The translations under genes and the position numbers were made by a program. Positions 1 to 64,000 of a stretch of 64,000 bases of DNA are shown one piece after another; within the stretch, counting starts at the first letter, position 1, and each line of letters begins with the position of its first letter. Source of the DNA: Fibrobacter sp. UWP2 (GTDB taxonomy: Bacteria > Fibrobacterota > Fibrobacteria > Fibrobacterales > Fibrobacteraceae). The stretch covers positions 1 to 64,000 of the forward strand of contig NZ_FQYM01000017.1 of assembly GCF_900141705.1 (NCBI RefSeq). Reading direction: 5' to 3'. The notes under the pieces were generated by a model. It saw nothing but the letters and a program-made list of their open reading frames with translations, searched no databases and was not told where the DNA came from.

Positions 1-61
1 TTGCTTGGTGTTTTTTTGCTGAACCAAATTTACAAGTTGGAGACCACCTTTTTCTTTTTGG

Positions 62-817
62 TTGCAGAAATTTCAACTAACTTTGGGGCATCTTCTGTGG
101 CGCACCTACCAGACCGAAATCAACGCCACTGAAGAAGTCACCACCGAAGACGACAAGATGAAGGGCGAAATCGACCAGGACTTCTGGGATTACGGTGGAG
201 TCGTCACCTTGTCTAACAGCCCGTCCGCCAAGACGGTGTTCTGGGCTGCCGGTGTCGCTGCCATTCGTCATTCGAACTACACCGAAGTAAAGGTCAATGG
301 AACCAAGACCAAAGTCACTGGCAACGCCGCCAACATTTCCATCACGCCGATGTTCAACATCGGTCTCCCGATTCTTTCCACGACCAACGCCCGCGTGTTG
401 CTGGGCGCCAACACCGAAATCCCGCTCGTCTTCTATGACGAAATCAAGGACGAAAACCGCAAGAACAAGGACAACTACCACATCATTGGTGTCGAAACCA
501 CACCGAACATCTTGGCAGAACTCGCCCTCGGCAAATGCTGGATGGTCTTTGGTGGCGCCGCCTACACTTGGGACGTGTTTGACATGGAACAGGACGAATA
601 CGTCGCCAACTATGACGATGCCGATACCAAGCACAAGCAGAGCTTCACCAAGATTGAATCCGTCACTGGGATGACCACCGTGAACGCCGGCGCCCGTTTC
701 CAGTACAGCAACTTCGCCTTGGAAGCCTCCATCCAGAACAGTTTCTACAACAATCCGCTCGAAGGATTCAACGGAACCAACTTCCTCGCTCAAGTGGGCG
801 GCTTCATCTATTTCTAA
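62..817 (+). CDS. Outer-membrane beta-barrel-like protein, 5' end missing or damaged
   Basis: The frame is open from base 23 to 817. The first usable start is a TTG at 62 with no ribosome binding site, and no signal peptide can be seen. The rest reads like an outer-membrane barrel: alternating polar and hydrophobic strands, an acidic loop near residues 20-40, and a C-terminal strand ending in Phe (GGFIYF). The first ~60 bases are T-rich and do not look like coding sequence, and a TGA at 20-22 closes the frame. The real N-terminus is therefore lost by truncation, frameshift or a contig edge. The lipoprotein gene 17 bp downstream may be co-transcribed. The specific function is unknown. Confidence 0.6.
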   Translation: MQKFQLTLGHLLWRTYQTEINATEEVTTEDDKMKGEIDQDFWDYGGVVTLSNSPSAKTVFWAAGVAAIRHSNYTEVKVNGTKTKVTGNAANISITPMFNIGLPILSTTNARVLLGANTEIPLVFYDEIKDENRKNKDNYHIIGVETTPNILAELALGKCWMVFGGAAYTWDVFDMEQDEYVANYDDADTKHKQSFTKIESVTGMTTVNAGARFQYSNFALEASIQNSFYNNPLEGFNGTNFLAQVGGFIYF

Positions 818-833
818 CACAGGAGTATAAAAC

Positions 834-1148
834 ATGAAAAAGATTTTCTCTATTCTTTTTGCAACGGCGCTGGTTAGCGCTGTGGTTGGCTGCTCCGGTG
901 AAAAGGACAGCACCATTAGCGGTCCTCGTATGTCGGACCGTCTTAACCCGGAAGATTTGGAAGACATCGCTAAAGGTTCTTCTACCACGCAGCCGACGAC
1001 TCCTTCCTCACAGGAAGAAGACGAAGTCATCGCCGAATACTGCAATAATTTTACCGAACTCGAACGCGATGGCAACGAAACGGAGTACTATTGCCTGGAT
1101 AACTCAGAATTCTACCTCTGCACCCAGACTTCGTGCACCAAAGAATAA
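834..1148 (+). CDS. Small lipoprotein, function unknown
   Basis: This 104-residue protein has a clear lipoprotein signal peptide: a KK start, a hydrophobic stretch, then VVGC with lipidation at Cys20. A good ribosome binding site (AGGAG) lies about 8 bases before the ATG. The mature part is acidic and Ser/Thr-rich. Its last ~35 residues carry four cysteines (YCNNF, YYCLDN, YLCTQTSC), suggesting two disulfides in the periplasm or on the surface. It follows the truncated barrel gene by 17 bp and is ended by a strong hairpin terminator. I do not recognise the family. Confidence 0.75.
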   Translation: MKKIFSILFATALVSAVVGCSGEKDSTISGPRMSDRLNPEDLEDIAKGSSTTQPTTPSSQEEDEVIAEYCNNFTELERDGNETEYYCLDNSEFYLCTQTSCTKE

Positions 1149-1170
1149 TAAGCGAAAGTTCTCTTAAAGC

Positions 1171-1207
1171 AAAAAGCCCTGGTCTTGGACCGGGGCTTTT
1201 TCTTTTT
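1171..1207 (+). terminator. Rho-independent terminator
   Basis: A GC-rich stem (AAGCCCTGGTC / GACCGGGGCTT) with a three-base loop is followed by a T-run. It ends the transcript of the lipoprotein at 834-1148. The A-run on the 5' side means it could also stop minus-strand transcription from the HsdR-N-like gene. Confidence 0.85.
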
Positions 1208-1223
1208 GACGATAATGCCTTTG

Positions 1224-1640
1224 CTACTGAAATTGCGGTAGCGAATCAATTTTAGTGAAACGCCTAGTTTCGGGATTAATGACAAAGTAACGAACAGTGT
1301 CGCCGAGGGCGAGCATCACGTAATTCGGCGTGATGACCTTGAGATACTTGTTAAGCTGCACCTGCAAAGCCTCCCAGGTGTACTCGCCGGGAGCCTTGCA
1401 CTCCACCAGGAGCCACGGGAGGTCCATAGTAGCGCCCGTACGAAAACCGTGCACCAAAATATCCACGCGATCGTCCGTTTTGGGGTCGATCGTCGAGAGC
1501 GGGAACTCTACCGCAATCAAATGCTCCGGCACCTTCACCTCGTGGAGCAAATAGCGGACTGTCGCCTGACGCACGCGTTCTTCGGGCGTGTTAGGGACTT
1601 CTTTTTTGCGAATCGGGTCGTATATCGTTCCGTGGGTCAT
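1224..1640 (-). CDS. Orphan type I restriction HsdR N-terminal-like nuclease domain protein
   Basis: This 138-residue protein resembles stand-alone HsdR_N domain proteins. It has a PD-(D/E)xK nuclease signature: an upstream Glu (AVEFPL), then DDRVDILVHG, then LLVECKAP, giving the D...ExK core. It begins with the arginine-rich helix typical of the family (PEERVRQATVRYLL). No specificity, methylase or translocase subunits lie nearby, so it is not a working type I system. Similar single-domain proteins are common in Bacteroidota and Fibrobacterota and have no established role. The ATG start gives a normal length, and the gene converges on the lipoprotein terminator. Confidence 0.75.
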   Translation of the reverse strand: MTHGTIYDPIRKKEVPNTPEERVRQATVRYLLHEVKVPEHLIAVEFPLSTIDPKTDDRVDILVHGFRTGATMDLPWLLVECKAPGEYTWEALQVQLNKYLKVITPNYVMLALGDTVRYFVINPETRRFTKIDSLPQFQ

Positions 1641-1670
1641 AACCTGAATATAGAAATCTTAATGGCAAAC

Positions 1671-1699
1671 TTGACAACCTCCACACTTGGAACTATATT
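1671..1699 (+). promoter_or_regulatory. Consensus sigma-70-type promoter of the candidate small RNA
   Basis: TTGACA at 1671-1676 and TATATT at 1694-1699 are separated by exactly 17 bp. It is one of the two closest matches to consensus in the window and fires away from the divergent HsdR-N-like gene. The predicted start falls at about 1705-1707. Confidence 0.8.
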
Positions 1700-1705
1700 T
1701 CGGGA

Positions 1706-1873
1706 CATGAACAAATTCTTTGGACAGAACACCGCAGCAGCGGCAAAGGCAGCAAGCCCGGCAGCAGCCCGAGCTATTGTGGGGCTGTCCAGAGAAACCG
1801 AAGTCTGCAAGGCATAGCGCTAAAATCCAGACCAAAAGTTTCAAGGGCAGCCCCGTAAAAGGCTGCTTTTTTT
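1706..1873 (+). ncRNA. Candidate structured small RNA (~168 nt)
   Basis: The unit runs from the promoter at 1671-1699 to an intrinsic terminator at 1847-1873. An 11-bp long-range stem (1717-1727 with 1785-1795, one G-U pair) encloses a GC-rich, repeat-like interior. A second stem pairs GTCTG 1803-1807 with CAGAC 1828-1832, and the terminator stem follows. An alternative reading is a leaderless 36-codon ORF at 1707-1817 (MNKFFGQ..., alanine-rich). The self-complementarity and lack of protein features favour RNA. It does not match the hallmarks of tmRNA, RNase P RNA or SRP RNA that I can check by eye. The minus-strand Cys-rich reading of the same DNA looks like a shadow. Confidence 0.55.
1847..1873 (+). 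terminator. Terminator of the candidate small RNA
   Basis: GCAGCC at 1847-1852 pairs with GGCTGC at 1861-1866 across an 8-base loop, followed by seven T residues. Confidence 0.8.
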
Positions 1874-1922
1874 ATTTACCCCAATTTTAACCACTAACCA
1901 CAAGGATCGGAAATTCTTACCT

Positions 1923-1956
1923 AGATCCTTCGCCCTTTACAGGGCTCAGGATGACA
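1923..1956 (+). repeat. Intergenic palindromic repeat, copy 1
   Basis: The sequence has AGATCCTTCG, a variable hairpin (CCCTTTACAGGG), then CTCAGGATGACA. The ends GATCCT and AGGATG are near-complementary. Related copies lie at 6254-6284 (diverged) and inside tilS at 47191-47219 and 47695-47733. It sits between the small RNA and the aminotransferase gene. Confidence 0.7.
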
Positions 1957-2070
1957 CTGAGTTGAAAATCAAGGCTCTGGATGGCATTGAAGCAACATTA
2001 CAGGATGATTATTATTCTATAATTACGCAGTAAAATTTGAGAATTTTCGATACCTATACAGGAGCATAAA

Positions 2071-3372
2071 ATGCGCAGAAGACTTTTGAGCGAAGGTGCC
2101 AAGGAACTCTCTTACGAAATCCGCGAGATCGTGAAGAAGGCAAACCAGCTCAAGGCACTCGGCCTCCCCATCCACTGGGAAAACATCGGCGACCCCATCG
2201 AAAAGAAGTGCCAGATTCCCGACTGGATCAAGGACATCGTGGTGGACCTCGTCAAGACGAACCGCAGCTACGGCTACTGCCCCTCCAAGGGCATGCTCGA
2301 AACCCGCGAATTCCTGGTAAAAGAGAACAACAAGCTCGGCGGTGCACAGATCAACGTCGATGACATCCTGTTCTTCAACGGCCTCGGTGACGCCATCGCC
2401 ACCATCTACGGACTGCTCTCGATGAACACCCGCATCATCGGACCTGCCCCGGCCTACTCCACCCATAGTTCCGCCGAAGCGGCACATGCCCACACGGCCC
2501 CCATCACCTACAGCCTCCAGCCCGAAAACCACTGGTACCCGGACCTGGAAGAACTCGAGAACAAGGTGAAGTACAACCCGAGCATCGCGGGCATCCTGAT
2601 TTTGAACCCGGACAACCCGACCGGCATGGTCTACCCGCTCGACATCCTCAAGAAGATTGTGGATATCGCGAAGCGCTACAACCTGTTCATCATCTGCGAC
2701 GAAATCTACAACAAGATTACGTACAATGGCGCCCACGCCTACGCCCTGGCCGAATACATCGGCGACGTTCCGGGCATCGCGCTCAAGGGCATTTCGAAGG
2801 AATACCCGTGGCCGGGCGCTCGTTGCGGCTGGGCCGAATACTACAACCGCGACAAGGACGAACAGTTCGACGCCTTCTGCCGCGCCATCGACAACGCGAA
2901 GATGGTGGAAGTCTGCTCGACCACGCTCCCGCAGATGACCATTCCGCGTGTGCTGGGCGATCCGCGCTTTATCGAGCACCGCACCGCACTGAACGAGAAG
3001 ATTGGCCGCCGCAGCGCCATCATCAACGAAATCCTTTCCGACATTCCGGAACTGTACTTCAACCCGACCTACGGCGCGTTCTACAACACCATCATCTTCC
3101 GCGAAGGAACCTTGAACAGCCACCAGAGCTTGAAGATTGACAACCCGATCATCAAGAAGAAAGTGGAGGAATGGTGCAGCAAGACCACGAACCTGGACTA
3201 CCGCTTCGTGTACTACCTGCTGGGCGCGAAGGGCGTCTGCGTGGTTCCGAGTACCAGCTTCTGCACTGACTTGAAGGGCTTCCGCGTGACGCTCCTCGAA
3301 GAGGATGAAGACGAACTGCGCAGCGTGTTCACCACGATCCACGACGCCATCGTGGAATACCTGCATAGTTAA
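2071..3372 (+). CDS. Class I/II PLP-dependent aminotransferase
   Basis: This 433-residue fold-type I aminotransferase carries the usual landmarks. These are a substrate/cofactor region around YGYCPSKGM, the NPDNPTGMVYPL motif (PLP contact), ICDEIYNKITY, the Schiff-base lysine in KGISKEYPWPGARCGW, and a C-terminal small domain. It probably moves an amino group between an amino acid such as alanine, aspartate or an aromatic residue and 2-oxoglutarate; substrate cannot be fixed from sequence. The start is an ATG preceded by AGGAGC. A TATAAT box at 2018-2023 may be the -10 element. The gene ends 21 bp before potA, so it is probably the first gene of the polyamine-transport operon, which hints at amine or amino-acid metabolism. 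Confidence 0.88.
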   Translation: MRRRLLSEGAKELSYEIREIVKKANQLKALGLPIHWENIGDPIEKKCQIPDWIKDIVVDLVKTNRSYGYCPSKGMLETREFLVKENNKLGGAQINVDDILFFNGLGDAIATIYGLLSMNTRIIGPAPAYSTHSSAEAAHAHTAPITYSLQPENHWYPDLEELENKVKYNPSIAGILILNPDNPTGMVYPLDILKKIVDIAKRYNLFIICDEIYNKITYNGAHAYALAEYIGDVPGIALKGISKEYPWPGARCGWAEYYNRDKDEQFDAFCRAIDNAKMVEVCSTTLPQMTIPRVLGDPRFIEHRTALNEKIGRRSAIINEILSDIPELYFNPTYGAFYNTIIFREGTLNSHQSLKIDNPIIKKKVEEWCSKTTNLDYRFVYYLLGAKGVCVVPSTSFCTDLKGFRVTLLEEDEDELRSVFTTIHDAIVEYLHS

Positions 3373-3393
3373 GGGACTTTGCGGGAACGGGAC

Positions 3394-4479
3394 ATGGAAA
3401 GCGCGGACCTCCACATCAAGGGTGTTCAAAAGAGCTTTGGCGACAAGGCAGTTCTAAAGAATATCGACGTCACCATCAAGGACGGCGAGTTCGTGACGCT
3501 CCTCGGCCCTTCGGGCTGCGGAAAGACGACGCTCCTCCGCATTATCGCGGGCTTCGAAAAGGCAGACGCGGGCGCAGTTATCCTTGGCGGCGAGGACATC
3601 TCGAAAAAGTCCCCTGCAAAGCGCGACATCAATACGGTGTTCCAGAGCTACGCGCTGTTCCCGCACCTGAACGTTTTCAACAACATCGCATTCGGCCTCA
3701 AAAGCAAGAAAGTCCCGAAGGACGAAATCGAGCGCCGTGTGAACGCGATGATGGAAGTCGTGAACATCACGGACTTTGCAAACGAGAAACCCAACACGTT
3801 GAGCGGCGGGCAGAAGCAACGAGTGGCGCTCGCCCGTGCCCTCGTGAACGAGCCCGACATTCTGCTTTTGGATGAGCCACTTTCGGCACTCGACGCGAAC
3901 CTCCGCAAAAAGCTACAGACCGAACTCCGCGACGTACAACGTAAGACCGACACCACCTTCATCATGGTGACCCACGACCAAGACGAAGCTATCGCCGTCA
4001 GCGACCGCATTTTTGTGATGTACAAGGGCGAAATTGTGCAGGAAGGCACCCCCGAAGACGTGTACGAGCGTCCGGTGAACCGTTTTGTGGCGACATTCAT
4101 CGGCGAAGCGAATATTTTGGAATGCGAACGCATTTCCAACTCCATAGTCCGCACATGTTTCGGCGATCTCGTTGTGGAACGCGCTCCATCATGGGAAAGC
4201 GTAAGTTCGGCTACCGCAAAGGGCGGCGTCGCCATCCGCATGGAAGACATCCACGTGTGTACGCCGAGCGAGCATTTCGAGAACAACACCTTCCCCGCCA
4301 CTATCTTGGAACGTATCTTCCGCGGCGACTACTGGGAACTGATTGCGCAAATGAAGGACTCAAACGGAAACGCCTGCCGCACGCTCCGCGTAATGACCGA
4401 CCCCGACGAAATCTACAACGCAGGGGACCAGGTGACACTCTACATGGAGCCTCAATATTTGCAAGTGCTGAGTGACTAA
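3394..4479 (+). CDS. potA: Spermidine/putrescine ABC transporter ATPase PotA
   Basis: This cytoplasmic ATPase powers polyamine import with PotB, PotC and PotD. Visible motifs are Walker A GPSGCGKT (Gly38-Thr45), the Q-loop in VFQSYALFPHL, the signature LSGGQKQRVALARAL, Walker B ILLLDEPLSALD and the switch His in VTHDQDEA. A C-terminal TOBE-like domain (about 240-361) is typical of PotA and MalK regulators. I chose the ATG at 3394, although an in-frame TTG lies 15 bases upstream, because the domain starts normally from the ATG. The last base of the TAA stop region overlaps the ATG of potB, implying translational coupling. Confidence 0.93.
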   Translation: MESADLHIKGVQKSFGDKAVLKNIDVTIKDGEFVTLLGPSGCGKTTLLRIIAGFEKADAGAVILGGEDISKKSPAKRDINTVFQSYALFPHLNVFNNIAFGLKSKKVPKDEIERRVNAMMEVVNITDFANEKPNTLSGGQKQRVALARALVNEPDILLLDEPLSALDANLRKKLQTELRDVQRKTDTTFIMVTHDQDEAIAVSDRIFVMYKGEIVQEGTPEDVYERPVNRFVATFIGEANILECERISNSIVRTCFGDLVVERAPSWESVSSATAKGGVAIRMEDIHVCTPSEHFENNTFPATILERIFRGDYWELIAQMKDSNGNACRTLRVMTDPDEIYNAGDQVTLYMEPQYLQVLSD

Positions 4480-5411
4480 TGCGAAAAGCAAACGCAACAA
4501 GCAATCCTCACACTCCCGAGGTTATTGAAGGCAAGCTCACGACCAAGAGCCGCATGCGGAAGTTCGGCCTTTTGCTTACGGGACCGGGCATGCTGTGGCT
4601 TTTGGTGTTCCTGCTCCTCCCCACCGTTTTCCTTTTGGTGATGGCTTTTGCACAGCGCGGTTCCTACGGCACCATCGACTGGACGTTCAGCATCGAGAAC
4701 CTGAAAAAGCTCGTGGGCTTCAGCTCGTTCGGCTGGTCCGCCGACAACCTACTCATCATCTGGCGGAGTTTCAAGATCGCAGTCATCACGACACTCCTCT
4801 GCCTTGCGGTTGGCCTCCCCATGGCCTTCTGGATTGGTGCCCACAGCAAAAAGACGAGCGCCCTGTTGCTTGCCCTCGTGATGGTTCCGAGCTGCACGAA
4901 CCTCGTCATCCGTACTTACGCGTGGATGATTTTCCTTGGTGCGCAGATGCCGCCCACGTGGCTAGCCCGCGCGCTCGGCCTTATCGGCGAAATGGAATCG
5001 CTTTACCCCGGCACCTTCGCGGTCTACATTGGCATGGTGAGTTGCATGCTCCCCTTCGCGGTACTCCCGCTCTACACGAGCGTCGAACGGCTTGACTGGG
5101 GAATCGTCGAGGCGGCACGAGACCTTTACGCAGGGCCCGTTCGCGTATTCTACCACGGAATCTTATCGCAGATGATGCCCGGCATCGTGGCGAGTGTCGT
5201 CCTTACGCTTGTGCCGACACTCGGCATGTACGTGGTGAGCGACCTCCTCGGCGGCGCAAAGTTCATCCTCATCGGGAACCTAATACAGCAGCAGTTCTTT
5301 GGGACGGCGCTCGACTGGCCGTTCGGTGCAATGCTCGGCATTGTCCTCATCATCTCAAGCGTTTTGAGCCTCATTGTGTTCCAGAAGACGGGAGGGAAGT
5401 CCTTTGTCTAA
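4479..5411 (+). CDS. potB: Polyamine ABC transporter permease PotB
   Basis: This 310-residue inner-membrane protein has about six hydrophobic helices. The EAA-type loop that docks on the ATPase is visible as VEAARDLYAGPVRVFYHGIL near residues 205-225. Order and size match PotB. It starts one base before the end of potA and its 3' end overlaps potC. The N-terminus is a charged 35-residue cytoplasmic stretch before the first helix (LLLTGPGMLWLLVFLLLP). Confidence 0.93.
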   Translation: MRKANATSNPHTPEVIEGKLTTKSRMRKFGLLLTGPGMLWLLVFLLLPTVFLLVMAFAQRGSYGTIDWTFSIENLKKLVGFSSFGWSADNLLIIWRSFKIAVITTLLCLAVGLPMAFWIGAHSKKTSALLLALVMVPSCTNLVIRTYAWMIFLGAQMPPTWLARALGLIGEMESLYPGTFAVYIGMVSCMLPFAVLPLYTSVERLDWGIVEAARDLYAGPVRVFYHGILSQMMPGIVASVVLTLVPTLGMYVVSDLLGGAKFILIGNLIQQQFFGTALDWPFGAMLGIVLIISSVLSLIVFQKTGGKSFV

Positions 5412-6222
5412 GCGCCTCCCGCTATACGCCCGCATTTTAGCCTACATCGGCATGCTGCTTTTGTACATGCCGCTCTTGGTGGTGCTCATCCAGAGTTTCA
5501 ACGCGAACAAACACGGCCAGACCTGGGGCGGCTTCACCTTCGACTGGTACGCAAAGCTCTTTGACAACGCACTCGTGCAGTCGGCGACGGTCAACACGCT
5601 CATCCTCGCCATCGTGAGTACCGTCATCTCGACCGCCCTCGGCACGCTCCTCGCCATCGGCATCCACCGCACGCCCTGGGGCAAAAAAATGCAGGGCCTC
5701 TACGACATGAGCATCAACGTCCCCGTGGTGACGCCCGACATCTTGATGGCAATCGCGCTCGTGAGCGTATTCGCCCTCTTCAGGAGCTTCACCCCGCTAT
5801 TCGACCCGGGCATGCTTACCCTCATCATCGCCCACGTGACCTTTGAAATCAGCTTTGTGGTGCTCGTGGTGCAGAGCCGTCTCGTCTCCATCGGCAAAGA
5901 CCAGATCGAGGCCGCCCGCGACCTTTACGCAAGCACCGCCGGTGCCTGGTTCCGCGTGATTCTCCCGCAGCTCTCCACGGCTATCGTCTCGGGGGCGCTC
6001 CTCGCCTTCACGCTCTCGCTCGACGACTTCATCATCAGCTTCTTTGTGAGCGGGCCCAAGTCCACGACCCTCCCGCTCTACATATACGGCTCGCTCAAGC
6101 GAGGGATTTCCCCGCAAATACATGCCCTCTCTACGCTGATTTTCGCCATCACGCTGTTTGCGATGCTCATTTTCGCCCTCAAAGGATCGTTCAAGAAGAA
6201 ACGCAAAAAAACTTCTTGTTAG
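5404..6222 (+). CDS. potC: Polyamine ABC transporter permease PotC
   Basis: This second permease subunit has about 272 residues and six predicted helices. Its EAA loop reads IEAARDLYASTAGAWFRVILP, followed by the conserved SLDDFIISFF stretch found in PotC. I place the start at TTG 5404 (LSKRLPLYARIL), which has a strong ribosome binding site (GGAGGGAAG) about 5 bases upstream and overlaps the potB stop by 8 bp. The in-frame ATG further upstream lies deep in potB and is less likely. The C-terminus is a lysine-rich tail. Confidence 0.92.
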   Translation: MSKRLPLYARILAYIGMLLLYMPLLVVLIQSFNANKHGQTWGGFTFDWYAKLFDNALVQSATVNTLILAIVSTVISTALGTLLAIGIHRTPWGKKMQGLYDMSINVPVVTPDILMAIALVSVFALFRSFTPLFDPGMLTLIIAHVTFEISFVVLVVQSRLVSIGKDQIEAARDLYASTAGAWFRVILPQLSTAIVSGALLAFTLSLDDFIISFFVSGPKSTTLPLYIYGSLKRGISPQIHALSTLIFAITLFAMLIFALKGSFKKKRKKTSC

Positions 6223-6253
6223 ATTTTAGTATAACACTTGCCAAAACGTCCCC

Positions 6254-6284
6254 GGATCCACCCTCCCGGTGGCTTCAGGATGAC
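6254..6284 (+). repeat. Diverged palindromic repeat between potC and potD
   Basis: GGATCCACC, then a TCCCGG centre, then GGTGGCTTCAGGATGACA. The arms CCACC and GGTGG form a hairpin. The end CTTCAGGATGACA matches the repeat family at 1923 and in tilS. It sits inside the pot operon and could reduce read-through or protect the upstream mRNA. Confidence 0.55.
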
Positions 6285-6318
6285 AAATGTCGTTCACAAT
6301 TATTGTAAGGATTACAGA

Positions 6319-7395
6319 ATGAAAAAAATTCTCCTTGCTGCATTCGCCCTTCTTGCAAGCCTCGCCTTCACGGCATGCAACGAGCAAAAACAAGAACAGA
6401 AGGCCACGGCCGAAGCCCCGAAGACCGTCACCGTGATGATCTACAGCGAGTATATCGACCCCGCCATGCTGGAAGACTTTGAGAAAAAGACCGGCTACAA
6501 GGTTCAGCTGGAACTCTACGAAGCCCAGGAAGAAATGATCGGCAAGCTCCAGGCCGCGGGCACAAGCCAATACGACGTGGTCATCGCCAGCGACGTGGTA
6601 ATCCAGCAGATGGTGCACTTGGGACTCATCCAGCCCATCGACACGAACAAAATCCCGAACCGCAAAAACATCGCCGAACAGTTCATGGGCCAGCCCTACG
6701 ACCCGACAAACACCTACACCATCCCCTACCTCTGGGGCACCACGGGCATTCTCTTCCGCGGTGACAAGGTGGACCCGGACAGCGTGAGCTACTCCATGCT
6801 CTTTGACGCAAAGCAGACCAAGGGCAACTTCAGCCTTTTGGAAGAGAGCCGTTCCATGCTCTCGATGGCGCTCCAGGCTTTGGGTTTTGACGCGAACAGC
6901 ACCAAGCAAGAGGAAATCAACAAGGCTGTGGAATACATTCTGCAGGCCAAAAAGGACCCGCACTTCCTCGCCTTTGACGGAAGCGTCGGCGGCAAGGACA
7001 AGGTGCTCTCCAATATGGATTGGGCTGCCATCGTCTTCAACGGCGAAGCTGCCGTTGCCATCGACGAGGATTCCACGCTCCAGTACGTGATCCCGAAGGA
7101 AGGCTCCTTCATGTGGGTGGACGCCATGACGCTCAGCTCCAAGTCCCCGAACCCGGAAGGCGCCTACGCCTTTATGAACTACATTCTCGACGGTCAGATT
7201 GGCGCACAGCTTGCGAAGTTCGTTTACTACGCGACCCCGAACAAGGCAAGCCTCGAAGTCATCGACCAGGATTTCAAGGACAACCGCGTGATCAACCCGA
7301 CCGAATCTGAAATCAAGCGCATGGTGTTCCTCGCTGACCCGGGTGATGCCGCCAAGCTCTTTGACGAAGCCTGGACCATAGTCAAGACTAGATAG
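6319..7395 (+). CDS. potD: Polyamine ABC transporter substrate-binding lipoprotein PotD
   Basis: This 358-residue periplasmic binding protein has a lipoprotein signal (LAFTAC, Cys19). It captures spermidine or putrescine and delivers it to PotBC. The fold signatures of PotD are visible: VMIYSEYIDPAMLEDFEKKTG, YDVVIASDVVIQQM, IPYLWGTTGILF and a late WVDAMTLSSKSPNPEGAYAFMNY. I start at ATG 6319 because it begins a perfect lipoprotein signal; the open frame upstream runs through the repeat at 6254-6284. Glutamine/lysine-rich residues follow the cysteine, unlike the acidic pattern of the putative surface lipoproteins, as expected for a protein that stays at the inner membrane. Confidence 0.93.
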   Translation: MKKILLAAFALLASLAFTACNEQKQEQKATAEAPKTVTVMIYSEYIDPAMLEDFEKKTGYKVQLELYEAQEEMIGKLQAAGTSQYDVVIASDVVIQQMVHLGLIQPIDTNKIPNRKNIAEQFMGQPYDPTNTYTIPYLWGTTGILFRGDKVDPDSVSYSMLFDAKQTKGNFSLLEESRSMLSMALQALGFDANSTKQEEINKAVEYILQAKKDPHFLAFDGSVGGKDKVLSNMDWAAIVFNGEAAVAIDEDSTLQYVIPKEGSFMWVDAMTLSSKSPNPEGAYAFMNYILDGQIGAQLAKFVYYATPNKASLEVIDQDFKDNRVINPTESEIKRMVFLADPGDAAKLFDEAWTIVKTR

Positions 7396-7423
7396 ACCCA
7401 AAAGACCGCGCTCTCGCTCGGTA

Positions 7424-7453
7424 CAAAAAAAGCCCCTTTGCAGGGCTTTTTTT
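7424..7453 (+). terminator. Bidirectional terminator between potD and xth
   Basis: AAAAAGCCC and GGGCTTTTT flank a 7-base loop. A-runs and T-runs on both sides let it end both the pot operon (+) and the convergent exonuclease gene (-). Confidence 0.85.
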
Positions 7454-7461
7454 AATGCAAT

Positions 7462-8274
7462 TTATTCTTCGACTGCCGTAGGCGCGATCGGGAGCGGCGC
7501 GAAGGGAGGCTCGAGTTCGATGCTGATGGGGCAATGGTCCGAGCCCATGACCTTCGTATGGATCTCGGATGCGGTGACGTTCGGCACCAGGGCCTCGTCC
7601 ACAAAGGCGTAGTCCAAACGCCAACCCACGTTCCTCGCACGGGCGCCAAAGCGGTTGCTCCACCAGGAATAGACCCCCGCCTCGTTGGGGTGGAAAACGC
7701 GGAAGCTGTCGACAAAGCCGTGCTCCACGTACTTGTCCATCCAGGCTCGTTCGATGGGCAAAAAACCACTCACGTTCTCGTTTTCCTTGGGCCTCGCGAT
7801 ATCGATTTCCTTGTGACAGGTGTTGTAATCGCCCACGGTGACCACGTGCTTGCCGCTGTCGAGCCAGTGATGGCAATTCTCGAGGAACGCGTCATAAAAG
7901 CGGAGTTTATAGTCCAGTCGGTCGTCGCCACTGCCGCCATTGGGGAAATAGATGGAGTTCAGCACCCAGTCAGGGAAAACCAACTGGAGCACTCGCCCTT
8001 CCTCGTCGAATTCCTCGATGTCGAAACCGTAATTGACGGAATCGGGCTCGATTTTCGTGAAAACGGCCACGCCGCTGTAACCCTTCTTACGCCTGCAGGG
8101 GTTCCAGTAAGTCATGTAGCCGTCCAGGTTGCGGAGCGAATCGGGAACCTGGTCCTCGTCGGCGCGTACCTCTTGCAGGCACAAAATATCGGGCTGAGTC
8201 TCGGTTACCCAGTTCTCAAAACCCTTCTTGATCGCCGAACGTATCCCATTGACGTTCCAACTGTAAATATTCAT
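7462..8274 (-). CDS. xth: Exodeoxyribonuclease III
   Basis: This 270-residue AP endonuclease / 3'-5' exonuclease of the EEP superfamily acts in base-excision repair. Motifs are MNIYSWNVNGIRSA (Asn for metal binding), ILCLQEVRA (catalytic Glu), GYSGVAVFTK, VTVGDYNTCHKEIDIARPK, WRLDYAFVDEAL and the terminal GSDHCPISIEL with the catalytic His. The length is normal, with a short proline-rich tail after the SDH motif. It is transcribed alone, converging on potD. Confidence 0.95.
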   Translation of the reverse strand: MNIYSWNVNGIRSAIKKGFENWVTETQPDILCLQEVRADEDQVPDSLRNLDGYMTYWNPCRRKKGYSGVAVFTKIEPDSVNYGFDIEEFDEEGRVLQLVFPDWVLNSIYFPNGGSGDDRLDYKLRFYDAFLENCHHWLDSGKHVVTVGDYNTCHKEIDIARPKENENVSGFLPIERAWMDKYVEHGFVDSFRVFHPNEAGVYSWWSNRFGARARNVGWRLDYAFVDEALVPNVTASEIHTKVMGSDHCPISIELEPPFAPLPIAPTAVEE

Positions 8275-8486
8275 CTCTTACCGTTAAAGAAAGTGATCGC
8301 CTTAAAGATAGGTTTTTAAAAACGCAAACCGCTGTCAAAAGCGTACATTTTTTTAAAAAACCTTTTTTGGGGCCCCTCAGTCCATTCTTGTAACTAGATT
8401 TTTACAATTGCAGTGACCCGAAGTCAAAAAATTTTATTTTTTTCACAATATCTCAACAAAAAAAATGTTTTTTCTTTTGGATAATT

Positions 8487-8498
8487 TATATTTGCGAT
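8487..8498 (+). promoter_or_regulatory. -10 element directly abutting a start codon
   Basis: TATATT at 8487-8492 is followed by six bases and then the ATG at 8499. The predicted transcription start coincides with the A of the ATG, implying a leaderless mRNA. The ~190 bases upstream (8290-8480) are very AT-rich and hold no gene. Confidence 0.6.
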
Positions 8499-9101
8499 AT
8501 GAAGTTCTCGTACGCTCTTTTAAAGATTTCTCCTGTACTAGTAGCTCTTTCCATGCTGTCCGGTTGCGCCGGTTCCTCCGAAGAGACGCTTGAAGTCCCC
8601 ACCAACCTCCCTCCCATCTGTCGCGATATCGACTTCTCGGCGAACCCCGACATGCGCGAAGTGTGCGGAGTCCGCAAGGTACACAACAAGGCGTACAAGA
8701 ACATCCCGCAGCAGCGTTACCTCATCAAGCCAACCGAAACTTCCATCGTAAAGACGGGCAACAAACTAGAGCTCCGCTTCCAGAACTCCTTGCCGCTCTA
8801 CCTGGAAGGCCCAATCGTGAATGACCTCCAGTTCGGCCAAGAAAAGCGCCTGCAGAAGGTGCCCAACACCTACGACTACCATGAAATTTACAACAAGGCC
8901 TCGGGCGAACGTCTCCGCGTGTTCAAGATGAACATCCCGACCGACGCCGGCACCCGTTATGACTTCTGCTTCCGCATCCCCGAAAAGAAGGGCAGCGACA
9001 GAACCCGTAACAGGGCTATGGGTTCCAACATAGAACGCATGGACTGCGAAGACTTTGAACAGGTCGTCGCCGCCGACAGGGCAGCCAAGGCCGCCCGCTA
9101 G
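8499..9101 (+). CDS. Lipoprotein, function unknown
   Basis: This 200-residue protein has a lipoprotein signal (SMLSGC, Cys23). The mature part starts with a Glu/Thr-rich stretch and continues with CRDIDFSANPDMREVCGVR and a strand-rich middle section. Near the end an RYDFCFRIPE segment is followed by DCEDFEQVV. Four cysteines in the mature part may form disulfides. No Shine-Dalgarno is visible, consistent with the leaderless promoter. I do not recognise the family; the gene is monocistronic, bounded by its promoter and a terminator. Confidence 0.75.
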   Translation: MKFSYALLKISPVLVALSMLSGCAGSSEETLEVPTNLPPICRDIDFSANPDMREVCGVRKVHNKAYKNIPQQRYLIKPTETSIVKTGNKLELRFQNSLPLYLEGPIVNDLQFGQEKRLQKVPNTYDYHEIYNKASGERLRVFKMNIPTDAGTRYDFCFRIPEKKGSDRTRNRAMGSNIERMDCEDFEQVVAADRAAKAAR

Positions 9102-9123
9102 TTCGCCAAGCTACAATTGAACG

Positions 9124-9157
9124 GGCCGCGTCTTTAAAAGCGCGGCTCTTTTTTTGT
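9124..9157 (+). terminator. Rho-independent terminator
   Basis: GCCGCG and CGCGGC enclose a TCTTTAAAAG loop and are followed by a T-run. It ends the lipoprotein transcript of 8499-9101. Confidence 0.85.
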
Positions 9158-9183
9158 GCCCATTTTTCTAAATTTGAATACAA

Positions 9184-10074
9184 ATGACAACAGAGAGCAA
9201 GTACATCCACAACGCGCTAAAGCAGGTCCGCCTCACGACCTCGGTCTCGAGCGTCCAGGGGTTCTCCATTTCGGGGCTCGCCACCTACATGCAGTTCCCC
9301 GAACTGGACTTTTGCGTCGACATGGGAGAATGTCCGCTCTCGGCAACACCGATGAACCACGTGTTCTTGACGCACGCCCACGGGGACCACGCCCGCTGCC
9401 TCATGCGCCATCACAGCCTGCGCAAAATGATGGGCGTCGAGCGCGACAGCGTGTACTACATCCCCAAAAGCATTAGCGACGGCGCCAAGGCCTGGATCAA
9501 GGCAGAGGCCATGTTCGAGGGCGTTGGCGAGGCAAAGTTTCGCTACCCCGAGATAGAGCCCGTCAAGGCAATGGAGCGCATCCCGCTGCGCTACCGCAAG
9601 GATTTGGTGCTGGAGCCTTTTGAAGTCAAGCATTCCATCCCTGCGATGGGGGCGACCCTTTACCTGCACAAGCGCAAGTTAAAGGACGAATACCTGGGCA
9701 AGACCCCCGCCGAGATCATTGAACTCCGCACAAGCGGGGTCGAAATCACCCGCGAGGTGTACGAACCGCTCGTAAGCGTCATGGGAGACTGCCTGGGCGA
9801 GAGCCTGCTCGAGAACCCGCACGTCTTTAAATCGAAGGTGCTTGTTACCGAATGCACCTTTTTGGACGACGACGAACAGCAGATGGCGCACAAAAAGGGA
9901 CACACGCACATAGACAGCATCGTCAAGGCATTGATTAAACTGGGCGACGAAGTGAAGTGCGAACAAATTATTTTGAGCCACTTTTCGATGAAGTACTCCG
10001 AGAGGCACATCCAGGAGGCCATCGCCGAAAAGATTCCAGAGAGGTTCAAAGGCAAGGTCGTGGCGTTTTTGTAA
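9184..10074 (+). CDS. RNase Z-like metallo-beta-lactamase-fold hydrolase
   Basis: This 296-residue MBL-fold protein has the zinc motif HAHGDH (LTHAHGDHARC) near residue 63. Other expected metal ligands are the His in FEVKHSIPAMG, the Asp in SVMGDCLGES and the His in IILSHFSMKYS. The layout matches the RNase Z/ElaC-like branch that cleaves tRNA 3' trailers, although it lacks the canonical exosite arm that I could identify. The encoded tRNA in this window lacks CCA, so a 3'-processing enzyme would be needed. The gene precedes trmB, another tRNA-processing gene, by 34 bp. A TAAATT box lies 9 bases before the ATG. Confidence 0.75.
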   Translation: MTTESKYIHNALKQVRLTTSVSSVQGFSISGLATYMQFPELDFCVDMGECPLSATPMNHVFLTHAHGDHARCLMRHHSLRKMMGVERDSVYYIPKSISDGAKAWIKAEAMFEGVGEAKFRYPEIEPVKAMERIPLRYRKDLVLEPFEVKHSIPAMGATLYLHKRKLKDEYLGKTPAEIIELRTSGVEITREVYEPLVSVMGDCLGESLLENPHVFKSKVLVTECTFLDDDEQQMAHKKGHTHIDSIVKALIKLGDEVKCEQIILSHFSMKYSERHIQEAIAEKIPERFKGKVVAFL

Positions 10075-10108
10075 TTATCGCAGTTTGAGGGAAGGTTTTT
10101 AATCAACA

Positions 10109-10843
10109 ATGAAGAGTGAAGAAATTAAAGAAGAAAAGAAAGAAAAAGAAGTCGTGATTCCCGAATTTTATAGGGACTTGAACGAGGACCCCGAACAGAA
10201 GGGCCTTTGGCACTATGTGTTCCGCACCAACGGCGACCGCAAGCCCATCAAGACCGAAGACGGTCTCCCCCACAAGTTGGACTTTAACTGGAAGGACATG
10301 TTCCCCAACGTGAACGACCACGTGGAAGTAGAAATCGGCAGCGGCAAGGGAAACTTTATGACGGACTACGCCGAAAAGCACCCCGACTACTTTATTATGG
10401 GCAGCGAATGGGACTACACCTGGGCGGTCTTTGCGCTGGAACGCATGAAAAAGCGCGGTGTGCTGAACAATGCCGCCATGCTCCGCGGCGACGTCTTTTA
10501 CTTTTTGCGCGACTGCGTAAAGAGCAACACCGTGGACGCTTTCCACATGTACTTCCCGGACCCGTGGCCCAAGGAACGCCACCACAAGAACAGGCTGTTG
10601 CGCCCCGACTTTTTGGACGAGGTCGCCCGCTGCCTCAAGCCCGGCAAGCGCTTTTTTTACTGGGGGACCGACCACAAAGAATACAACGAAATCGCCCTCG
10701 AAACCTTTGACGCCTACCCCACCTGCAAGGTCGTTGTCCGCAACACCGCGGAACCTACCGAAGGGATCCAGACTGGCTTTGAACGCAAGTACAAGCGCGA
10801 GGGCAGACCAATTTACAGGAGCATTATAGAATTCGAAAAGTGA
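10109..10843 (+). CDS. trmB: tRNA (guanine-N7)-methyltransferase TrmB
   Basis: This 244-residue SAM-dependent enzyme makes m7G46 in the tRNA variable loop. Motif I is VEVEIGSGKGNFM; the family hallmark PDPWPKERHHKNR and the following RLLRPDFLDEVARCLKPG are intact, and the tail ERKYKREGRPIYR closes the active site. The first ~25 residues are a lysine/glutamate-rich extension. The assigned ATG has a GGAAGG about 13 bases upstream, so a start a few codons later is possible but less natural. Confidence 0.93.
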   Translation: MKSEEIKEEKKEKEVVIPEFYRDLNEDPEQKGLWHYVFRTNGDRKPIKTEDGLPHKLDFNWKDMFPNVNDHVEVEIGSGKGNFMTDYAEKHPDYFIMGSEWDYTWAVFALERMKKRGVLNNAAMLRGDVFYFLRDCVKSNTVDAFHMYFPDPWPKERHHKNRLLRPDFLDEVARCLKPGKRFFYWGTDHKEYNEIALETFDAYPTCKVVVRNTAEPTEGIQTGFERKYKREGRPIYRSIIEFEK

Positions 10844-10887
10844 TTTGACAAATCCTGACACTTGAAATTTTATAATTTATCCCCGCT

Positions 10888-12537
10888 ATGTTAAAACAAC
10901 TTTCGATCAACGGATTTACCCTCATCGCACAGGCCGAAGTCCCCTTCCACAAGGGCTTTACCGCCATTACGGGCGAAACGGGCGCAGGCAAGTCTGTGCT
11001 CTTGAAGGCGCTACGCATGGTCTGCGGCGACAAGGCACAAGCGAACATGGTCCGGACCGGCGAACAAAAGGCCGTTATCGAAGGGTCTTTCGATATTCAA
11101 TACGAGCCGCGCGTCAAGCAGATGCTCGAGCAGCTCGAGATCGACAGCGACGACGAACTCATCATTCGCAGGGAAATTCTTGAGAACGGCAAGGGACGCG
11201 CCCGCGTGAACGGCGCCGTGGTGAGCCTCTCCGACTTGCAAAAGCTGGGCGAAGAACTCATCCAAATGCATGGGCAAAGCGAGCAGTTGCTGCTGCGCGA
11301 TATACGCACCCACACGCAAATGCTCGACGACTACGCCAGCAACAGCGAACTCTTGGCCGAGTACGCCAAGCATTGGGCCGCCTGGAACGCGACCCTCGCC
11401 AAAATCGAGGAAACCGAGAACCGCGCCAAGGACCTGGCCGCCCAAAAGGACTTTTTGAAATTCCAGTTCGAGGAACTCTCCAAGGCGAACCTCAAGGATG
11501 GCGAAGAAGAGGAACTCGAAGACAAGGTCAGCGCAGCAAGCAAAGGCGAAGCCGAACGCCACTACCTTGACGAAATCCAGGGGATGCTGGGGACCGAGAA
11601 CGGCCTCTTGGACCAGGTCCGCATTTTGCAGGCGAAACTGCGCGGCCTCGCCGCCAAACTCCCCCGCTACGAGCAGGAATCCAACGCCCTCGCCGAGGTC
11701 GCCGACCCGTTCGAGAGCATTTGCAAGGATTTGATGCGACTCGCCCCGGCAAAGTCCCTCTCGGCGGCCGAAATCGACCGCGCCAACTCCCGCATTGCGC
11801 AAATACAAAAGCTCAAGCGCAAATACCGCACCGACGTCGCCGGCCTCATGGCCCTTGTGGAGCAGCGCCGTGCCGAACTCGAGAGCCTGGAGAACCTGGA
11901 CGCCGACCTCGAGGAACTTGAGCGCGAAGCCGCCAAAAACAAGGCAGAACTCGAACGCATTGCCGCGGATCTCACGCAAAAGCGCAAGACCGCCGCACAA
12001 AACTTTGACAACGCCGTGCAAAAGATCTTGCACAGTCTGGGCATGCCCAAGGCCACATTCAAGACGAGCATCGAAAAGCAAGCCCTGAGCCAAAACGGAG
12101 CCGACCGAATCGAATTCCTGCTGGCGCCCAACCCGGGCGAAGGCGAAAAATCCCTGCAAAAGGCGGTATCGGGCGGTGAACTTTCACGCGTTTTGCTAGC
12201 CATCAAGAGTGTAATGGCCGAACTCGACAAGGTTTCTTTGCTAATTTTTGACGAAGTCGATTCGGGAATCAGCGGCGAGGTGGGCAACAGCATCGGCGAA
12301 GCCCTCAAAAACCTGGGCAAGCACCACCAGGTGCTCACCATCACCCACCTACACCAGGTGGCAAGCCGCGCCCAGAACCAGCTGGCCGTGAGCAAAAAAG
12401 AACTTGACGGCCGCACGTTCACGTCCATCAAGGACCTGGGGTATGACGAACGAATTAACGAACTTGTACGTATGCTCGGCGGGGAGTCCGAAACGGTCCG
12501 CGAGCACGCCAAACAACTTTTGGAGAACAACAAATGA
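10888..12537 (+). CDS. recN: DNA repair protein RecN
   Basis: This 549-residue SMC-like ATPase acts at double-strand breaks. It has an N-terminal Walker A (GETGAGKS, Gly29-Ser36), two long coiled-coil arms (about 150-360) with charged heptads, the signature VSGGELSRVLLAIK and Walker B LLIFDEVDSGISG, then the THLHQVAS switch. Length is normal for RecN. A TATAAT box ends 11 bases before the ATG, so the leader is very short. The 3' end overlaps the next start by 4 bp (ATGA). Confidence 0.94.
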   Translation: MLKQLSINGFTLIAQAEVPFHKGFTAITGETGAGKSVLLKALRMVCGDKAQANMVRTGEQKAVIEGSFDIQYEPRVKQMLEQLEIDSDDELIIRREILENGKGRARVNGAVVSLSDLQKLGEELIQMHGQSEQLLLRDIRTHTQMLDDYASNSELLAEYAKHWAAWNATLAKIEETENRAKDLAAQKDFLKFQFEELSKANLKDGEEEELEDKVSAASKGEAERHYLDEIQGMLGTENGLLDQVRILQAKLRGLAAKLPRYEQESNALAEVADPFESICKDLMRLAPAKSLSAAEIDRANSRIAQIQKLKRKYRTDVAGLMALVEQRRAELESLENLDADLEELEREAAKNKAELERIAADLTQKRKTAAQNFDNAVQKILHSLGMPKATFKTSIEKQALSQNGADRIEFLLAPNPGEGEKSLQKAVSGGELSRVLLAIKSVMAELDKVSLLIFDEVDSGISGEVGNSIGEALKNLGKHHQVLTITHLHQVASRAQNQLAVSKKELDGRTFTSIKDLGYDERINELVRMLGGESETVREHAKQLLENNK

Positions 12538-13688
12538 GTGAAAAGCCATCTGAAGTCCGCCTGCGCACGCGCATTTGGAGCGTACTCAGAGCCCTTGTAT
12601 TTGTTTGTGTCATCTTCTTTATATGGAACGGCATGGCAAAGACCGCAGCGGCCTTTGTGCTCGTGGCACTCGTGATGGGCTGGGTCAACCTCTACCAGTT
12701 GCGTTCCCAAGAAATCGAGAAACCCTATTACCGGCTATGGCTCAACGTAGTCGACGGCCTTCTCTCGTTCGCGGTGATGATGAGCATCTTTATCCGCGAC
12801 CTCTACCATTCTGAGAGCGCCGAGAAAATTTTGGCGGTGGGCTGCGCCATTTTACTTGCCCGCCTCATCGCCCACACGCTCTTTAGCCTAGGCGTGCTGC
12901 GCGAAGGCAAAAAACTCCCCCAAAAGCGCCGCTGGTCCAAGCTTGCCAACATCGCGACGACCGTCACCATGGGCGTCTACCTTTTGGACCTCGAGGATTA
13001 CCAGCAAATATGCATGGTGGCGACCATTCTCCTCATTTTGGCGTCGACCGTGGCTTACGCCTACTGGTACTACCGCGACCCCGCGCACCGCAAGCCCCTC
13101 TCCATCGCAAGCCAGCTCACCATGAGCCGCATCGTGCTCACGCCCTTTTTTCTCTGGGTGTTCTTTTATGACAACGACCTGGACTACAGCAACAACAGCA
13201 TCGTTTTCAAGGTGCTCTCGCTCATCATGGTCCTGGGCTTTATGCTCACCGACTTTTTGGACGGCAAACTCGCCCGCGCCATGGGCGAAGTCAGCACGCT
13301 GGGCAAGTACCTGGACCCGTTCAGCGACAAGATCTCGAACATGACCATATTCATGTGCTTTATCGCCACGGGTTACGCCCCTGTTTGGATGGTCGCGCTC
13401 ATCTACTTCCGTGAATCGAGCGTCGAAACGCTCCGCACGCTCGCTGCAAGCGAAGGTCTCATTATGCCCGCCCGCAAAAGCGGCAAGTGGAAAACCGCCC
13501 TGCAGGGCATTGGCATCGTCATGATTTTGCTCGGGGCCATCGACCCGGTGCGCGCGCTGATTCCCGGATTCGAGAGCATTTGGAACGTGTTCCCGCAAGC
13601 GGTGATGGGCGTCATCACCGGCATTACCATCATTAGCGGCATAGACTATTTTGTTTCGAGCAAGCACATCCTCAAAAAATTCGTCTAG
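12534..13688 (+). CDS. pgsA: CDP-alcohol phosphatidyltransferase with extra N-terminal membrane domain (PgsA-like)
   Basis: The C-terminal half (about 190-384) has the complete CDP-alcohol phosphatidyltransferase motif D240-xx-DG-xx-AR-x8-G-xxx-D261-xxx-D265. It is preceded by SQLTMSRIVLTPFF and followed by the PgsA-type SSVETLRTLA...GKWKTALQ. It probably makes phosphatidylglycerophosphate from CDP-diacylglycerol and glycerol-3-phosphate in the inner membrane. Ordinary PgsA is about 180-200 residues; here a further ~185-residue segment with about five hydrophobic helices precedes it. The function of that segment is unknown. The ATG overlaps the recN stop. Confidence 0.85.
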   Translation: MSEKPSEVRLRTRIWSVLRALVFVCVIFFIWNGMAKTAAAFVLVALVMGWVNLYQLRSQEIEKPYYRLWLNVVDGLLSFAVMMSIFIRDLYHSESAEKILAVGCAILLARLIAHTLFSLGVLREGKKLPQKRRWSKLANIATTVTMGVYLLDLEDYQQICMVATILLILASTVAYAYWYYRDPAHRKPLSIASQLTMSRIVLTPFFLWVFFYDNDLDYSNNSIVFKVLSLIMVLGFMLTDFLDGKLARAMGEVSTLGKYLDPFSDKISNMTIFMCFIATGYAPVWMVALIYFRESSVETLRTLAASEGLIMPARKSGKWKTALQGIGIVMILLGAIDPVRALIPGFESIWNVFPQAVMGVITGITIISGIDYFVSSKHILKKFV

Positions 13689-13738
13689 TATAAAACTGCC
13701 GAAATTTCGCTAAAAACAAAGAAAAATTGAAAAAGCCC

Positions 13739-13767
13739 TTGCCAAAACGAGGACTTTTTTCTATATA
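13739..13767 (+). promoter_or_regulatory. Promoter of the initiator tRNA gene
   Basis: TTGCCA at 13739-13744 and TATATA at 13762-13767 are 17 bp apart. The start would fall about 7 bases before the mature tRNA 5' end. Confidence 0.75.
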
Positions 13768-13781
13768 TGGAGCTACCTCGA

Positions 13782-13855
<74 letters not shown>

Positions 13856-13860
13856 CTACA

Positions 13861-13893
13861 AAAAAACTCGGTTTAAAACCGAGTTTTTTTTGT
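13861..13893 (+). terminator. Bidirectional terminator after tRNA-fMet
   Basis: AAAACTCGGTTT and AAACCGAGTTTT form a near-perfect hairpin flanked by A and T runs. It terminates the tRNA and could also stop minus-strand transcription from the surface lipoprotein at 13943-16273. Confidence 0.85.
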
Positions 13894-13942
13894 TTTGACA
13901 GTAGTTTTAATGCCGGGGGTGGTCCTTTTTAGGGAACCCCCA

Positions 13943-16273
13943 CTATTCGGGGTAGGCGCAGCAGCGGAAGCCTATGGTCGGGGACTTGTAGAAGGCAGAA
14001 ACCTCCTTGTAGCCGACCCTTCCGCCCGTGAGGAAGACGACCTCCACATGGTCAGGGACGTAGACCAGGCTGCCCGAGATCTTGGCAAGCCATTCGTCAC
14101 CGCCATTCTTGTATTCGGAATACGGGGCGTAATCCACTCCCAGGGAGTTGCCGCTGGAGTCCTGCACGTCAAAGAACTGCAGACTGTCCTTGAAGTCCTT
14201 TTGGGTCAAGATATTGTAGAGAATCCTGGAGGTGTCGGCCTTGAACACGGTGTCGACCTTGGCCCCCTCGCGGTAGAGGAACACGGAATCGGTCGTGTAG
14301 GCAAGGCGCGTGTAGAATGGCGAGAAACGGTTGGTGCACTGCGCCATGGACTCGCGGTCGAGGCCATCGAAAATGCGGTAGCTGGCGCCCTTGATCACGG
14401 CGACGGTGTCCTCGGAACGGCCCATCACCCATTCCTGGTACTGCCCGGGCAAATCGCGGATGCCCATCGGGTTCACGCAGCGGGAGTCATGCTTGGTAAT
14501 ATCGGCAGCCGATACAGAATCGTTAGTCGCCACATTGCAATAGGTGAAGAGATACTCCGAGGAAGCCATGTCGTCTTCCTCAACAACGCCATAGGTGAGC
14601 GTCCCGCCCGAGAGGCAGACCAGTTCCCAGTCGCGCTCCTTGCAAAGACTCACGGTAAAGCCGCTCGCGCTCACCGCCTCGCACGCGGCAAGGGCTTCAG
14701 CGTGCAAAACGTTGGTCATAAAGGCGCCCGAGTCGTTCTGGTGTTCCATTTTTTCCATGCAGAAGAACGAAGTGTCAGAAGTCGAGACCGCCATAAAGCC
14801 GTCGGGACAGGTCACCTTTTGGGCGCGAGAGCCAAGCGAAACATAAATCGTATCGATAAGCGCGACCGAGTAGTAGCCTGACTTGTCGATGGAGCGGATG
14901 CGCAAAATCAGGGTGTCGCCCGGCGAGACGCGGCGGATGGTATCGGTCACAAAGGTCCCTGTGGCAGAGACGACCATGGTATCGGCATCCACCTCATAAA
15001 GCTTGGTATAACGGCCGCTGCCGCCCACGTCGTCGTACTTGACCCATTCCTTTTTAATTTGGTCGTAATGTTCGACGATGTATGTGGCGACCGTGTCGTA
15101 GCAATAGCGGGCTATGCATCCATCTGGAATAACCAGCACCGTGTCGATGTCAAATTTGTAATCGAAATTGAGCGGGTCCACGCTCTGGCTCCAGAAGATG
15201 CGCAGGCGGTTGTTGCTGTCAAGGCGGGCGAAGCCCGGGAACAGTGTATCGTCGATAGTGAAAATCTTGGTGGGCATGAGCGGCGCGATGGAGTCGGTGG
15301 TGATGAACGCCTTGTTGTCCTTGACGGTCGAAGTGCCCTCGGTACACGAGGAATTGCCGCTGGAATCCCAAGAAGAAAGACCGATAGTATATGTGGTCTC
15401 GCTCTTGAGCCCCTCGATCACCATGCGGAAGCGGTTCTGCGTGTCGTCTTCGGGATAGTAGCCTTTGCCATCCAGCACCACCAGGCGCAGGTAGTTCTTG
15501 ACCTTGTCGCCATGGGCAACCGAGTCCACCCACACGGAGTCACCGTCGCGTTGCACTCGCGCATGACGGCGGAAGAGTTCCTCCCCCGTCGAGTCAACGC
15601 CATCGGCGGTCGTGACCGTAATCTTCAGGTCGCGCAAATCCTCGTCGGCATCCTCGGACCAAATCACCACGTTGTAACCGACGATTGCTCCCGAAAGCTC
15701 CAGCGGCTTGTAAAAATCGGTCTGGTCGGTGGGACGGTTCCACTCGAACATGGCTCCCGTAGTCCACACGGAATCGCGCACCTCCACGCGGGAAGGCGGC
15801 AGGTCGTCGCCAAAATGCAGGAACACGTGCTGCACCGCGCCCACGTCGTCGCCGTCGTCATAATCGCAGAACAGCGCAACATGCAGGCTGTCGTACAGTT
15901 CCAGGTAATCGACAATGAGTTTGGTCAGGTCGATGGTGTCATAGAGCGCCTCCTTTTTGGAGGAGTACTCGTAAAAGCCGTCCGCCTTGTCGATCTGGTC
16001 GTCGTTGACCGCCTTGGAGGTGTCGTCCACCACCTTGTCGCCCACCCACAGGTACACGCCCTTGAAGTGGCTCTTGGCCATGGGGTAATGGAACCGCACT
16101 TGGTAGCACGCGGCGCCGCTGTCGGCGTCGGAGGCGCATTCGCGGAGGACCGAGATCTCGGTCGCCTCGCGCTCAAAAAGGTACTCAATGGAAGAATCGT
16201 CGTCGGAGCACGCAAGGAAAAACGTCGACAGGGCGGCGAGCAAATACAAATTCAAAAGGCGCATCAACGTCAT
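13943..16273 (-). CDS. Large surface lipoprotein with Ig/FN3-like region and C-terminal FGE-type domain
   Basis: This ~776-residue protein has a lipoprotein signal ending LACSDDDSS, with acidic residues right after the lipidated Cys. The middle (about 150-470) looks like Ig or fibronectin III repeats, for example VVIWSEDADEDLRDLKITV and GLKSETTYTIGLSSWDSSGNSS. The last ~280 residues resemble formylglycine-generating-enzyme/C-type-lectin-like domains of this genus: FMAVSTSDTSFFCMEKMEH, SLCKERDWELVC, GQYQEWVMG, ending PTIGFRCCAYPE. Probably it is displayed on the outer surface and binds something, perhaps polysaccharide. The start is the ATG at 16273; an in-frame ATG at 16264 is also possible. 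It follows the rpmA terminator by about 16 bp. Confidence 0.75.
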   Translation of the reverse strand: MTLMRLLNLYLLAALSTFFLACSDDDSSIEYLFEREATEISVLRECASDADSGAACYQVRFHYPMAKSHFKGVYLWVGDKVVDDTSKAVNDDQIDKADGFYEYSSKKEALYDTIDLTKLIVDYLELYDSLHVALFCDYDDGDDVGAVQHVFLHFGDDLPPSRVEVRDSVWTTGAMFEWNRPTDQTDFYKPLELSGAIVGYNVVIWSEDADEDLRDLKITVTTADGVDSTGEELFRRHARVQRDGDSVWVDSVAHGDKVKNYLRLVVLDGKGYYPEDDTQNRFRMVIEGLKSETTYTIGLSSWDSSGNSSCTEGTSTVKDNKAFITTDSIAPLMPTKIFTIDDTLFPGFARLDSNNRLRIFWSQSVDPLNFDYKFDIDTVLVIPDGCIARYCYDTVATYIVEHYDQIKKEWVKYDDVGGSGRYTKLYEVDADTMVVSATGTFVTDTIRRVSPGDTLILRIRSIDKSGYYSVALIDTIYVSLGSRAQKVTCPDGFMAVSTSDTSFFCMEKMEHQNDSGAFMTNVLHAEALAACEAVSASGFTVSLCKERDWELVCLSGGTLTYGVVEEDDMASSEYLFTYCNVATNDSVSAADITKHDSRCVNPMGIRDLPGQYQEWVMGRSEDTVAVIKGASYRIFDGLDRESMAQCTNRFSPFYTRLAYTTDSVFLYREGAKVDTVFKADTSRILYNILTQKDFKDSLQFFDVQDSSGNSLGVDYAPYSEYKNGGDEWLAKISGSLVYVPDHVEVVFLTGGRVGYKEVSAFYKSPTIGFRCCAYPE

Positions 16274-16288
16274 ATATAACAATGTAGC

Positions 16289-16319
16289 AAAAAAGAAAAC
16301 CGGACGTTAAACGTCCGGC
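16289..16319 (-). terminator. Terminator of the rplU-rpmA operon
   Basis: On the minus strand a perfect 9-bp stem (CCGGACGTT / AACGTCCGG with one loop base, or a slightly opened loop) is followed by a T-rich run. It separates rpmA from the lipoprotein gene downstream. Confidence 0.85.
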
Positions 16320-16354
16320 TCTCAAATTCGACTAAAGCGAACTAATTGCGAGAA

Positions 16355-16615
16355 TTAGTTTTCTTCCGGGTAGACGGAGACCTTCTGGCGCTTTGCATCG
16401 AGGCGTTCGAACTTCACCTTGCCATCGACGAGGGAGAACAAGGTGAAATCCCTGCCCATGCCCACGTTGTTGCCATTGTGGAAGTGAGAACCGCGCTGGC
16501 GCACGATGATGTTGCCAGCCTTGACGACTTCGCCCGCGTACTTCTTGACACCAAGATACTTGGCGTTACTGTCGCGGCCGTTACGTACAGAACCTTGACC
16601 TTTCTTATGTGCCAT
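16355..16615 (-). CDS. rpmA: 50S ribosomal protein L27
   Basis: This 86-residue protein begins [16 protein letters not shown] and contains [24 protein letters not shown], the hallmark of L27, which reaches the peptidyl-transferase centre. The N-terminus starts directly at the mature AHKKG sequence, with no Firmicute-type cleaved extension. It lies 3 bp after rplU in the normal order. Confidence 0.97.
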
Positions 16616-16618
16616 GGA

Positions 16619-17104
16619 TTAAGCCTCCTTAGCCTTGCGCAGAGAGTTCTTCTTGACCTTAGCAGGCTTCGGAAGGCCCTGGGCGATCTTTTCCTTGCGG
16701 GTGAGAGGCTTGTTCTGAGCCTTCTGCTTGGCAAGGGCAGCCACGCGTGCGCGATTGCGGGTAATAACTTGAGGATCAACGACTGCGGATTCGGCGCCGG
16801 AGCGGAGTTCCGTGACGAGCACCTCGGTATAGCCCTGACGATGACCGTTACGACGTTCGTAACGAGTGCGGCGCTTCTTCTTGTACACGATGATCGTGTC
16901 GTACTTGTCATGGGCGAGAATTTCGACCTTGACAGAGGCGTCGTTCAGGACAGGGGTGCCGACTTGCACTTCTTTTCCTGCGAAAAGAAGGACGGACTTG
17001 AGCTCCAGTTCAGAACCAACAGCGGCGTCGAGAGTCGGGACCTTGTAAGCCTTGCCGAGTTCGACTTTATACTGGAAACCACCTGTTTCAACAATAGAAT
17101 ACAT
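16619..17104 (-). CDS. rplU: 50S ribosomal protein L21 with C-terminal extension
   Basis: The first ~103 residues are a standard L21 (MYSIVETGGFQYKVE, VLLFAGKEVQVGTPVLNDASV, IIVYKKKRRTRYERRNGHRQGYTEVLV). The protein then continues for about 58 residues, rich in Lys, Ala and Arg (ITRNRARVAALAKQKAQNKP..., LRKAKEA). Typical L21 stops near residue 103, so this is a basic tail likely to contact rRNA. A good ribosome binding site (AAAGGATTACAAA) precedes the ATG. It is transcribed with rpmA. Confidence 0.96.
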   Translation of the reverse strand: MYSIVETGGFQYKVELGKAYKVPTLDAAVGSELELKSVLLFAGKEVQVGTPVLNDASVKVEILAHDKYDTIIVYKKKRRTRYERRNGHRQGYTEVLVTELRSGAESAVVDPQVITRNRARVAALAKQKAQNKPLTRKEKIAQGLPKPAKVKKNSLRKAKEA

Positions 17105-17235
17105 TTTGTAATCCTTTTTAGGTTGCTATTGGAGACCCAAATTTAGCTTAAAACCGTTTTTTTGTAAAGGGAAAAGGGCGGACTCGGGCAATTTTTTCTA
17201 TCTTTTAGCCCGAAAAATCCAAAAAGGACACCCGA

Positions 17236-20070
17236 ATGAATAAAATCATGAGCCTTGACGGCGACTGGCAGATGATCTGGGACACCGACGACCTGGGAAT
17301 CTCCAACCGCTGGTATGCGACGTACCCCGAAAAGACCGAAACTGTGCAAATTCCCCATATTTGGGAGCGCTCCTTTGACAAGCTCCTCATGTCCCAGGAC
17401 TGCGCATACTATTTCAAGCGCTTCACCATCGAAGACGAAAAGCAAATTACCAAGCGCATCTTTTTGCATTTTGAGCGCATCGCAACCCACGCCACCATTT
17501 GGCTGAACGGCAAGATTTTGGGCACGCACTTTGGCGCCTACACTCCGTTTACCCTCGAAACACAAAAGGCTATCAAGCTGGGCGAAGAGAATATCCTTTG
17601 CGTGCGCGTCGCCAACATGGGCGCGGCCAACAGCCGCATCGACTTTGGCCGCGAGAGCAAGGAAGGCGCCGACGACCGCTACGTTCACCCCAGCGAAATG
17701 CCCGTGGGCGAACCGTGGAGCCAGTACCCGTTCGGCGGCATTTTTGGCCATGTGAGCCTCATTCTGGGCAACGCCGCCTTTATCTCGGACATGCACGTGG
17801 AACCCGACATGGACCAGGAACGCGTGGCCGTGGAGCTCAGTTTCAACAACCCGCGCGGCTGCAACACCCGACTCCGCTTCCTCATGAGGAACCCGAACGG
17901 CGACGTATTCGAGTGGTTCAAGGACGGAGTGAAGCTCGACAAGGAGAACACCACCCAGCGTTTCGTGTTCTCCATCAAGGACTGGAAGCGCGACAAGTGC
18001 GTGTGGAGCCTCGATAAGCCCAACTTGTTCGCCCTCGAAGCCCAGATGGAAAACAAAACCTCCAAGGGCAAGAACCCTGAATTCAGTTTCTCCGTGGTGA
18101 GGACGTTCGGCTTCCGCAAGTTCGACTGCATCAAGGGCGACTTCTACCTCAACGACTCCATCCTCAAGATCCAGGGCGTGGGCTACAACCAGCAGTGGAG
18201 CAAAGGCGGTTTGTGGACTACCAACAACCCGGACCTCCGCAAGGACCTGCTCGCGGTCAAGGCCGCCGGGTTCAACGCAATCCGCAGCTGCGGCGCCCCC
18301 CTCAGCACCGAAGCCCTGGACATTTGCGACGAAATAGGCCTTTTGGTGTTCCAGGAATTCCCGATCCACACCATGCGGTCCACACCGCAGGGCCTCGAAA
18401 TCGTCAAGAAGCTCATCAACGACATTGTCAAGGAACAACACCACCACCCGAGCATCGCCATTTGGGTGCTGGGTTCCGAGAACGGCACGTTCATGCTGCA
18501 GAACGGCAACAAGCTCTTGAACGCCATTAGCCCGGTCGACATGACCCGCCCCGCCATTAGCAACCTCGACAGCATCTTCATTGACAATGAGGGCAACTAC
18601 CACCGCGACACCGGCAAGCTGTTGCCCGTGACCGTGGACCGCATTTCGCAGTACGCCTCCCTCCAGGTGAATCCGCGCCTGAGCCCCAACGCGGCCTACA
18701 CCCACTTCCTCGCCCACTGCTTTAACAAGGACAGCGAAGAGGAACTGATGGTGCCCGACTCAGGACTCGGCGACAGCCAGTTCCAGGACGGCGACGAGAG
18801 CGTGAACGACATCGAGAACAAGATGCTTGTGACGCTCCAGAACCACACGTTGCTGCCCGCCAAGGCGACAAACATCGAAGGCCCGCGCAGCTCCAAGAAC
18901 CAGAAGTCCATCAAGAACCTCTACAAGCAGCTCGAGGACTTCGTCTCTGAATCCGAGCTCTCCGTGTGGACCGACATGGCCTCGTTCAAGAACGACGTGA
19001 ACCGCATCGCCATCAAGAGCAAGCTCGACCAGATTACCGCGTTCCAGAGCAATCCGCAAATCGCCGGCTTCTTCTTGAACTACTGGTCCGACTTCGGCAC
19101 CAGTTTTTACGGACTCTGCGACGAAAACCGCAAGAGCAAGGGTCTCGAGGAATTCTGCAAAGAAATCACCGCGCCCGCCCGCATCCTGGTGAGCGAAATC
19201 GAGCACGTGGCCGCCCCGCAAAGCGAAATCAGCTTCCAGCTCACGCTCTTGAACAACAGCCGCCTCGAAAACGTGAGCGTCGACATCAGCGTCCTTGACG
19301 CCAAGGGCAAGGTTCTCTCGACGCAAACGCAAAACCCCGAGGAACAGGCCGGCAAGACAAGCCTCACCCAGTTCGGCATTTGCACGCTGGTCGCCCCGCG
19401 CAGCACCGGCAAGTACCAAATCAAACTTACGCTCAAGGACGACAAGAAAGAAGTCCAGACTTCCACCGAAGACCTGTTCGTTATTGACCAGGTCAACGTG
19501 AAGGACGCCATCAAGAAGGTCTGCTTCCTCGACAACAGCGAAGAGTCAAGCGACGCCCTGGCGGCCCTCACCGGCCCCGAGCAGGTCATTTTCACCGCGA
19601 ACCTCAGTTCCTGGCCCGACGAAATCCTCGACAAGATCGTGGACGTGACCAAGAACGGTGGCAAGACGCTCTTGCTCTCCGACATGACCCAGGACGACAT
19701 CGACTTTTTGAACCAGAGCCATCAGTTTGACTTTGCCCTCGAAGCGCACTGGACCACCGGTGCGAGCGAAACCAGCCTGCACTACCTGCCCAAGGACTCC
19801 AAGCTCTTGCCGGTGTTCGGTGGAGAGAACGTGCTCGACCACTTTGCCGCCGCCGTAATGCCCGGCCTCTCGCTCAACGAGCTCCCGAACGCCACCGTGT
19901 TCGCCCGCTCCGTGAGCCTCAAGGAAGGAGAAATCAAGAACGGCGTGGACCTGCAGATGGTGCCGTTTGGCAAGGGCAAGATTGTATTCAACCAGTTCAG
20001 CGTGTTCGAAGGGTTGGAAACCAACCCGCTCGCCGACGCCCTGTTCTCTGCGATCGTCGGACTGCTGTAA
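17236..20070 (+). CDS. Glycoside hydrolase family 2 protein, cytoplasmic
   Basis: This 944-residue protein has the GH2 architecture. It starts with an N-terminal sugar-binding jelly-roll (SLDGDWQMIWDTDD, WLNGKILGTHFGAYTPF) to about residue 190, followed by an Ig-like domain to about 290. A TIM barrel comes next (GFNAIRSCGAPLSTEALDICDEIGLLVFQEFPIH), and then beta-rich C-terminal domains. The likely acid/base is Glu415 in WVLGSENG; most GH2 enzymes have Asn-Glu here, whereas this has Ser-Glu. I could not locate the nucleophile Glu with confidence. There is no signal peptide, so it may act on imported oligosaccharides, or be a diverged or inactive member. RBS AAAGGA lies upstream. Confidence 0.8.
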   Translation: MNKIMSLDGDWQMIWDTDDLGISNRWYATYPEKTETVQIPHIWERSFDKLLMSQDCAYYFKRFTIEDEKQITKRIFLHFERIATHATIWLNGKILGTHFGAYTPFTLETQKAIKLGEENILCVRVANMGAANSRIDFGRESKEGADDRYVHPSEMPVGEPWSQYPFGGIFGHVSLILGNAAFISDMHVEPDMDQERVAVELSFNNPRGCNTRLRFLMRNPNGDVFEWFKDGVKLDKENTTQRFVFSIKDWKRDKCVWSLDKPNLFALEAQMENKTSKGKNPEFSFSVVRTFGFRKFDCIKGDFYLNDSILKIQGVGYNQQWSKGGLWTTNNPDLRKDLLAVKAAGFNAIRSCGAPLSTEALDICDEIGLLVFQEFPIHTMRSTPQGLEIVKKLINDIVKEQHHHPSIAIWVLGSENGTFMLQNGNKLLNAISPVDMTRPAISNLDSIFIDNEGNYHRDTGKLLPVTVDRISQYASLQVNPRLSPNAAYTHFLAHCFNKDSEEELMVPDSGLGDSQFQDGDESVNDIENKMLVTLQNHTLLPAKATNIEGPRSSKNQKSIKNLYKQLEDFVSESELSVWTDMASFKNDVNRIAIKSKLDQITAFQSNPQIAGFFLNYWSDFGTSFYGLCDENRKSKGLEEFCKEITAPARILVSEIEHVAAPQSEISFQLTLLNNSRLENVSVDISVLDAKGKVLSTQTQNPEEQAGKTSLTQFGICTLVAPRSTGKYQIKLTLKDDKKEVQTSTEDLFVIDQVNVKDAIKKVCFLDNSEESSDALAALTGPEQVIFTANLSSWPDEILDKIVDVTKNGGKTLLLSDMTQDDIDFLNQSHQFDFALEAHWTTGASETSLHYLPKDSKLLPVFGGENVLDHFAAAVMPGLSLNELPNATVFARSVSLKEGEIKNGVDLQMVPFGKGKIVFNQFSVFEGLETNPLADALFSAIVGLL

Positions 20071-20109
20071 AAAATACGCGGGTCGCAAGGCCCCTCCCCG
20101 CGTGACGAA

Positions 20110-20146
20110 AAAATCCCTTTTCGCATAAACGAAAAGGGATTTTCTT
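20110..20146 (+). terminator. Terminator of the GH2 gene
   Basis: AAATCCCTTTTCG and CGAAAAGGGATTT form a long stem around a short loop, followed by TTCTTTTAT. Confidence 0.85.
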
Positions 20147-20170
20147 TTATCTGTAATTTTCGTGACTACA

Positions 20171-20204
20171 AAAAAAAGAACGGTCCCCAAAAAGGGAACC
20201 GCTC
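20171..20204 (-). terminator. Terminator of gapA
   Basis: On the minus strand AGCGGTTCCC pairs with GGGGACCGTT around a T loop and is followed by at least eight T residues. It lies 22 bp beyond the gapA stop. Confidence 0.8.
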
Positions 20205-20225
20205 TAAATTCGCAATGCGACCAAA

Positions 20226-21975
<1,750 letters not shown>

Positions 21976-21981
21976 GCGGGA

Positions 21982-23145
21982 CTAGTAATCCTTTACGCAG
22001 CGGACGGACAGACCGTCATATTTGGGGTACGCTCCAGTCGTCATTCCATGTTCAACATAGCCATCTGCTAAAATTACTGCACCACCCAAAAGCGGCTGTT
22101 TATCATGGGGAACCCAGAAAAGTCCCCTATGGAGTTTGGCATTCATAATGAAATCATAATGAAAACTATCTTCCTCGTAAAAAGCCCCACCACCATAAAG
22201 GGCCGAGAAGCCATGGTAATTACTTCCTTCACTTATTTTGGAAAGCAATTGATATCCGCTATCAAATTCCCCTTTCAAGGAAAAATACTCCCTACGGTTC
22301 ATCACGTGCCAGCCATCGGGGCATACGCCCTGATAAATGTAGCGGTCCCATTCAGCATCGTATATAACTCCAGGATACAAGGAATCCGGGCAAGCAGGAG
22401 TCGTGCCCGTCCACACGCTGTCGCAGGCCTTCGGGAGGCCCATCGCCTCACTCCAGCTGTACAGCCCACCGAACCCGTTGTCACAATACCACGGATCATC
22501 ATCGTAACAGAACTTTTCAACGCGGGAATCGTCAAATTCCAAAGTTCCCAACTTGACCTGCGTTCCATAATTCAGGTTCTGCGCCAGAACCGTCAGTGAC
22601 TCGGCACCAAAATATTCTCCATAGGGAACCACGATAGTCTTGTACGTTTGCCCGTCACGCGGATCCTTGAACTCTCCATAGGACTTTGTGCTGTTGTAAA
22701 GGCTGTCCATGTCGAAATAGCTGCTGGTAGGCACGGACGAGGAGCTGGACTCAATATATGGAACATAAAAACCATCCTGGCATACGTACCAGTCTCTCTC
22801 ATTCGTCTTCGAATTCGTCCTTTGAATCATGTGCCCCTCTTCGGTACAGGCCTTCATCGAAGAAGAACTTGCCCCCGAGCTGCTCGACTTTACAGAAGAG
22901 CTGCTCTTGGAGTCGGTGGACGGGCTGGATTTTGCAGAAGAAGAACTGTTCTTCGACGAAGATTGGGCGCTGCTACTGCTGGAGGAAGGACTGGATGGAT
23001 TCCCTCTGCCCTGCTCCGAGGATGACTCGGCAATGGAGCTGCTCGTCTCCTTTTCCGGACTCACGAAACTGCTGCTGTCGTCGTCGCCGCAGGCGGCGAA
23101 CAGTAACGTCAACGCAAGCGCCAAAACATAAACCAAATGCTTCAT
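21982..23145 (-). CDS. FISUMP-domain surface lipoprotein
   Basis: This ~387-residue protein has a lipoprotein signal (LLFAACGDDDSSS) with acidic residues after the Cys. A serine-rich spacer of about 80 residues follows, and then a divergent FISUMP domain: YGEFKDPRDGQTYKTIVVP, LAQNLNYG, GGLYSWSEAMGLPKACDS, GVCPDGWHVMNRREYFSLKGEF, ending LSVRCVKD. The FISUMP family is a large paralogous set in Fibrobacter, probably displayed on the cell surface with an unknown ligand. I use the ATG at 23145, which has GGGGG about 5 bases upstream; an in-frame ATG 24 bases earlier lacks a ribosome binding site. Confidence 0.9.
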   Translation of the reverse strand: MKHLVYVLALALTLLFAACGDDDSSSFVSPEKETSSSIAESSSEQGRGNPSSPSSSSSSAQSSSKNSSSSAKSSPSTDSKSSSSVKSSSSGASSSSMKACTEEGHMIQRTNSKTNERDWYVCQDGFYVPYIESSSSSVPTSSYFDMDSLYNSTKSYGEFKDPRDGQTYKTIVVPYGEYFGAESLTVLAQNLNYGTQVKLGTLEFDDSRVEKFCYDDDPWYCDNGFGGLYSWSEAMGLPKACDSVWTGTTPACPDSLYPGVIYDAEWDRYIYQGVCPDGWHVMNRREYFSLKGEFDSGYQLLSKISEGSNYHGFSALYGGGAFYEEDSFHYDFIMNAKLHRGLFWVPHDKQPLLGGAVILADGYVEHGMTTGAYPKYDGLSVRCVKDY

Positions 23146-23255
23146 AAAGCCCCCAAAACTTTTTTTCATAAAAAATCTAGCTAAATATAATCCGCTTCAT
23201 CCGTAATTTAAATTTACAAACAACATCCCCAAATCGTTTTTGTATCTTTGCACTT

Positions 23256-26200
23256 ATGAATTTTTTCGTGTCCAAGAACAGCCTTCATAATGCCTGCGCC
23301 CCGCTATCCGCACTGTTTTTCGCCTTGTCGCTAGTCTCGTGCGCCGGCAGCGGCGCCCCCCTCACCGAAAGCGGCCCCGAGGGCAGCGACAGCGGCTCCG
23401 ACGGCTATTACGACGACTACGGTTCCGGCAGCACCTACAACAACCCAGCAGACTCACAGGCGGGCGGCAAAAAGGGCGCGTCGGCGAGCATCAAGGGCGG
23501 CAAAATCGACACGCGCGGTTACTCCTTTAAAATCCCGGACGGCGGCTGGAGCGTGATAGGCGGCGACGACGGCGCCCCCTACGAGTTCTACAACGCGACC
23601 TCGGGTCGCAGGGCAGTGCTGGTCGAGGTGGAACTCCCCTCGGGCGAACCGCTAAGGCTCATGGACCGTGCGCAAATGGAAATGCAGACCTACGAGGCGA
23701 GCGGCAAAAAGGCCACCCGCGCCGAAACCTACCCGGAGGAGGCGTTCGGGGTCACGGGCGCGTTCTTTGACGTGGCGGGCAAGCGCTACGAGACGCCCTA
23801 CGAGGCGGTGGGACTTGTGACCGGAGCCGGGAACCGGGTCTACTCGCTGAGCCTCTCGGCGACCGACGTGGCTCTGGACGAGGGTGCACTCAAGGACGAG
23901 TGGAAGGCGTTTTTCGCAGGCTTCGAGCTCAAGGAAATCCCGCAAGAGCAGGGCCCCGAACTCTCGCCCGAACGCGTACAGCAATACACAAACGACGCGT
24001 TGGGCTACAGCTGGAGCGTGAAGGACACCCTTTGGCACTACTGGATGGGGATTGCCCGCCAAAACGAGGACCCCGACCTGGTGCTCAGCAACAAGGCCGA
24101 GGACATCTCGCTGTTCGTGTACGGCGTGATAGTGCCGAGCGAGGAAGTTAGCCAGCAGGACCTGTTCAAGGTGCTTTTGGTGCGCCTAGGCGTGGACCCC
24201 AACGAACCCAGCATGGAAGTCCGTCGAGTGAAGGTGGGCGACCGCTACGCGCAGGAATTCACCCTCACCCACACGGTGAACAAGTTCGACTTCACCTACA
24301 AGGGCCGCTACTTTTACGATGACGGCCGCGGTATACTAATCGCCACCTGGACCCAGGGAATCAACCAAAAGAAATACGCGAAGGTGATGGACCACGCGGT
24401 AGAAGGCCTCGCCGTGGGTGCAAAGCCCGCCACCGAGCCCACCGACACCGAGAGCGCCAAAAAACAGCGCAAGTTCAACGCGGCCATCATGAGCCAGGTG
24501 GGCATTTTGCGACTCATCGAGAACCAGCCACTGGTGGCCCTCAGCTACTTTGAACGTGCCAACAAGATGGACCCCGAGGAACCGCTCTACCTGATCAACT
24601 GCGGGTTCGTTTACCAAATGAAGGAGCTTTACGGCCCGGGCATCAGCTACTTTACGAGCCAGATGGAACTTGTGCGTAAGAACGGCAAGCTGCTGAGCAT
24701 ATTGGGCGAAATGTACGAGGCGCTGTTCGACTACGGGCACGCTCGCGAATGCGCCGAAGGAGCGCTGCGCTACACGCCCAACAACCCCGAATACGTAATC
24801 AACCTATCGGACGCCCTGTGGGGCCTGGGGCAACGCCACCAGTCGCTCATGGTGGTGCAGCGCCTGTACGACACGCAGCCGAGCAGCCGACTGGGCGTAT
24901 ACCTCGCCAAGACCTACATGGGGCTGGACCAGTACGCCGAGGCGGTGGACGTGCTTTACGGCGTACGCGGCCGCTTTGGCATGAGCAAGGAGCTGGGCGA
25001 GACCCTGACGGACGCGCTCGTGTTCTTGGGCCGCTACGAGGAGGCGCGCGCCATTAGCGAAGAGACGCTCGCCAAGGAGAAAAACGATTACAAGCTGTGG
25101 ACCATGCAGGGCAAAATCCTCTTTTACAGCCGCAACTACCGAGACGCCGAAAAATCCCTCACCAAGGCGCTCGCCCTCAAGGCCGACAACGAAGAAGCCA
25201 AGAGCTTTTTGAGCGCGACCAAGGCGTTCCTCGGCAAGGCCGACAACAAAACCCTGCAAAAGCCGATCACCCCGGTGGAGGAACGCACGCACGACCTCAA
25301 GTCGCTATTGCGTCCCGATGCCAAGAAGGCCGGCGTGGAGGGAGACTTCCCCGCGGTGGTGCACTACCACAAAGAAATGCTCAAAGCGGCCAAGGGCTCA
25401 AGCGACAAGGGCTTTAGCTGGACCCGCAGCGAAGAGATGCTCATGGAAGTGCTGGACCAACGCGGCTCGGCAATTTACCGCGAGTTCACCTTCGACTTTT
25501 TGCCGGGATTCGACCGCATTTACCTGAACGCGCTCGAGGTCTACGACAGCAACTGGAACCTCAAGCAAAAGGTGAACCTCTCGGGCGCCTACATCACCTA
25601 CGCCACCGAGATTGGCGGCGGCAACGAGAGCCAAACCGCGCACTTCCCGCTGCAGGAACTTGCTCCCGGCGACTTCATTTATTTGCAATTCAGCCGCACG
25701 AACATCGAGAACAAGGGCATGATTCCCTACACCGACTTTATGAGCAGCAAGGACGTTCCCGTGGGCGAAAGCATCTTCCGCATTTACGCCGACACCACCA
25801 GGTTCGTCACCGAAGAATACGGTCCGCTCGAAAAGAAGAACATCAAGGGCGGTGTTGAGTGGAAAATCGACAACCCTGTGGTGGTGCGCAAGGAGCTCTA
25901 CATGCCTGTGTACCGCGACTTTGGCGCAGGCCTCATGCTCACGGGCAAGCAAGAATGGGCCGCCGTGGGTGAAGATTACCAGAACCTGATCAAGCACCAG
26001 TTCAAGCAGGCCGTGAGCGTGCGCGAAAAAGCGTTCGAGGTGCGCGGGAGCCGCCTGGGCGACGAGGCCGTGAAGGCGATTGTGCGCTTTGTGCGCCACG
26101 ACATCCGCTACCGCGATGTCCGCTTCGGCGGTCATAGCCTTATCCCGCAGACCGCCGAAGTGACACTCAAGGAGCGTCGTGGCGACTGCAAGGACATGGC

Positions 26201-27122
26201 GCTCTTACTCAAGGAAATGCTGCAGGCCATCGGCGTCAAGAGCTACCTCGCCGCCATCCACCTCACCGAGGAAGGCTTCGAGCACCTCCCCACCATCCAG
26301 CAGTTCAACCACATGATCCTCTACATCCCCAAACAGGATAAGGTGAGCGAGATGTGGGTTGACGCAACCGACAAGACGGGTAACGAGCGCCCCGTGCCGC
26401 TCGACATGGAGGGCAAGGTCGCCCTCGTCATTGACGACGACAATAGCCGCGTGATGACGACCCCGATTTTGGAAGACAACCAGGAGCACCAGATCGCCAT
26501 TGACCACCGCCTGTACATTGCAGACGACGGCACCTGCGAGTTCCGCGACTCGGTGGCGCTGCAGGGCAAGTTCGCAAGCACCATCCGCAACCGCTTTTAT
26601 GGCCGCGAGACCAAGGAACAGGAGCAGCTGCTCGAAGACTTCATGGCCGCCGGCGTTCCCGACGTGGGCATCAGCAACATCAAGATCGAGAACCTGAGCG
26701 AGTTCAACAAACCGCTCGTGCTCATCACCACCTACACTTCCAAGGGCTACTTTGGGCAGGGCGGCTCCGAACTCAAGGGGCGCTTCCCCAACGTGTGGGA
26801 ACGCAGCCTGTTCAAGCTCCCAAAGGTCGCCAAGCGTCACCACCCCATCCGCATGCCGCACGAGACGCAGTTCAGCTACAGCCTTACCGTCAAGGCGGCC
26901 AGCGGTCGTACCGTAAGCATCGTAGGTCCCAAGAAGTTCCAGCGCACGCCCGACTACGTGAGCTTTGAAAAGGGCAAATCAAGCAGCAACGGCAATGTCG
27001 CCGAGTCGAGCATCAAATGGACCACGTTCGCCCTGTACGCCGACCCAAGCGAATACGAAAAAATCCGCGAGGAATGGAACTACCTGCTGAGCGAAACCAG
27101 CCCGATGATTGTGGTGAAGTAG
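23256..27122 (+). CDS. Giant lipoprotein with TPR repeats, DUF3857-like region and transglutaminase domain
   Basis: This 1288-residue protein has a lipoprotein signal ending LVSCAGSG and a Gly/Ser/Tyr-rich spacer. Residues about 80-380 are beta-rich and of unknown type. TPR helices follow at about 410-670 (ALSYFERANKMDPEEPLYLINCGFVYQ, ECAEGALRYTPNNPEYVINL, ALALKADNEEAKSFL), and a DUF3857-like beta region spans about 730-930. A transglutaminase-like core then carries an apparent Cys978-His1019-Asp1036 triad (RRGDCKD, FNHMIL, WVDATD). Such proteins may cross-link or cleave envelope proteins. A TATCTT box lies 7 bases before the ATG, suggesting a leaderless mRNA. It probably precedes the phosphoesterase in one transcript (9-bp gap). 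Confidence 0.85.
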   Translation: MNFFVSKNSLHNACAPLSALFFALSLVSCAGSGAPLTESGPEGSDSGSDGYYDDYGSGSTYNNPADSQAGGKKGASASIKGGKIDTRGYSFKIPDGGWSVIGGDDGAPYEFYNATSGRRAVLVEVELPSGEPLRLMDRAQMEMQTYEASGKKATRAETYPEEAFGVTGAFFDVAGKRYETPYEAVGLVTGAGNRVYSLSLSATDVALDEGALKDEWKAFFAGFELKEIPQEQGPELSPERVQQYTNDALGYSWSVKDTLWHYWMGIARQNEDPDLVLSNKAEDISLFVYGVIVPSEEVSQQDLFKVLLVRLGVDPNEPSMEVRRVKVGDRYAQEFTLTHTVNKFDFTYKGRYFYDDGRGILIATWTQGINQKKYAKVMDHAVEGLAVGAKPATEPTDTESAKKQRKFNAAIMSQVGILRLIENQPLVALSYFERANKMDPEEPLYLINCGFVYQMKELYGPGISYFTSQMELVRKNGKLLSILGEMYEALFDYGHARECAEGALRYTPNNPEYVINLSDALWGLGQRHQSLMVVQRLYDTQPSSRLGVYLAKTYMGLDQYAEAVDVLYGVRGRFGMSKELGETLTDALVFLGRYEEARAISEETLAKEKNDYKLWTMQGKILFYSRNYRDAEKSLTKALALKADNEEAKSFLSATKAFLGKADNKTLQKPITPVEERTHDLKSLLRPDAKKAGVEGDFPAVVHYHKEMLKAAKGSSDKGFSWTRSEEMLMEVLDQRGSAIYREFTFDFLPGFDRIYLNALEVYDSNWNLKQKVNLSGAYITYATEIGGGNESQTAHFPLQELAPGDFIYLQFSRTNIENKGMIPYTDFMSSKDVPVGESIFRIYADTTRFVTEEYGPLEKKNIKGGVEWKIDNPVVVRKELYMPVYRDFGAGLMLTGKQEWAAVGEDYQNLIKHQFKQAVSVREKAFEVRGSRLGDEAVKAIVRFVRHDIRYRDVRFGGHSLIPQTAEVTLKERRGDCKDMALLLKEMLQAIGVKSYLAAIHLTEEGFEHLPTIQQFNHMILYIPKQDKVSEMWVDATDKTGNERPVPLDMEGKVALVIDDDNSRVMTTPILEDNQEHQIAIDHRLYIADDGTCEFRDSVALQGKFASTIRNRFYGRETKEQEQLLEDFMAAGVPDVGISNIKIENLSEFNKPLVLITTYTSKGYFGQGGSELKGRFPNVWERSLFKLPKVAKRHHPIRMPHETQFSYSLTVKAASGRTVSIVGPKKFQRTPDYVSFEKGKSSSNGNVAESSIKWTTFALYADPSEYEKIREEWNYLLSETSPMIVVK

Positions 27123-27131
27123 GTTTGAGGA

Positions 27132-27761
27132 ATGAAAGCATTAATTCTATCTGACATTCACGGTTCCGCGATTGCGGCCCGTCAGGCACTTTCGTTTTTC
27201 GAGAAATTCAACTGCGACAAGATTTTTTTGCTGGGCGATACGCTCTATCACGGACCGCGCAACCCGCTCCCGGCGGGCCACGGCCCCATGGGGGTCGTCG
27301 ATGCGCTTGCTCCCTACAAGGAGCGCATCGTCGCGGTCCGCGGGAACTGCGATGCAGATGTCGACCTGATGATGCTCGACATGCCCATCGAGGATGAATT
27401 CGCCGTCGTGAAAGATGACTGCGCAGGCGCTACGCCCGCAGAAACGACGCTGTTCCTGAGCCACGGGCACATCTTTATGCCGGAATGCTTCCCGACAGAT
27501 GCGCTCCACACGCTCGCCCCGAACGACCTGGAACTGAACGGCAGAAAGATAGACGCCTACATCTACGGGCACACGCACATCTGGAAATGCGAGAAGAACT
27601 TCAAAGGCGTATTGCTCGTGAATCCGGGTTCCACGAGCCTCCCCAAGGGCGGGAACCCGCCGACCTTCGCCCTCTACGAAAGCGCGACCGCAGCCTCTCC
27701 CGCCAAATTCAGCATCCACAGGCTCGACGACGGCAACGAGCTCGCTTCAGCCGAGATTTAA
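27132..27761 (+). CDS. yfcE: YfcE/MJ0936-family metallophosphoesterase
   Basis: This 209-residue calcineurin-like phosphodiesterase shows all the metal motifs: LSDIHGS, LLGDTLYHG, VRGNCDADV, LSHGH and IYGHTHIW. YfcE-family enzymes hydrolyse phosphodiesters in a manganese-dependent way; the natural substrate is uncertain. It has an insert (YHGPRNPLPAGHGPMGV) typical of the YfcE subgroup. It starts 9 bp after the giant lipoprotein gene, with GAGG upstream. Confidence 0.88.
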   Translation: MKALILSDIHGSAIAARQALSFFEKFNCDKIFLLGDTLYHGPRNPLPAGHGPMGVVDALAPYKERIVAVRGNCDADVDLMMLDMPIEDEFAVVKDDCAGATPAETTLFLSHGHIFMPECFPTDALHTLAPNDLELNGRKIDAYIYGHTHIWKCEKNFKGVLLVNPGSTSLPKGGNPPTFALYESATAASPAKFSIHRLDDGNELASAEI

Positions 27762-27788
27762 CAACCACTTTTTACTAACATTTAAGCC

Positions 27789-29033
27789 ATGGTCTTAAAC
27801 ATCATTTGGCTCATCTTCTTCTTTGGTGCGTTTATCGCGTGCATGGTGCAGTGGATCGCCTTCGGCGACACCCAAATCTTCAACAAGACTATCATGGGCG
27901 CGTTCGACATGTCGAAAACCGCGTTCGAAATCGCCCTCGGCCTCACGGGCATACTCAGCCTCTGGCTCGGCATCATGAAGATTGGCGAAAAGGCGGGAGC
28001 CGTACAGATTCTCGCAAAAATCGTCTCCCCGCTGTTCAGCAGGCTCTTCCCCGAAGTTCCGAAAGACCATCCGGTCGTGGGCACGATGCTCATGAACATC
28101 AGCGCGAACATGCTCGGACTCGATAACGCGGCCACCCCGATGGGCCTGCAGGCGATGAAGCAGCTGCAGGAACTCAACCCCAACGAAGACAAGACCGTCG
28201 CAAGCAACTCGCAGATTATGTTCCTCGTGCTCAACGCGAGCGGCCTTACGCTCATCCCGGTGAGCATCATGACGTACCGTGCCCAAATGGGAGCGGCAAA
28301 CCCGAGCGACGTGTTCCTCCCAATCCTCCTCTCTACGTTCTTCAGCACCATCGCGGGCATCATCGCCATCAGCTTTTTCCAAAAAGTAAAACTCAAGGAC
28401 CCGGTGACGGTCGCCTGGCTTGGCGGGCTTTCGGCCTGCGTCATCGCCATCATGGTCTACTTCAGCCACCTCACCGCAGAAGCCATCGGCACCACGAGCC
28501 TCTTCATCAGCGGAATCGTGCTACTCGGCCTGATTGTCGCATTCATGGCCCTCGCCGTGTACAAGAAGGTGCAGGCCTACGAAGCCTTTGTCGAAGGCGC
28601 CAAGGATGGTTTCCACACGGCAGTCATGGTCATTCCCTACCTGGTCGCCATCCTCGTGGGTGTCGCCGTATTCCGTTCTAGCGGAGCGATGGACCTGGTC
28701 ATGAACGGAATCTCGTGGGTTCTCGCCTGCTTCGGAATCGGCAACGACGTAGTTCCCGCTCTCCCCACCGCATTCATGAAGCCCCTGAGCGGAGGCGGTG
28801 CACGCGGCATGATGATCGACGCCATGAAGACCTTCGGTGCAGACAGCTTTGCCGGGCGCCTCAGCAACATGTTCCAAGGCGCAACCGACACCACGTTCTA
28901 CATCATCGCAGTTTATTTCGGTTCCGTGGGCATCAAGAAGACGCGCCACGCCCTCACCTGCGCACTCATTTCCGATGCCGTGGGCATCATCTCGGCAATT
29001 GCAATCGCGTACCTGTTCTTCCCGCCTACTTAA
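27789..29033 (+). CDS. SpmA-SpmB fusion, nucleoside-recognition (Gate) domain membrane protein
   Basis: This 414-residue polytopic membrane protein reads as SpmA (about 1-195: NISANMLGLDNAATPMGLQAMKQLQ, SNSQIMFLVLNASGLTLIPVSIM) joined to SpmB (about 230-414: DGFHTAVMVIPYLVAILVGVAVFRSSGAM, LMPLSGGGARGMM-like PLSGGGARGMMIDAM, GATDTTFYIIAVYFGSVGIKKTRHA). In spore-formers these are two proteins needed for spore-core dehydration. In Gram-negatives the fused form exists outside sporulation, and transport of a small solute is assumed. Its stop overlaps the end of the convergent SGNH gene by 4 bp. Confidence 0.85.
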   Translation: MVLNIIWLIFFFGAFIACMVQWIAFGDTQIFNKTIMGAFDMSKTAFEIALGLTGILSLWLGIMKIGEKAGAVQILAKIVSPLFSRLFPEVPKDHPVVGTMLMNISANMLGLDNAATPMGLQAMKQLQELNPNEDKTVASNSQIMFLVLNASGLTLIPVSIMTYRAQMGAANPSDVFLPILLSTFFSTIAGIIAISFFQKVKLKDPVTVAWLGGLSACVIAIMVYFSHLTAEAIGTTSLFISGIVLLGLIVAFMALAVYKKVQAYEAFVEGAKDGFHTAVMVIPYLVAILVGVAVFRSSGAMDLVMNGISWVLACFGIGNDVVPALPTAFMKPLSGGGARGMMIDAMKTFGADSFAGRLSNMFQGATDTTFYIIAVYFGSVGIKKTRHALTCALISDAVGIISAIAIAYLFFPPT

Positions 29034-30262
29034 TCTCGAGAGGTGGCGACACCACTCTGTACATATTTTCTGAACCCGCGAGGAACCACACGCAAAAGCC
29101 GAAGATCTTCCGGCAAGAATGGCTCGGGTTTCTTAATCATCCGTATTAGCTTTTCCGCGATAGCCTCGCTCGCCGCGGCATGCGCTTTTCCGTTCCAGTG
29201 TGAATCAGTCCTCCAGAAAATCTCTTCCGGGACTCCGTTAAGATTCCTGCAGCGAATTTTGGAAAAATGGTCTTCTAGATTGACAAATTGAATGCCGTTT
29301 AGGAGGAATCTATCAAAAAAGCCGTCATATCGGATATTGAATCCATCGTCCCATTGCGAATTCCTGTTCGGAGGCATCACGAACAGTAGGCGCGCGCCGA
29401 AAGTCCACGCAAGCGAATCGAGTTGCCGGAGGTTCTTCATAAGAGCCGCATTTTCCGGTGCAAAGTCCGGGCCAACACCAACCACGACGGAATCCGGAGA
29501 ATAAAGGAGGTGGTCCGCAACCTCCGCCATAGCCGGCAGGGGTTGTATCGTACCGTCATACGCCTTTATCATGGGGCGACGCCAGACCTTCGCATCGGGA
29601 TGCCTGTCCCTGTAGAGCGCATAACGCCAGGTATCGGTCAACTCACGGATTTCGGCCACCGGCGGGAACCTGCGCAGCTTGAAGTCGACTGTTCCCGGAG
29701 CCTCAAGGAAGGCGCGACGGCGGATGCGCTTGACTTTCGAACCAAGACCCTTGCCCTCGTTCCAGGGCGCCACGTCACCATAATCGAATACCGCATTCGC
29801 ACCGAAGTTCGCATACACATTGCGTTCGACACATTCCACCACGATGACTTTCGGAGCGGGCATCCCTTCCTTCGCGCGGGCAGCGGCGAGCGCAAAGAGC
29901 GATTTCGGGGAGCCCTGCAGGTCGATGTAATCCACCGCAGCAACCTTACCCACGCCCGCTTCAGTTAGTTTGTCCGAAACCGCCTCGGGCAGAGGCTTGT
30001 GGCCGAACTGCACGCGGCTAAAACTGTCACCCAGCCACCACACGATACCCGAATCGAGCGGCGCGGTATGCACGCTTTCGTCGGGATGATACGGCTTGTC
30101 GACAACTTCCTCGTACTGCTTGACGGAGGTGAGCCTGAAGAGGTCTCCCCTGCCGGTAAACCACTGCGGGAACGCCCCGCTAAAGAAAATCACGAGCAAT
30201 GCAATGGAAAGCAGGCCGAGCCCGCGAACGCACCAGAGAGCGATTTTAGTCTTAGTATCCAT
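29030..30262 (-). CDS. SGNH/AlgX-AlgJ-like acetyltransferase partner protein
   Basis: This 410-residue protein has an N-terminal membrane anchor (IALWCVRGLGLLSIALLVIFFSGAF) and a periplasmic SGNH-type domain. It has a GDSFS nucleophile motif (WWLGDSFSRVQFG), an ERNVYANFG block, and the terminal DSHWNGKAH carrying the Asp/His pair. Its position 8 bp after an MBOAT gene indicates a two-part O-acetylation machine: the MBOAT protein passes acetyl groups across the membrane and this protein attaches them to an envelope polysaccharide. The polysaccharide is unknown; no alginate genes are nearby. Confidence 0.8.
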   Translation of the reverse strand: MDTKTKIALWCVRGLGLLSIALLVIFFSGAFPQWFTGRGDLFRLTSVKQYEEVVDKPYHPDESVHTAPLDSGIVWWLGDSFSRVQFGHKPLPEAVSDKLTEAGVGKVAAVDYIDLQGSPKSLFALAAARAKEGMPAPKVIVVECVERNVYANFGANAVFDYGDVAPWNEGKGLGSKVKRIRRRAFLEAPGTVDFKLRRFPPVAEIRELTDTWRYALYRDRHPDAKVWRRPMIKAYDGTIQPLPAMAEVADHLLYSPDSVVVGVGPDFAPENAALMKNLRQLDSLAWTFGARLLFVMPPNRNSQWDDGFNIRYDGFFDRFLLNGIQFVNLEDHFSKIRCRNLNGVPEEIFWRTDSHWNGKAHAAASEAIAEKLIRMIKKPEPFLPEDLRLLRVVPRGFRKYVQSGVATSRD

Positions 30263-30270
30263 CGTCGCTC

Positions 30271-31761
30271 CTAGAACTGGAAGTAAATGAAGCCCTGCCC
30301 GCTAAAGCGGCCGAGGAAAATGATTGCCAACAGATAGACAAGGCTCCAGGTCCAACGCCACGCACCGGGTTCATCACCCACGACAGCACCACGCGTACCT
30401 CCACGGGTAATAAGCGCCCGTGCGCCCCAAATCGAAAGCCCCACGGCGCAACTGACCAGCACGGCACGGGGCACGGCAACACCGCCCCAAATTGCGCTGC
30501 GAAACGCATCCACCACATCGCCGAACGAACCAAAATTAAAGAGCGCCGCCATGTAGTTGACCCACGATGCGAAATCCGGCGCACGGAACAAAGTGAAGAA
30601 CAGCACAACAAGCGCAAACGTCTTGATGCGACCGAGCCACGGGTGCTTTACCGGGAGTTTTCGCCACGGGCGTTCCAGCACATACGCGACACCGTGACAC
30701 ACGCCCCACGCCACAAAAGTCCATGCAGCGCCGTGCCACAGCCCGCTCAAGAAAAATACGATAAGCACGTTCACTACCGCAAGCGGACGCCCCTTGCGCG
30801 AACCGCCGAGGCTAAAGTACACGTATTCGCGGAACCAGCTCGTGAGCGAAATGTGCCAGCGCTTCCAGAAGTCGTAGATGCTTGTCGCTAGCAGGGGCGC
30901 GTTGAAGTTTTCCATCAGGCGCACGCCAAAAATCCGCGCGATGCCGATAGCGATATCCGAGTAGCCCGAGAAGTCGAAGTATATCTGGAAGGTGAAACAC
31001 ACGCCCGCAATGGCAAGGTCGAGCGGCGACATTTGCATGGCATACCCGGCAGCGACCTGGTTGAACACCGCATCTACGAATACGCCCAGGTGGTCTGCCA
31101 GCACCGCCTTCTTGAAGAAGCCCTGCATAATGCGGAACATGCCCGTCTGCAAATCAGCAACATCGAAGCGATGCTCAAGGGCAAGTTGTGGCATCAGGTG
31201 CGGGGCACGCTCGATCGGGCCGGCCACCAGCTGCGGGAAGAACGTCACATACAGCGCGTAATTCGCAATGTTCCTGCATGCAGGGATCTTCCCGCGATAA
31301 ACGTCTATCACGTAGCTCAGGCTCTGGAACGTGTAGAAAGAAATGCCCATCGGGAGCAGCAACTTGGGCAGGTTCAACGGCATGCCCATCCACGGGGCGA
31401 CAAGCGTGTTCCACGTTTCCTCGAAGAATCCCAGGTACTTGAACGCAAACAGAAGCCCGAGATCAAAGCAGAGCGAAACTACGAGTGCAATGCGGCGCTT
31501 AGGATTTGTGCCGGATGAACCATCCGCACTCCGGCCAAACCTTTCGATAAAGCGCGCCATAGTGTAGTCAACGCCGATAGTCGCAAGGATAAGCGCAAGG
31601 TACTCGGGGCGCCACACCGCATAAAAGTAGAGGCTCGCACCGAGAATCAGTACACGGCGGAACTTACCGCCCCAGGCATTCTCCCTGCCCACGGGAACCG
31701 CGTAGTATAGCCCTACGACAGCGACCGCAAACAGAATGAAATACCAGGAATGGAAAAGCAC
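30271..31761 (-). CDS. MBOAT-family O-acyltransferase (AlgI-like)
   Basis: This 496-residue polytopic inner-membrane protein has the AlgI/DltB core: LPMGISFYTFQSLSYVIDVYRGKI, VAGPIERAPHLMPQL, DFSGYSDIAIGIARIFG, the first His in FWKRWHISLTSWFREYVY and the invariant catalytic His in SGLWHGAAWTFVAWG. It transfers acetyl groups for modification of exported polysaccharide. It starts just before the end of the exchanger gene upstream (1-bp gap), so the four minus-strand genes from 33832 to 29030 form one operon. Confidence 0.92.
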   Translation of the reverse strand: MLFHSWYFILFAVAVVGLYYAVPVGRENAWGGKFRRVLILGASLYFYAVWRPEYLALILATIGVDYTMARFIERFGRSADGSSGTNPKRRIALVVSLCFDLGLLFAFKYLGFFEETWNTLVAPWMGMPLNLPKLLLPMGISFYTFQSLSYVIDVYRGKIPACRNIANYALYVTFFPQLVAGPIERAPHLMPQLALEHRFDVADLQTGMFRIMQGFFKKAVLADHLGVFVDAVFNQVAAGYAMQMSPLDLAIAGVCFTFQIYFDFSGYSDIAIGIARIFGVRLMENFNAPLLATSIYDFWKRWHISLTSWFREYVYFSLGGSRKGRPLAVVNVLIVFFLSGLWHGAAWTFVAWGVCHGVAYVLERPWRKLPVKHPWLGRIKTFALVVLFFTLFRAPDFASWVNYMAALFNFGSFGDVVDAFRSAIWGGVAVPRAVLVSCAVGLSIWGARALITRGGTRGAVVGDEPGAWRWTWSLVYLLAIIFLGRFSGQGFIYFQF

Positions 31762-31762
31762 G

Positions 31763-32776
31763 CTACTTCAAGACTCCGGTCGCCTGCGCAATAAGCACGC
31801 CGATATAGCCCACGTAGGCAACGAGAAATACGGTACCCTCGATACGGTTGATGCGGCCAATGCGCTTTCCGTCGGCACCAATCTTGCTTCCGCGCATGGG
31901 AAGGCAGAACACAAAGAGCAAAACCGTAAGTGCCGACATCACCGGCAAATCGCGGCAAATCACCATCGATTCGATTTTTTCCATCGGCGAAATCGTCGAG
32001 GCGATACCCACGACAGCGAGTGTGTTAAAGAGGTTCGAGCCAATGATATTGCCCACGGCAAGGTCGTCCTCGCCTTTGCGTGCCGCGGCAATGGAGCTAG
32101 CCAGTTCGGGGAGCGAGGTCCCCACGGCCACAATCGTAAGGCCAATGAGCAAATCGCTCACACCGAGCGCCTGCGCAATCTCCACGGCGCCCCACACCAG
32201 GGCACGGGAACTTGCCACCAAAAGCAAAAGCCCGAGCAAAAGCCACAAAAGGGACTTGCCCAGCGGCGCCTTCTCGGCGGGATCGTTTTCGAGGATGTCG
32301 GTATCGAGGAACTCGCCCTTTTTTTTGGCGCGCAGCTCACTCCAAATGTTAAAAACCATCACGGCTGCAAAAAGCAAAAGCAGAATCACGCCGTCAAGGC
32401 GGCTCACGGAGCCATCCACTACAAGTAACACCGCCACGGCGGTAATCGCGATGAGCACCGGCAAGTCACGCTTGAGGGCACTCTTTTTTACAATGACCGG
32501 AGTGATGAGCGCGGTCACGCCCAAAATGAGAGCGATGTTCGCTATGTTCGAGCCGTAAGCGTTGCCCAAGGCGAGCGCCGGATTTCCCTGCAAGGCAGAA
32601 ATCGCCGAGACGACCATCTCTGGAGCCGAGGTACCAAAGCCCACGACCACCATGCCAATCAAAAGGGTGCTCATGCCGCAAAAGCTGGCCACGCCAACGG
32701 CGCCGTCCACAAACTTGTCGGCACTCCACACTAAAATGATCAAGCCAAGAACAACGGCTACAACAGGAAGGACCAT
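31763..32776 (-). CDS. Sodium/calcium exchanger family protein (CaCA, YrbG-like)
   Basis: This 337-residue membrane protein has about ten helices with the two inverted alpha repeats of the family: VVGFGTSAPEMVVSAISALQGNPALALGNAYGSNIANIALILG and VAVGTSLPELASSIAAARKGEDDLAVGNIIGSNLFNTLAVVG. The Glu residues in SAPEM and SLPEL bind the ion. It exchanges Na+ or H+ for Ca2+ or a related cation. The spacing to both neighbours is 1-3 bp, an unusual operon partner for an acetylation pair. Confidence 0.92.
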   Translation of the reverse strand: MVLPVVAVVLGLIILVWSADKFVDGAVGVASFCGMSTLLIGMVVVGFGTSAPEMVVSAISALQGNPALALGNAYGSNIANIALILGVTALITPVIVKKSALKRDLPVLIAITAVAVLLVVDGSVSRLDGVILLLLFAAVMVFNIWSELRAKKKGEFLDTDILENDPAEKAPLGKSLLWLLLGLLLLVASSRALVWGAVEIAQALGVSDLLIGLTIVAVGTSLPELASSIAAARKGEDDLAVGNIIGSNLFNTLAVVGIASTISPMEKIESMVICRDLPVMSALTVLLFVFCLPMRGSKIGADGKRIGRINRIEGTVFLVAYVGYIGVLIAQATGVLK

Positions 32777-32779
32777 AAA

Positions 32780-33832
32780 CTAGAACGGGTAGATAGAAAG
32801 ACCAATCATGAAGGAAGCCGACGAGAGATCATCCAGTTTGAACATCTTGAGGTTGCTGTTCTGGCTCACGTCGTACATGTCCGAGAGGCCCATGTTGAAG
32901 CGGAAATCCATGCCAACATACTGGTTCGCCTTCAGGGCAAAGCCAAACACAATGTTCCAGTCCAGCATCTCGCGGTTTTCCTTGTCAATCATGTCGAGCT
33001 TGCTCACGCCGCTGCCTTCAAGATCCACGCGGAATTCATCCTTGATGGGAACATCCAGTTCGGTACCGATGTCAAACGAGAACGAAGAACGCGGTCCCTT
33101 GAACGAGAAGAGGAGCGGGATGTCGATCTTGCTCTGGGAGAAGCGCACCTTGGCATTCACGCAATCGGAATAATCCCTGCAAACGTAACCCGAATTCTTG
33201 GCAATGCTCTGGTCGTAGGCCACGCCAATCTTCAAACCCACGGTGTATTCGTTCAACGGAACCACCACAAAGCCGCCTGCGCGCCAGGCCATGCCCGAGT
33301 AGTCTTCGATTTCGTCGCGGTAGTAGGAATCGTCGTAATCGCCACTAATGATGTAAGAACCAATGAATCCCTGGATACCGAACGAAAGCTTCATGGGAAC
33401 AAGACCGCGAAGTTCGTCAAAGCTCACCGAATCCTTTCCCGGCTTTTGAGTGACATAGACCACATGCACAGGCTCGGAGCGGTTCGCGTTCGGATCCTCG
33501 TACACCGGCTGGTAAATCACCTTGGTGGTCTTAGTCTCGGTCGGGGCCGGAGCGGCAACAGGAGCCGATTCTGGGGCCGGGGTCGGGGCGGCGCCATCGC
33601 GTACGGCCACCGGGACGGCAGCTTCTTCTGCAGGGGCGGCAGCCTCTGCTGCAGGGGTGGCGGCCTCTGCTGTGGGGGCGGCGGTTTCTGCAGGGGCGGC
33701 GGCAGGCGCCGGTTCAGTTGCAGCGGGAGCAGGCTCCGCGGCAGCCGGGGCGGCGGCAGGCGCCGGTTCCTGCGCCATCACAGCCGCGGCCATAGTCAAT
33801 ACAGCAGCAATGGATTTCATTTTGATATTCAT
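32780..33832 (-). CDS. Outer-membrane beta-barrel protein with Ala/Pro/Glu-rich linker
   Basis: This 350-residue protein has a signal peptide (SIAAVLTMAAAVMA). About 75 residues of low-complexity Ala, Pro and Glu repeats follow (EPAPAAAPAAAEPAPAATEP...). Then comes an extended segment with VVYVTQKPG and a C-terminal barrel of about 200 residues ending SIYPF. The linker is like those that cross peptidoglycan or link a barrel to another domain. RBS GGAGTG is well placed before the ATG. It heads the four-gene operon with the exchanger and O-acetylation genes. Confidence 0.75.
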   Translation of the reverse strand: MNIKMKSIAAVLTMAAAVMAQEPAPAAAPAAAEPAPAATEPAPAAAPAETAAPTAEAATPAAEAAAPAEEAAVPVAVRDGAAPTPAPESAPVAAPAPTETKTTKVIYQPVYEDPNANRSEPVHVVYVTQKPGKDSVSFDELRGLVPMKLSFGIQGFIGSYIISGDYDDSYYRDEIEDYSGMAWRAGGFVVVPLNEYTVGLKIGVAYDQSIAKNSGYVCRDYSDCVNAKVRFSQSKIDIPLLFSFKGPRSSFSFDIGTELDVPIKDEFRVDLEGSGVSKLDMIDKENREMLDWNIVFGFALKANQYVGMDFRFNMGLSDMYDVSQNSNLKMFKLDDLSSASFMIGLSIYPF

Positions 33833-33895
33833 GATTCACTCCATTTTAAAGTTTTCCATTAGTTATTATAGCAAAAATATTAGATTTAAGGCATT

Positions 33896-35392
33896 ATGAA
33901 ATTGAATATAGTCTCCAAAGAATCGGGCAAGGCAAACGCCAACACCCTCTTTTTCGTAAAGCAGTCCGTGCAGTTCTCCGCCGTCCTCAGTGAAAATGGC
34001 GAAAAGCAGGTTGAATCCGTTCTCAAGGGCGTCGGCGACGGCGTGTTTGAAGACCTGGAATTCCTGGAAATCGACAACAAGCCCACCTTCTTTGTGGACG
34101 CCGCCAAGGAACGAGGCATAAGCGGCCTCGACCACCTCCGCATGGCAGCCTTCAGGCTCGCGAACCGTGCCGCCCAAAAGCAAATCCCCGTCGTGAGCCT
34201 CATGCTCGCCGACGCCGCCGACGAACAATTCAAGGCGATTGCCCATGGCCTCCACTACGCCGACTACAAGTTCGACGCGTACAAGTCAAACAAAAAGAAT
34301 CGCTTCCAGGTGACGTTCGAAATCGTTGCCGGCGATCGCGCCGCCAGTTTCAAGCAAATCGCCGCCGATGTCGCCATCGAGCAAAAGGCTGTCACCCTAG
34401 TCAAGAACCTGGTGAACACGCCCGCGGCGGACCTCACCCCCGCCGACTTCGTCGAGAGGGCAAAGACCGTCGCTAAGTATACCCCCGGCCTCTCCATCAA
34501 GGTCCGCGACATCAAGCAACTTGAAAAGGAAGGCTTCATGGGCCACGTGACCGTCGGCAAGGGAAGTTCCCGCCCGCCGTTCATGGTGACAATCAGCTTC
34601 AACGGTACCGGCAAAAGTGCCCGCACCTCCAAGGACCACCTGGTGATTGTCGGCAAGGGACTCTGCTTTGATACCGGTGGTCTCTGCCTCAAGCAAGCCA
34701 AAGGCATGGGCGAAATGATCAGCGACATGACCGGCGCCGCAACCGCGCTCGCCGCCATCCAGGCCATTGCCGAGCTCAAGCTGCCCGTCAAGGTGAGCGC
34801 TGTACTCTGCCTCGCCGAGAATGCCATCGGCAACAAATCCGTGCTGCCGGGCGACATCTTTACCGCCAAGAACGGCAAGACCGTTATGGTCGACAACACC
34901 GACGCCGAAGGCCGCCTGGTGCTCAGCGACGGGCTCGCCGAAGCAGGCCTCATCGGGGCGACCCACATCGTTGACCTCGCAACCCTCACCGGAGCGATGG
35001 TTCGCGCCCTGGGTTACGCCGTCGCCGGATTCTTTAGCAACGACGACGACCTCGCCCGCGCCGTAATCAACTGCGGTGAAGCAAGCTGCGAAAAATTCTG
35101 GAGCATGCCGCTCGAAGAAGAATACGCCGACGCCCTCAAGGACAAGTTCGCCGACCTCAAGAACACTGGCAGCGACGCCGGCGCCATCAGTGCCGCCCTC
35201 TTTTTGCAGGAGTTCGTCCCCGAAAACACCGCCTGGGCGCACTGGGACATCGCGGGTACAGCGTTCGTCACCAAAAAGTGGAAGTACACTGAATACGGAG
35301 CCACCGGTTTTGGCGCACAGACGCTCATCGAGCTCGCCCGCCGCATGGTTGGCGGTCTCGCTCTAAACGAAGGCGAGTACAAGACGGTTTAA
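33896..35392 (+). CDS. pepA: Leucyl aminopeptidase (M17)
   Basis: This 498-residue cytosolic dizinc aminopeptidase removes N-terminal amino acids from peptides. The conserved segment VGKGLCFDTGGLCLKQ...MISDMTGAA holds the metal ligands Lys, Asp and Asp and the active-site Lys. NTDAEGRLVLSDGL gives the remaining Asp and Glu and the catalytic Arg. The N-terminal ~170 residues are the usual variable regulatory domain. The gene converges with a lipoprotein gene with no spacer. Confidence 0.93.
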   Translation: MKLNIVSKESGKANANTLFFVKQSVQFSAVLSENGEKQVESVLKGVGDGVFEDLEFLEIDNKPTFFVDAAKERGISGLDHLRMAAFRLANRAAQKQIPVVSLMLADAADEQFKAIAHGLHYADYKFDAYKSNKKNRFQVTFEIVAGDRAASFKQIAADVAIEQKAVTLVKNLVNTPAADLTPADFVERAKTVAKYTPGLSIKVRDIKQLEKEGFMGHVTVGKGSSRPPFMVTISFNGTGKSARTSKDHLVIVGKGLCFDTGGLCLKQAKGMGEMISDMTGAATALAAIQAIAELKLPVKVSAVLCLAENAIGNKSVLPGDIFTAKNGKTVMVDNTDAEGRLVLSDGLAEAGLIGATHIVDLATLTGAMVRALGYAVAGFFSNDDDLARAVINCGEASCEKFWSMPLEEEYADALKDKFADLKNTGSDAGAISAALFLQEFVPENTAWAHWDIAGTAFVTKKWKYTEYGATGFGAQTLIELARRMVGGLALNEGEYKTV

Positions 35393-36091
35393 TTACTTAC
35401 GGCAAGGGAGCTGTTTCCAGAACTCTTCGTCGACAATGCAGTTCATGACTTTCGAGTTCGGCCCGCAAACGGGGATTTCCTTGACGGCGTAAGAATACAT
35501 CTCGTTTTCATTGCCCACTGCCCAGACCCTTTGGCGTTGCGTATCGTAGCACGCTCCCTTCAAAATTGTCTTCACTCCGGCACCATCGTTGACCTTGGTC
35601 ATCGCCACATTATGCATAAACTTTTGCGGACGTGCAAGAATGCCTTGGTAAAGAATCAACGTATCGGCAGGGGCATCTGCCGCTTTCACTAGAATATCGA
35701 CATCACGAGTCGTGGATCCAATAATGGGTGGAATCCAGAAAATCGCAACGGGCCAAAGAACTCCGCCCAAAAAAACCATGCCCGACGCCAGAATTCCCCC
35801 AACCGCCCATCCCGTATAGACGGCCGCGCCATTTTCGTTGCCTACAGAAACCGTATCGTCATATACGACTTGCCCAAAACGCATCACTTGCAAGTGATGT
35901 TTGCCTTCGCGAACAACCACTCCTGTAGAATTACCTCCCATAACCGACGCATAAAATTTCCCATCCACATATATATCGTAACTGCCTTTTTCTTGAGGCA
36001 GTTCAACCCCGATTTTTGCGTCATGGATATTGGTACAACCGCTAAACGCAAAAGCCAGTACCAGGAGCAAAAAGAATTTCTTTAAACGCAT
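35393..36091 (-). CDS. Lipoprotein with PEGA-like domain and hydrophobic hairpin, function unknown
   Basis: This 232-residue protein has a lipoprotein signal (FAFSGC, Cys19). The segment YDIYVDGKFYASVMGGNSTGVVVREGKHHLQVMRFGQVVYD resembles a small PEGA-type beta domain. Two hydrophobic stretches follow (AAVYTGWAVGGILASGMVFLGGVLWPVAIFWIPPIIGS), which could insert in a membrane. The C-terminal part has three or four cysteines. It lies 12 bp after the next lipoprotein gene (36104-36979), so they are probably co-transcribed. I do not recognise a named family beyond this. Confidence 0.65.
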   Translation of the reverse strand: MRLKKFFLLLVLAFAFSGCTNIHDAKIGVELPQEKGSYDIYVDGKFYASVMGGNSTGVVVREGKHHLQVMRFGQVVYDDTVSVGNENGAAVYTGWAVGGILASGMVFLGGVLWPVAIFWIPPIIGSTTRDVDILVKAADAPADTLILYQGILARPQKFMHNVAMTKVNDGAGVKTILKGACYDTQRQRVWAVGNENEMYSYAVKEIPVCGPNSKVMNCIVDEEFWKQLPCRK

Positions 36092-36103
36092 ACCACTCCC
36101 TCC

Positions 36104-36979
36104 CTACATCCAAAAGCCCAAGGAGGCGTTCAATACCATAACGGGATCCTTCCCGCCAAAAAACACCATGGGGCCGGCAGACGCCTTCACATGGTCGCCA
36201 AGCCAAACCGAGGCACCACCATACAGGCTGTAAAGCCACGGGAACCGGAACGTCAAGTTATCCCCATTCAAATCCGCCACCGCCCCCCAAGGTTCATACG
36301 ACAAGAACGAAGCCGTCAAGGCTAGGCGATTCCAAAAATAGATGGAACCATAAGCTCCCAGGTCCGCATAAATCCTCGTTTGACGATCTTGCCCCACTTG
36401 ATTGGAATCAACTCTAGGTTGTTGTGTATAACCCATATCGGTATGGGATGCAAAATAACGGTTGTACAAGTATGTTCCCTTTTCTTTGCGACCACCAAAA
36501 CCACCATATACGCCCGCTTCCCAAAAACTCCGGTTCGTACCATAGGCAAACCGGAAGAACGGGTACGGATTCAAAATGATCGACAAATCGACCAAGGCTT
36601 TCTCGTGCTTGTACATCCAATCAAAGGTGGCAGAGAAATGCATTCTCTCGAACTTGTAGAAAAAATCCACATCGCTCGAAGGCATGACCAAATCCACCCC
36701 TTCCACATAGGCGTCGTTCTCGTAGTGTCGCGACCCGCTAAAGGTCTTGCCTTTGTTGCTGACGTCCATCTGGATTTCACGATCCTTGGCGTAATTGAAC
36801 GAAGCGGAGGCCCCAAAGAGCAACGTCTTTTCGGGGACCTTTTTACCCGCCCCCTTAAAAGGCTCGTTCACGGGAGCCGTAAACGTACCCTCCAACATTT
36901 CAACGTCGACCGATGATCCGCAGCCCCACAGCCAAAACATCAAAAAAACACACAAACAATACAATGAATAACGATTCAT
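36104..36979 (-). CDS. Lipoprotein with beta-barrel-like body, function unknown
   Basis: This 291-residue protein has a lipoprotein signal (LMFWLWGC, Cys21). The mature part is rich in aromatic alternating strands (FNYAKDREIQMDVSN, VDFFYKFERMHFSATFDWMYK, LYSLYGGASVWLGDHVKASAGPMVFFGG) and ends in LNASLGFWM, so it may be a small surface or outer-membrane barrel. On the minus strand TATATT lies six bases before the ATG, giving another predicted leaderless start. It diverges from guaA, sharing only 51 bp. Confidence 0.7.
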   Translation of the reverse strand: MNRYSLYCLCVFLMFWLWGCGSSVDVEMLEGTFTAPVNEPFKGAGKKVPEKTLLFGASASFNYAKDREIQMDVSNKGKTFSGSRHYENDAYVEGVDLVMPSSDVDFFYKFERMHFSATFDWMYKHEKALVDLSIILNPYPFFRFAYGTNRSFWEAGVYGGFGGRKEKGTYLYNRYFASHTDMGYTQQPRVDSNQVGQDRQTRIYADLGAYGSIYFWNRLALTASFLSYEPWGAVADLNGDNLTFRFPWLYSLYGGASVWLGDHVKASAGPMVFFGGKDPVMVLNASLGFWM

Positions 36980-37030
36980 ACCAGCAATATATATAAATTA
37001 CTCTTAAGATTATTTCTATTTTTTTTCTAT

Positions 37031-38866
37031 ATGAAGAACGTTGATACAATTGCCGTTTTAGACTTTGGCGGGCAGTACGCCCACCTGATTGCTAACCGCG
37101 TGCGCCGCTTGGGCGTGTTTACCGAGATCCACTCCCCTGCCGCCCCGGTTTCTGAACTCGAAGGCGTGAAGGGCATCATCTACAGTGGCGGCCCCAGCAG
37201 CGTGTACGCGGCCGACGCACCGGAATACAATCCTGAAATTTTGAACCTCCCGGTGCCGAAACTCGGCATCTGCTACGGTCACCAGCTCATCGCCCAGCAG
37301 TTGGGCGGTCACGTGGAACCGGGCAAGGTCAAGGAATACGGCATTGCCGACCTCATCGTCGGCGACGAAAAGTGCCCGCTTTTGAAGGGACTCCCGAAGG
37401 CCAGCCCCATGTGGATGAGCCACGGCGACCAGGTCACGAAGCTCCCCGAGGGCTACAAGATTGTGGCCAGCACCAAGGACTGCGAAATCGCCGCCGTCGC
37501 TTTTGACAGCGACAAGCCCGAACGCCAGATTTTCGGCATCCAGTTCCACCCCGAAGTCACCCACAGCAAGTTCGGCATGAAGTTGCTCGAAAACTTCGTG
37601 GACTTCACGGGTGCCAAGAAGACCTGGAACATGAAGAGCTACCTGCCGCTCATCACGGAACGCATCAAGGAACAGGTCAAGGACCGCAAGGTATTCCTGC
37701 TCGTGTCCGGCGGCGTGGACTCCACCGTTGCATTCGTGCTCCTGAACCGCGTGCTCGGACCGGAAAAGGTTCTCGGCCTGCATGTGGATAACGGCATGAT
37801 GCGCCTCGGCGAATCCCAGAAGATTATGGACTTCCTCACGAAGGAAGGCATGAACAACCTCAAGATCCGCGATGCAAGCGAACACTTCCTCGCAAAGCTC
37901 AAGGGCGTGACCGCGCCGGAAACCAAGCGCGGCATCATCGGTAAGGAATTCTTGACGGTGAAGGACGAGGAAATGGCGAAGCTCAACCTCGATCCGAACC
38001 AGTGGATGATGGCGCAGGGCACCATCTACCCCGACACCATCGAAAGCGGCGGCACCAAGAACGCCGACAAAATCAAGACGCACCACAACCGCGTGCAAGA
38101 AGTTTTGGATCTCATGGAAAAGGGACTCGTGCTCGAACCGCTCGCCGACCTGTACAAGGACGAAGTCCGCGCCCTCGGCGAAGAACTGGGCATTCCGCAC
38201 AACCTCGTGTGGCGTCACCCGTTCCCGGGTCCGGGTCTCGGCGTTCGCCTGCTCTGCAGCGACGGCAAGTTCACCGATGACCTCGTGAAATTCGATGATG
38301 TTCGCGACACATCAGGCCAGTCCCTCGCCGACTACCTGAAGGCGAACAACATCGCTGGCCGCCTGCTCCCCATCAAGAGCGTGGGCGTGCAGGGCGACGG
38401 CCGTACCTACGCACAGCCGTTCCTCATCACCACACCGGGCCTTAGCTGGAAGGATTGCGAAAAGTTCTCTACCGAACTTGCCAACCGCTTCAAGGCCATC
38501 AACCGCGTGATTTACCAGATTGGTTCTGTTGCAGATGAAGACCCGAAGCTTGTGGAACAGTACGCCACTCGCGAAAACTTCGATACGCTCCGCAAGTTCG
38601 ACAACATCTGCACCGAATTCCTGCAGGCAAACGATTTGTACGAAAAGATTTGGCAGATGCCGGTCGTACTCGTCCCGCTCCGTACGGCAAACAAGCCCTG
38701 CATCGTGATGCGCCCGGTGAACTCCACCGAAGCCATGACCGCCAACTTCGCCGAAATCGACCAGGGAATGCTCGCAGGACTCTGGCGCAAGTTCGAAGCC
38801 GAAGGCGCCGGCAGCCTGTGGTACGACGTGACGCACAAGCCTCCTGGAACCATCGAATGGGAGTAA
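37031..38866 (+). CDS. guaA: GMP synthase (glutamine-hydrolysing), long type
   Basis: This 611-residue enzyme converts XMP to GMP using ATP and glutamine. The N-terminal glutamine amidotransferase has Cys81 in GICYGHQ and His/Glu in GIQFHPEVTHS; the ATP-pyrophosphatase has SGGVDS near Ser226; the dimerisation end reads KPPGTIEWE. Typical bacterial GuaA has about 510-525 residues. The extra ~90 residues lie in the C-terminal region between HPFPGPGLGVR and the end (LLPIKSVGVQGDGRTY..., IWQMPVVLVPLRT), which resembles the long eukaryotic form. No Shine-Dalgarno is seen and the upstream -10-like region nearly touches the ATG. Confidence 0.95.
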   Translation: MKNVDTIAVLDFGGQYAHLIANRVRRLGVFTEIHSPAAPVSELEGVKGIIYSGGPSSVYAADAPEYNPEILNLPVPKLGICYGHQLIAQQLGGHVEPGKVKEYGIADLIVGDEKCPLLKGLPKASPMWMSHGDQVTKLPEGYKIVASTKDCEIAAVAFDSDKPERQIFGIQFHPEVTHSKFGMKLLENFVDFTGAKKTWNMKSYLPLITERIKEQVKDRKVFLLVSGGVDSTVAFVLLNRVLGPEKVLGLHVDNGMMRLGESQKIMDFLTKEGMNNLKIRDASEHFLAKLKGVTAPETKRGIIGKEFLTVKDEEMAKLNLDPNQWMMAQGTIYPDTIESGGTKNADKIKTHHNRVQEVLDLMEKGLVLEPLADLYKDEVRALGEELGIPHNLVWRHPFPGPGLGVRLLCSDGKFTDDLVKFDDVRDTSGQSLADYLKANNIAGRLLPIKSVGVQGDGRTYAQPFLITTPGLSWKDCEKFSTELANRFKAINRVIYQIGSVADEDPKLVEQYATRENFDTLRKFDNICTEFLQANDLYEKIWQMPVVLVPLRTANKPCIVMRPVNSTEAMTANFAEIDQGMLAGLWRKFEAEGAGSLWYDVTHKPPGTIEWE

Positions 38867-39978
38867 TGGAATCTCGCGATAAGACCATCATCCGCACGAG
38901 CGTCGTGGGGATTTTGGCAAACGCGTTCCTTTCGGGGTTCAAGGCCGTCATTGGCCTCATGACCAATTCCATTGCCATCGTACTTGATGCGGTGAACAAC
39001 CTCTCCGACGCGGCGGCATCGCTCATTACCATCATCGGCACCAAGCTCGCTGGGCGTGAACCCGATAAAAAGCACCCGTTCGGCTACGGCCGCATCGAAT
39101 ACCTGAGCGCCCTCGTGATTTCGCTGCTGGTGCTATATGCGGGCATCACGTCGCTTACGGAATCCATCAAAAAAATCATCACGCCCGAAACACCCGATTA
39201 CAACGTCCCGGCGCTTGTCATTGTGGGAGTCGCGGTGCTCGTAAAAATCGGGCTCGGCATTTATGTGAAGCGCGTGGGCGTCAAGGTCCATTCCGACTCG
39301 CTTGTGAATTCTGGCGAGGACGCCCGCCTCGACGCTGTCATCTCGACATCAACACTGGTGGCTGCCATCGTGTTCATGGTGTTCGGCGTCTCGCTCGAAG
39401 CGTACCTCGGCGCCGTCATATCTCTCGTCATCATCAAGTCGGGTTTCGAAATGATCCGCGACACCGTCTCGCGCCTTTTGGGCGAACACGTCGATGCGGA
39501 ACTCGCCCGCGATATCAAGGCTACTGTCCGTAGTTTTGACGGCGTGAAAGGCGTGTACGACCTGGTGCTCAACAACTATGGCCCAGACACCTACAACGGC
39601 TCGGTACACATCGAGGTGCAAGACACCTGCACCGCCGCCGAAATCGACGAACTCATCCGCGGCATTACCGAAAAGGTCTACGCAGAACACCAGGTGATAC
39701 TCTCCGGCATCAGCGTCTACTCGCAAAACACGAAGGACGCAGCAATTAGCGCCATGCAAAAACAAATTTACCAAGCCGTCCTCGCCCACCAGTATGTGCG
39801 CGGCGTCCACGGATTCTACATGAACGAGGCGAAAAAGAAAATCCGCTTTGACGTAGTGGTGAGCTTTGACGCAGGCAACCGTCGCGAAGTCTACGAGGCC
39901 ATTCGCCAGGAAATCGAGGGCCTCTACCCCGATTATTCGCTCGAGATGACCCTCGACATCGACTTCAGCGAAATCTAA
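38866..39978 (+). CDS. Cation diffusion facilitator family exporter
   Basis: This 370-residue protein has six helices and a cytoplasmic C-terminal domain. The helix-2 site reads NNLSD (N-xxx-D) and the helix-5 site EDARLD (D-xxx-D). Zinc CDFs normally have an HD or DD pair with HD, so the N-D-D-D set points to manganese- or iron-type export; that is an inference from known CDF classes. A C-terminal extension beyond the usual length carries two ferredoxin-like segments. The ATG at 38866 overlaps the guaA stop (TAATG). It converges with a metal permease gene by 4 bp. Confidence 0.88.
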   Translation: MESRDKTIIRTSVVGILANAFLSGFKAVIGLMTNSIAIVLDAVNNLSDAAASLITIIGTKLAGREPDKKHPFGYGRIEYLSALVISLLVLYAGITSLTESIKKIITPETPDYNVPALVIVGVAVLVKIGLGIYVKRVGVKVHSDSLVNSGEDARLDAVISTSTLVAAIVFMVFGVSLEAYLGAVISLVIIKSGFEMIRDTVSRLLGEHVDAELARDIKATVRSFDGVKGVYDLVLNNYGPDTYNGSVHIEVQDTCTAAEIDELIRGITEKVYAEHQVILSGISVYSQNTKDAAISAMQKQIYQAVLAHQYVRGVHGFYMNEAKKKIRFDVVVSFDAGNRREVYEAIRQEIEGLYPDYSLEMTLDIDFSEI

Positions 39979-40178
39979 GCCAATCCACCGAACTCAAAAC
40001 CGGCGTCTTCCACAGCATCCCTGAGCGCAGCCTCGTCGACCTCGCCCTCGATGGTGAGAGTGTTCTTGGAGACGTTCGCCTCGGCGGCCGTGACGCCGGC
40101 CAGCTTGGAAGCGGCCTTTTCTACGCTCATTTTGCAGTGGTTGCAAGACATTCCCTTGACAACGAAAGTCTTGGACAT
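39975..40178 (-). CDS. Possible separate HMA metallochaperone from an internal start
   Basis: Within the permease gene a perfect GGAGG (40188-40184) sits five bases before an in-frame ATG at 40178. Translation there would give a 67-residue protein that is exactly the HMA domain (MSKTFVVKGMSCNHC...), comparable to CopZ-type chaperones. It may be a real second product or the remnant of a formerly separate gene that fused with the permease. Confidence 0.45.
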   Translation of the reverse strand: MSKTFVVKGMSCNHCKMSVEKAASKLAGVTAAEANVSKNTLTIEGEVDEAALRDAVEDAGFEFGGLA

Positions 40179-41333
40179 AGAAGCCTCCATTTGGATTTTG
40201 CTCTTTTTGGGGAACTTAGAATAAATAATGAACGCCACCAAGAGCCCCGCCATCACGTAGTCGAATACGCCCAGGGCATGGTGGCCTGTAGCGACGACGC
40301 TTGCGTCGGGAAGCATGTAGGTAAGGAAGGTATCCATCATGAACGAATCGACGATCCAGCCAAACAAAAGTGCACCGCCGGCAATGCTCAGCAAGTAGGC
40401 TACCAGGGTCCGCTTGCCAAAAGCCTTCCCCACCACAAGCATCGAAGCGATGCTCGTCGCAGGACCCGCCATCAAGAGAACGAGGGCGGCCCCCGGAGTG
40501 AGCCCCTTCGCCACAAGCGCCAGCGCAAGAGGGATCGAGCCCGTAGCGCAGGTGTACATGGGCATCGCCAAGATGAGTACCGCCAGCATGCAGAGGATAG
40601 GATACTGGCGGAGCGCCATAAAGAAATCGCTGGGGACAAAAGCCGAAATCAAGGCACCAAGCGCAAGGCCGATCAACAGCCACTTGCTCACGTTCGCCAC
40701 CATGTCCACAAGGCCGTAGCGGATGGTCTCCGCGAGTTTGCCGGCAAAGGTCGTCGGAATTTCGCGTTCTTCGCAGCAGTGGCCGTCGCAACCGCCTTGG
40801 CATTCAAAATGGTCGTGGTCATCATCGTCATGATCGTGGCATTCGCAATGCTCGTGTTCATGCCCATGATCGTGGCATTCGCAATGCTCGTGTTCATGCT
40901 CATGCTCCTCTACGGTTTCGTTCCGCGAGGCGAAATTCGTCAACACGCCCCCAAACAAAGCCGTCGCAAAGGCGGCAATCGGGCGCAGAATCGCAAAAGG
41001 CAACCCGAGCAGCGAATATGTCGCCAAAATGGAATCCACACCGGTCGCGGGCGTCGAAATCAAGAACGAAACGCTCGCCCCCTTGCTAGCCCCCTCGCGG
41101 TGGAGCGCGATGGCCGTGGGGATCACGCCGCACGAACATATTGGGAGCGGGATTCCAAAAATGGTAGCCCAAAGGACCGACTTGAATGTCGGTTTGGAAA
41201 TCTTGGGAACGTAGAGCTTTTGCGGAATCCACACGTGCAAAATTCCCGCCAGCAAAAAACCGAGCAGCAAGAATGGAGCCATCTCCGCCAAGAGCATGAC
41301 AAAAGAATGCAAAAAAGACATGAGGATTTCCAT
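39975..41333 (-). CDS. SO_0444-type Cu/Zn efflux permease with His-rich loop and C-terminal HMA domain
   Basis: This 452-residue membrane protein has an N-terminal permease half with FGIPLPICSCGVIPTAIALHREGASKGASVSFLISTPATGVDS, the CxC-type metal motif of the family. A cytoplasmic or periplasmic loop at about 140-190 is packed with His, Cys, Glu and Asp, including two EHEHCECHDH repeats. The second permease half follows. At residues 386-452 lies a heavy-metal-associated domain (GMSCNHCKMSVEKA, Cys397 and Cys400). It probably exports zinc or copper. It is 2 bp downstream of the ArsR-type regulator and belongs to its operon. Confidence 0.87.
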   Translation of the reverse strand: MEILMSFLHSFVMLLAEMAPFLLLGFLLAGILHVWIPQKLYVPKISKPTFKSVLWATIFGIPLPICSCGVIPTAIALHREGASKGASVSFLISTPATGVDSILATYSLLGLPFAILRPIAAFATALFGGVLTNFASRNETVEEHEHEHEHCECHDHGHEHEHCECHDHDDDDHDHFECQGGCDGHCCEEREIPTTFAGKLAETIRYGLVDMVANVSKWLLIGLALGALISAFVPSDFFMALRQYPILCMLAVLILAMPMYTCATGSIPLALALVAKGLTPGAALVLLMAGPATSIASMLVVGKAFGKRTLVAYLLSIAGGALLFGWIVDSFMMDTFLTYMLPDASVVATGHHALGVFDYVMAGLLVAFIIYSKFPKKSKIQMEASMSKTFVVKGMSCNHCKMSVEKAASKLAGVTAAEANVSKNTLTIEGEVDEAALRDAVEDAGFEFGGLA

Positions 41334-41335
41334 AA

Positions 41336-41653
41336 CTATACGCCTTCTTTCTTATGCAGAATGTGAGAGAGACCCGTGCGGAAAATGAGGCCGATGTGCT
41401 CGTCGTCCTGCGAATAGAAAATCTGACGGCCCACACGGCGCGGCTTCACGAGGTTCGCCGTGCGCAAAATGCGCAGCTGGTGGCTGACCACCGACTGTTC
41501 AAGTTGCAGTTTCTCGGCAATTTCGTTGACCGAAATCTCGCCGTCCAAAAGAATCTGGATGATGCGGATGCGGGTCGTATCGCCAAAGAACTTGAAGAAT
41601 TCAGCCAGTTCAAAAAGCGTATCCATAGAGAGGGATTCGGTCTTTTTTGTCAT
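41336..41653 (-). CDS. ArsR/SmtB-family metal-sensing repressor (CzrA-like)
   Basis: This ~105-residue winged-helix protein has the recognition segment VNEIAEKLQLEQSVVSHQLRILRTANLVKPRRVGRQIFYS. The last helix reads DEHIGLIFRTGLSHILHKKE, which fits exactly the alpha-5 zinc site D-x-H-x10-H-xx-H of CzrA/SmtB sensors. There is no CxC-type alpha-3 site. It should release DNA on binding Zn2+ (or Co/Ni). I start at ATG 41653; a TTG 18 bases upstream is possible. An operator palindrome lies just upstream. Confidence 0.9.
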   Translation of the reverse strand: MTKKTESLSMDTLFELAEFFKFFGDTTRIRIIQILLDGEISVNEIAEKLQLEQSVVSHQLRILRTANLVKPRRVGRQIFYSQDDEHIGLIFRTGLSHILHKKEGV

Positions 41654-41693
41654 CGCACTGCCCTTTTTCAAGAAAAATCATTGCTTTTTTAAT

Positions 41694-41713
41694 ATATGAA
41701 CATTCGTTCATAT
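41694..41713. promoter_or_regulatory. ArsR/SmtB-type operator
   Basis: A perfect inverted repeat ATATGAAC - ATTC - GTTCATAT matches the ATA-TGAA core expected for this regulator family. It covers the predicted transcription start of the regulator-permease operon, so bound repressor would block initiation. Confidence 0.8.
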
Positions 41714-41718
41714 CTACA

Positions 41719-41747
41719 TATATACAAACAATCAAACCTCTTGTCAA
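41719..41747 (-). promoter_or_regulatory. Promoter of the metal-efflux operon
   Basis: On the minus strand TTGACA (41747-41742) and TATATA (41724-41719) are 17 bp apart. The operator begins immediately downstream. Confidence 0.8.
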
Positions 41748-41797
41748 CCTATTTTGGCAAGTTTTTTTGAAAATGGCGTTTTTAGGCTAAAAAAGGC

Positions 41798-41908
41798 AAA
41801 AAAAAGACTCGGTGCCGCCACGAGAGAAAATGGAAAGCACCGAGTCAAGACACCCAAGTCCGATACCCTGCGACTACAAGACATTGTCGCGAGTAAAAAC
41901 AAACCTGT
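41798..41908 (-). ncRNA. Candidate small RNA divergent from proA
   Basis: On the minus strand a perfect 10-bp stem (GACTCGGTGC / GCACCGAGTC, 41846-41837 and 41815-41806) with a 21-base loop is followed by eight T residues, an intrinsic terminator with no gene upstream of it. A second small stem pairs GCGAC/GTCGC at 41870-41890. A weak promoter (TTGTTT-17-TATTTT, 41943-41915) would yield about 105-110 nt. It does not end any annotated gene. Confidence 0.35.
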
Positions 41909-41948
41909 ATCTTTAAAATAATCTATCGTGTGACGAAAAACAAGTTTC

Positions 41949-41960
41949 TATATTAATATT
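41949..41960 (+). promoter_or_regulatory. -10 element abutting the proA start
   Basis: TATATT at 41949-41954 is followed by six bases and the ATG at 41961, so the mRNA is probably leaderless. No convincing -35 box is visible. Confidence 0.6.
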
Positions 41961-43232
41961 ATGAGCATAAATTATTCCAACTTAGAACAATACGCCGACG
42001 AATTGGCGAATTTGGCGAAAAAAGCGGGTCGCAATCTGCGCACCGTGAGTGCCGAAAAAAAAGCCCAAGTTCTCCGCCTGGTGGCGGAACGGATCCGTGC
42101 ACAAAAATCAGAAATCCTCGCCGAAAACGCGAAGGACTGCGAAGCTTTCAAGGACAAACTCTCGGAAGCCATGCTGGACCGCCTGACATTGAATGACGCC
42201 CGCATCGAGGCCATGGCCAAAGGCGCCGAAGAAATTGCAGAATTTACCGACCCGCTGGGCCGCGTGCTCGAAAGCCGCGAACTCCCCAACGGGATCCAGA
42301 TCAGCCGCGTGTCCGTGCCCATGGGCGCCATCTTCTTCATTTACGAAAGCCGTCCGAACGTAACGATTGACGGCGCATGCCTCTGTTTTAAATCGGGCAA
42401 CGCCGTGGTGCTCCGCGGCGGCAAGGAATCGCTCAACTCCTCCAAGTTCCTCGCAGGAATCTTCCGCAAGGCGCTTGCCGACTGCGGACTCGACCAGGAT
42501 GCCGTGCAGCTGGTGGAGAACCCCGACCACGCCCTCGTAACGCTTCTGCTGCAAAAGAACGAGGCCCTGGACCTCGTGATTCCCCGCGGTGGCGAACGCC
42601 TGATCCGCGCCGTGGTGGAACAGAGCAAGATCCCCGTCATCAAGCACTTCAACGGCATCTGCCATGTGTACGTGGACAAGTCCGCCGACATTGAGATGGC
42701 TCGCGAAATCCTCATTAACGCAAAAACGCAGCGCACCGGCGTGTGCAACGCCATGGAATGCGTGCTGTTCGACCGCGCCCTCAACAAGGCGAGCGTACTC
42801 TCACTCGTGAAAACCCTACAAGACAAGGGAGTGGAATTCTTTGGCGATGCCGAAGCACAAAAGGAAATCACAAACGTGCAAGACATTGGCGACGACGCCA
42901 ACTACCACCACGAATACCTCGCCCTCAAGGCGAGCGTCAAGTTCGTGGACGGCGTGAAGGGCGCCTGCGACCATATCGAGAAATACAGTAGCCGCCACAC
43001 CGAGGCAATTGTTGCAAAGGACACTGCAGCACTCGACTACTTTGCCGCAAACGTTGATAGCAGCAGCGTGATGCTAAACGCGAGCACCCGTTTTGCCGAC
43101 GGCGGGCAGTACGGCCTGGGCGCCGAGGTGGGCATCAGCACCGACAAGATCCACGCACGCGGGCCCATGGGCGTCGAGAGCCTGTGCACCTACAAGTGGA
43201 TTTTGCGTGGAACAGGACAAATAAGACAGTAG
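41961..43232 (+). CDS. proA: Gamma-glutamyl phosphate reductase
   Basis: This 423-residue NADPH-dependent enzyme makes glutamate-5-semialdehyde in proline synthesis. Landmarks are IFFIYESRPNVTIDGACLCFKSGNAVVLRGGKE, VIPRGGERLIRAVVE, the catalytic Cys in KTQRTGVCNAMEC, and RFADGGQYGLGAEVGISTDKIHARGPMG. No proB is in the window. The gene stands alone, with a leaderless-type promoter and its own terminator. Confidence 0.96.
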   Translation: MSINYSNLEQYADELANLAKKAGRNLRTVSAEKKAQVLRLVAERIRAQKSEILAENAKDCEAFKDKLSEAMLDRLTLNDARIEAMAKGAEEIAEFTDPLGRVLESRELPNGIQISRVSVPMGAIFFIYESRPNVTIDGACLCFKSGNAVVLRGGKESLNSSKFLAGIFRKALADCGLDQDAVQLVENPDHALVTLLLQKNEALDLVIPRGGERLIRAVVEQSKIPVIKHFNGICHVYVDKSADIEMAREILINAKTQRTGVCNAMECVLFDRALNKASVLSLVKTLQDKGVEFFGDAEAQKEITNVQDIGDDANYHHEYLALKASVKFVDGVKGACDHIEKYSSRHTEAIVAKDTAALDYFAANVDSSSVMLNASTRFADGGQYGLGAEVGISTDKIHARGPMGVESLCTYKWILRGTGQIRQ

Positions 43233-43234
43233 CT

Positions 43235-43265
43235 CGGCTCATTAATATACGAGCCGTCTTTTTAA
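43235..43265 (+). terminator. Terminator of proA
   Basis: CGGCTC (43235-43240) and GAGCCG (43251-43256) form a stem with a 10-base loop, followed by TCTTTTT. Confidence 0.7.
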
Positions 43266-43286
43266 TAAGCATTTTTCCGCAAGCAA

Positions 43287-45254
43287 CTAGCGGATTGTAA
43301 TTCTAGACGTCTTGTACTTGGTACGTACTAGGTACGAACCCGTGGCTATTGAACCGAGGGAGATTTCGTTACCGCGACCTCTGCGAAGCACGACGCCGTT
43401 CAAGTCGAGCAAAGCCCAGTCGGTGACACTAGACAGGTAAACCTTGCGGTCGCGGACAGTCAGACGGAACGCCGCCTCCCCCGCCACAGGCTTCACCACG
43501 GTCTTCGAAGAGTCTATCGCCTCCCCAAAACGGATGTTCCCCACCTTGAGGGCTCCGCCAAGACCATCGGCCGTGAGGAAGAAATCCTGCACGCCCGCGA
43601 GCTCGGGAAGGTTGGTGCACTGCACCTCGATCCACTTGGAGGATTCGCACGTGGAGGGGACCTCGCACTTGGAGATGACCTCCCCCTTTTTGCTTTCGGT
43701 ACGCAGGCTGAGCGTTCCACCGGAGCACTCCTTGAGTTCGACCTTCACGCCCGCCCCCACGATGGAGTCGGTAATCACATTCTCGAACAGCGCATACCCG
43801 CCGTCCTTGATGTTCAGCTGGTCGTCGGCATCGAGACTCACGCGGATACCGTTGTCAAAGCCGTTGCCGGGGATGGAGTCTCGGATGATGCGCAAAAAGT
43901 CCAGACGGTCAAGTTCCGCATAGTGCTTGCCCTTTGTAATCTCGATAAAGTTTGACCCACGTTTGAGCTTCGTCGGGATGTACACGACGGACTTCTCGGG
44001 GAACTCGCTCCAGGCGCCCGTAAGCGGCAACGCCACCTCCTGTGTTTTGCCGTTGATGTCCACAAAGTGGGAACTCCCGTTGGCACCATCCTCGGTCCAG
44101 TTGTTGTCGTAGCGGTAGCGGATCAGGTAGTCGCCCGCCTGCGGGATGATCATGGGCAGGCGAATCTTGCTGTCGTCGTAGTTGATGTAGGCGACAAACT
44201 CGCCGTTCGAAGCCTTGGAACTGCTGGAAATTTCCACGTGCGTAAGGGCCCCGTGTTCGGCTTCAGCGCTCAGGTAGCGGCCCAAAAAGGGCTGACCCAT
44301 CTCGGGCCAGTTGTCTTCGGTGAAAACCAGGTCGCGCACCTGGATGTACGAATTGCCGCCGTCGTTCTTGTCGTAATAGTGGTTCACAAAGCGCAAGCGG
44401 TTCACGCCCTCGAACGCCTCGCCACCCGCAGGACCGTAGTAGCGGCCGTAGCGGCTAAGGAGAATCGTGCCACCGCCATTCAAGAGCGCCTTGCCGCTGC
44501 GGTCCACGTAGCCGCCGTCAATGCGGTTCGAGCGGCCGACCGTCGTCTTGTAAGAATTGTTCTCGAGGTCGGCTCCCTTCTTGCAGCAGTTGTCCCAGGC
44601 GGTAAAGAGGAAGTACTTGCCGTTGTGCTCGATGAGGCTTGCCCCCTCGACGCCCGAACCTCCGCGGTTCGCGATGTTTTGCATTTTGGCGCCGTTCTTG
44701 ACCTTGCCTGTTGTTTCGTCGAGTTCCAGGATGTGGATGCCCGTGCCCCACGAACCGAAAGCCATCCAAACCTTGCCGTCCAAGTCCTTGAGCACCGCAG
44801 CGTCAATGGCGTTGTAGGCGTCGGTCTTGACCGTATGGATGACCTCGCCCTGGTCCGTCCAGCCGTAGCCGGGCTTGGTCGGGTCGATTTCCTTGCTGCT
44901 CATGAAGCCCATGCCCGAAGAGCGGATGCCCATCTCGGAGCCGCAATAGTACATGCGGTATTCCTCGCCAACGTAATGAATATCCGGCGCCCAGATGTCG
45001 ATCATGTTCGGGGCGTAGTCGTAAAGCCACTGCGAAAATTCCGGCATGGCGGGCTCGCCGTTCTTCCAGTTGTAGGCATCCTCGGAGAACTGCATGAGCA
45101 TGTGGTTGTCCGTCGTGGCGAGCGCGTAGCCATCCTCGTAGCGGATGATGTCGGGATCGTGCCCCGCCCAACGAGATTCCTTAGCGAACCAATCGGCGGC
45201 AATGGCGTTGGTCAGAACTGTGGTAAGCAGCAAGGCGCCAAAACGAATATTCAT
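43287..45254 (-). CDS. Secreted GH43 enzyme (arabinanase-like) with CBM6-like modules and C-terminal sorting-like domain
   Basis: This ~655-residue protein has a signal peptide ([16 protein letters not shown]). A five-blade GH43 catalytic domain spans about 20-320, with the three acids in GHDPDI (base), YNAIDAAV and GVEGASL. WAPDIHY and the [18 protein letters not shown] segment resemble endo-1,5-alpha-L-arabinanases. A CBM6-like module follows (YLSAEAEHG...VAYINY...[11 protein letters not shown]...[15 protein letters not shown]), then a second beta module. The tail ([22 protein letters not shown]...[17 protein letters not shown]) is like type IX secretion sorting domains. It probably degrades pectic arabinan. 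RBS GGAG precedes the ATG at 45254. Confidence 0.85.
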
Positions 45255-45398
45255 ATTGTACTCCAAATTCCTCTTCCCCACACAAAAAATATATATAAAA
45301 GAACCCATTTTTCAGCAACGCTCCGTTATCGCATAGATGAATTATCCACGAGATTCGGGGCTTTTCTATATTGTTTAAAAAACCGTAGCGAGGTCATC

Positions 45399-45749
45399 GT
45401 GAAATTTGAAGAAATTCTCAAGGAAATCAAGTTCGAAGTGGAATTTGGCGGCGTGAAGCTCGCGCCGGCCATTGTGCAAGACGCCGACAAGGGCGACGTG
45501 CTGATGATGGCCTGGATGGACGAGGAGGCGCTCCGCCGGACGCACGAATGCGGCGAGATGGTATTCTGGAGCCGCAGCCGCAAGGAATACTGGCACAAGG
45601 GCGACACCAGCGGCAACGTAATGACCGTGGTGGAATGGGCCGCCGACTGCGACAGTGACGCGCTTTTGTTCAAAGTGCGCATGCAGGGGCCGCAGGTGGC
45701 CTGCCACACGGGCGCCCGCAGCTGCTTTTTCAAGAAGTGCGACAAGTAG
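45399..45749 (+). CDS. hisI: Phosphoribosyl-AMP cyclohydrolase
   Basis: This 116-residue cytoplasmic enzyme opens the ring of PR-AMP in histidine synthesis. Conserved blocks are [33 protein letters not shown], the metal-binding [11 protein letters not shown] and [16 protein letters not shown] start at GTG 45399, with GAGGT just upstream, because it gives the normal HisI length; the same frame is open far upstream only as an antisense reading through the GH43 gene. No other his genes are near. Confidence 0.93.
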
Positions 45750-45772
45750 AAGTTCAATAGGGAGACCTTGCC

Positions 45773-46852
45773 ATGAAAAAACGTTTGGCCTTACTTACAA
45801 TCACTTTGGCTCTTCTCGCCTGCGGTGACGACAATTCTTCATCTGCCAACGATGGCGAACTTTCATCTTCTTCAAGCATTCAAGAAGCCAGTTCTTCTAG
45901 CAACAAAGCTGGATCATTGCCTTCGGATGACAGCTGGACTACTGTCGAAAAAACTGACCGTTTTTCTTTCTTCGATGAAGAACATCTCAGGTACTATTTC
46001 CTTGAAGAAGAATGCGACTACGATTCCATCACAAATTCTTTCAAATGGGTAGCGGAAGACTACACGGGCACTTTTAACAGGTACGACGTATCGTCATCTA
46101 CGTTCCAATCCGAATATGGCGGAGACACGCTTAAATATATGATAGACCGTTCCTTCGGATTCAAGATGTCTAATGACACTCTATACGAATGCGATTACAT
46201 CGGGGACGAATGCGACGATCCCAACGCTGCTTATGTTTATGTAGGCAAATCGAATTCCATTTTTTCAACATGGGAACTTGTCGGCAAGATCAGAAACGGA
46301 ACATTCGTGCCCGCTCCGTCCAATCTTAAACAAACTCTTATACTTGAACCAACCCAGAGAACCATAAAATCAAGTTCCAAAGATATCTATAAGCTTTATG
46401 GTCCCGGCGAACACTGCTACCAAATTTACCAGATATTTGACGACGAATCAAAAGAAAAATTATGCAGCAACTACTTCATCGAAAACCAGGAAATCTCTTC
46501 GGACACTGCATTTATAGCTAGTGGTTTATGGTTCTTGCAGAAAGATTCCAACACTGTAAATATTTCTGTAGACGGAAAGGTTATCGAAATCAGCACGAAT
46601 CTTTCCATGGGGATGCAGCCCACGCAATACACAAACTTCGTAATAAAAGTATCCTACCAAGGAACGACCTGCACCAAATGGAACAAAAACCTTGACATCA
46701 CGCAAGAGTATTGCGAAGCTACCGAGCACGACATGGATTTTCTCAAAAATGATTACAGCAACATCCACCATGCTTTTGTCGATCAACTCCTAAGCTACAG
46801 CGACAACGATGACGAATTCGAAGAATGCATCAAGCAATTTAACCTGAAATAA
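45773..46852 (+). CDS. Lipoprotein with Ser-rich spacer, function unknown
   Basis: This 359-residue protein has the signal LALLACGDDNSSS with Cys17, matching the acidic-plus-serine pattern of the FISUMP lipoproteins. A short serine spacer follows, then a beta-rich body with repeated acidic patches, DYIGDECDDPNAAYVYVGKS and an even spread of eight or so cysteines. The gene uses more A/T-ending codons than its neighbours, so it may be acquired or fast-evolving. RBS AGGGAGA is well placed. It ends 3 bp before tilS. I do not recognise a family. Confidence 0.7.
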   Translation: MKKRLALLTITLALLACGDDNSSSANDGELSSSSSIQEASSSSNKAGSLPSDDSWTTVEKTDRFSFFDEEHLRYYFLEEECDYDSITNSFKWVAEDYTGTFNRYDVSSSTFQSEYGGDTLKYMIDRSFGFKMSNDTLYECDYIGDECDDPNAAYVYVGKSNSIFSTWELVGKIRNGTFVPAPSNLKQTLILEPTQRTIKSSSKDIYKLYGPGEHCYQIYQIFDDESKEKLCSNYFIENQEISSDTAFIASGLWFLQKDSNTVNISVDGKVIEISTNLSMGMQPTQYTNFVIKVSYQGTTCTKWNKNLDITQEYCEATEHDMDFLKNDYSNIHHAFVDQLLSYSDNDDEFEECIKQFNLK

Positions 46853-46855
46853 AAA

Positions 46856-48021
46856 TTGAGTCTTGATTTAACGCAAAATATTCGACGTCATGGTTTCAAG
46901 CGCCTGCTGCTTGCAGTTTCAGGCGGTCTGGATTCCATTTGCCTCGCGCACTATTTCATCGCTAACCGCGAAGCGCTCGGCATCGAATGGCTCGGGATTG
47001 CGCACGTGCATCACGGGCTGCGCGAAGGGACCGCAGATAGGGATGCCGCATTTGTGGAGGCTTTTGCAAAAGCGCACAACGTCCCCTTTTTTCTGAAACA
47101 TCTCGACGGAGATGCTCTCAAGGAAACCGAAGGCTCGCTCGAAGAAAACGCGCGGGACGCCAGGTACAAGGCGCTAATGGAGATCGCCCTGGATCCTTCG
47201 GCTTCGCCTCAGGATGACACCTCTAACTCCGAATTCCAAATTCGAAATTCCGAATTCGCCATCGTGACCGCGCACCACGCGGGCGACCAGGCAGAAACCA
47301 TGTACATGCGTCTCCGTCGCGGAACGACGCTCGCCGGATTGCAGGGAATCCAGGAAATCCGCGCTTATACCTCCCCCACTCCCCACTCCACACTTCACAT
47401 TTCACTTTCCACACTCCACACCCCACATTTCATCTACCGCCCACTGCTGAACGTGACACGCGAGGAACTGCTCGCCTATGCTCGCGAAAAAAATCTCACT
47501 TGGTGTGAAGACGAGAGCAACGCCGATGTTAAATTCGCGCGCAACAAGGTGCGGCGCGAACTTTTGCCCTTGCTGGAACGGGAGTGCCCCGGTGCGACGG
47601 AACAACTCTGCCGGATTGCAGAACTTGCAGACTGGGCTTACGCTAAGGTCATTGCCAAGGGCGAGGCAGTTTTCGACTCGGTCTTGGTTAAGCAAGATCC
47701 TTCGACTCCGCTACGCTTCGCTCAGGATGACACTCACACAATCACCCTGGACAAGAAAAAACTCAACAAGCTCCTGCGGGAACACGCCGACACCGACCTT
47801 TCCGAAATGTTCCGGCTGTGGCTCTCGGCAAAGGGATTCCGCTTCCCCATCGGGTTCTTTTACGGCGAGAGCGAACCCGCGCACCTCAAAATTCCGCATC
47901 GCGCCGCATACCGCAAGCGCGCCATCGCCAAAATCCGCCAAACTATCCAGATTTACGAGTTCGACACCCCCGAGGAAGCACAGAAATTTGTATCTTGCCG
48001 AGAGAAAGACAAAGGATTATA

Positions 48022-48022
<1 letters not shown>
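46856..48022 (+). CDS. tilS: tRNA(Ile)-lysidine synthase with repeat-derived insertions
   Basis: This 388-residue enzyme converts cytidine-34 of tRNA-Ile(CAU) to lysidine, an essential step. The PP-loop motif AVSGGLDS, the HVHHGLR block, [12 protein letters not shown] and [16 protein letters not shown] are present. Three stretches interrupt the family pattern: about 23 residues after KALMEIA, about 23 after GIQEI, and about 13 near VLVK. All coincide with repeat-like DNA (47191-47258, 47371-47431, 47695-47733). The frame is kept throughout. The start is TTG with no clear ribosome binding site, coupled to the preceding stop. The stop overlaps the ftsH ATG (TAATG). Confidence 0.9.
47191..47219 (+). 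repeat. Palindromic repeat copy inside tilS (insertion 1a)
   Basis: GGATCCTTCGG, CTTCGCC and TCAGGATGACA give the same outline as the intergenic copy at 1923-1956. It encodes [10 protein letters not shown], which interrupts the TilS sequence. Confidence 0.75.
47225..47258 (+). repeat. AATTC-rich palindromic tract inside tilS (insertion 1b)
   Basis: Repeated GAATTC/AAATTC/CGAATTC units form an imperfect palindrome directly after the copy at 47191. It encodes [11 protein letters not shown], a visible internal duplication (NSEF twice). Confidence 0.7.
47371..47431 (+). repeat. C/A/T low-complexity tract inside tilS (insertion 2)
   Basis: Recurrent CCCCAC, TCCACAC, TTCACATTTC and CCACATTTC units with no G for about 60 bases. 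It encodes a Ser/Thr/Pro/His stretch between GIQEI and YRPLL. Confidence 0.65.
47695..47733 (+). repeat. Palindromic repeat copy inside tilS (insertion 3)
   Basis: AGATCCTTCGACTCCG, CTACGCTTCG and CTCAGGATGACA match the family at both ends, with a variable centre. It encodes [16 protein letters not shown] within the TilS C-terminal domain. Confidence 0.75.
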
Positions 48023-50157
<2,135 letters not shown>

Positions 50158-50162
50158 CAGAA

Positions 50163-51074
50163 ATGTTCCGGGACTACTTGTCACAATCGCCATCGGCCAC
50201 GTGGAAAATTGGGAACGACATCGTCGAAGTCCAGAACATGCCCTTGCTAATGGGAATCGTGAACGTGACGCCCGACAGTTTTTTTGACGGAGGCCGGCAC
50301 GCGACGCCCGCCGACGCCTTTGAACATGCCATCTCCCTTTTGGAGCAGGGCGCCAACATCCTGGACATCGGCGGCGAGAGCAGCCGTCCCGGCAGTACGC
50401 CCGTAAGCGAGCAAGAGGAAATGGACCGCGTGTGCCCCATCGTGGAGAGCCTCGCCGAATTCGCACGCCTCGCCCGCGTCTCAGGCAACAACCCGCGCCA
50501 GTTCTACATTTCGGTTGACACCGTCAAGGCGAAGGTCGCCGAGGAATGCATGCGTCTGGGAGCCCACATTATCAACGATATCAGCGCATGCCAAATGGAC
50601 GAGTGCATGCCAGGCGTGGTCGCCCGCACAAATGCCTCGGTGGTGCTGAACCACATGCGCGGGAACTTTGGCACCATGCAGCAGGATTTTTTGCCCTACA
50701 CCGACGTAGTGGCCGAGGTCCGCGAAGAACTTGGCCGGCAGGCAAAAAGACTGGAAACCCTGGGCGTGGCCCGCGAACGCATTTGCATTGACCCCGGGAT
50801 TGGATTCGGCAAGACGGTCCAAGACAACATAGACCTCATGAAATCGGTGGACCTGTTCCACGACCTGGGCTACCCCATCCTCATCGGGAGTTCCCGAAAA
50901 TCCTACATCGGGGGCATGAAAGGGCTCGAAAACAGCGACAGACTCGTCCCGACAATTACAGCGGGCGTAATTGCGGCCCTCCAGGGGGCCAGTGTGCTCC
51001 GGGTACACGACGTTCGCGAAGCAAAAGAATCTATACTTTATATAGAGGCGCTAAGGTCCAATGGAACTGTTTAA
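50163..51074 (+). CDS. folP: Dihydropteroate synthase
   Basis: This 303-residue TIM-barrel enzyme joins p-aminobenzoate to dihydropterin pyrophosphate in folate synthesis. Signatures are LMGIVNVTPDSFFDGG, ILDIGGESSRPGSTPVSEQEE, FYISVDTVKAKVAEECM, NDISAC and IDPGIGFGKTVQDN, ending in VHDVREAKESI. It begins 5 bp after ftsH and its last 14 bp overlap cdaA, so translation is coupled. The folP-cdaA pairing is a common arrangement. Confidence 0.95.
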   Translation: MFRDYLSQSPSATWKIGNDIVEVQNMPLLMGIVNVTPDSFFDGGRHATPADAFEHAISLLEQGANILDIGGESSRPGSTPVSEQEEMDRVCPIVESLAEFARLARVSGNNPRQFYISVDTVKAKVAEECMRLGAHIINDISACQMDECMPGVVARTNASVVLNHMRGNFGTMQQDFLPYTDVVAEVREELGRQAKRLETLGVARERICIDPGIGFGKTVQDNIDLMKSVDLFHDLGYPILIGSSRKSYIGGMKGLENSDRLVPTITAGVIAALQGASVLRVHDVREAKESILYIEALRSNGTV

Positions 51075-51894
51075 GTTATTTGATGTTATTGATGTCCGAA
51101 TGGCCGACATCCTGGATATACTCCTGGTGTCGATCATCCTTTATTACGTGTTTTTGCTATTCCGCGGCACCCGCGCCGTGCAAATGATTGTGGGCGGTCT
51201 CCTTTTGATTGTGGCATGGCTCATTGCCCAGTGGTGGGAACTCAAGTCCATCTCGTGGATCTTGAGCAACCTGACCGGAATCGGCATTATCGCCCTCGTG
51301 ATCTTGTTCCAGCCCGAAATCCGAAGCGCATTGACCCGCATTGGCCAAACGATTAGCCGAGCGGACATGCGGCAACTATTTTTCCACCCCAGCGGACTGA
51401 ATGACGTCACGGAATCGATTACCTCGGCCGTGCAAGACCTGGCCAAGAACCGCGTAGGCGCCCTGATTGTGCTCGAAAAGCGCGTGGGGCTCCGCAACTA
51501 CGAAGAAACCGGCGAAATCTTGAACGCCCGCATCAGTTCCCGTTTGCTCCGAGCCCTGTTTTTCCCGAACTCAGCCCTTCACGATGGCGCCGTGTTATTG
51601 AACTGCCAGCAGATAGTGGCAGCCGGTTGTATTTTACCCATGCCCACAGGCAATGCCGAAGGGGACGCCGGTTACGGCATGCGCCACCGCGCCGCCAAGG
51701 CCCTCGCCGCCGAATGCGACGCCATGGTGATCGTAGTTTCCGAAGAAACGGGTGGTATTTCGATTGCCTACCGCAACAGCCTGCGCCGCAAGCTCTCCAT
51801 CAAGGAGCTGGACGCCGAGATTAGGCGCCACTGGGCCGAACTTTTCCACGACGAATCTGTAGAAATCGAAAAAGCGGCCTCCAACGACGACTAG
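51061..51894 (+). CDS. cdaA: Diadenylate cyclase CdaA
   Basis: This 277-residue enzyme makes cyclic di-AMP from two ATP. Three hydrophobic helices occupy about residues 15-90, and the DAC (DisA_N) domain follows. It has the DGA motif (HDGA, Asp175) and RHR motif (Arg208-His-Arg210 in YGMRHRAAKAL). EETGGISIAYRNSLRR is the expected end of the domain. No CdaR-type regulator gene follows; instead the next gene is an FGE-type protein. Cyclic di-AMP usually controls potassium and osmotic balance. Confidence 0.95.
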   Translation: MELFKLFDVIDVRMADILDILLVSIILYYVFLLFRGTRAVQMIVGGLLLIVAWLIAQWWELKSISWILSNLTGIGIIALVILFQPEIRSALTRIGQTISRADMRQLFFHPSGLNDVTESITSAVQDLAKNRVGALIVLEKRVGLRNYEETGEILNARISSRLLRALFFPNSALHDGAVLLNCQQIVAAGCILPMPTGNAEGDAGYGMRHRAAKALAAECDAMVIVVSEETGGISIAYRNSLRRKLSIKELDAEIRRHWAELFHDESVEIEKAASNDD

Positions 51895-51933
51895 CCGCCC
51901 CCCTGCCCATACAACAAACATTTGAGTGCAATA

Positions 51934-53181
51934 ATGAGCGATAACAAAAATTTGAACAAGCAGCAAGAAGCAACCAAAAATGCAAAGCGCAAAAAAAAGA
52001 ACATCGCGATCCTCGTCATCATGTTCCTTTTGCTTTTGTGCCTGTTCATTGTGCAATGCCAACTTGACAAAATAAAGCAGGAGGCCCTGCGCGAACAGCA
52101 GGAGACAGAACTGGAAGCCCGTCAAAAGCATATCCTCGACAGCCTGCGCGCCCTTGAGAAGGCGCGCGCCGACAGCCTTGCCGCCCAGGACGCCCGCATG
52201 GCCGACAGTCTCCGCATTGTAGACAGTCTGCGTGTCGCCGACAGCCTCCGCGTGGCCGACAGTCTCGCCGCCCTCAAGCCGAACGTGAACCGCGACAGCA
52301 TCCGCCGCGTGCGCGATAGCCTCGCCGCCATCGAGAAGGCTCGTCAAGACAGCCTGCAGCGCATTGCCGACAGCCTCGCCGTTTTAGAAAAGGCACGTCA
52401 AGACTCCCTCGAAAAGAAGCGCGTCCAAGACAGCATCCGCGCCGCCGACCAGGTCCCGCCCACCGCCGAAATCACACCGCCCGCCGGACGCTACTACGAC
52501 CCCATCAAGCTCAAGGTCAAGTGTGACGAAATCAAATGCAAAACATTCCTCTCGGTAGGCGACACGCTCCACCCGCAGGACGCAGCCAAGGCGATTGAAT
52601 ACAACAAGACCGGAAGCGTGTTCTACTACGCCGAAGACTCCGTTGGCAACCGCACCGCCTGGGAAGAGGCAAAATACGACATGGCAAGTGACAACATTTG
52701 CGGCAAGAACGCCTACCCCGTACCCGTGGGCGGCAAAACCATTTGCGTGGACGCATATGAATACCCGAACACGCCCGACGAGAACCCGCGCGACATGGTT
52801 TCGCACGAGCAGGCCGTGAGCCTCTGCGAACAAGCGGGCAAGCACCTCTGCAGCATTGACGAATGGCAAGCCGCCTGCCGCGGCAAAGACAAATTCAAGT
52901 ACAGTTACGGTGACAGCTACAAGCAGAACAAGTGCAACACCAACACCAAGGCCGTCAAGCGCAGCGGGCGCAAGGAACAGTGCCGCAGCTGGTGGGGCAT
53001 GTACGACATGAACGGAAACCTTTGGGAATGGACCTCCACCGAGAGTTCCGGCCACGCCGGGATGTTCCTTGTGGCGGGCGGTGCATGGAATACGAACAAC
53101 GAAAGCAAGTGCACCGACAACAAGCGCAGTTTTTACCCGCAGAACCAGTACCCCAGCGTTGGCTTCCGCTGTTGCAAGTAA
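51934..53181 (+). CDS. Membrane-anchored protein with periodic helix and C-terminal FGE/SUMF-type domain
   Basis: This ~415-residue protein has a Lys/Asn-rich cytoplasmic end, one membrane helix (IAILVIMFLLLLCLFIVQC) and then about 125 residues of repeated DSL motifs. These start with DSLRIV, DSLRVA, DSLRVA and continue with ~18-residue units such as DSLAAIEKARQDSLQRIA. A beta segment (PPTAEITPPAGRYYDPIKLKVKC) follows, and then an FGE-like domain with NMVSHEQAV-type SHEQAVSLCEQAGKHLCSIDEWQAAC, MYDMNGNLWEWT and PSVGFRCCK. The helix may hold the C-terminal domain away from the membrane. It is the last gene of the cdaA operon. Confidence 0.8.
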   Translation: MSDNKNLNKQQEATKNAKRKKKNIAILVIMFLLLLCLFIVQCQLDKIKQEALREQQETELEARQKHILDSLRALEKARADSLAAQDARMADSLRIVDSLRVADSLRVADSLAALKPNVNRDSIRRVRDSLAAIEKARQDSLQRIADSLAVLEKARQDSLEKKRVQDSIRAADQVPPTAEITPPAGRYYDPIKLKVKCDEIKCKTFLSVGDTLHPQDAAKAIEYNKTGSVFYYAEDSVGNRTAWEEAKYDMASDNICGKNAYPVPVGGKTICVDAYEYPNTPDENPRDMVSHEQAVSLCEQAGKHLCSIDEWQAACRGKDKFKYSYGDSYKQNKCNTNTKAVKRSGRKEQCRSWWGMYDMNGNLWEWTSTESSGHAGMFLVAGGAWNTNNESKCTDNKRSFYPQNQYPSVGFRCCK

Positions 53182-53192
53182 CACGTAGCGTT

Positions 53193-53220
53193 TAGTTGGC
53201 AGAACTTAGTTGGCAGAACT
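53193..53220 (+). repeat. 14-bp tandem duplication
   Basis: TAGTTGGCAGAACT occurs twice head-to-tail, directly after the cdaA operon and running into the terminator hairpin. Confidence 0.9.
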
Positions 53221-53250
53221 TAGACATAGCAATAGTCTAAGTTCTAATTT
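53215..53250 (+). terminator. Terminator of the cdaA operon
   Basis: AGAACTTAGAC (53215-53225) and GTCTAAGTTCT (53235-53245) form a perfect 11-bp stem with a 9-base loop, followed by AATTTT. Confidence 0.7.
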
Positions 53251-53261
53251 TACATTCCGCA

Positions 53262-53786
53262 TCAATCAAGTAATTCCACATGCAGGTGTTCCGCCTCGCC
53301 CTTCTCCCATAGCACGCGGAACCTCGTCCCCAAACGTTCTTGGCAGCGTTCCACAATCTGGCGGCGCTTATCCATGGGGATGAGTTGTATCCTGAAATCC
53401 AAAGCCTTGTTCTGGTAGTGCTTTGAATTCTTGGCGTGGTACGGCCAGTCGTTCCCGCTGGTAATCACGGGCGTGTAGTCGTCTCCCAAAATCGTGTGGT
53501 AGACATTCACTATTTCGAGGCCCGCCGTATCGAGTGCCGGTTCCAGGCTCTCGAGGTAAACGCCCGGCTTTTGCAACGTGCGCTTGATCAAAAGGCGGTG
53601 GACTTCCCTGCTCCCAAAGGGTTTGACCTTCAAATGGCGGTAATATTCGTCGGCATCCCAAACAATCTCGTCCTGCTTCTTGAACTCATAATGCGGAATA
53701 GGCCTCTTGTTCGTTTGTATAAGAAAATATACACCGCAGAGGGCGAGAATTGCAAGAATTGGAGCCACCAAATACAAATATTTCAT
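53262..53786 (-). CDS. Membrane-anchored M15/DUF5715-like putative peptidoglycan hydrolase
   Basis: This ~174-residue protein has an N-terminal signal anchor (YLYLVAPILAILALCGVYFLI). Its C-terminal half has a pattern like zinc DD-carboxypeptidases of the M15 type: VITSGNDWPYHAKNSKHYQNKALDFRI supplies His and Asp, and EAEHLHVELLD supplies a final His. That would place it in the periplasm, trimming peptidoglycan. I start at ATG 53786; a TTG four codons upstream is also open. Assignment to a family is by motif only. Confidence 0.6.
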   Translation of the reverse strand: MKYLYLVAPILAILALCGVYFLIQTNKRPIPHYEFKKQDEIVWDADEYYRHLKVKPFGSREVHRLLIKRTLQKPGVYLESLEPALDTAGLEIVNVYHTILGDDYTPVITSGNDWPYHAKNSKHYQNKALDFRIQLIPMDKRRQIVERCQERLGTRFRVLWEKGEAEHLHVELLD

Positions 53787-53817
53787 TTTCAAAAACAAAA
53801 ATAACTATTTTAAAGGC

Positions 53818-54174
53818 ATGAAAAAGATTATCACTATTGCAATTCTCTCTCTCGCCTCCCTCCTGTTCTTCGCCTGCGGCAACGACACAGCCAACTACGT
53901 GGGCTACTGGAAGGGTGAAGCCAACATGATCTTTGAAGTCCTCACCGAAAACGGCACGGACTACATCATCCGCAACGTGAACGGCGACCTCACTGCAAAG
54001 GTCGAGGACGGCGCTCTGCGCGGCAGGAACTCCCTCGACATGGAATACTTGATGAGGGTCAAGGGCGACTCCGCCTACTACGAATTCGGTTCCATCACTA
54101 CGGGTTACCAGCGCATTGGCCAGGCCGAATACCAGAAGATTCTCGACTCCCAAAAGAAGGCGATTGTCGATTAA
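53818..54174 (+). CDS. Small lipoprotein, function unknown
   Basis: This 118-residue protein has a lipoprotein signal (SLLFFACGND, Cys20). The mature part is a short beta-rich domain (YVGYWKGEANMIFEVLTENGTDYIIRNVNGDL...), resembling small lipocalin-like or copper-resistance folds in outline only. The start at ATG 53818 has AAAGG upstream. It is 31 bp from the divergent peptidase-like gene. Confidence 0.7.
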   Translation: MKKIITIAILSLASLLFFACGNDTANYVGYWKGEANMIFEVLTENGTDYIIRNVNGDLTAKVEDGALRGRNSLDMEYLMRVKGDSAYYEFGSITTGYQRIGQAEYQKILDSQKKAIVD

Positions 54175-54189
54175 CGATCCGCTAAAATA

Positions 54190-54960
54190 CTAAGGATTCA
54201 TAGTCTCTTGAACGATCTGTTCAAGAGCTTTTTCGCTGGGGACGCCGCTCCACACGCCCTTGATGTAGCCCTCGCTATCGAGCAGCATGAGCGTGGGCAC
54301 CGAGCGGATGCCGTAACGGCGCCACAGCGCCTGAGTGGCATCGCGGTAAAGTGGGTACGGGGAGCGGTGCTGCTTTTCGTAAAAGGCGTTCAGCGTGTTG
54401 AGGTCCTCGTCGGCAATGCCTATGACTTCGAGACCCGCAGGTCCCAGCTTGCCGTAAATGCGTTCCAAAATCGGGAGCGTCTGGCGGCACGGACCGCACC
54501 AGGTGGCCCAGAAGTCCAAGAGAGTCGCCTTGGGCTTTGCCTTGCGCTTGTCGCCGTTCTGGTAAAAATTCTTGCCGAACTCCGCCATTTTACTGCCGAT
54601 GGCGGAACCCGTAAGGCTGCTGATGTCGTCGGGGCGGTCGGTCAACTTAACCTTGAGCGGCATCTTTTTGCCATCGCGCACAATCTCGATGGCAATCGTC
54701 TGGCCTACCTTACCTTTAGAGAGGGCGCCCGTGATTTGGGACATCTCGGTAAGGGGCTTGCCCGCAAAACCAACAATCTTGTCGCCAGCCACGACGCCCG
54801 CGCCAAAGCAACCCGAGCCAGGATGCACGCCCTTCACGTCAAGCGCCAGATGATTCTCAAAACTCGTCTTTTTAAACGTCACGCCCAGCCAGGGTCCTGC
54901 AAAAACATGCCCGGTGGCTACAAACAGAAGACAAAACAAAAACAGATACATGGTTCTCAT
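54190..54960 (-). CDS. PDZ domain fused to TlpA-like thioredoxin
   Basis: This 256-residue exported protein has a signal peptide (FCLLFVATGHVFA). A PDZ domain covers about 25-110 (GVHPGSGCFGAGVVAGDKIVGFAGKPLTEMSQITGAL). A TlpA/ResA-type thioredoxin fold follows, with LDFWATWCGPCRQTLPILERIYG and the cis-proline segment IRSVPTLMLLDSEG. It should reduce or exchange disulfides in the periplasm, with the PDZ domain selecting partners. It is probably co-transcribed with the next minus-strand gene upstream (12-bp gap). The combination is uncommon. Confidence 0.88.
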   Translation of the reverse strand: MRTMYLFLFCLLFVATGHVFAGPWLGVTFKKTSFENHLALDVKGVHPGSGCFGAGVVAGDKIVGFAGKPLTEMSQITGALSKGKVGQTIAIEIVRDGKKMPLKVKLTDRPDDISSLTGSAIGSKMAEFGKNFYQNGDKRKAKPKATLLDFWATWCGPCRQTLPILERIYGKLGPAGLEVIGIADEDLNTLNAFYEKQHRSPYPLYRDATQALWRRYGIRSVPTLMLLDSEGYIKGVWSGVPSEKALEQIVQETMNP

Positions 54961-54972
54961 GCAAAGCCTCTA

Positions 54973-55542
54973 TTAAAAGAATAATATCAAAAAATCCACA
55001 AAGACCAAAAAGTGGCCGGTACGGTCAATGAACTCGGAACCCTCGTTCTTGGAGACCGCCTCGCCCAGCAAGTAGGCTGCGCGGACCTCGACTCGCCCAA
55101 CCAGGTTCGCCTTTTCAAAAAAGAGGATGTCGCGCCCATAGCCAAACGAGACCATCGGCGAAAAATACGTCTCGTCTTTTTTCTCCATGTACATGCCGGC
55201 AAAGCCAGCCCGCAAAAAATCGTCATGGCCCGACATGAGCGAACCCGAAAAATAGAACCGGTAGTTGAGACCGATATCCATGAGGTCGTTGCCAAAATAG
55301 ACGTGACCCACGGCCCCCAGAGAATGGTGGGTGCCCAGGCGACGGTCCACCGAGGCGACCACACCGCCATCCAGGGAGTTGAGGTAATAGGCCACAAAAC
55401 CTCCCCCGCCCACAAGCCACGCGGGGAGCGGTCGTGTTTGCAGCTGCACCGGGTCCTCGATGGGGATGCCCATAAAGTCCTTGGCCTGCAACAGCGAAGC
55501 CGCAAGCAACAACACCAAAACTATATTACGAACAAACTTCAT
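54973..55542 (-). CDS. Outer-membrane protein, function unknown
   Basis: This 189-residue protein has a signal peptide (FVRNIVLVLLLAASLLQA). Its mature part has repeated strands with aromatic ends (AVGHVYFGNDLMDIGLNYRFYFSGSLM, FLRAGFAGMYMEKKDETYFSPMVSFGYGR) and a final VFVDFLILFF. It probably forms an 8-10-strand barrel. I use the ATG at 55542. It lies 22 bp downstream of pyrD. Confidence 0.65.
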   Translation of the reverse strand: MKFVRNIVLVLLLAASLLQAKDFMGIPIEDPVQLQTRPLPAWLVGGGGFVAYYLNSLDGGVVASVDRRLGTHHSLGAVGHVYFGNDLMDIGLNYRFYFSGSLMSGHDDFLRAGFAGMYMEKKDETYFSPMVSFGYGRDILFFEKANLVGRVEVRAAYLLGEAVSKNEGSEFIDRTGHFLVFVDFLILFF

Positions 55543-55564
55543 CAACGCTTGCCCAAAGCGCAAT

Positions 55565-56740
55565 TTACCTTTTGGGATTGCGGTCGTCGTACTCGCCCAG
55601 CGACTTGTAACCGTCATTCAACAAGGCGTCGTAGAGCTCGTTACGCATGGCGTGAGCCGCCATCCAGCGGAAAGCCACCACCGAGTAGCACTGCACCGCG
55701 TCGCAGCCCATCTTAATGAGGTCGTACACCTTGTAGCCGTGGTCAATGCCACCGCAAGCGATAACGCTCATGGAGGGGTAATGCTCACGGATATACTTGA
55801 CGTTCCACACCATGTTCTCGTAAAGCGGGCGGCCCGACATGCCGCCGCAGTCGCCGTCGGCACGGAGCGGCGTCAAGTCCTCGTACTTGGCCTCCATCGG
55901 GAGTTCGCTCATTTTGGCGGTAGGGTAAGTATTCCCAATCACCACGCCATTCACGCCGGTACGCACCAGCATTTCCATAATGGCGATAAGGTGACGTTCC
56001 GAGAGGTCGGGACTCAACTTGGCGTACACCGCCTTGCGGAGACCGAGCGTGTTGCGGAAGTTCATGATTTCGGTAAAAATGCGTTCCGAAAAGCTCATGT
56101 CGAGGTCCACGCGGGATTCGCCCGTATTGGGGCAGCTCACGTTGATTTCGATGTAATCGCCCGCCTTGTAGGCGATGCTAAAGCTCTCGATAATATCCTT
56201 AAGCTTTTCTTCGGGATCGGTCAGGCCCGGGGTTTCGGCGACCGAGATGCCCACGCATAAGCCCGCCTTGTGGGCGCGCACCAGTTGCGCATCCACGCGT
56301 TTTGCAATAATCTCGACGCCCTCGTTGTTGAGTCCCATGCTGTTGTGGATGGCGCGGTCGTTCTCCAAAAAGCCAATGCGCGGCCTGTACGTGTTGCCTT
56401 CACGATGGTGACGGGTGGCCGTACCTACCGTAATGCCGCCAAAGCCCACGTTCGCGAAGTCGCTAATGCGGTTCGCCGTCTTGTTGGCTCCGGCCGCCAA
56501 AATAATGGGGCAGCCAAAGTAAAGCGAATTGCTGTGGTCCGAAAAGGTGATGACCCGCTTGAGCGGCTTGCTCAAATCGGGACGCCCGCCCATAAAGGGA
56601 ATCAACGGGGCGAACCTCGCCACGTGCTTAAAGGAATCGTGGCGGAACTCGGGGGAATTGTGGAAAATTTTACGGATGAGCGCCAGAACCCTGTCGCTAA
56701 AACGCAAGTAATACTCGTGATTGATGCAATCGAAACCCAT
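55565..56740 (-). CDS. pyrD: Dihydroorotate dehydrogenase, quinone-type
   Basis: This 391-residue FMN enzyme oxidises dihydroorotate in pyrimidine synthesis. Conserved blocks are GCPIILAAGANKTANRISDFANVGFGGITVGTATRHHREGN, NSMGLNNEGVE, YIEINVSCPNTG, AKLSPDLSERH and a phosphate-binding ACGGIDHGYKVYDLIKMGCDAVQCYS. It has a membrane-associating N-terminal helix region and lacks the electron-transfer partner PyrK, so class 2 is likely; menaquinone from the futalosine pathway (mqnE nearby) would be the acceptor. The ATG at 56740 is preceded by an AT-rich promoter region shared with the M20 peptidase gene. Confidence 0.88.
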   Translation of the reverse strand: MGFDCINHEYYLRFSDRVLALIRKIFHNSPEFRHDSFKHVARFAPLIPFMGGRPDLSKPLKRVITFSDHSNSLYFGCPIILAAGANKTANRISDFANVGFGGITVGTATRHHREGNTYRPRIGFLENDRAIHNSMGLNNEGVEIIAKRVDAQLVRAHKAGLCVGISVAETPGLTDPEEKLKDIIESFSIAYKAGDYIEINVSCPNTGESRVDLDMSFSERIFTEIMNFRNTLGLRKAVYAKLSPDLSERHLIAIMEMLVRTGVNGVVIGNTYPTAKMSELPMEAKYEDLTPLRADGDCGGMSGRPLYENMVWNVKYIREHYPSMSVIACGGIDHGYKVYDLIKMGCDAVQCYSVVAFRWMAAHAMRNELYDALLNDGYKSLGEYDDRNPKR

Positions 56741-56773
56741 ATTTCTTAAATTATAAAAATAAGAGGTAACAAA

Positions 56774-58156
56774 ATGAATTTTGACATAGAAAATAGAATA
56801 CATGAGCGCCTTCCCAAGTACATTGAGGCCTTGAAACAGCTCGTTCGCATTCCATCCATCAGTTTTGACAATTTTGACCAGAAATTCGTGCTCCAGAGCG
56901 CCGAAGCCGTAAAGCAGATGTTCTCTGACGCCGGGTTCACGAATATCCAGTTTTTGATGCCGCCCAGCGGCCGCCCCACCGTGTACGCCGAGAGCCTCAC
57001 GAGCCCCGACAAGCCGACGGTTTTGCTGTACGCCCACCACGATGTGCAGCCCACCATGCGCGAAAACCTGTGGGAAACCAAGCCCTTTGAACCGGTGGTC
57101 AAAGGTGACCGCCTTTACGGCCGCGGTACCGCCGACGACAAGGCGGGCATCATCACACACATCGCCGCCACCGAGCAAGTGCGCAATCTGCTGGGCAAAG
57201 ACGGCCCAAACCTCAAGTTCATTATCGAGGGCGAAGAGGAATCCGGAAGCGCCGGCTTCGAGAACATTTTGAGCCAGCACGCAGAACTTTTAAAATGCGA
57301 CGCCGTAATTGTGGCCGACCTCGGAAACTTCGCCAAGGGAGTCCCCTCCATCACCACAACGCTGCGCGGCATGACCGCCGTCGCCGTGACGCTCAAGGCC
57401 ACCAAGGCCCCGCTCCATTCGGGCAGCTGGTCTGGACCCATCCCCGACCCGGGCCAGGCGCTTTGCCGCATAATTGCCTCCCTCACCAATGCCGACGGGA
57501 GCATCGCCATACCGCACTTTGAAGACGGGCTCATACCGCCGACGCCGGCGGAACTGGAATCGTACCGGAGTCTCGGCTACACTGAGACGACCCTCCGCAA
57601 GGAGGGCGGTGTTTTGGACTGCGTCCAACTGAACGTGCCCGAAAAAGAGATTTTGGAATCGCTTTGGCGCAGGCCTTCCATCGTGGTCACCGCGATGGAA
57701 GTGGGCAACCGCACCAATGCGGGCAACGTCTTGCAAGACAGCGCCTACGCACGCATTGGTATCAGGCTCGCCCCCGGCATGGATGCCGACGCCTGCGCCC
57801 AGATGCTGGTTGAATTTATGCAAGCCCGCGTACCGAACGGGCTCGAGGCGAGCTTTGCTGTAGAAGACGGCGCAAACCCCTTCACCACCGATACCACGCA
57901 CCCCTTCTTTACCAAGATGGCGAGTTCCATGGCCAAGGCCTACCACGCCGAGACCAAGTTTATTGGCTGCGGGGCGAGCATACCGGGGGCGGAACTTTTT
58001 CGCAAGACCTTCGGCGACATTCCCATCCTTTTGGTGGGCATCGAAGACCCCGAATGCGCCGCACACGGCGAGAACGAGAGTCTCTACCTACCCGATTTCG
58101 AGCACGGTATCGTGGCAGAAACCCTCTTTTTTGCCGAACTGACGAACAAAAAGTGA
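56774..58156 (+). CDS. M20-family metallopeptidase (dipeptidase-like)
   Basis: This 460-residue dizinc peptidase has YAHHDVQPT (metal ligand His and adjacent Asp), GRGTADDKAG (bridging Asp), EGEEESGS (catalytic Glu and ligand Glu) and a lid domain (about 190-310). The final zinc His lies in the ECAAHGENESLY segment. It resembles the CNDP/PepV-type branch that hydrolyses dipeptides. It has RBS AGAGGT and diverges from pyrD over 33 bp. Confidence 0.9.
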   Translation: MNFDIENRIHERLPKYIEALKQLVRIPSISFDNFDQKFVLQSAEAVKQMFSDAGFTNIQFLMPPSGRPTVYAESLTSPDKPTVLLYAHHDVQPTMRENLWETKPFEPVVKGDRLYGRGTADDKAGIITHIAATEQVRNLLGKDGPNLKFIIEGEEESGSAGFENILSQHAELLKCDAVIVADLGNFAKGVPSITTTLRGMTAVAVTLKATKAPLHSGSWSGPIPDPGQALCRIIASLTNADGSIAIPHFEDGLIPPTPAELESYRSLGYTETTLRKEGGVLDCVQLNVPEKEILESLWRRPSIVVTAMEVGNRTNAGNVLQDSAYARIGIRLAPGMDADACAQMLVEFMQARVPNGLEASFAVEDGANPFTTDTTHPFFTKMASSMAKAYHAETKFIGCGASIPGAELFRKTFGDIPILLVGIEDPECAAHGENESLYLPDFEHGIVAETLFFAELTNKK

Positions 58157-58177
58157 TTTAAAACACACTCTTGCCAG

Positions 58178-58198
58178 TTTGTCCCACATTCGGACAAA
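58178..58198. promoter_or_regulatory. Inverted repeat upstream of cobB
   Basis: TTTGTCC and GGACAAA are perfect inverted arms with a 7-base spacer, 34 bp before the cobB ATG. It could be an operator for a dimeric regulator or part of a terminator for the M20 gene, although no T-run follows. Confidence 0.35.
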
Positions 58199-58231
58199 AT
58201 TATGCTACATTATCTTGTATAAAGGTGCTTT

Positions 58232-58921
58232 ATGGGTATAAAACTGGTTGTACTGACGGGCGCAGGAATTAGCGCAGAATCCGGACTCCGCACCTTCCGC
58301 GGCAACGACGGGATGTGGGAACACGAAAACATCGAGGACGTATGCACTCCCCGCGCTCTTCGCCGTGACCCCAAGCGCGTCATGGATTTCTATAATTTTT
58401 TGCGCAAAGGTCTGCCAAACCACCAGCCAAACGCCGCCCATATTGCACTCGCCGAACTCGAGAAGCGCCTGGGTGACGACTTTTTGCTCGTGACGCAGAA
58501 TGTTGACAACCTGCACGAACGCGCCGGAAGCAAGCGAGTGCTCCATATGCACGGCGACCTCATGAAGCTCCGCTGCATGGATAACAGCGATCACGAATTC
58601 ATGTTCGATGGCGAAGAGACCCTCGAAACCAAGTGCCCGTTCTGCGGAGCAAAAACGCGCCCCGACATCGTGTTCTTCGAAGAAGTGCCGTTCTACATGG
58701 ACGAAATCCAGGCGGCGCTCCGTGAATGCAAGGAATTCGTGTACATCGGGACCAGTAGCGTGGTCTACCCCGCCGCAGGCTTCAAGAGTTTCGCCAAAAG
58801 TTTTGGCGCGCACGTCACCTGCCTCAACCTCGAAGTCCCCGACAACGACCCGTATACCGACGTGAGCATCCAAGGCAAGGCCACCGAAATCGTGCCCAAG
58901 TGGTGCGAAAGCTTTAAATAA
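58232..58921 (+). CDS. cobB: NAD-dependent deacylase (sirtuin, CobB)
   Basis: This 229-residue sirtuin removes acyl groups from lysines using NAD. Motifs are LTGAGISAESGLRTFRG, TQNVDNLHERAGS, MHGDL and a zinc site with a single Cys then CPFC, as in E. coli CobB. The segment FYNFLRKGL is where class III sirtuins have Tyr-xx-Arg to accept succinyl groups. Here Arg is at +4 rather than +3, so desuccinylase activity is uncertain. RBS AAAGGTG is well placed. Confidence 0.9.
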   Translation: MGIKLVVLTGAGISAESGLRTFRGNDGMWEHENIEDVCTPRALRRDPKRVMDFYNFLRKGLPNHQPNAAHIALAELEKRLGDDFLLVTQNVDNLHERAGSKRVLHMHGDLMKLRCMDNSDHEFMFDGEETLETKCPFCGAKTRPDIVFFEEVPFYMDEIQAALRECKEFVYIGTSSVVYPAAGFKSFAKSFGAHVTCLNLEVPDNDPYTDVSIQGKATEIVPKWCESFK

Positions 58922-58938
58922 AAGCTATTTTTGCAGGC

Positions 58939-59979
58939 ATGTCGCGCCTTACCGAATCCGAAGCCCTCGATCTTTTTTACAACGCACCACTCGCCGAACT
59001 TTGCGAGCGGGCCAACGCCGAAAAAGAGCGCCGTCACGGGAAATCGGTTTTCTGGGTGAACAACCGCCAGATCAACTACACGAATGTATGCGTACTGCAC
59101 TGCAAATTCTGCGCCTTCTCAAAAATCAAGAAGGATAGCCCCACCGCATACGACTGGGATTACGACACCATCCGGAACAAGGCCGCAGAGGCTATTGCCG
59201 GAGGCGCGCGGGAACTGCACATCGTAGGCGGGCTCCACCCCGACCATCCCTTCGATTACTACATCGAGATGTTGCGCAAGCTGCGCGTGGAATTCCCGAA
59301 GGCGAACCTGAAGGCGTTTACCGCTGTGGAAATTTGCCACTTCGCGAAAATCTCGGGCCAGACGCCCCTGCAGATCATGACCACGCTCAAGGAAGCGGGC
59401 CTGGACGCCCTCCCCGGCGGAGGCGCGGAAATACTCGTGCAGAGCGTGCGCGACCAGATTTGCCCCGGCAAGGAGACCGGCGAGGAATGGCTCGACGTGC
59501 ACCGCGCCGCACACAAGATTGGCATCCCGACAAATGCCACCATGCTGTTCGGGCACATCGAGAAACCCGAGGACCGCATCGCCCACATGCGCATGCTCCG
59601 CGGCTTGCAAGACGAAGCACCCGGATTCTTCGCGTTCATCCCGCTCGTGTACCACCCGGAGCACAACGCGCTACACAAGATCGTCCCGAACATCACGAGC
59701 GAAGAAGACATACTGCGCACTGTCGCCGTCGCGCGCCTATTCCTGGACAACTTCCCGCATATCAAGGCCTACTGGATACAGATGGGCATCGAGACCGCGA
59801 TGAAGGCGCTGCATTCGGGTGCGAGCGACCTGGACGGGACAATCGTCGAGGAGAAGATTACCCACGCCGCGGGTGCGACAGTGCCCGTAGGCATGAGCCC
59901 CGAGCGCATGAAATCGCTTATTTTAGGCGAAGGGTTAGAACCCGTCGAGCGAGACGCATTATATGAACGATTTTCTTAA
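58939..59979 (+). CDS. mqnE: Aminodeoxyfutalosine synthase MqnE
   Basis: This 346-residue radical-SAM enzyme joins chorismate-derived enolpyruvyl benzoate to SAM in the futalosine route to menaquinone. The iron-sulfur motif is CVLHCKFC. The sequence has VGGLHPDHPFDYY, PGGGAEI and IPTNATMLFGHIE, typical of MqnE rather than MqnC. It lies 17 bp after cobB and is probably in the same transcript. The remaining mqn genes are not in the window. Confidence 0.92.
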   Translation: MSRLTESEALDLFYNAPLAELCERANAEKERRHGKSVFWVNNRQINYTNVCVLHCKFCAFSKIKKDSPTAYDWDYDTIRNKAAEAIAGGARELHIVGGLHPDHPFDYYIEMLRKLRVEFPKANLKAFTAVEICHFAKISGQTPLQIMTTLKEAGLDALPGGGAEILVQSVRDQICPGKETGEEWLDVHRAAHKIGIPTNATMLFGHIEKPEDRIAHMRMLRGLQDEAPGFFAFIPLVYHPEHNALHKIVPNITSEEDILRTVAVARLFLDNFPHIKAYWIQMGIETAMKALHSGASDLDGTIVEEKITHAAGATVPVGMSPERMKSLILGEGLEPVERDALYERFS

Positions 59980-60043
59980 CGAAAAACGTTCCCGCCACCA
60001 AAAGTTTTTCACTTATACAAGGCTTTTTTTATAGATTAAGAAC

Positions 60044-61627
60044 ATGAAAATGTTCTCCAAAGTTTTTGCTTTTTTAGCCGTGTACGCGGCCTTTGTCTTT
60101 GCCGATTCCACGACGCTTGCCGAACCGGCAACAGCCCCTGCAACCGCCGACGTCTCAGCCGCCCCTGCTGCGGATTCGGCCGACAAAAAACACCAAGCCG
60201 TTTGGATTAAGCTCGAGGGCGACGTGGAGCCCTCCATGTTCGATTTTTGCGCCCGCGCCATCGGCGAGGCCCTCGAAAAAAAGCCCGACTACATCGTCTT
60301 TGAAATCAACACCTTCGGTGGCCGCCTCGACGCCGCATTCGATATCGTCGACACCATCATGGCGGTCAAGGGCGCCGAGACCATCGCCCTCGTGAAGAAG
60401 AAGGCCATCAGCGCAGGTAGCCTTATCGCCCTCGCCTGCAAAAAACTCTACATGCTCGAGGCCACGACCATCGGCGACTGCGCGCCCATTGTACAGGGCG
60501 GCGACGGCACCCCGCAAATCGTCGGCGAAAAGATTCAATCTCCCCTCCGCGCTAAGTTCAGGAATTTGGCCCAGAAGAACGGCTACCCCGAACTGCTGAG
60601 TTCATCGTTCGTGACGCCCGAACTCGAAATCCTCGAGCTCACCGCCAAGCTTGACAAGGGCAAAAAGACGGAACGCGACACCGTCCTTATCATCGAGGGC
60701 GAGAAGTACACCGTTTTGGACAGCGCCGCCAAGGCCTTCTGGGGCACACCCAAGATCTTGGTGAAGGAAGGCGAACTCCTGACCATGACCGACAAGGAAG
60801 CACAGGAACTCGGATTCTCGAAGGGAACGTTCAAGGACCGTAGCGAATTCGAAACCGCGCTCGCCATCGAAAGCCGTAGCGAAGTCGAGACGACCCTCGG
60901 CGAAGACATCGCGTCGGCCATCGCCGCCATCGCGGGAATCCTTTTGATTCTCGGGTTCGGCGCGCTCTACATCGAATTCAAGACGCCCGGATTCGGCCTC
61001 TTCGGCATCATCGGCATCATCCTCATTGGCATCGTGTTCCTCGGGCAGTTCGCACCGCAGCTCGACGGCTACATCCCGGCCATCCTGCTCGTCGCGGGCG
61101 TGGTGCTGTTCCTGGTTGAAATCTTCGTGATGCCCGGAACGTTCCTCTTTGGCGTAGGCGGCATCGCGTGCATGATCTTGGCTCTCGCGCTCTCGTTCTC
61201 GCCCTCGGAAATTCCCGAATACATTCCCGAATCCGTAGAGACGACCTTTGACGCGACTCCCTGGCTATTCGGGCTGCTCTACATGCTATGCTGTGCGGCC
61301 ATCGCGCTCGTATTCCCGATTGCGGCGAGCAAGTACCTGATTCCGCTTTTGCCCGAAGGCTGGACGCCCATGCTCAAGACGGATCTCGAGAATGCTGCCT
61401 CGCCCACCGAATCCGTGCAAGAAATCCATGTCGGCGACGTGGGTGTCGCGAAGACGTTCCTGCGCCCCGTAGGCCAGGCGAGCTTCACCATGAGCGACGG
61501 CTCTACCAAGCTATTCGACGTTCAGACGCACGGCGAGATTATCGAAGCGGGCTCCCCCGTGAAGGTGGAAGCCGTACAGGAAGGCCACATCTGGGTGACG
61601 GTTGCTAAAACTGAAATGGAAGGCTAG
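60044..61627 (+). CDS. nfeD: NfeD long-form membrane serine protease
   Basis: This 527-residue protein has a signal peptide (FAFLAVYAAFVFA), an Ala/Pro linker, and then a ClpP-class serine protease domain (about 48-210; nucleophile likely Ser123 in KKAISAGSLIAL). About four membrane helices follow (about 285-440) and a C-terminal OB-fold NfeD domain (VGDVGVAKTFLRPVGQASF). Long-form NfeD proteins usually sit beside flotillin-like SPFH genes and clip membrane partners. Here a FISUMP gene lies directly downstream on the other strand, with a likely flotillin beyond it. Confidence 0.9.
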   Translation: MKMFSKVFAFLAVYAAFVFADSTTLAEPATAPATADVSAAPAADSADKKHQAVWIKLEGDVEPSMFDFCARAIGEALEKKPDYIVFEINTFGGRLDAAFDIVDTIMAVKGAETIALVKKKAISAGSLIALACKKLYMLEATTIGDCAPIVQGGDGTPQIVGEKIQSPLRAKFRNLAQKNGYPELLSSSFVTPELEILELTAKLDKGKKTERDTVLIIEGEKYTVLDSAAKAFWGTPKILVKEGELLTMTDKEAQELGFSKGTFKDRSEFETALAIESRSEVETTLGEDIASAIAAIAGILLILGFGALYIEFKTPGFGLFGIIGIILIGIVFLGQFAPQLDGYIPAILLVAGVVLFLVEIFVMPGTFLFGVGGIACMILALALSFSPSEIPEYIPESVETTFDATPWLFGLLYMLCCAAIALVFPIAASKYLIPLLPEGWTPMLKTDLENAASPTESVQEIHVGDVGVAKTFLRPVGQASFTMSDGSTKLFDVQTHGEIIEAGSPVKVEAVQEGHIWVTVAKTEMEG

Positions 61628-61629
61628 CG

Positions 61630-63834
61630 TCAATCCTTCACGCAGCGGACTGACGCCCCGTATTTTTTCTGGGTTTTCGAAAAACGGACAAATTTGTAAA
61701 TAGTGAATTCAGCAACCATCGCCGCGTCTTTCTCCGATTCATTTGACAGCCAAATTTGGGCATTATTGCGGGCAGTTCGAACCGATTCAAAGAACCACTC
61801 TTTGGTATAATCTTGACGCCAATCTGCAATATTCGAAGGCAAAACCGTAAAATCATAATAATCATATCCACCACCGCGGGACACCCAATCCCGGGAAGAT
61901 TTCAATAAAGGCCCACAATTATTTTGACCATCCTCAACACAGTTCAGTTCCGAGAACAATGCGTTCCATTCGGTCGTATCCGGCAAATGCCAACCTTCCG
62001 GACAGACTCCACGAATAGTCCCCTTCGGGTTGCATAATTCACTAAAGCCGCATCCCTTGCCTCCGTCACTAAAGATTCCCGCCGAATCCATCGCTGCAGG
62101 CCACGTGTAATAGCGGCCATAAGAAGAATCGCAGTTTCCCAAGCTATCGGTGAGGCAAACAGAACCATATATCGATACGGAATCTCCCACCTGGTAGTCG
62201 TAATTCAAGTTTTCCGCCATCCAGGTCTTGTCGCCAATTTTTACGGTCTTGTAAACTTGCCCATCACGAGCATCCGTCATCGACCCTTCCTCCACCTCGG
62301 AAGGCAAGATTCCCGGAATATACCTGCTCGGATCATCAATATGAGTGTACCCCTTTATGCAACGAATGTACAACTTATCTGCTGCGCCCTGATAAACGGC
62401 ATCGCTATAGAAACTAAAATACCTTCCGTTTAGATGAGAGCCGACGCTCCAAAAACCAACATGAGTATGATTGTTACTGCCGCTCAAATCGGGAGAAGAC
62501 CTCGCAGAAAAACCATACTCATCGGAACCATTGCCGTCGTAAAACCACCCCGTTAGCGATTTTAATTTTTTGCCAGCAACATCTGCACCCCCTACGGCAT
62601 CAAGCAAGGTATCCCAATCACTGTCACCCGGCAAGCGCCAACCTTCAGGACAAATTCCACGGACCTGTTCGTTTGGCTTACACACTAACCCATTACAGCC
62701 CAAACCGTCATCACTAAAGACTCCAGCTGAATCCATCGCGGCGCCAAACGGGTACAAGCGCCCATACAAATCACAAGTTTTAAAGCCGTCAGGAAAAGCA
62801 TCATCGTTGCCGTAATAGATGGGACATACACCTTCTTCCTTAAGAAGCGAATCTACCGCATAGATATAATTCAGGTTCTCCGCCATCCATGTTTGATTAC
62901 CGATCTTCACGGTCTTGTAAACCTGACCGTCACGTTCATCGGTCATTTCTCCATACTCGACTTTCGGATTGAAAAAATCTTTCTTGTCTGCTTTATCCCA
63001 TAAAGCGAGATTTTCGGTATTCAGCAAAGATTTCTCGTAAGGACCACTCCCGTCCTTCAGGCATCGCACGGGAACACCCCTAGTAACTTCATTGAAATAG
63101 CCCATAAACCAACCCATAACAGAGGTTTCGTTATTGTAATAATAAGCTCCAGCTCGATAATTAAACGCTATGCAACTCCGTTCACCCGTATTTTCGTTAT
63201 CATAGTAATCAGAAGTCAAAAAGAAGACCTGGGAACAATTCTGTTTACTCATCGGCATCGCCGAGAAACCAAAAGCATCCACCCCTTGTTTTCCATCAGC
63301 CCAACCGAACCTTGATTTCAGCATCGCAGCATCAACTTTGTCATCTTTACCAACTGATCTGAGGAGTACATTCCACTCAGCAACACTAGGGAGATGCCAA
63401 CCTTCTGGACACGAACCTGACATTGTATACCACCTTCCATAAATTTTGCAGTTACTTTCCAGGCTATCTGGGCACATGGAACGATCAGCAGCATAATTCA
63501 AGTTTTCCGCCATCCAAGTTTGATTGCCGATCTGCACAGTCTTGTAAACTTGGCCGTCGCGTTCATCGGTCATTTCACCATAGTCAATATCAGGATTCAG
63601 GAACTGCGACTTGGAGGTTACCTCGGGACATTTTACTTCAGCGAACATAGACGAATCAGACGGATCTTTTGAACCATCTTTGTCCTTATCCGAGTCGTTC
63701 TCTTTCTGTGGAGCATCATTCGCTGCAACGCTGCTTGAGCCTTCGTCTTCGAGACAGGCGTTCAGGCATAAACAGGCAAAAGCCATGAAAGCACAAAATG
63801 CAACTATTCTGAAAAAAAGTCTATACATGACCAT
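61630..63834 (-). CDS. Surface lipoprotein with three tandem FISUMP domains
   Basis: This 734-residue protein has a lipoprotein signal ending CLNACLEDEGSSS. Three FISUMP copies follow. Each opens with a block like YGEMTDERDGQVYKTVQIGNQTWMAENLNY (about residues 85-115, 296-325, 515-545). Each goes on through a CPEGWHLP(S)..EW segment and ends in a VRC(L/V/I)K motif. The three opening blocks are also near-identical in DNA (62196-62295, 62865-62955, 63490-63592), suggesting recent duplication or gene conversion. The start may be ATG 63834 or ATG 63828; RBS GGGAGG suits either. It converges with nfeD with a 2-bp gap. Confidence 0.9.
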   Translation of the reverse strand: MVMYRLFFRIVAFCAFMAFACLCLNACLEDEGSSSVAANDAPQKENDSDKDKDGSKDPSDSSMFAEVKCPEVTSKSQFLNPDIDYGEMTDERDGQVYKTVQIGNQTWMAENLNYAADRSMCPDSLESNCKIYGRWYTMSGSCPEGWHLPSVAEWNVLLRSVGKDDKVDAAMLKSRFGWADGKQGVDAFGFSAMPMSKQNCSQVFFLTSDYYDNENTGERSCIAFNYRAGAYYYNNETSVMGWFMGYFNEVTRGVPVRCLKDGSGPYEKSLLNTENLALWDKADKKDFFNPKVEYGEMTDERDGQVYKTVKIGNQTWMAENLNYIYAVDSLLKEEGVCPIYYGNDDAFPDGFKTCDLYGRLYPFGAAMDSAGVFSDDGLGCNGLVCKPNEQVRGICPEGWRLPGDSDWDTLLDAVGGADVAGKKLKSLTGWFYDGNGSDEYGFSARSSPDLSGSNNHTHVGFWSVGSHLNGRYFSFYSDAVYQGAADKLYIRCIKGYTHIDDPSRYIPGILPSEVEEGSMTDARDGQVYKTVKIGDKTWMAENLNYDYQVGDSVSIYGSVCLTDSLGNCDSSYGRYYTWPAAMDSAGIFSDGGKGCGFSELCNPKGTIRGVCPEGWHLPDTTEWNALFSELNCVEDGQNNCGPLLKSSRDWVSRGGGYDYYDFTVLPSNIADWRQDYTKEWFFESVRTARNNAQIWLSNESEKDAAMVAEFTIYKFVRFSKTQKKYGASVRCVKD

Positions 63835-63932
63835 GTTCCTCCCTTGTCCAAATATTCTTATATCAAATATAAATCTTTTCTTTACTCAAATTATGTATAT
63901 TACGAAAAGAAAACAAAAAACGGAGATAAACA

Positions 63933-64000
63933 ATGGAAAACCTTCTCATCGTTGGAATTGTCATCGCGGCGATTGCCGTCATCATCCTGCTCGCCTTCAT
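63933..64000 (+). CDS. Start of a membrane protein, probably flotillin-like (cut by window end)
   Basis: Only 22 codons are visible: MENLLIVGIVIAAIAVIILLAF, a single hydrophobic helix, with RBS GGAGAT upstream. SPFH/flotillin-like FloA proteins begin with such an anchor and usually pair with nfeD, which lies just upstream on the same strand. The identification rests on context and is tentative. Confidence 0.4.
   Translation, partial: MENLLIVGIVIAAIAVIILLAF

Follow-up and report, generated by a model that had tools for sequence, protein, structure and literature searches.

The window, the 64,000-nucleotide stretch of Fibrobacter sp. UWP2 DNA analyzed here, carries near its start a promoter, a short open reading frame (ORF), several possible RNA helices and an intrinsic terminator, all on the forward strand ahead of an aminotransferase gene. 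Fibrobacter is a rumen bacterium. The distal promoter, P1 (1671-1699, + strand), is close to the sigma-70 consensus and is made up of TTGACA (1671-1676), a 17-nt spacer and TATATT (1694-1699). It agrees with 11 of 12 consensus positions and is the top promoter-like site within window positions 1-6000; its hexamers are recognizable in relatives and weaker in the second genus that carries the element. Seven nucleotides past the -10 hexamer, an ATG (1707-1709) begins a predicted leaderless ORF of 36 codons, MNKFFGQNTAAAAKAASPAAARAIVGLSRETEVCKA, which ends at a TAG stop (1815-1817; whole ORF 1707-1817, + strand). The aminotransferase gene (2071-3372, + strand) follows, with a Shine-Dalgarno sequence, AGGAG, at 2060-2064, and a terminator scan of the + strand between 1873 and 2071 reported no further terminator-like site. 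Divergently oriented upstream of the leader (1224-1640, - strand) lies a gene whose 138-residue product carries an HsdR N-terminal-like domain (PF13588); it is a frequent but not constant neighbor of the leader in relatives.

The sequence-only reading of this locus had pointed to the promoter, an 11-bp stem, a second stem and the terminator, and all of them are present where it had placed them. It had recognized no similarity to tmRNA, RNase P RNA or SRP RNA. No Rfam family matches the element: one tRNA was the only match in the window, nothing credible fell over 1640-2080, and the gathering thresholds of known families (6S, T-box, riboswitches, amino-acid leaders) were not reached. 6S RNA was considered and rejected, as RF00013 gave just a chance-level match elsewhere in the genome. 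The leader RNA of the window folds 2.7 SD below dinucleotide shuffles.

The downstream gene encodes a class I/II aminotransferase resembling AlaA. It matches PF00155 and exceeds the cut-off of NF005334, a model without a named substrate. Among PDB structures, E. coli AlaA (4cvq, E=1.5e-41) is its best relative, followed by a Pyrococcus transaminase (1xi9). E. coli AlaA is a glutamate-pyruvate aminotransferase. The genome yielded no alanine dehydrogenase. Three other aminotransferases of the genome match the alanine aminotransferase model and, because one of them outscores the 2071-3372 product (229.5 versus 182.1 bits), the substrate is something we infer: judged from these similarities, the enzyme probably makes alanine. 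The Ala richness of the leader offers a further hint as to the substrate.

Closer to the aminotransferase gene, a -10-like TATAAT (2018-2023, + strand) is a possible second promoter. The same site is present in genomes without the leader, which suggests a basal level of expression that would bypass the leader. An 11-12 bp inverted repeat (1908-1919 and 2038-2049) flanks this box. Many relatives, including some without the leader (L089-L091), have it at the corresponding position ahead of the aminotransferase, and its arms change together (CGGAAATTCTT/AAGAATTTTCG, CGGAAATTCAC/GTGAATTTTCG, GGAAATTCAAA/TTTGAATTTTC). The repeat may serve as an operator, or form a hairpin confined to transcripts that start further upstream. 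In the window its two arms have been separated by CTAGATCCTTCGCCCTTTACAGGGCTCAGGATGAC (about 1920-1955), which resembles a dispersed intergenic repeat and also occurs at other Fibrobacter loci.

The element is widespread in its genus. Of 36 other genomes of the genus, 21 gave long matches in a nucleotide search, and four divergent leaders were found upstream of the orthologous aminotransferase in genomes without a nucleotide match. With a covariance model, the promoter, ORF and stems were seen to recur in 58 of 80 genus genomes (E down to 1e-48). Restricted to genomes of good quality, the count was 34 of 40, the other six giving no match. The model also found the element in four genomes of a second genus of Fibrobacteraceae, with no hit in the other genera of the class that were searched. 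The named records picked out by a pattern scan belong to Fibrobacter and are mostly rumen and gut metagenome genomes. There is one copy per genome.

In all 46 loci with readable flanks, spanning two genera, the same AlaA-like aminotransferase is directly downstream of the element; these loci are the window, 21 relatives, the four divergent leaders and 20 further covariance-model matches, with the 28 named contigs of the pattern scan standing outside this individual check. The enzyme of the second genus is 76% identical. Upstream genes vary among the loci while the aminotransferase stays. In some genomes the leader is gone, and in G012 (L085) and G026 (L091) the terminator hairpin alone is left upstream of the aminotransferase.

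The transcript from P1 can form alternative helices. Strand 1 (UCUUUGGACAG, 1717-1727) pairs with 1785-1795 in an 11-bp helix that includes one G-U pair. Strand 2 (GGGGCUGUCCAGAGA, 1781-1795) can instead pair with strand 3 (GGGCAGCCCC, 1845-1854) through 1781-1790/1845-1854, an option that the sequence-only reading had overlooked. This 2:3 antiterminator encloses inner helices at 1794-1798/1838-1842 and 1803-1807/1828-1832 (overall 1794-1842). Strand 3 in turn overlaps 1843-1852, the 5' arm of the intrinsic terminator (3:4, 1843-1852/1861-1870, U-tract 1867-1873). Since strand 2 pairs with strand 1 or with strand 3, and strand 3 is shared with the terminator, these stems are alternatives.

Both sides of this choice are conserved. 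Among 39 aligned sequences from one genus, 97.9% of cells were paired in helix 1:2, 98.7% in 2:3 and 90.7% in the terminator, compared with 28-65% for slid versions of the helices; the inner helices reached 88.7% and 86.7%. Much of each helix is invariant inside the genus. Covariation among Fibrobacter relatives had been proposed as a check on the stems, and double changes were indeed found. In helix 1:2, G-C became A-U in the divergent clade and C-G became U-A in one other leader; two pairs of helix 2:3 carry double changes, and the inner helix at 1803-1807 also shows compensatory changes. Helix 3:4 gave no significant covariation in this one-genus alignment, in which a few divergent leaders are misplaced at that point. 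In the second genus, strand 2 (CGACUGUCC) and strand 3 (GGACAGUCG) form a perfect nine-pair helix from partly different bases, and the terminator changes along with it. The terminator stands ahead of the gene with a U-tract in the window, the tract being weak in a few relatives (L006, L009, L010).

The reading frame is conserved together with the helices. An ORF of 36 codons opening exactly at the predicted transcription start had been noticed from the sequence and treated as a competitor of the structured RNA. Frame and start are kept in 58 distinct leaders (ATG in 53, GTG in 5), and frame and stems are conserved together, so that the two are better regarded as one device than as rivals. Relatives in which the frame is kept and the stems are broken, an outcome that would have counted against a structured RNA, are not what the alignment shows. 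Insertions and deletions within the ORF are of whole codons. The distance from the ATG to strand 2 takes nine lengths between 75 and 108, all multiples of three, in 50 of the 58 leaders. The remaining eight, from the divergent clade, have a tenth length, 88, with a frame that is open and ends just past strand 2. The non-coding stretch between strand 2 and strand 3 has lengths of 57 to 65 irrespective of frame.

What the ORF encodes is mostly notable for alanine. The leaders contain 9 to 15 Ala each (11 of 36 residues in the window), which amounts to 29.3% of leader residues compared with 8.9% in window genes, and other residues vary while the Ala content stays high. Of the leader Ala codons, 64% are GCA, versus 13.7% in window genes. 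The window leader uses GCA for 8 of its 11 Ala codons (binomial probability 1.4e-5), and the probability of its Ala content is 2e-4; both values are given for the window leader alone, because related leaders are not independent and were not pooled. Since the tRNA-Ala set of the genome comprises the anticodons UGC, GGC and CGC, the leader favors the codons of one isoacceptor, and it appears to lean on those read by tRNA-Ala(UGC). Elf and Ehrenberg argue that the sensitivity of attenuation is governed by codon choice (PMC1183508).

The alanine codons are clustered, in a short upstream ORF whose translation is predicted from its sequence. The first cluster (codons 10-13, GCA GCA GCG GCA, 1734-1745) contains the proposed control codons. 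In 57 of the 58 leaders, 6, 9 or 12 nt separate strand 1 from the first Ala codon, the spacing that a stalled ribosome would need in order to mask strand 1. A second cluster (codons 15-23, 1749-1775) is strongly conserved in the alignment of 39 sequences and is the best-conserved part of the ORF. Stalls modeled there gave mixed folds, largely favoring the terminator. The second cluster may influence timing or form a local hairpin with strand 2.

Leaderless initiation would fit other sites in the genome of Fibrobacter sp. UWP2. The pattern TTGAC-N-TATAWT followed by an ATG at 5-7 nt occurs at seven sites; the reversed pattern, used as a control, gave none. An ORF begins at each of the seven, and the set is consistent with leaderless initiation in this bacterium. 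The other six ORFs are 64 to 377 residues long, and no attenuator leader is among them. Two of the sites (L138 and L143, on contigs C1 and C24) open BrnT- and HicA-like toxin genes, as judged by eye from the translations.

Folding with a modeled ribosome, in which pairs beneath the ribosome were forbidden, links codon position to the choice of helix. A ribosome whose A site holds the first Ala codon hides strand 1 beneath its footprint, and the window leader then folds into 2:3 with all nine footprint sizes; a stall at codon 10 or 11 likewise gave the antiterminator for every footprint tested. A ribosome at the stop codon gave 1:2 and the terminator with nine of nine footprint sizes. Across 39 leaders, stalling at the first Ala codon led to the antiterminator in 34 and a ribosome at the stop codon led to the terminator in 36, and 7 of 300 shuffled leaders switched by chance. 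The five leaders that failed to form the antiterminator are three of the four tested from the divergent clade, L022 and L113; the three that failed to form the terminator are L008, L011 and L021. Codon spacing and footprint folding both place the proposed control codons where a stalled ribosome would mask strand 1.

The ribosome-free RNA behaves differently according to its length. Nascent RNA lacking strand 3 folds into 1:2, which predicts termination when there is no translation. The full RNA at equilibrium prefers the 2:3 antiterminator, so termination without a ribosome requires that 1:2 form first, during transcription.

We propose that the aminotransferase mRNA begins with this element as its 5' leader, and that the leader acts as a ribosome-mediated transcription attenuator under the control of charged alanyl-tRNA, a reading to which we give a probability of roughly 0.87. 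Transcription from P1 would initiate at or beside the ATG, and the 36-codon ORF would be translated as a leaderless message while transcription proceeds. When alanyl-tRNA is plentiful, the ribosome would run through the Ala codons to the stop. With a ribosome at the stop, or with none loaded, 1:2 would pair, 3:4 would form and transcription would terminate at about 1873. When alanyl-tRNA is short, the ribosome would stall at the first Ala codons (1734-1739) and cover strand 1; 2:3 would then pair, the terminator would be blocked and polymerase would read into the aminotransferase gene. The conserved parts, the geometry, the alternative helices and the synteny come from the sequence, and the switch of fold is computed; leaderless translation, alanine as the signal and alanine as the product are what we infer.

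The main alternatives keep some of this anatomy and discard the rest. The same attenuator could be worked by a nascent arrest peptide that stops the ribosome on sensing a ligand or antibiotic, instead of by uncharged alanyl-tRNA. In its favor, a stretch of the form AA(S/G)xAxARA is kept across clades, and nearly every leader inspected contains an Ala-Arg-Ala with a CGA codon. However, the codons beside strand 1 encode Ala in some leaders and other residues in others, with Ala content remaining high, such a peptide has no need of the strong GCA bias, and the downstream gene is AlaA-like. We consider an arrest peptide distinctly unlikely. A ligand-binding riboswitch independent of translation would account for alternative helices ahead of a metabolic gene, but it would make the conserved frame, the start codon and the control-codon geometry superfluous, and no Rfam family matches; this idea is barely credible.

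Two further explanations detach the element from its neighbor. The sequence-only reading favored a structured small RNA of about 168 nt, and part of that description stands: the strong promoter and the terminator would define a structured transcript of about 165 nt, and this terminated product would exist as a small RNA even if the element is an attenuator. Terminated attenuator RNAs can also act in trans, as does rnTrpL of Sinorhizobium meliloti (PMC7298713). As a primary function, a stand-alone trans-acting or dual-function small RNA with an incidental neighbor was set aside as very unlikely, given one gene downstream in 46 of 46 loci despite changing upstream genes, mutually exclusive helices tuned to codon positions, and the anatomy of a peptide-leader attenuator. 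By analogy with S. meliloti trpL, a leaderless attenuator specific for alanine, its GCA codons tuning it to a single tRNA-Ala isoacceptor, might release an RNA or an Ala-rich peptide that also acts in trans as a signal of alanine status; this combination is speculative and, in our view, unlikely. Finally, the ORF could encode a small functional leaderless protein, such as a type I toxin, on an mRNA structured by chance. The conserved frame would suit such a protein, and some leaderless promoters of the genome do precede toxin-antitoxin-like genes. Its C-terminus is variable, with an early end in several leaders, however, and residues vary where the RNA is unpaired; three alternative helices and the aminotransferase synteny would also be left unexplained, making a functional protein extremely unlikely.

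The attenuator reading has several implications. Attenuators are best known for a few amino acids (trp, his, leu, thr, phe, ilv; PMC1183508), and the Fibrobacter leader adds a well-conserved candidate for alanine. Its leaderless ORF fits the other leaderless promoters of the same genome. GCA is rare in window genes and dominant in the leader, which makes the element a test case for the tuning of attenuation by codon choice, and it would offer Fibrobacter an alanine-responsive genetic part. It also counsels caution, as small RNAs proposed in understudied phyla from a strong promoter and a terminator may be attenuator leaders.

The mechanism class is classical. Like the ribosome-mediated attenuators of the trp, his, leu, thr, pheA and ilv leaders (PMC1183508), the Fibrobacter leader combines a short ORF enriched in codons for one amino acid, helices 1:2, 2:3 and 3:4, an intrinsic terminator and a gene of biosynthetic type. 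It differs from them in its proposed alanine control, its leaderless ORF and its occurrence in Fibrobacterota, and no sequence similarity to them was detected. In the open-access literature we found no alanine-codon attenuator ahead of an aminotransferase and no leader-peptide attenuator in Fibrobacter or its phylum; as far as this literature goes, an alanine-type aminotransferase under alanine control seems not to have been described in Fibrobacterota.

The closest parallels come from other phyla. In S. meliloti trpL, the 5' end of the RNA is the ATG of the leader ORF, as predicted in Fibrobacter, and attenuation yields a small RNA; that system differs in responding to tryptophan, in its 14-residue peptide, in its target trpE(G) and in products shown to act in trans (PMC7298713). 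The mycobacterial polycysteine upstream ORFs (uORFs), which act as attenuators in the accounts of Canestrari 2020 given in PMC9031893 and PMC13236596, are likewise leaderless with runs of one codon type. As described there, they respond to cysteine, are reviewed as acting on downstream translation and belong to a different phylum. In mycobacteria, attenuation at whiB7 reportedly responds to alanine starvation (Poulton 2024, as cited in PMC13236596) and would share with the Fibrobacter leader a uORF-dependent transcription attenuation tied to that signal; its target, in that account, is a transcription factor induced by ribosome stalling, with no direct control of an aminotransferase. The M. 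tuberculosis ilvB1 leader (PMC13236596) has four regulatory codons and a terminator/antiterminator switch like those proposed here. Its switch was shown with reporters, and its codons (LVVI) respond to branched-chain amino acids, in contrast to the alanine codons of Fibrobacter.
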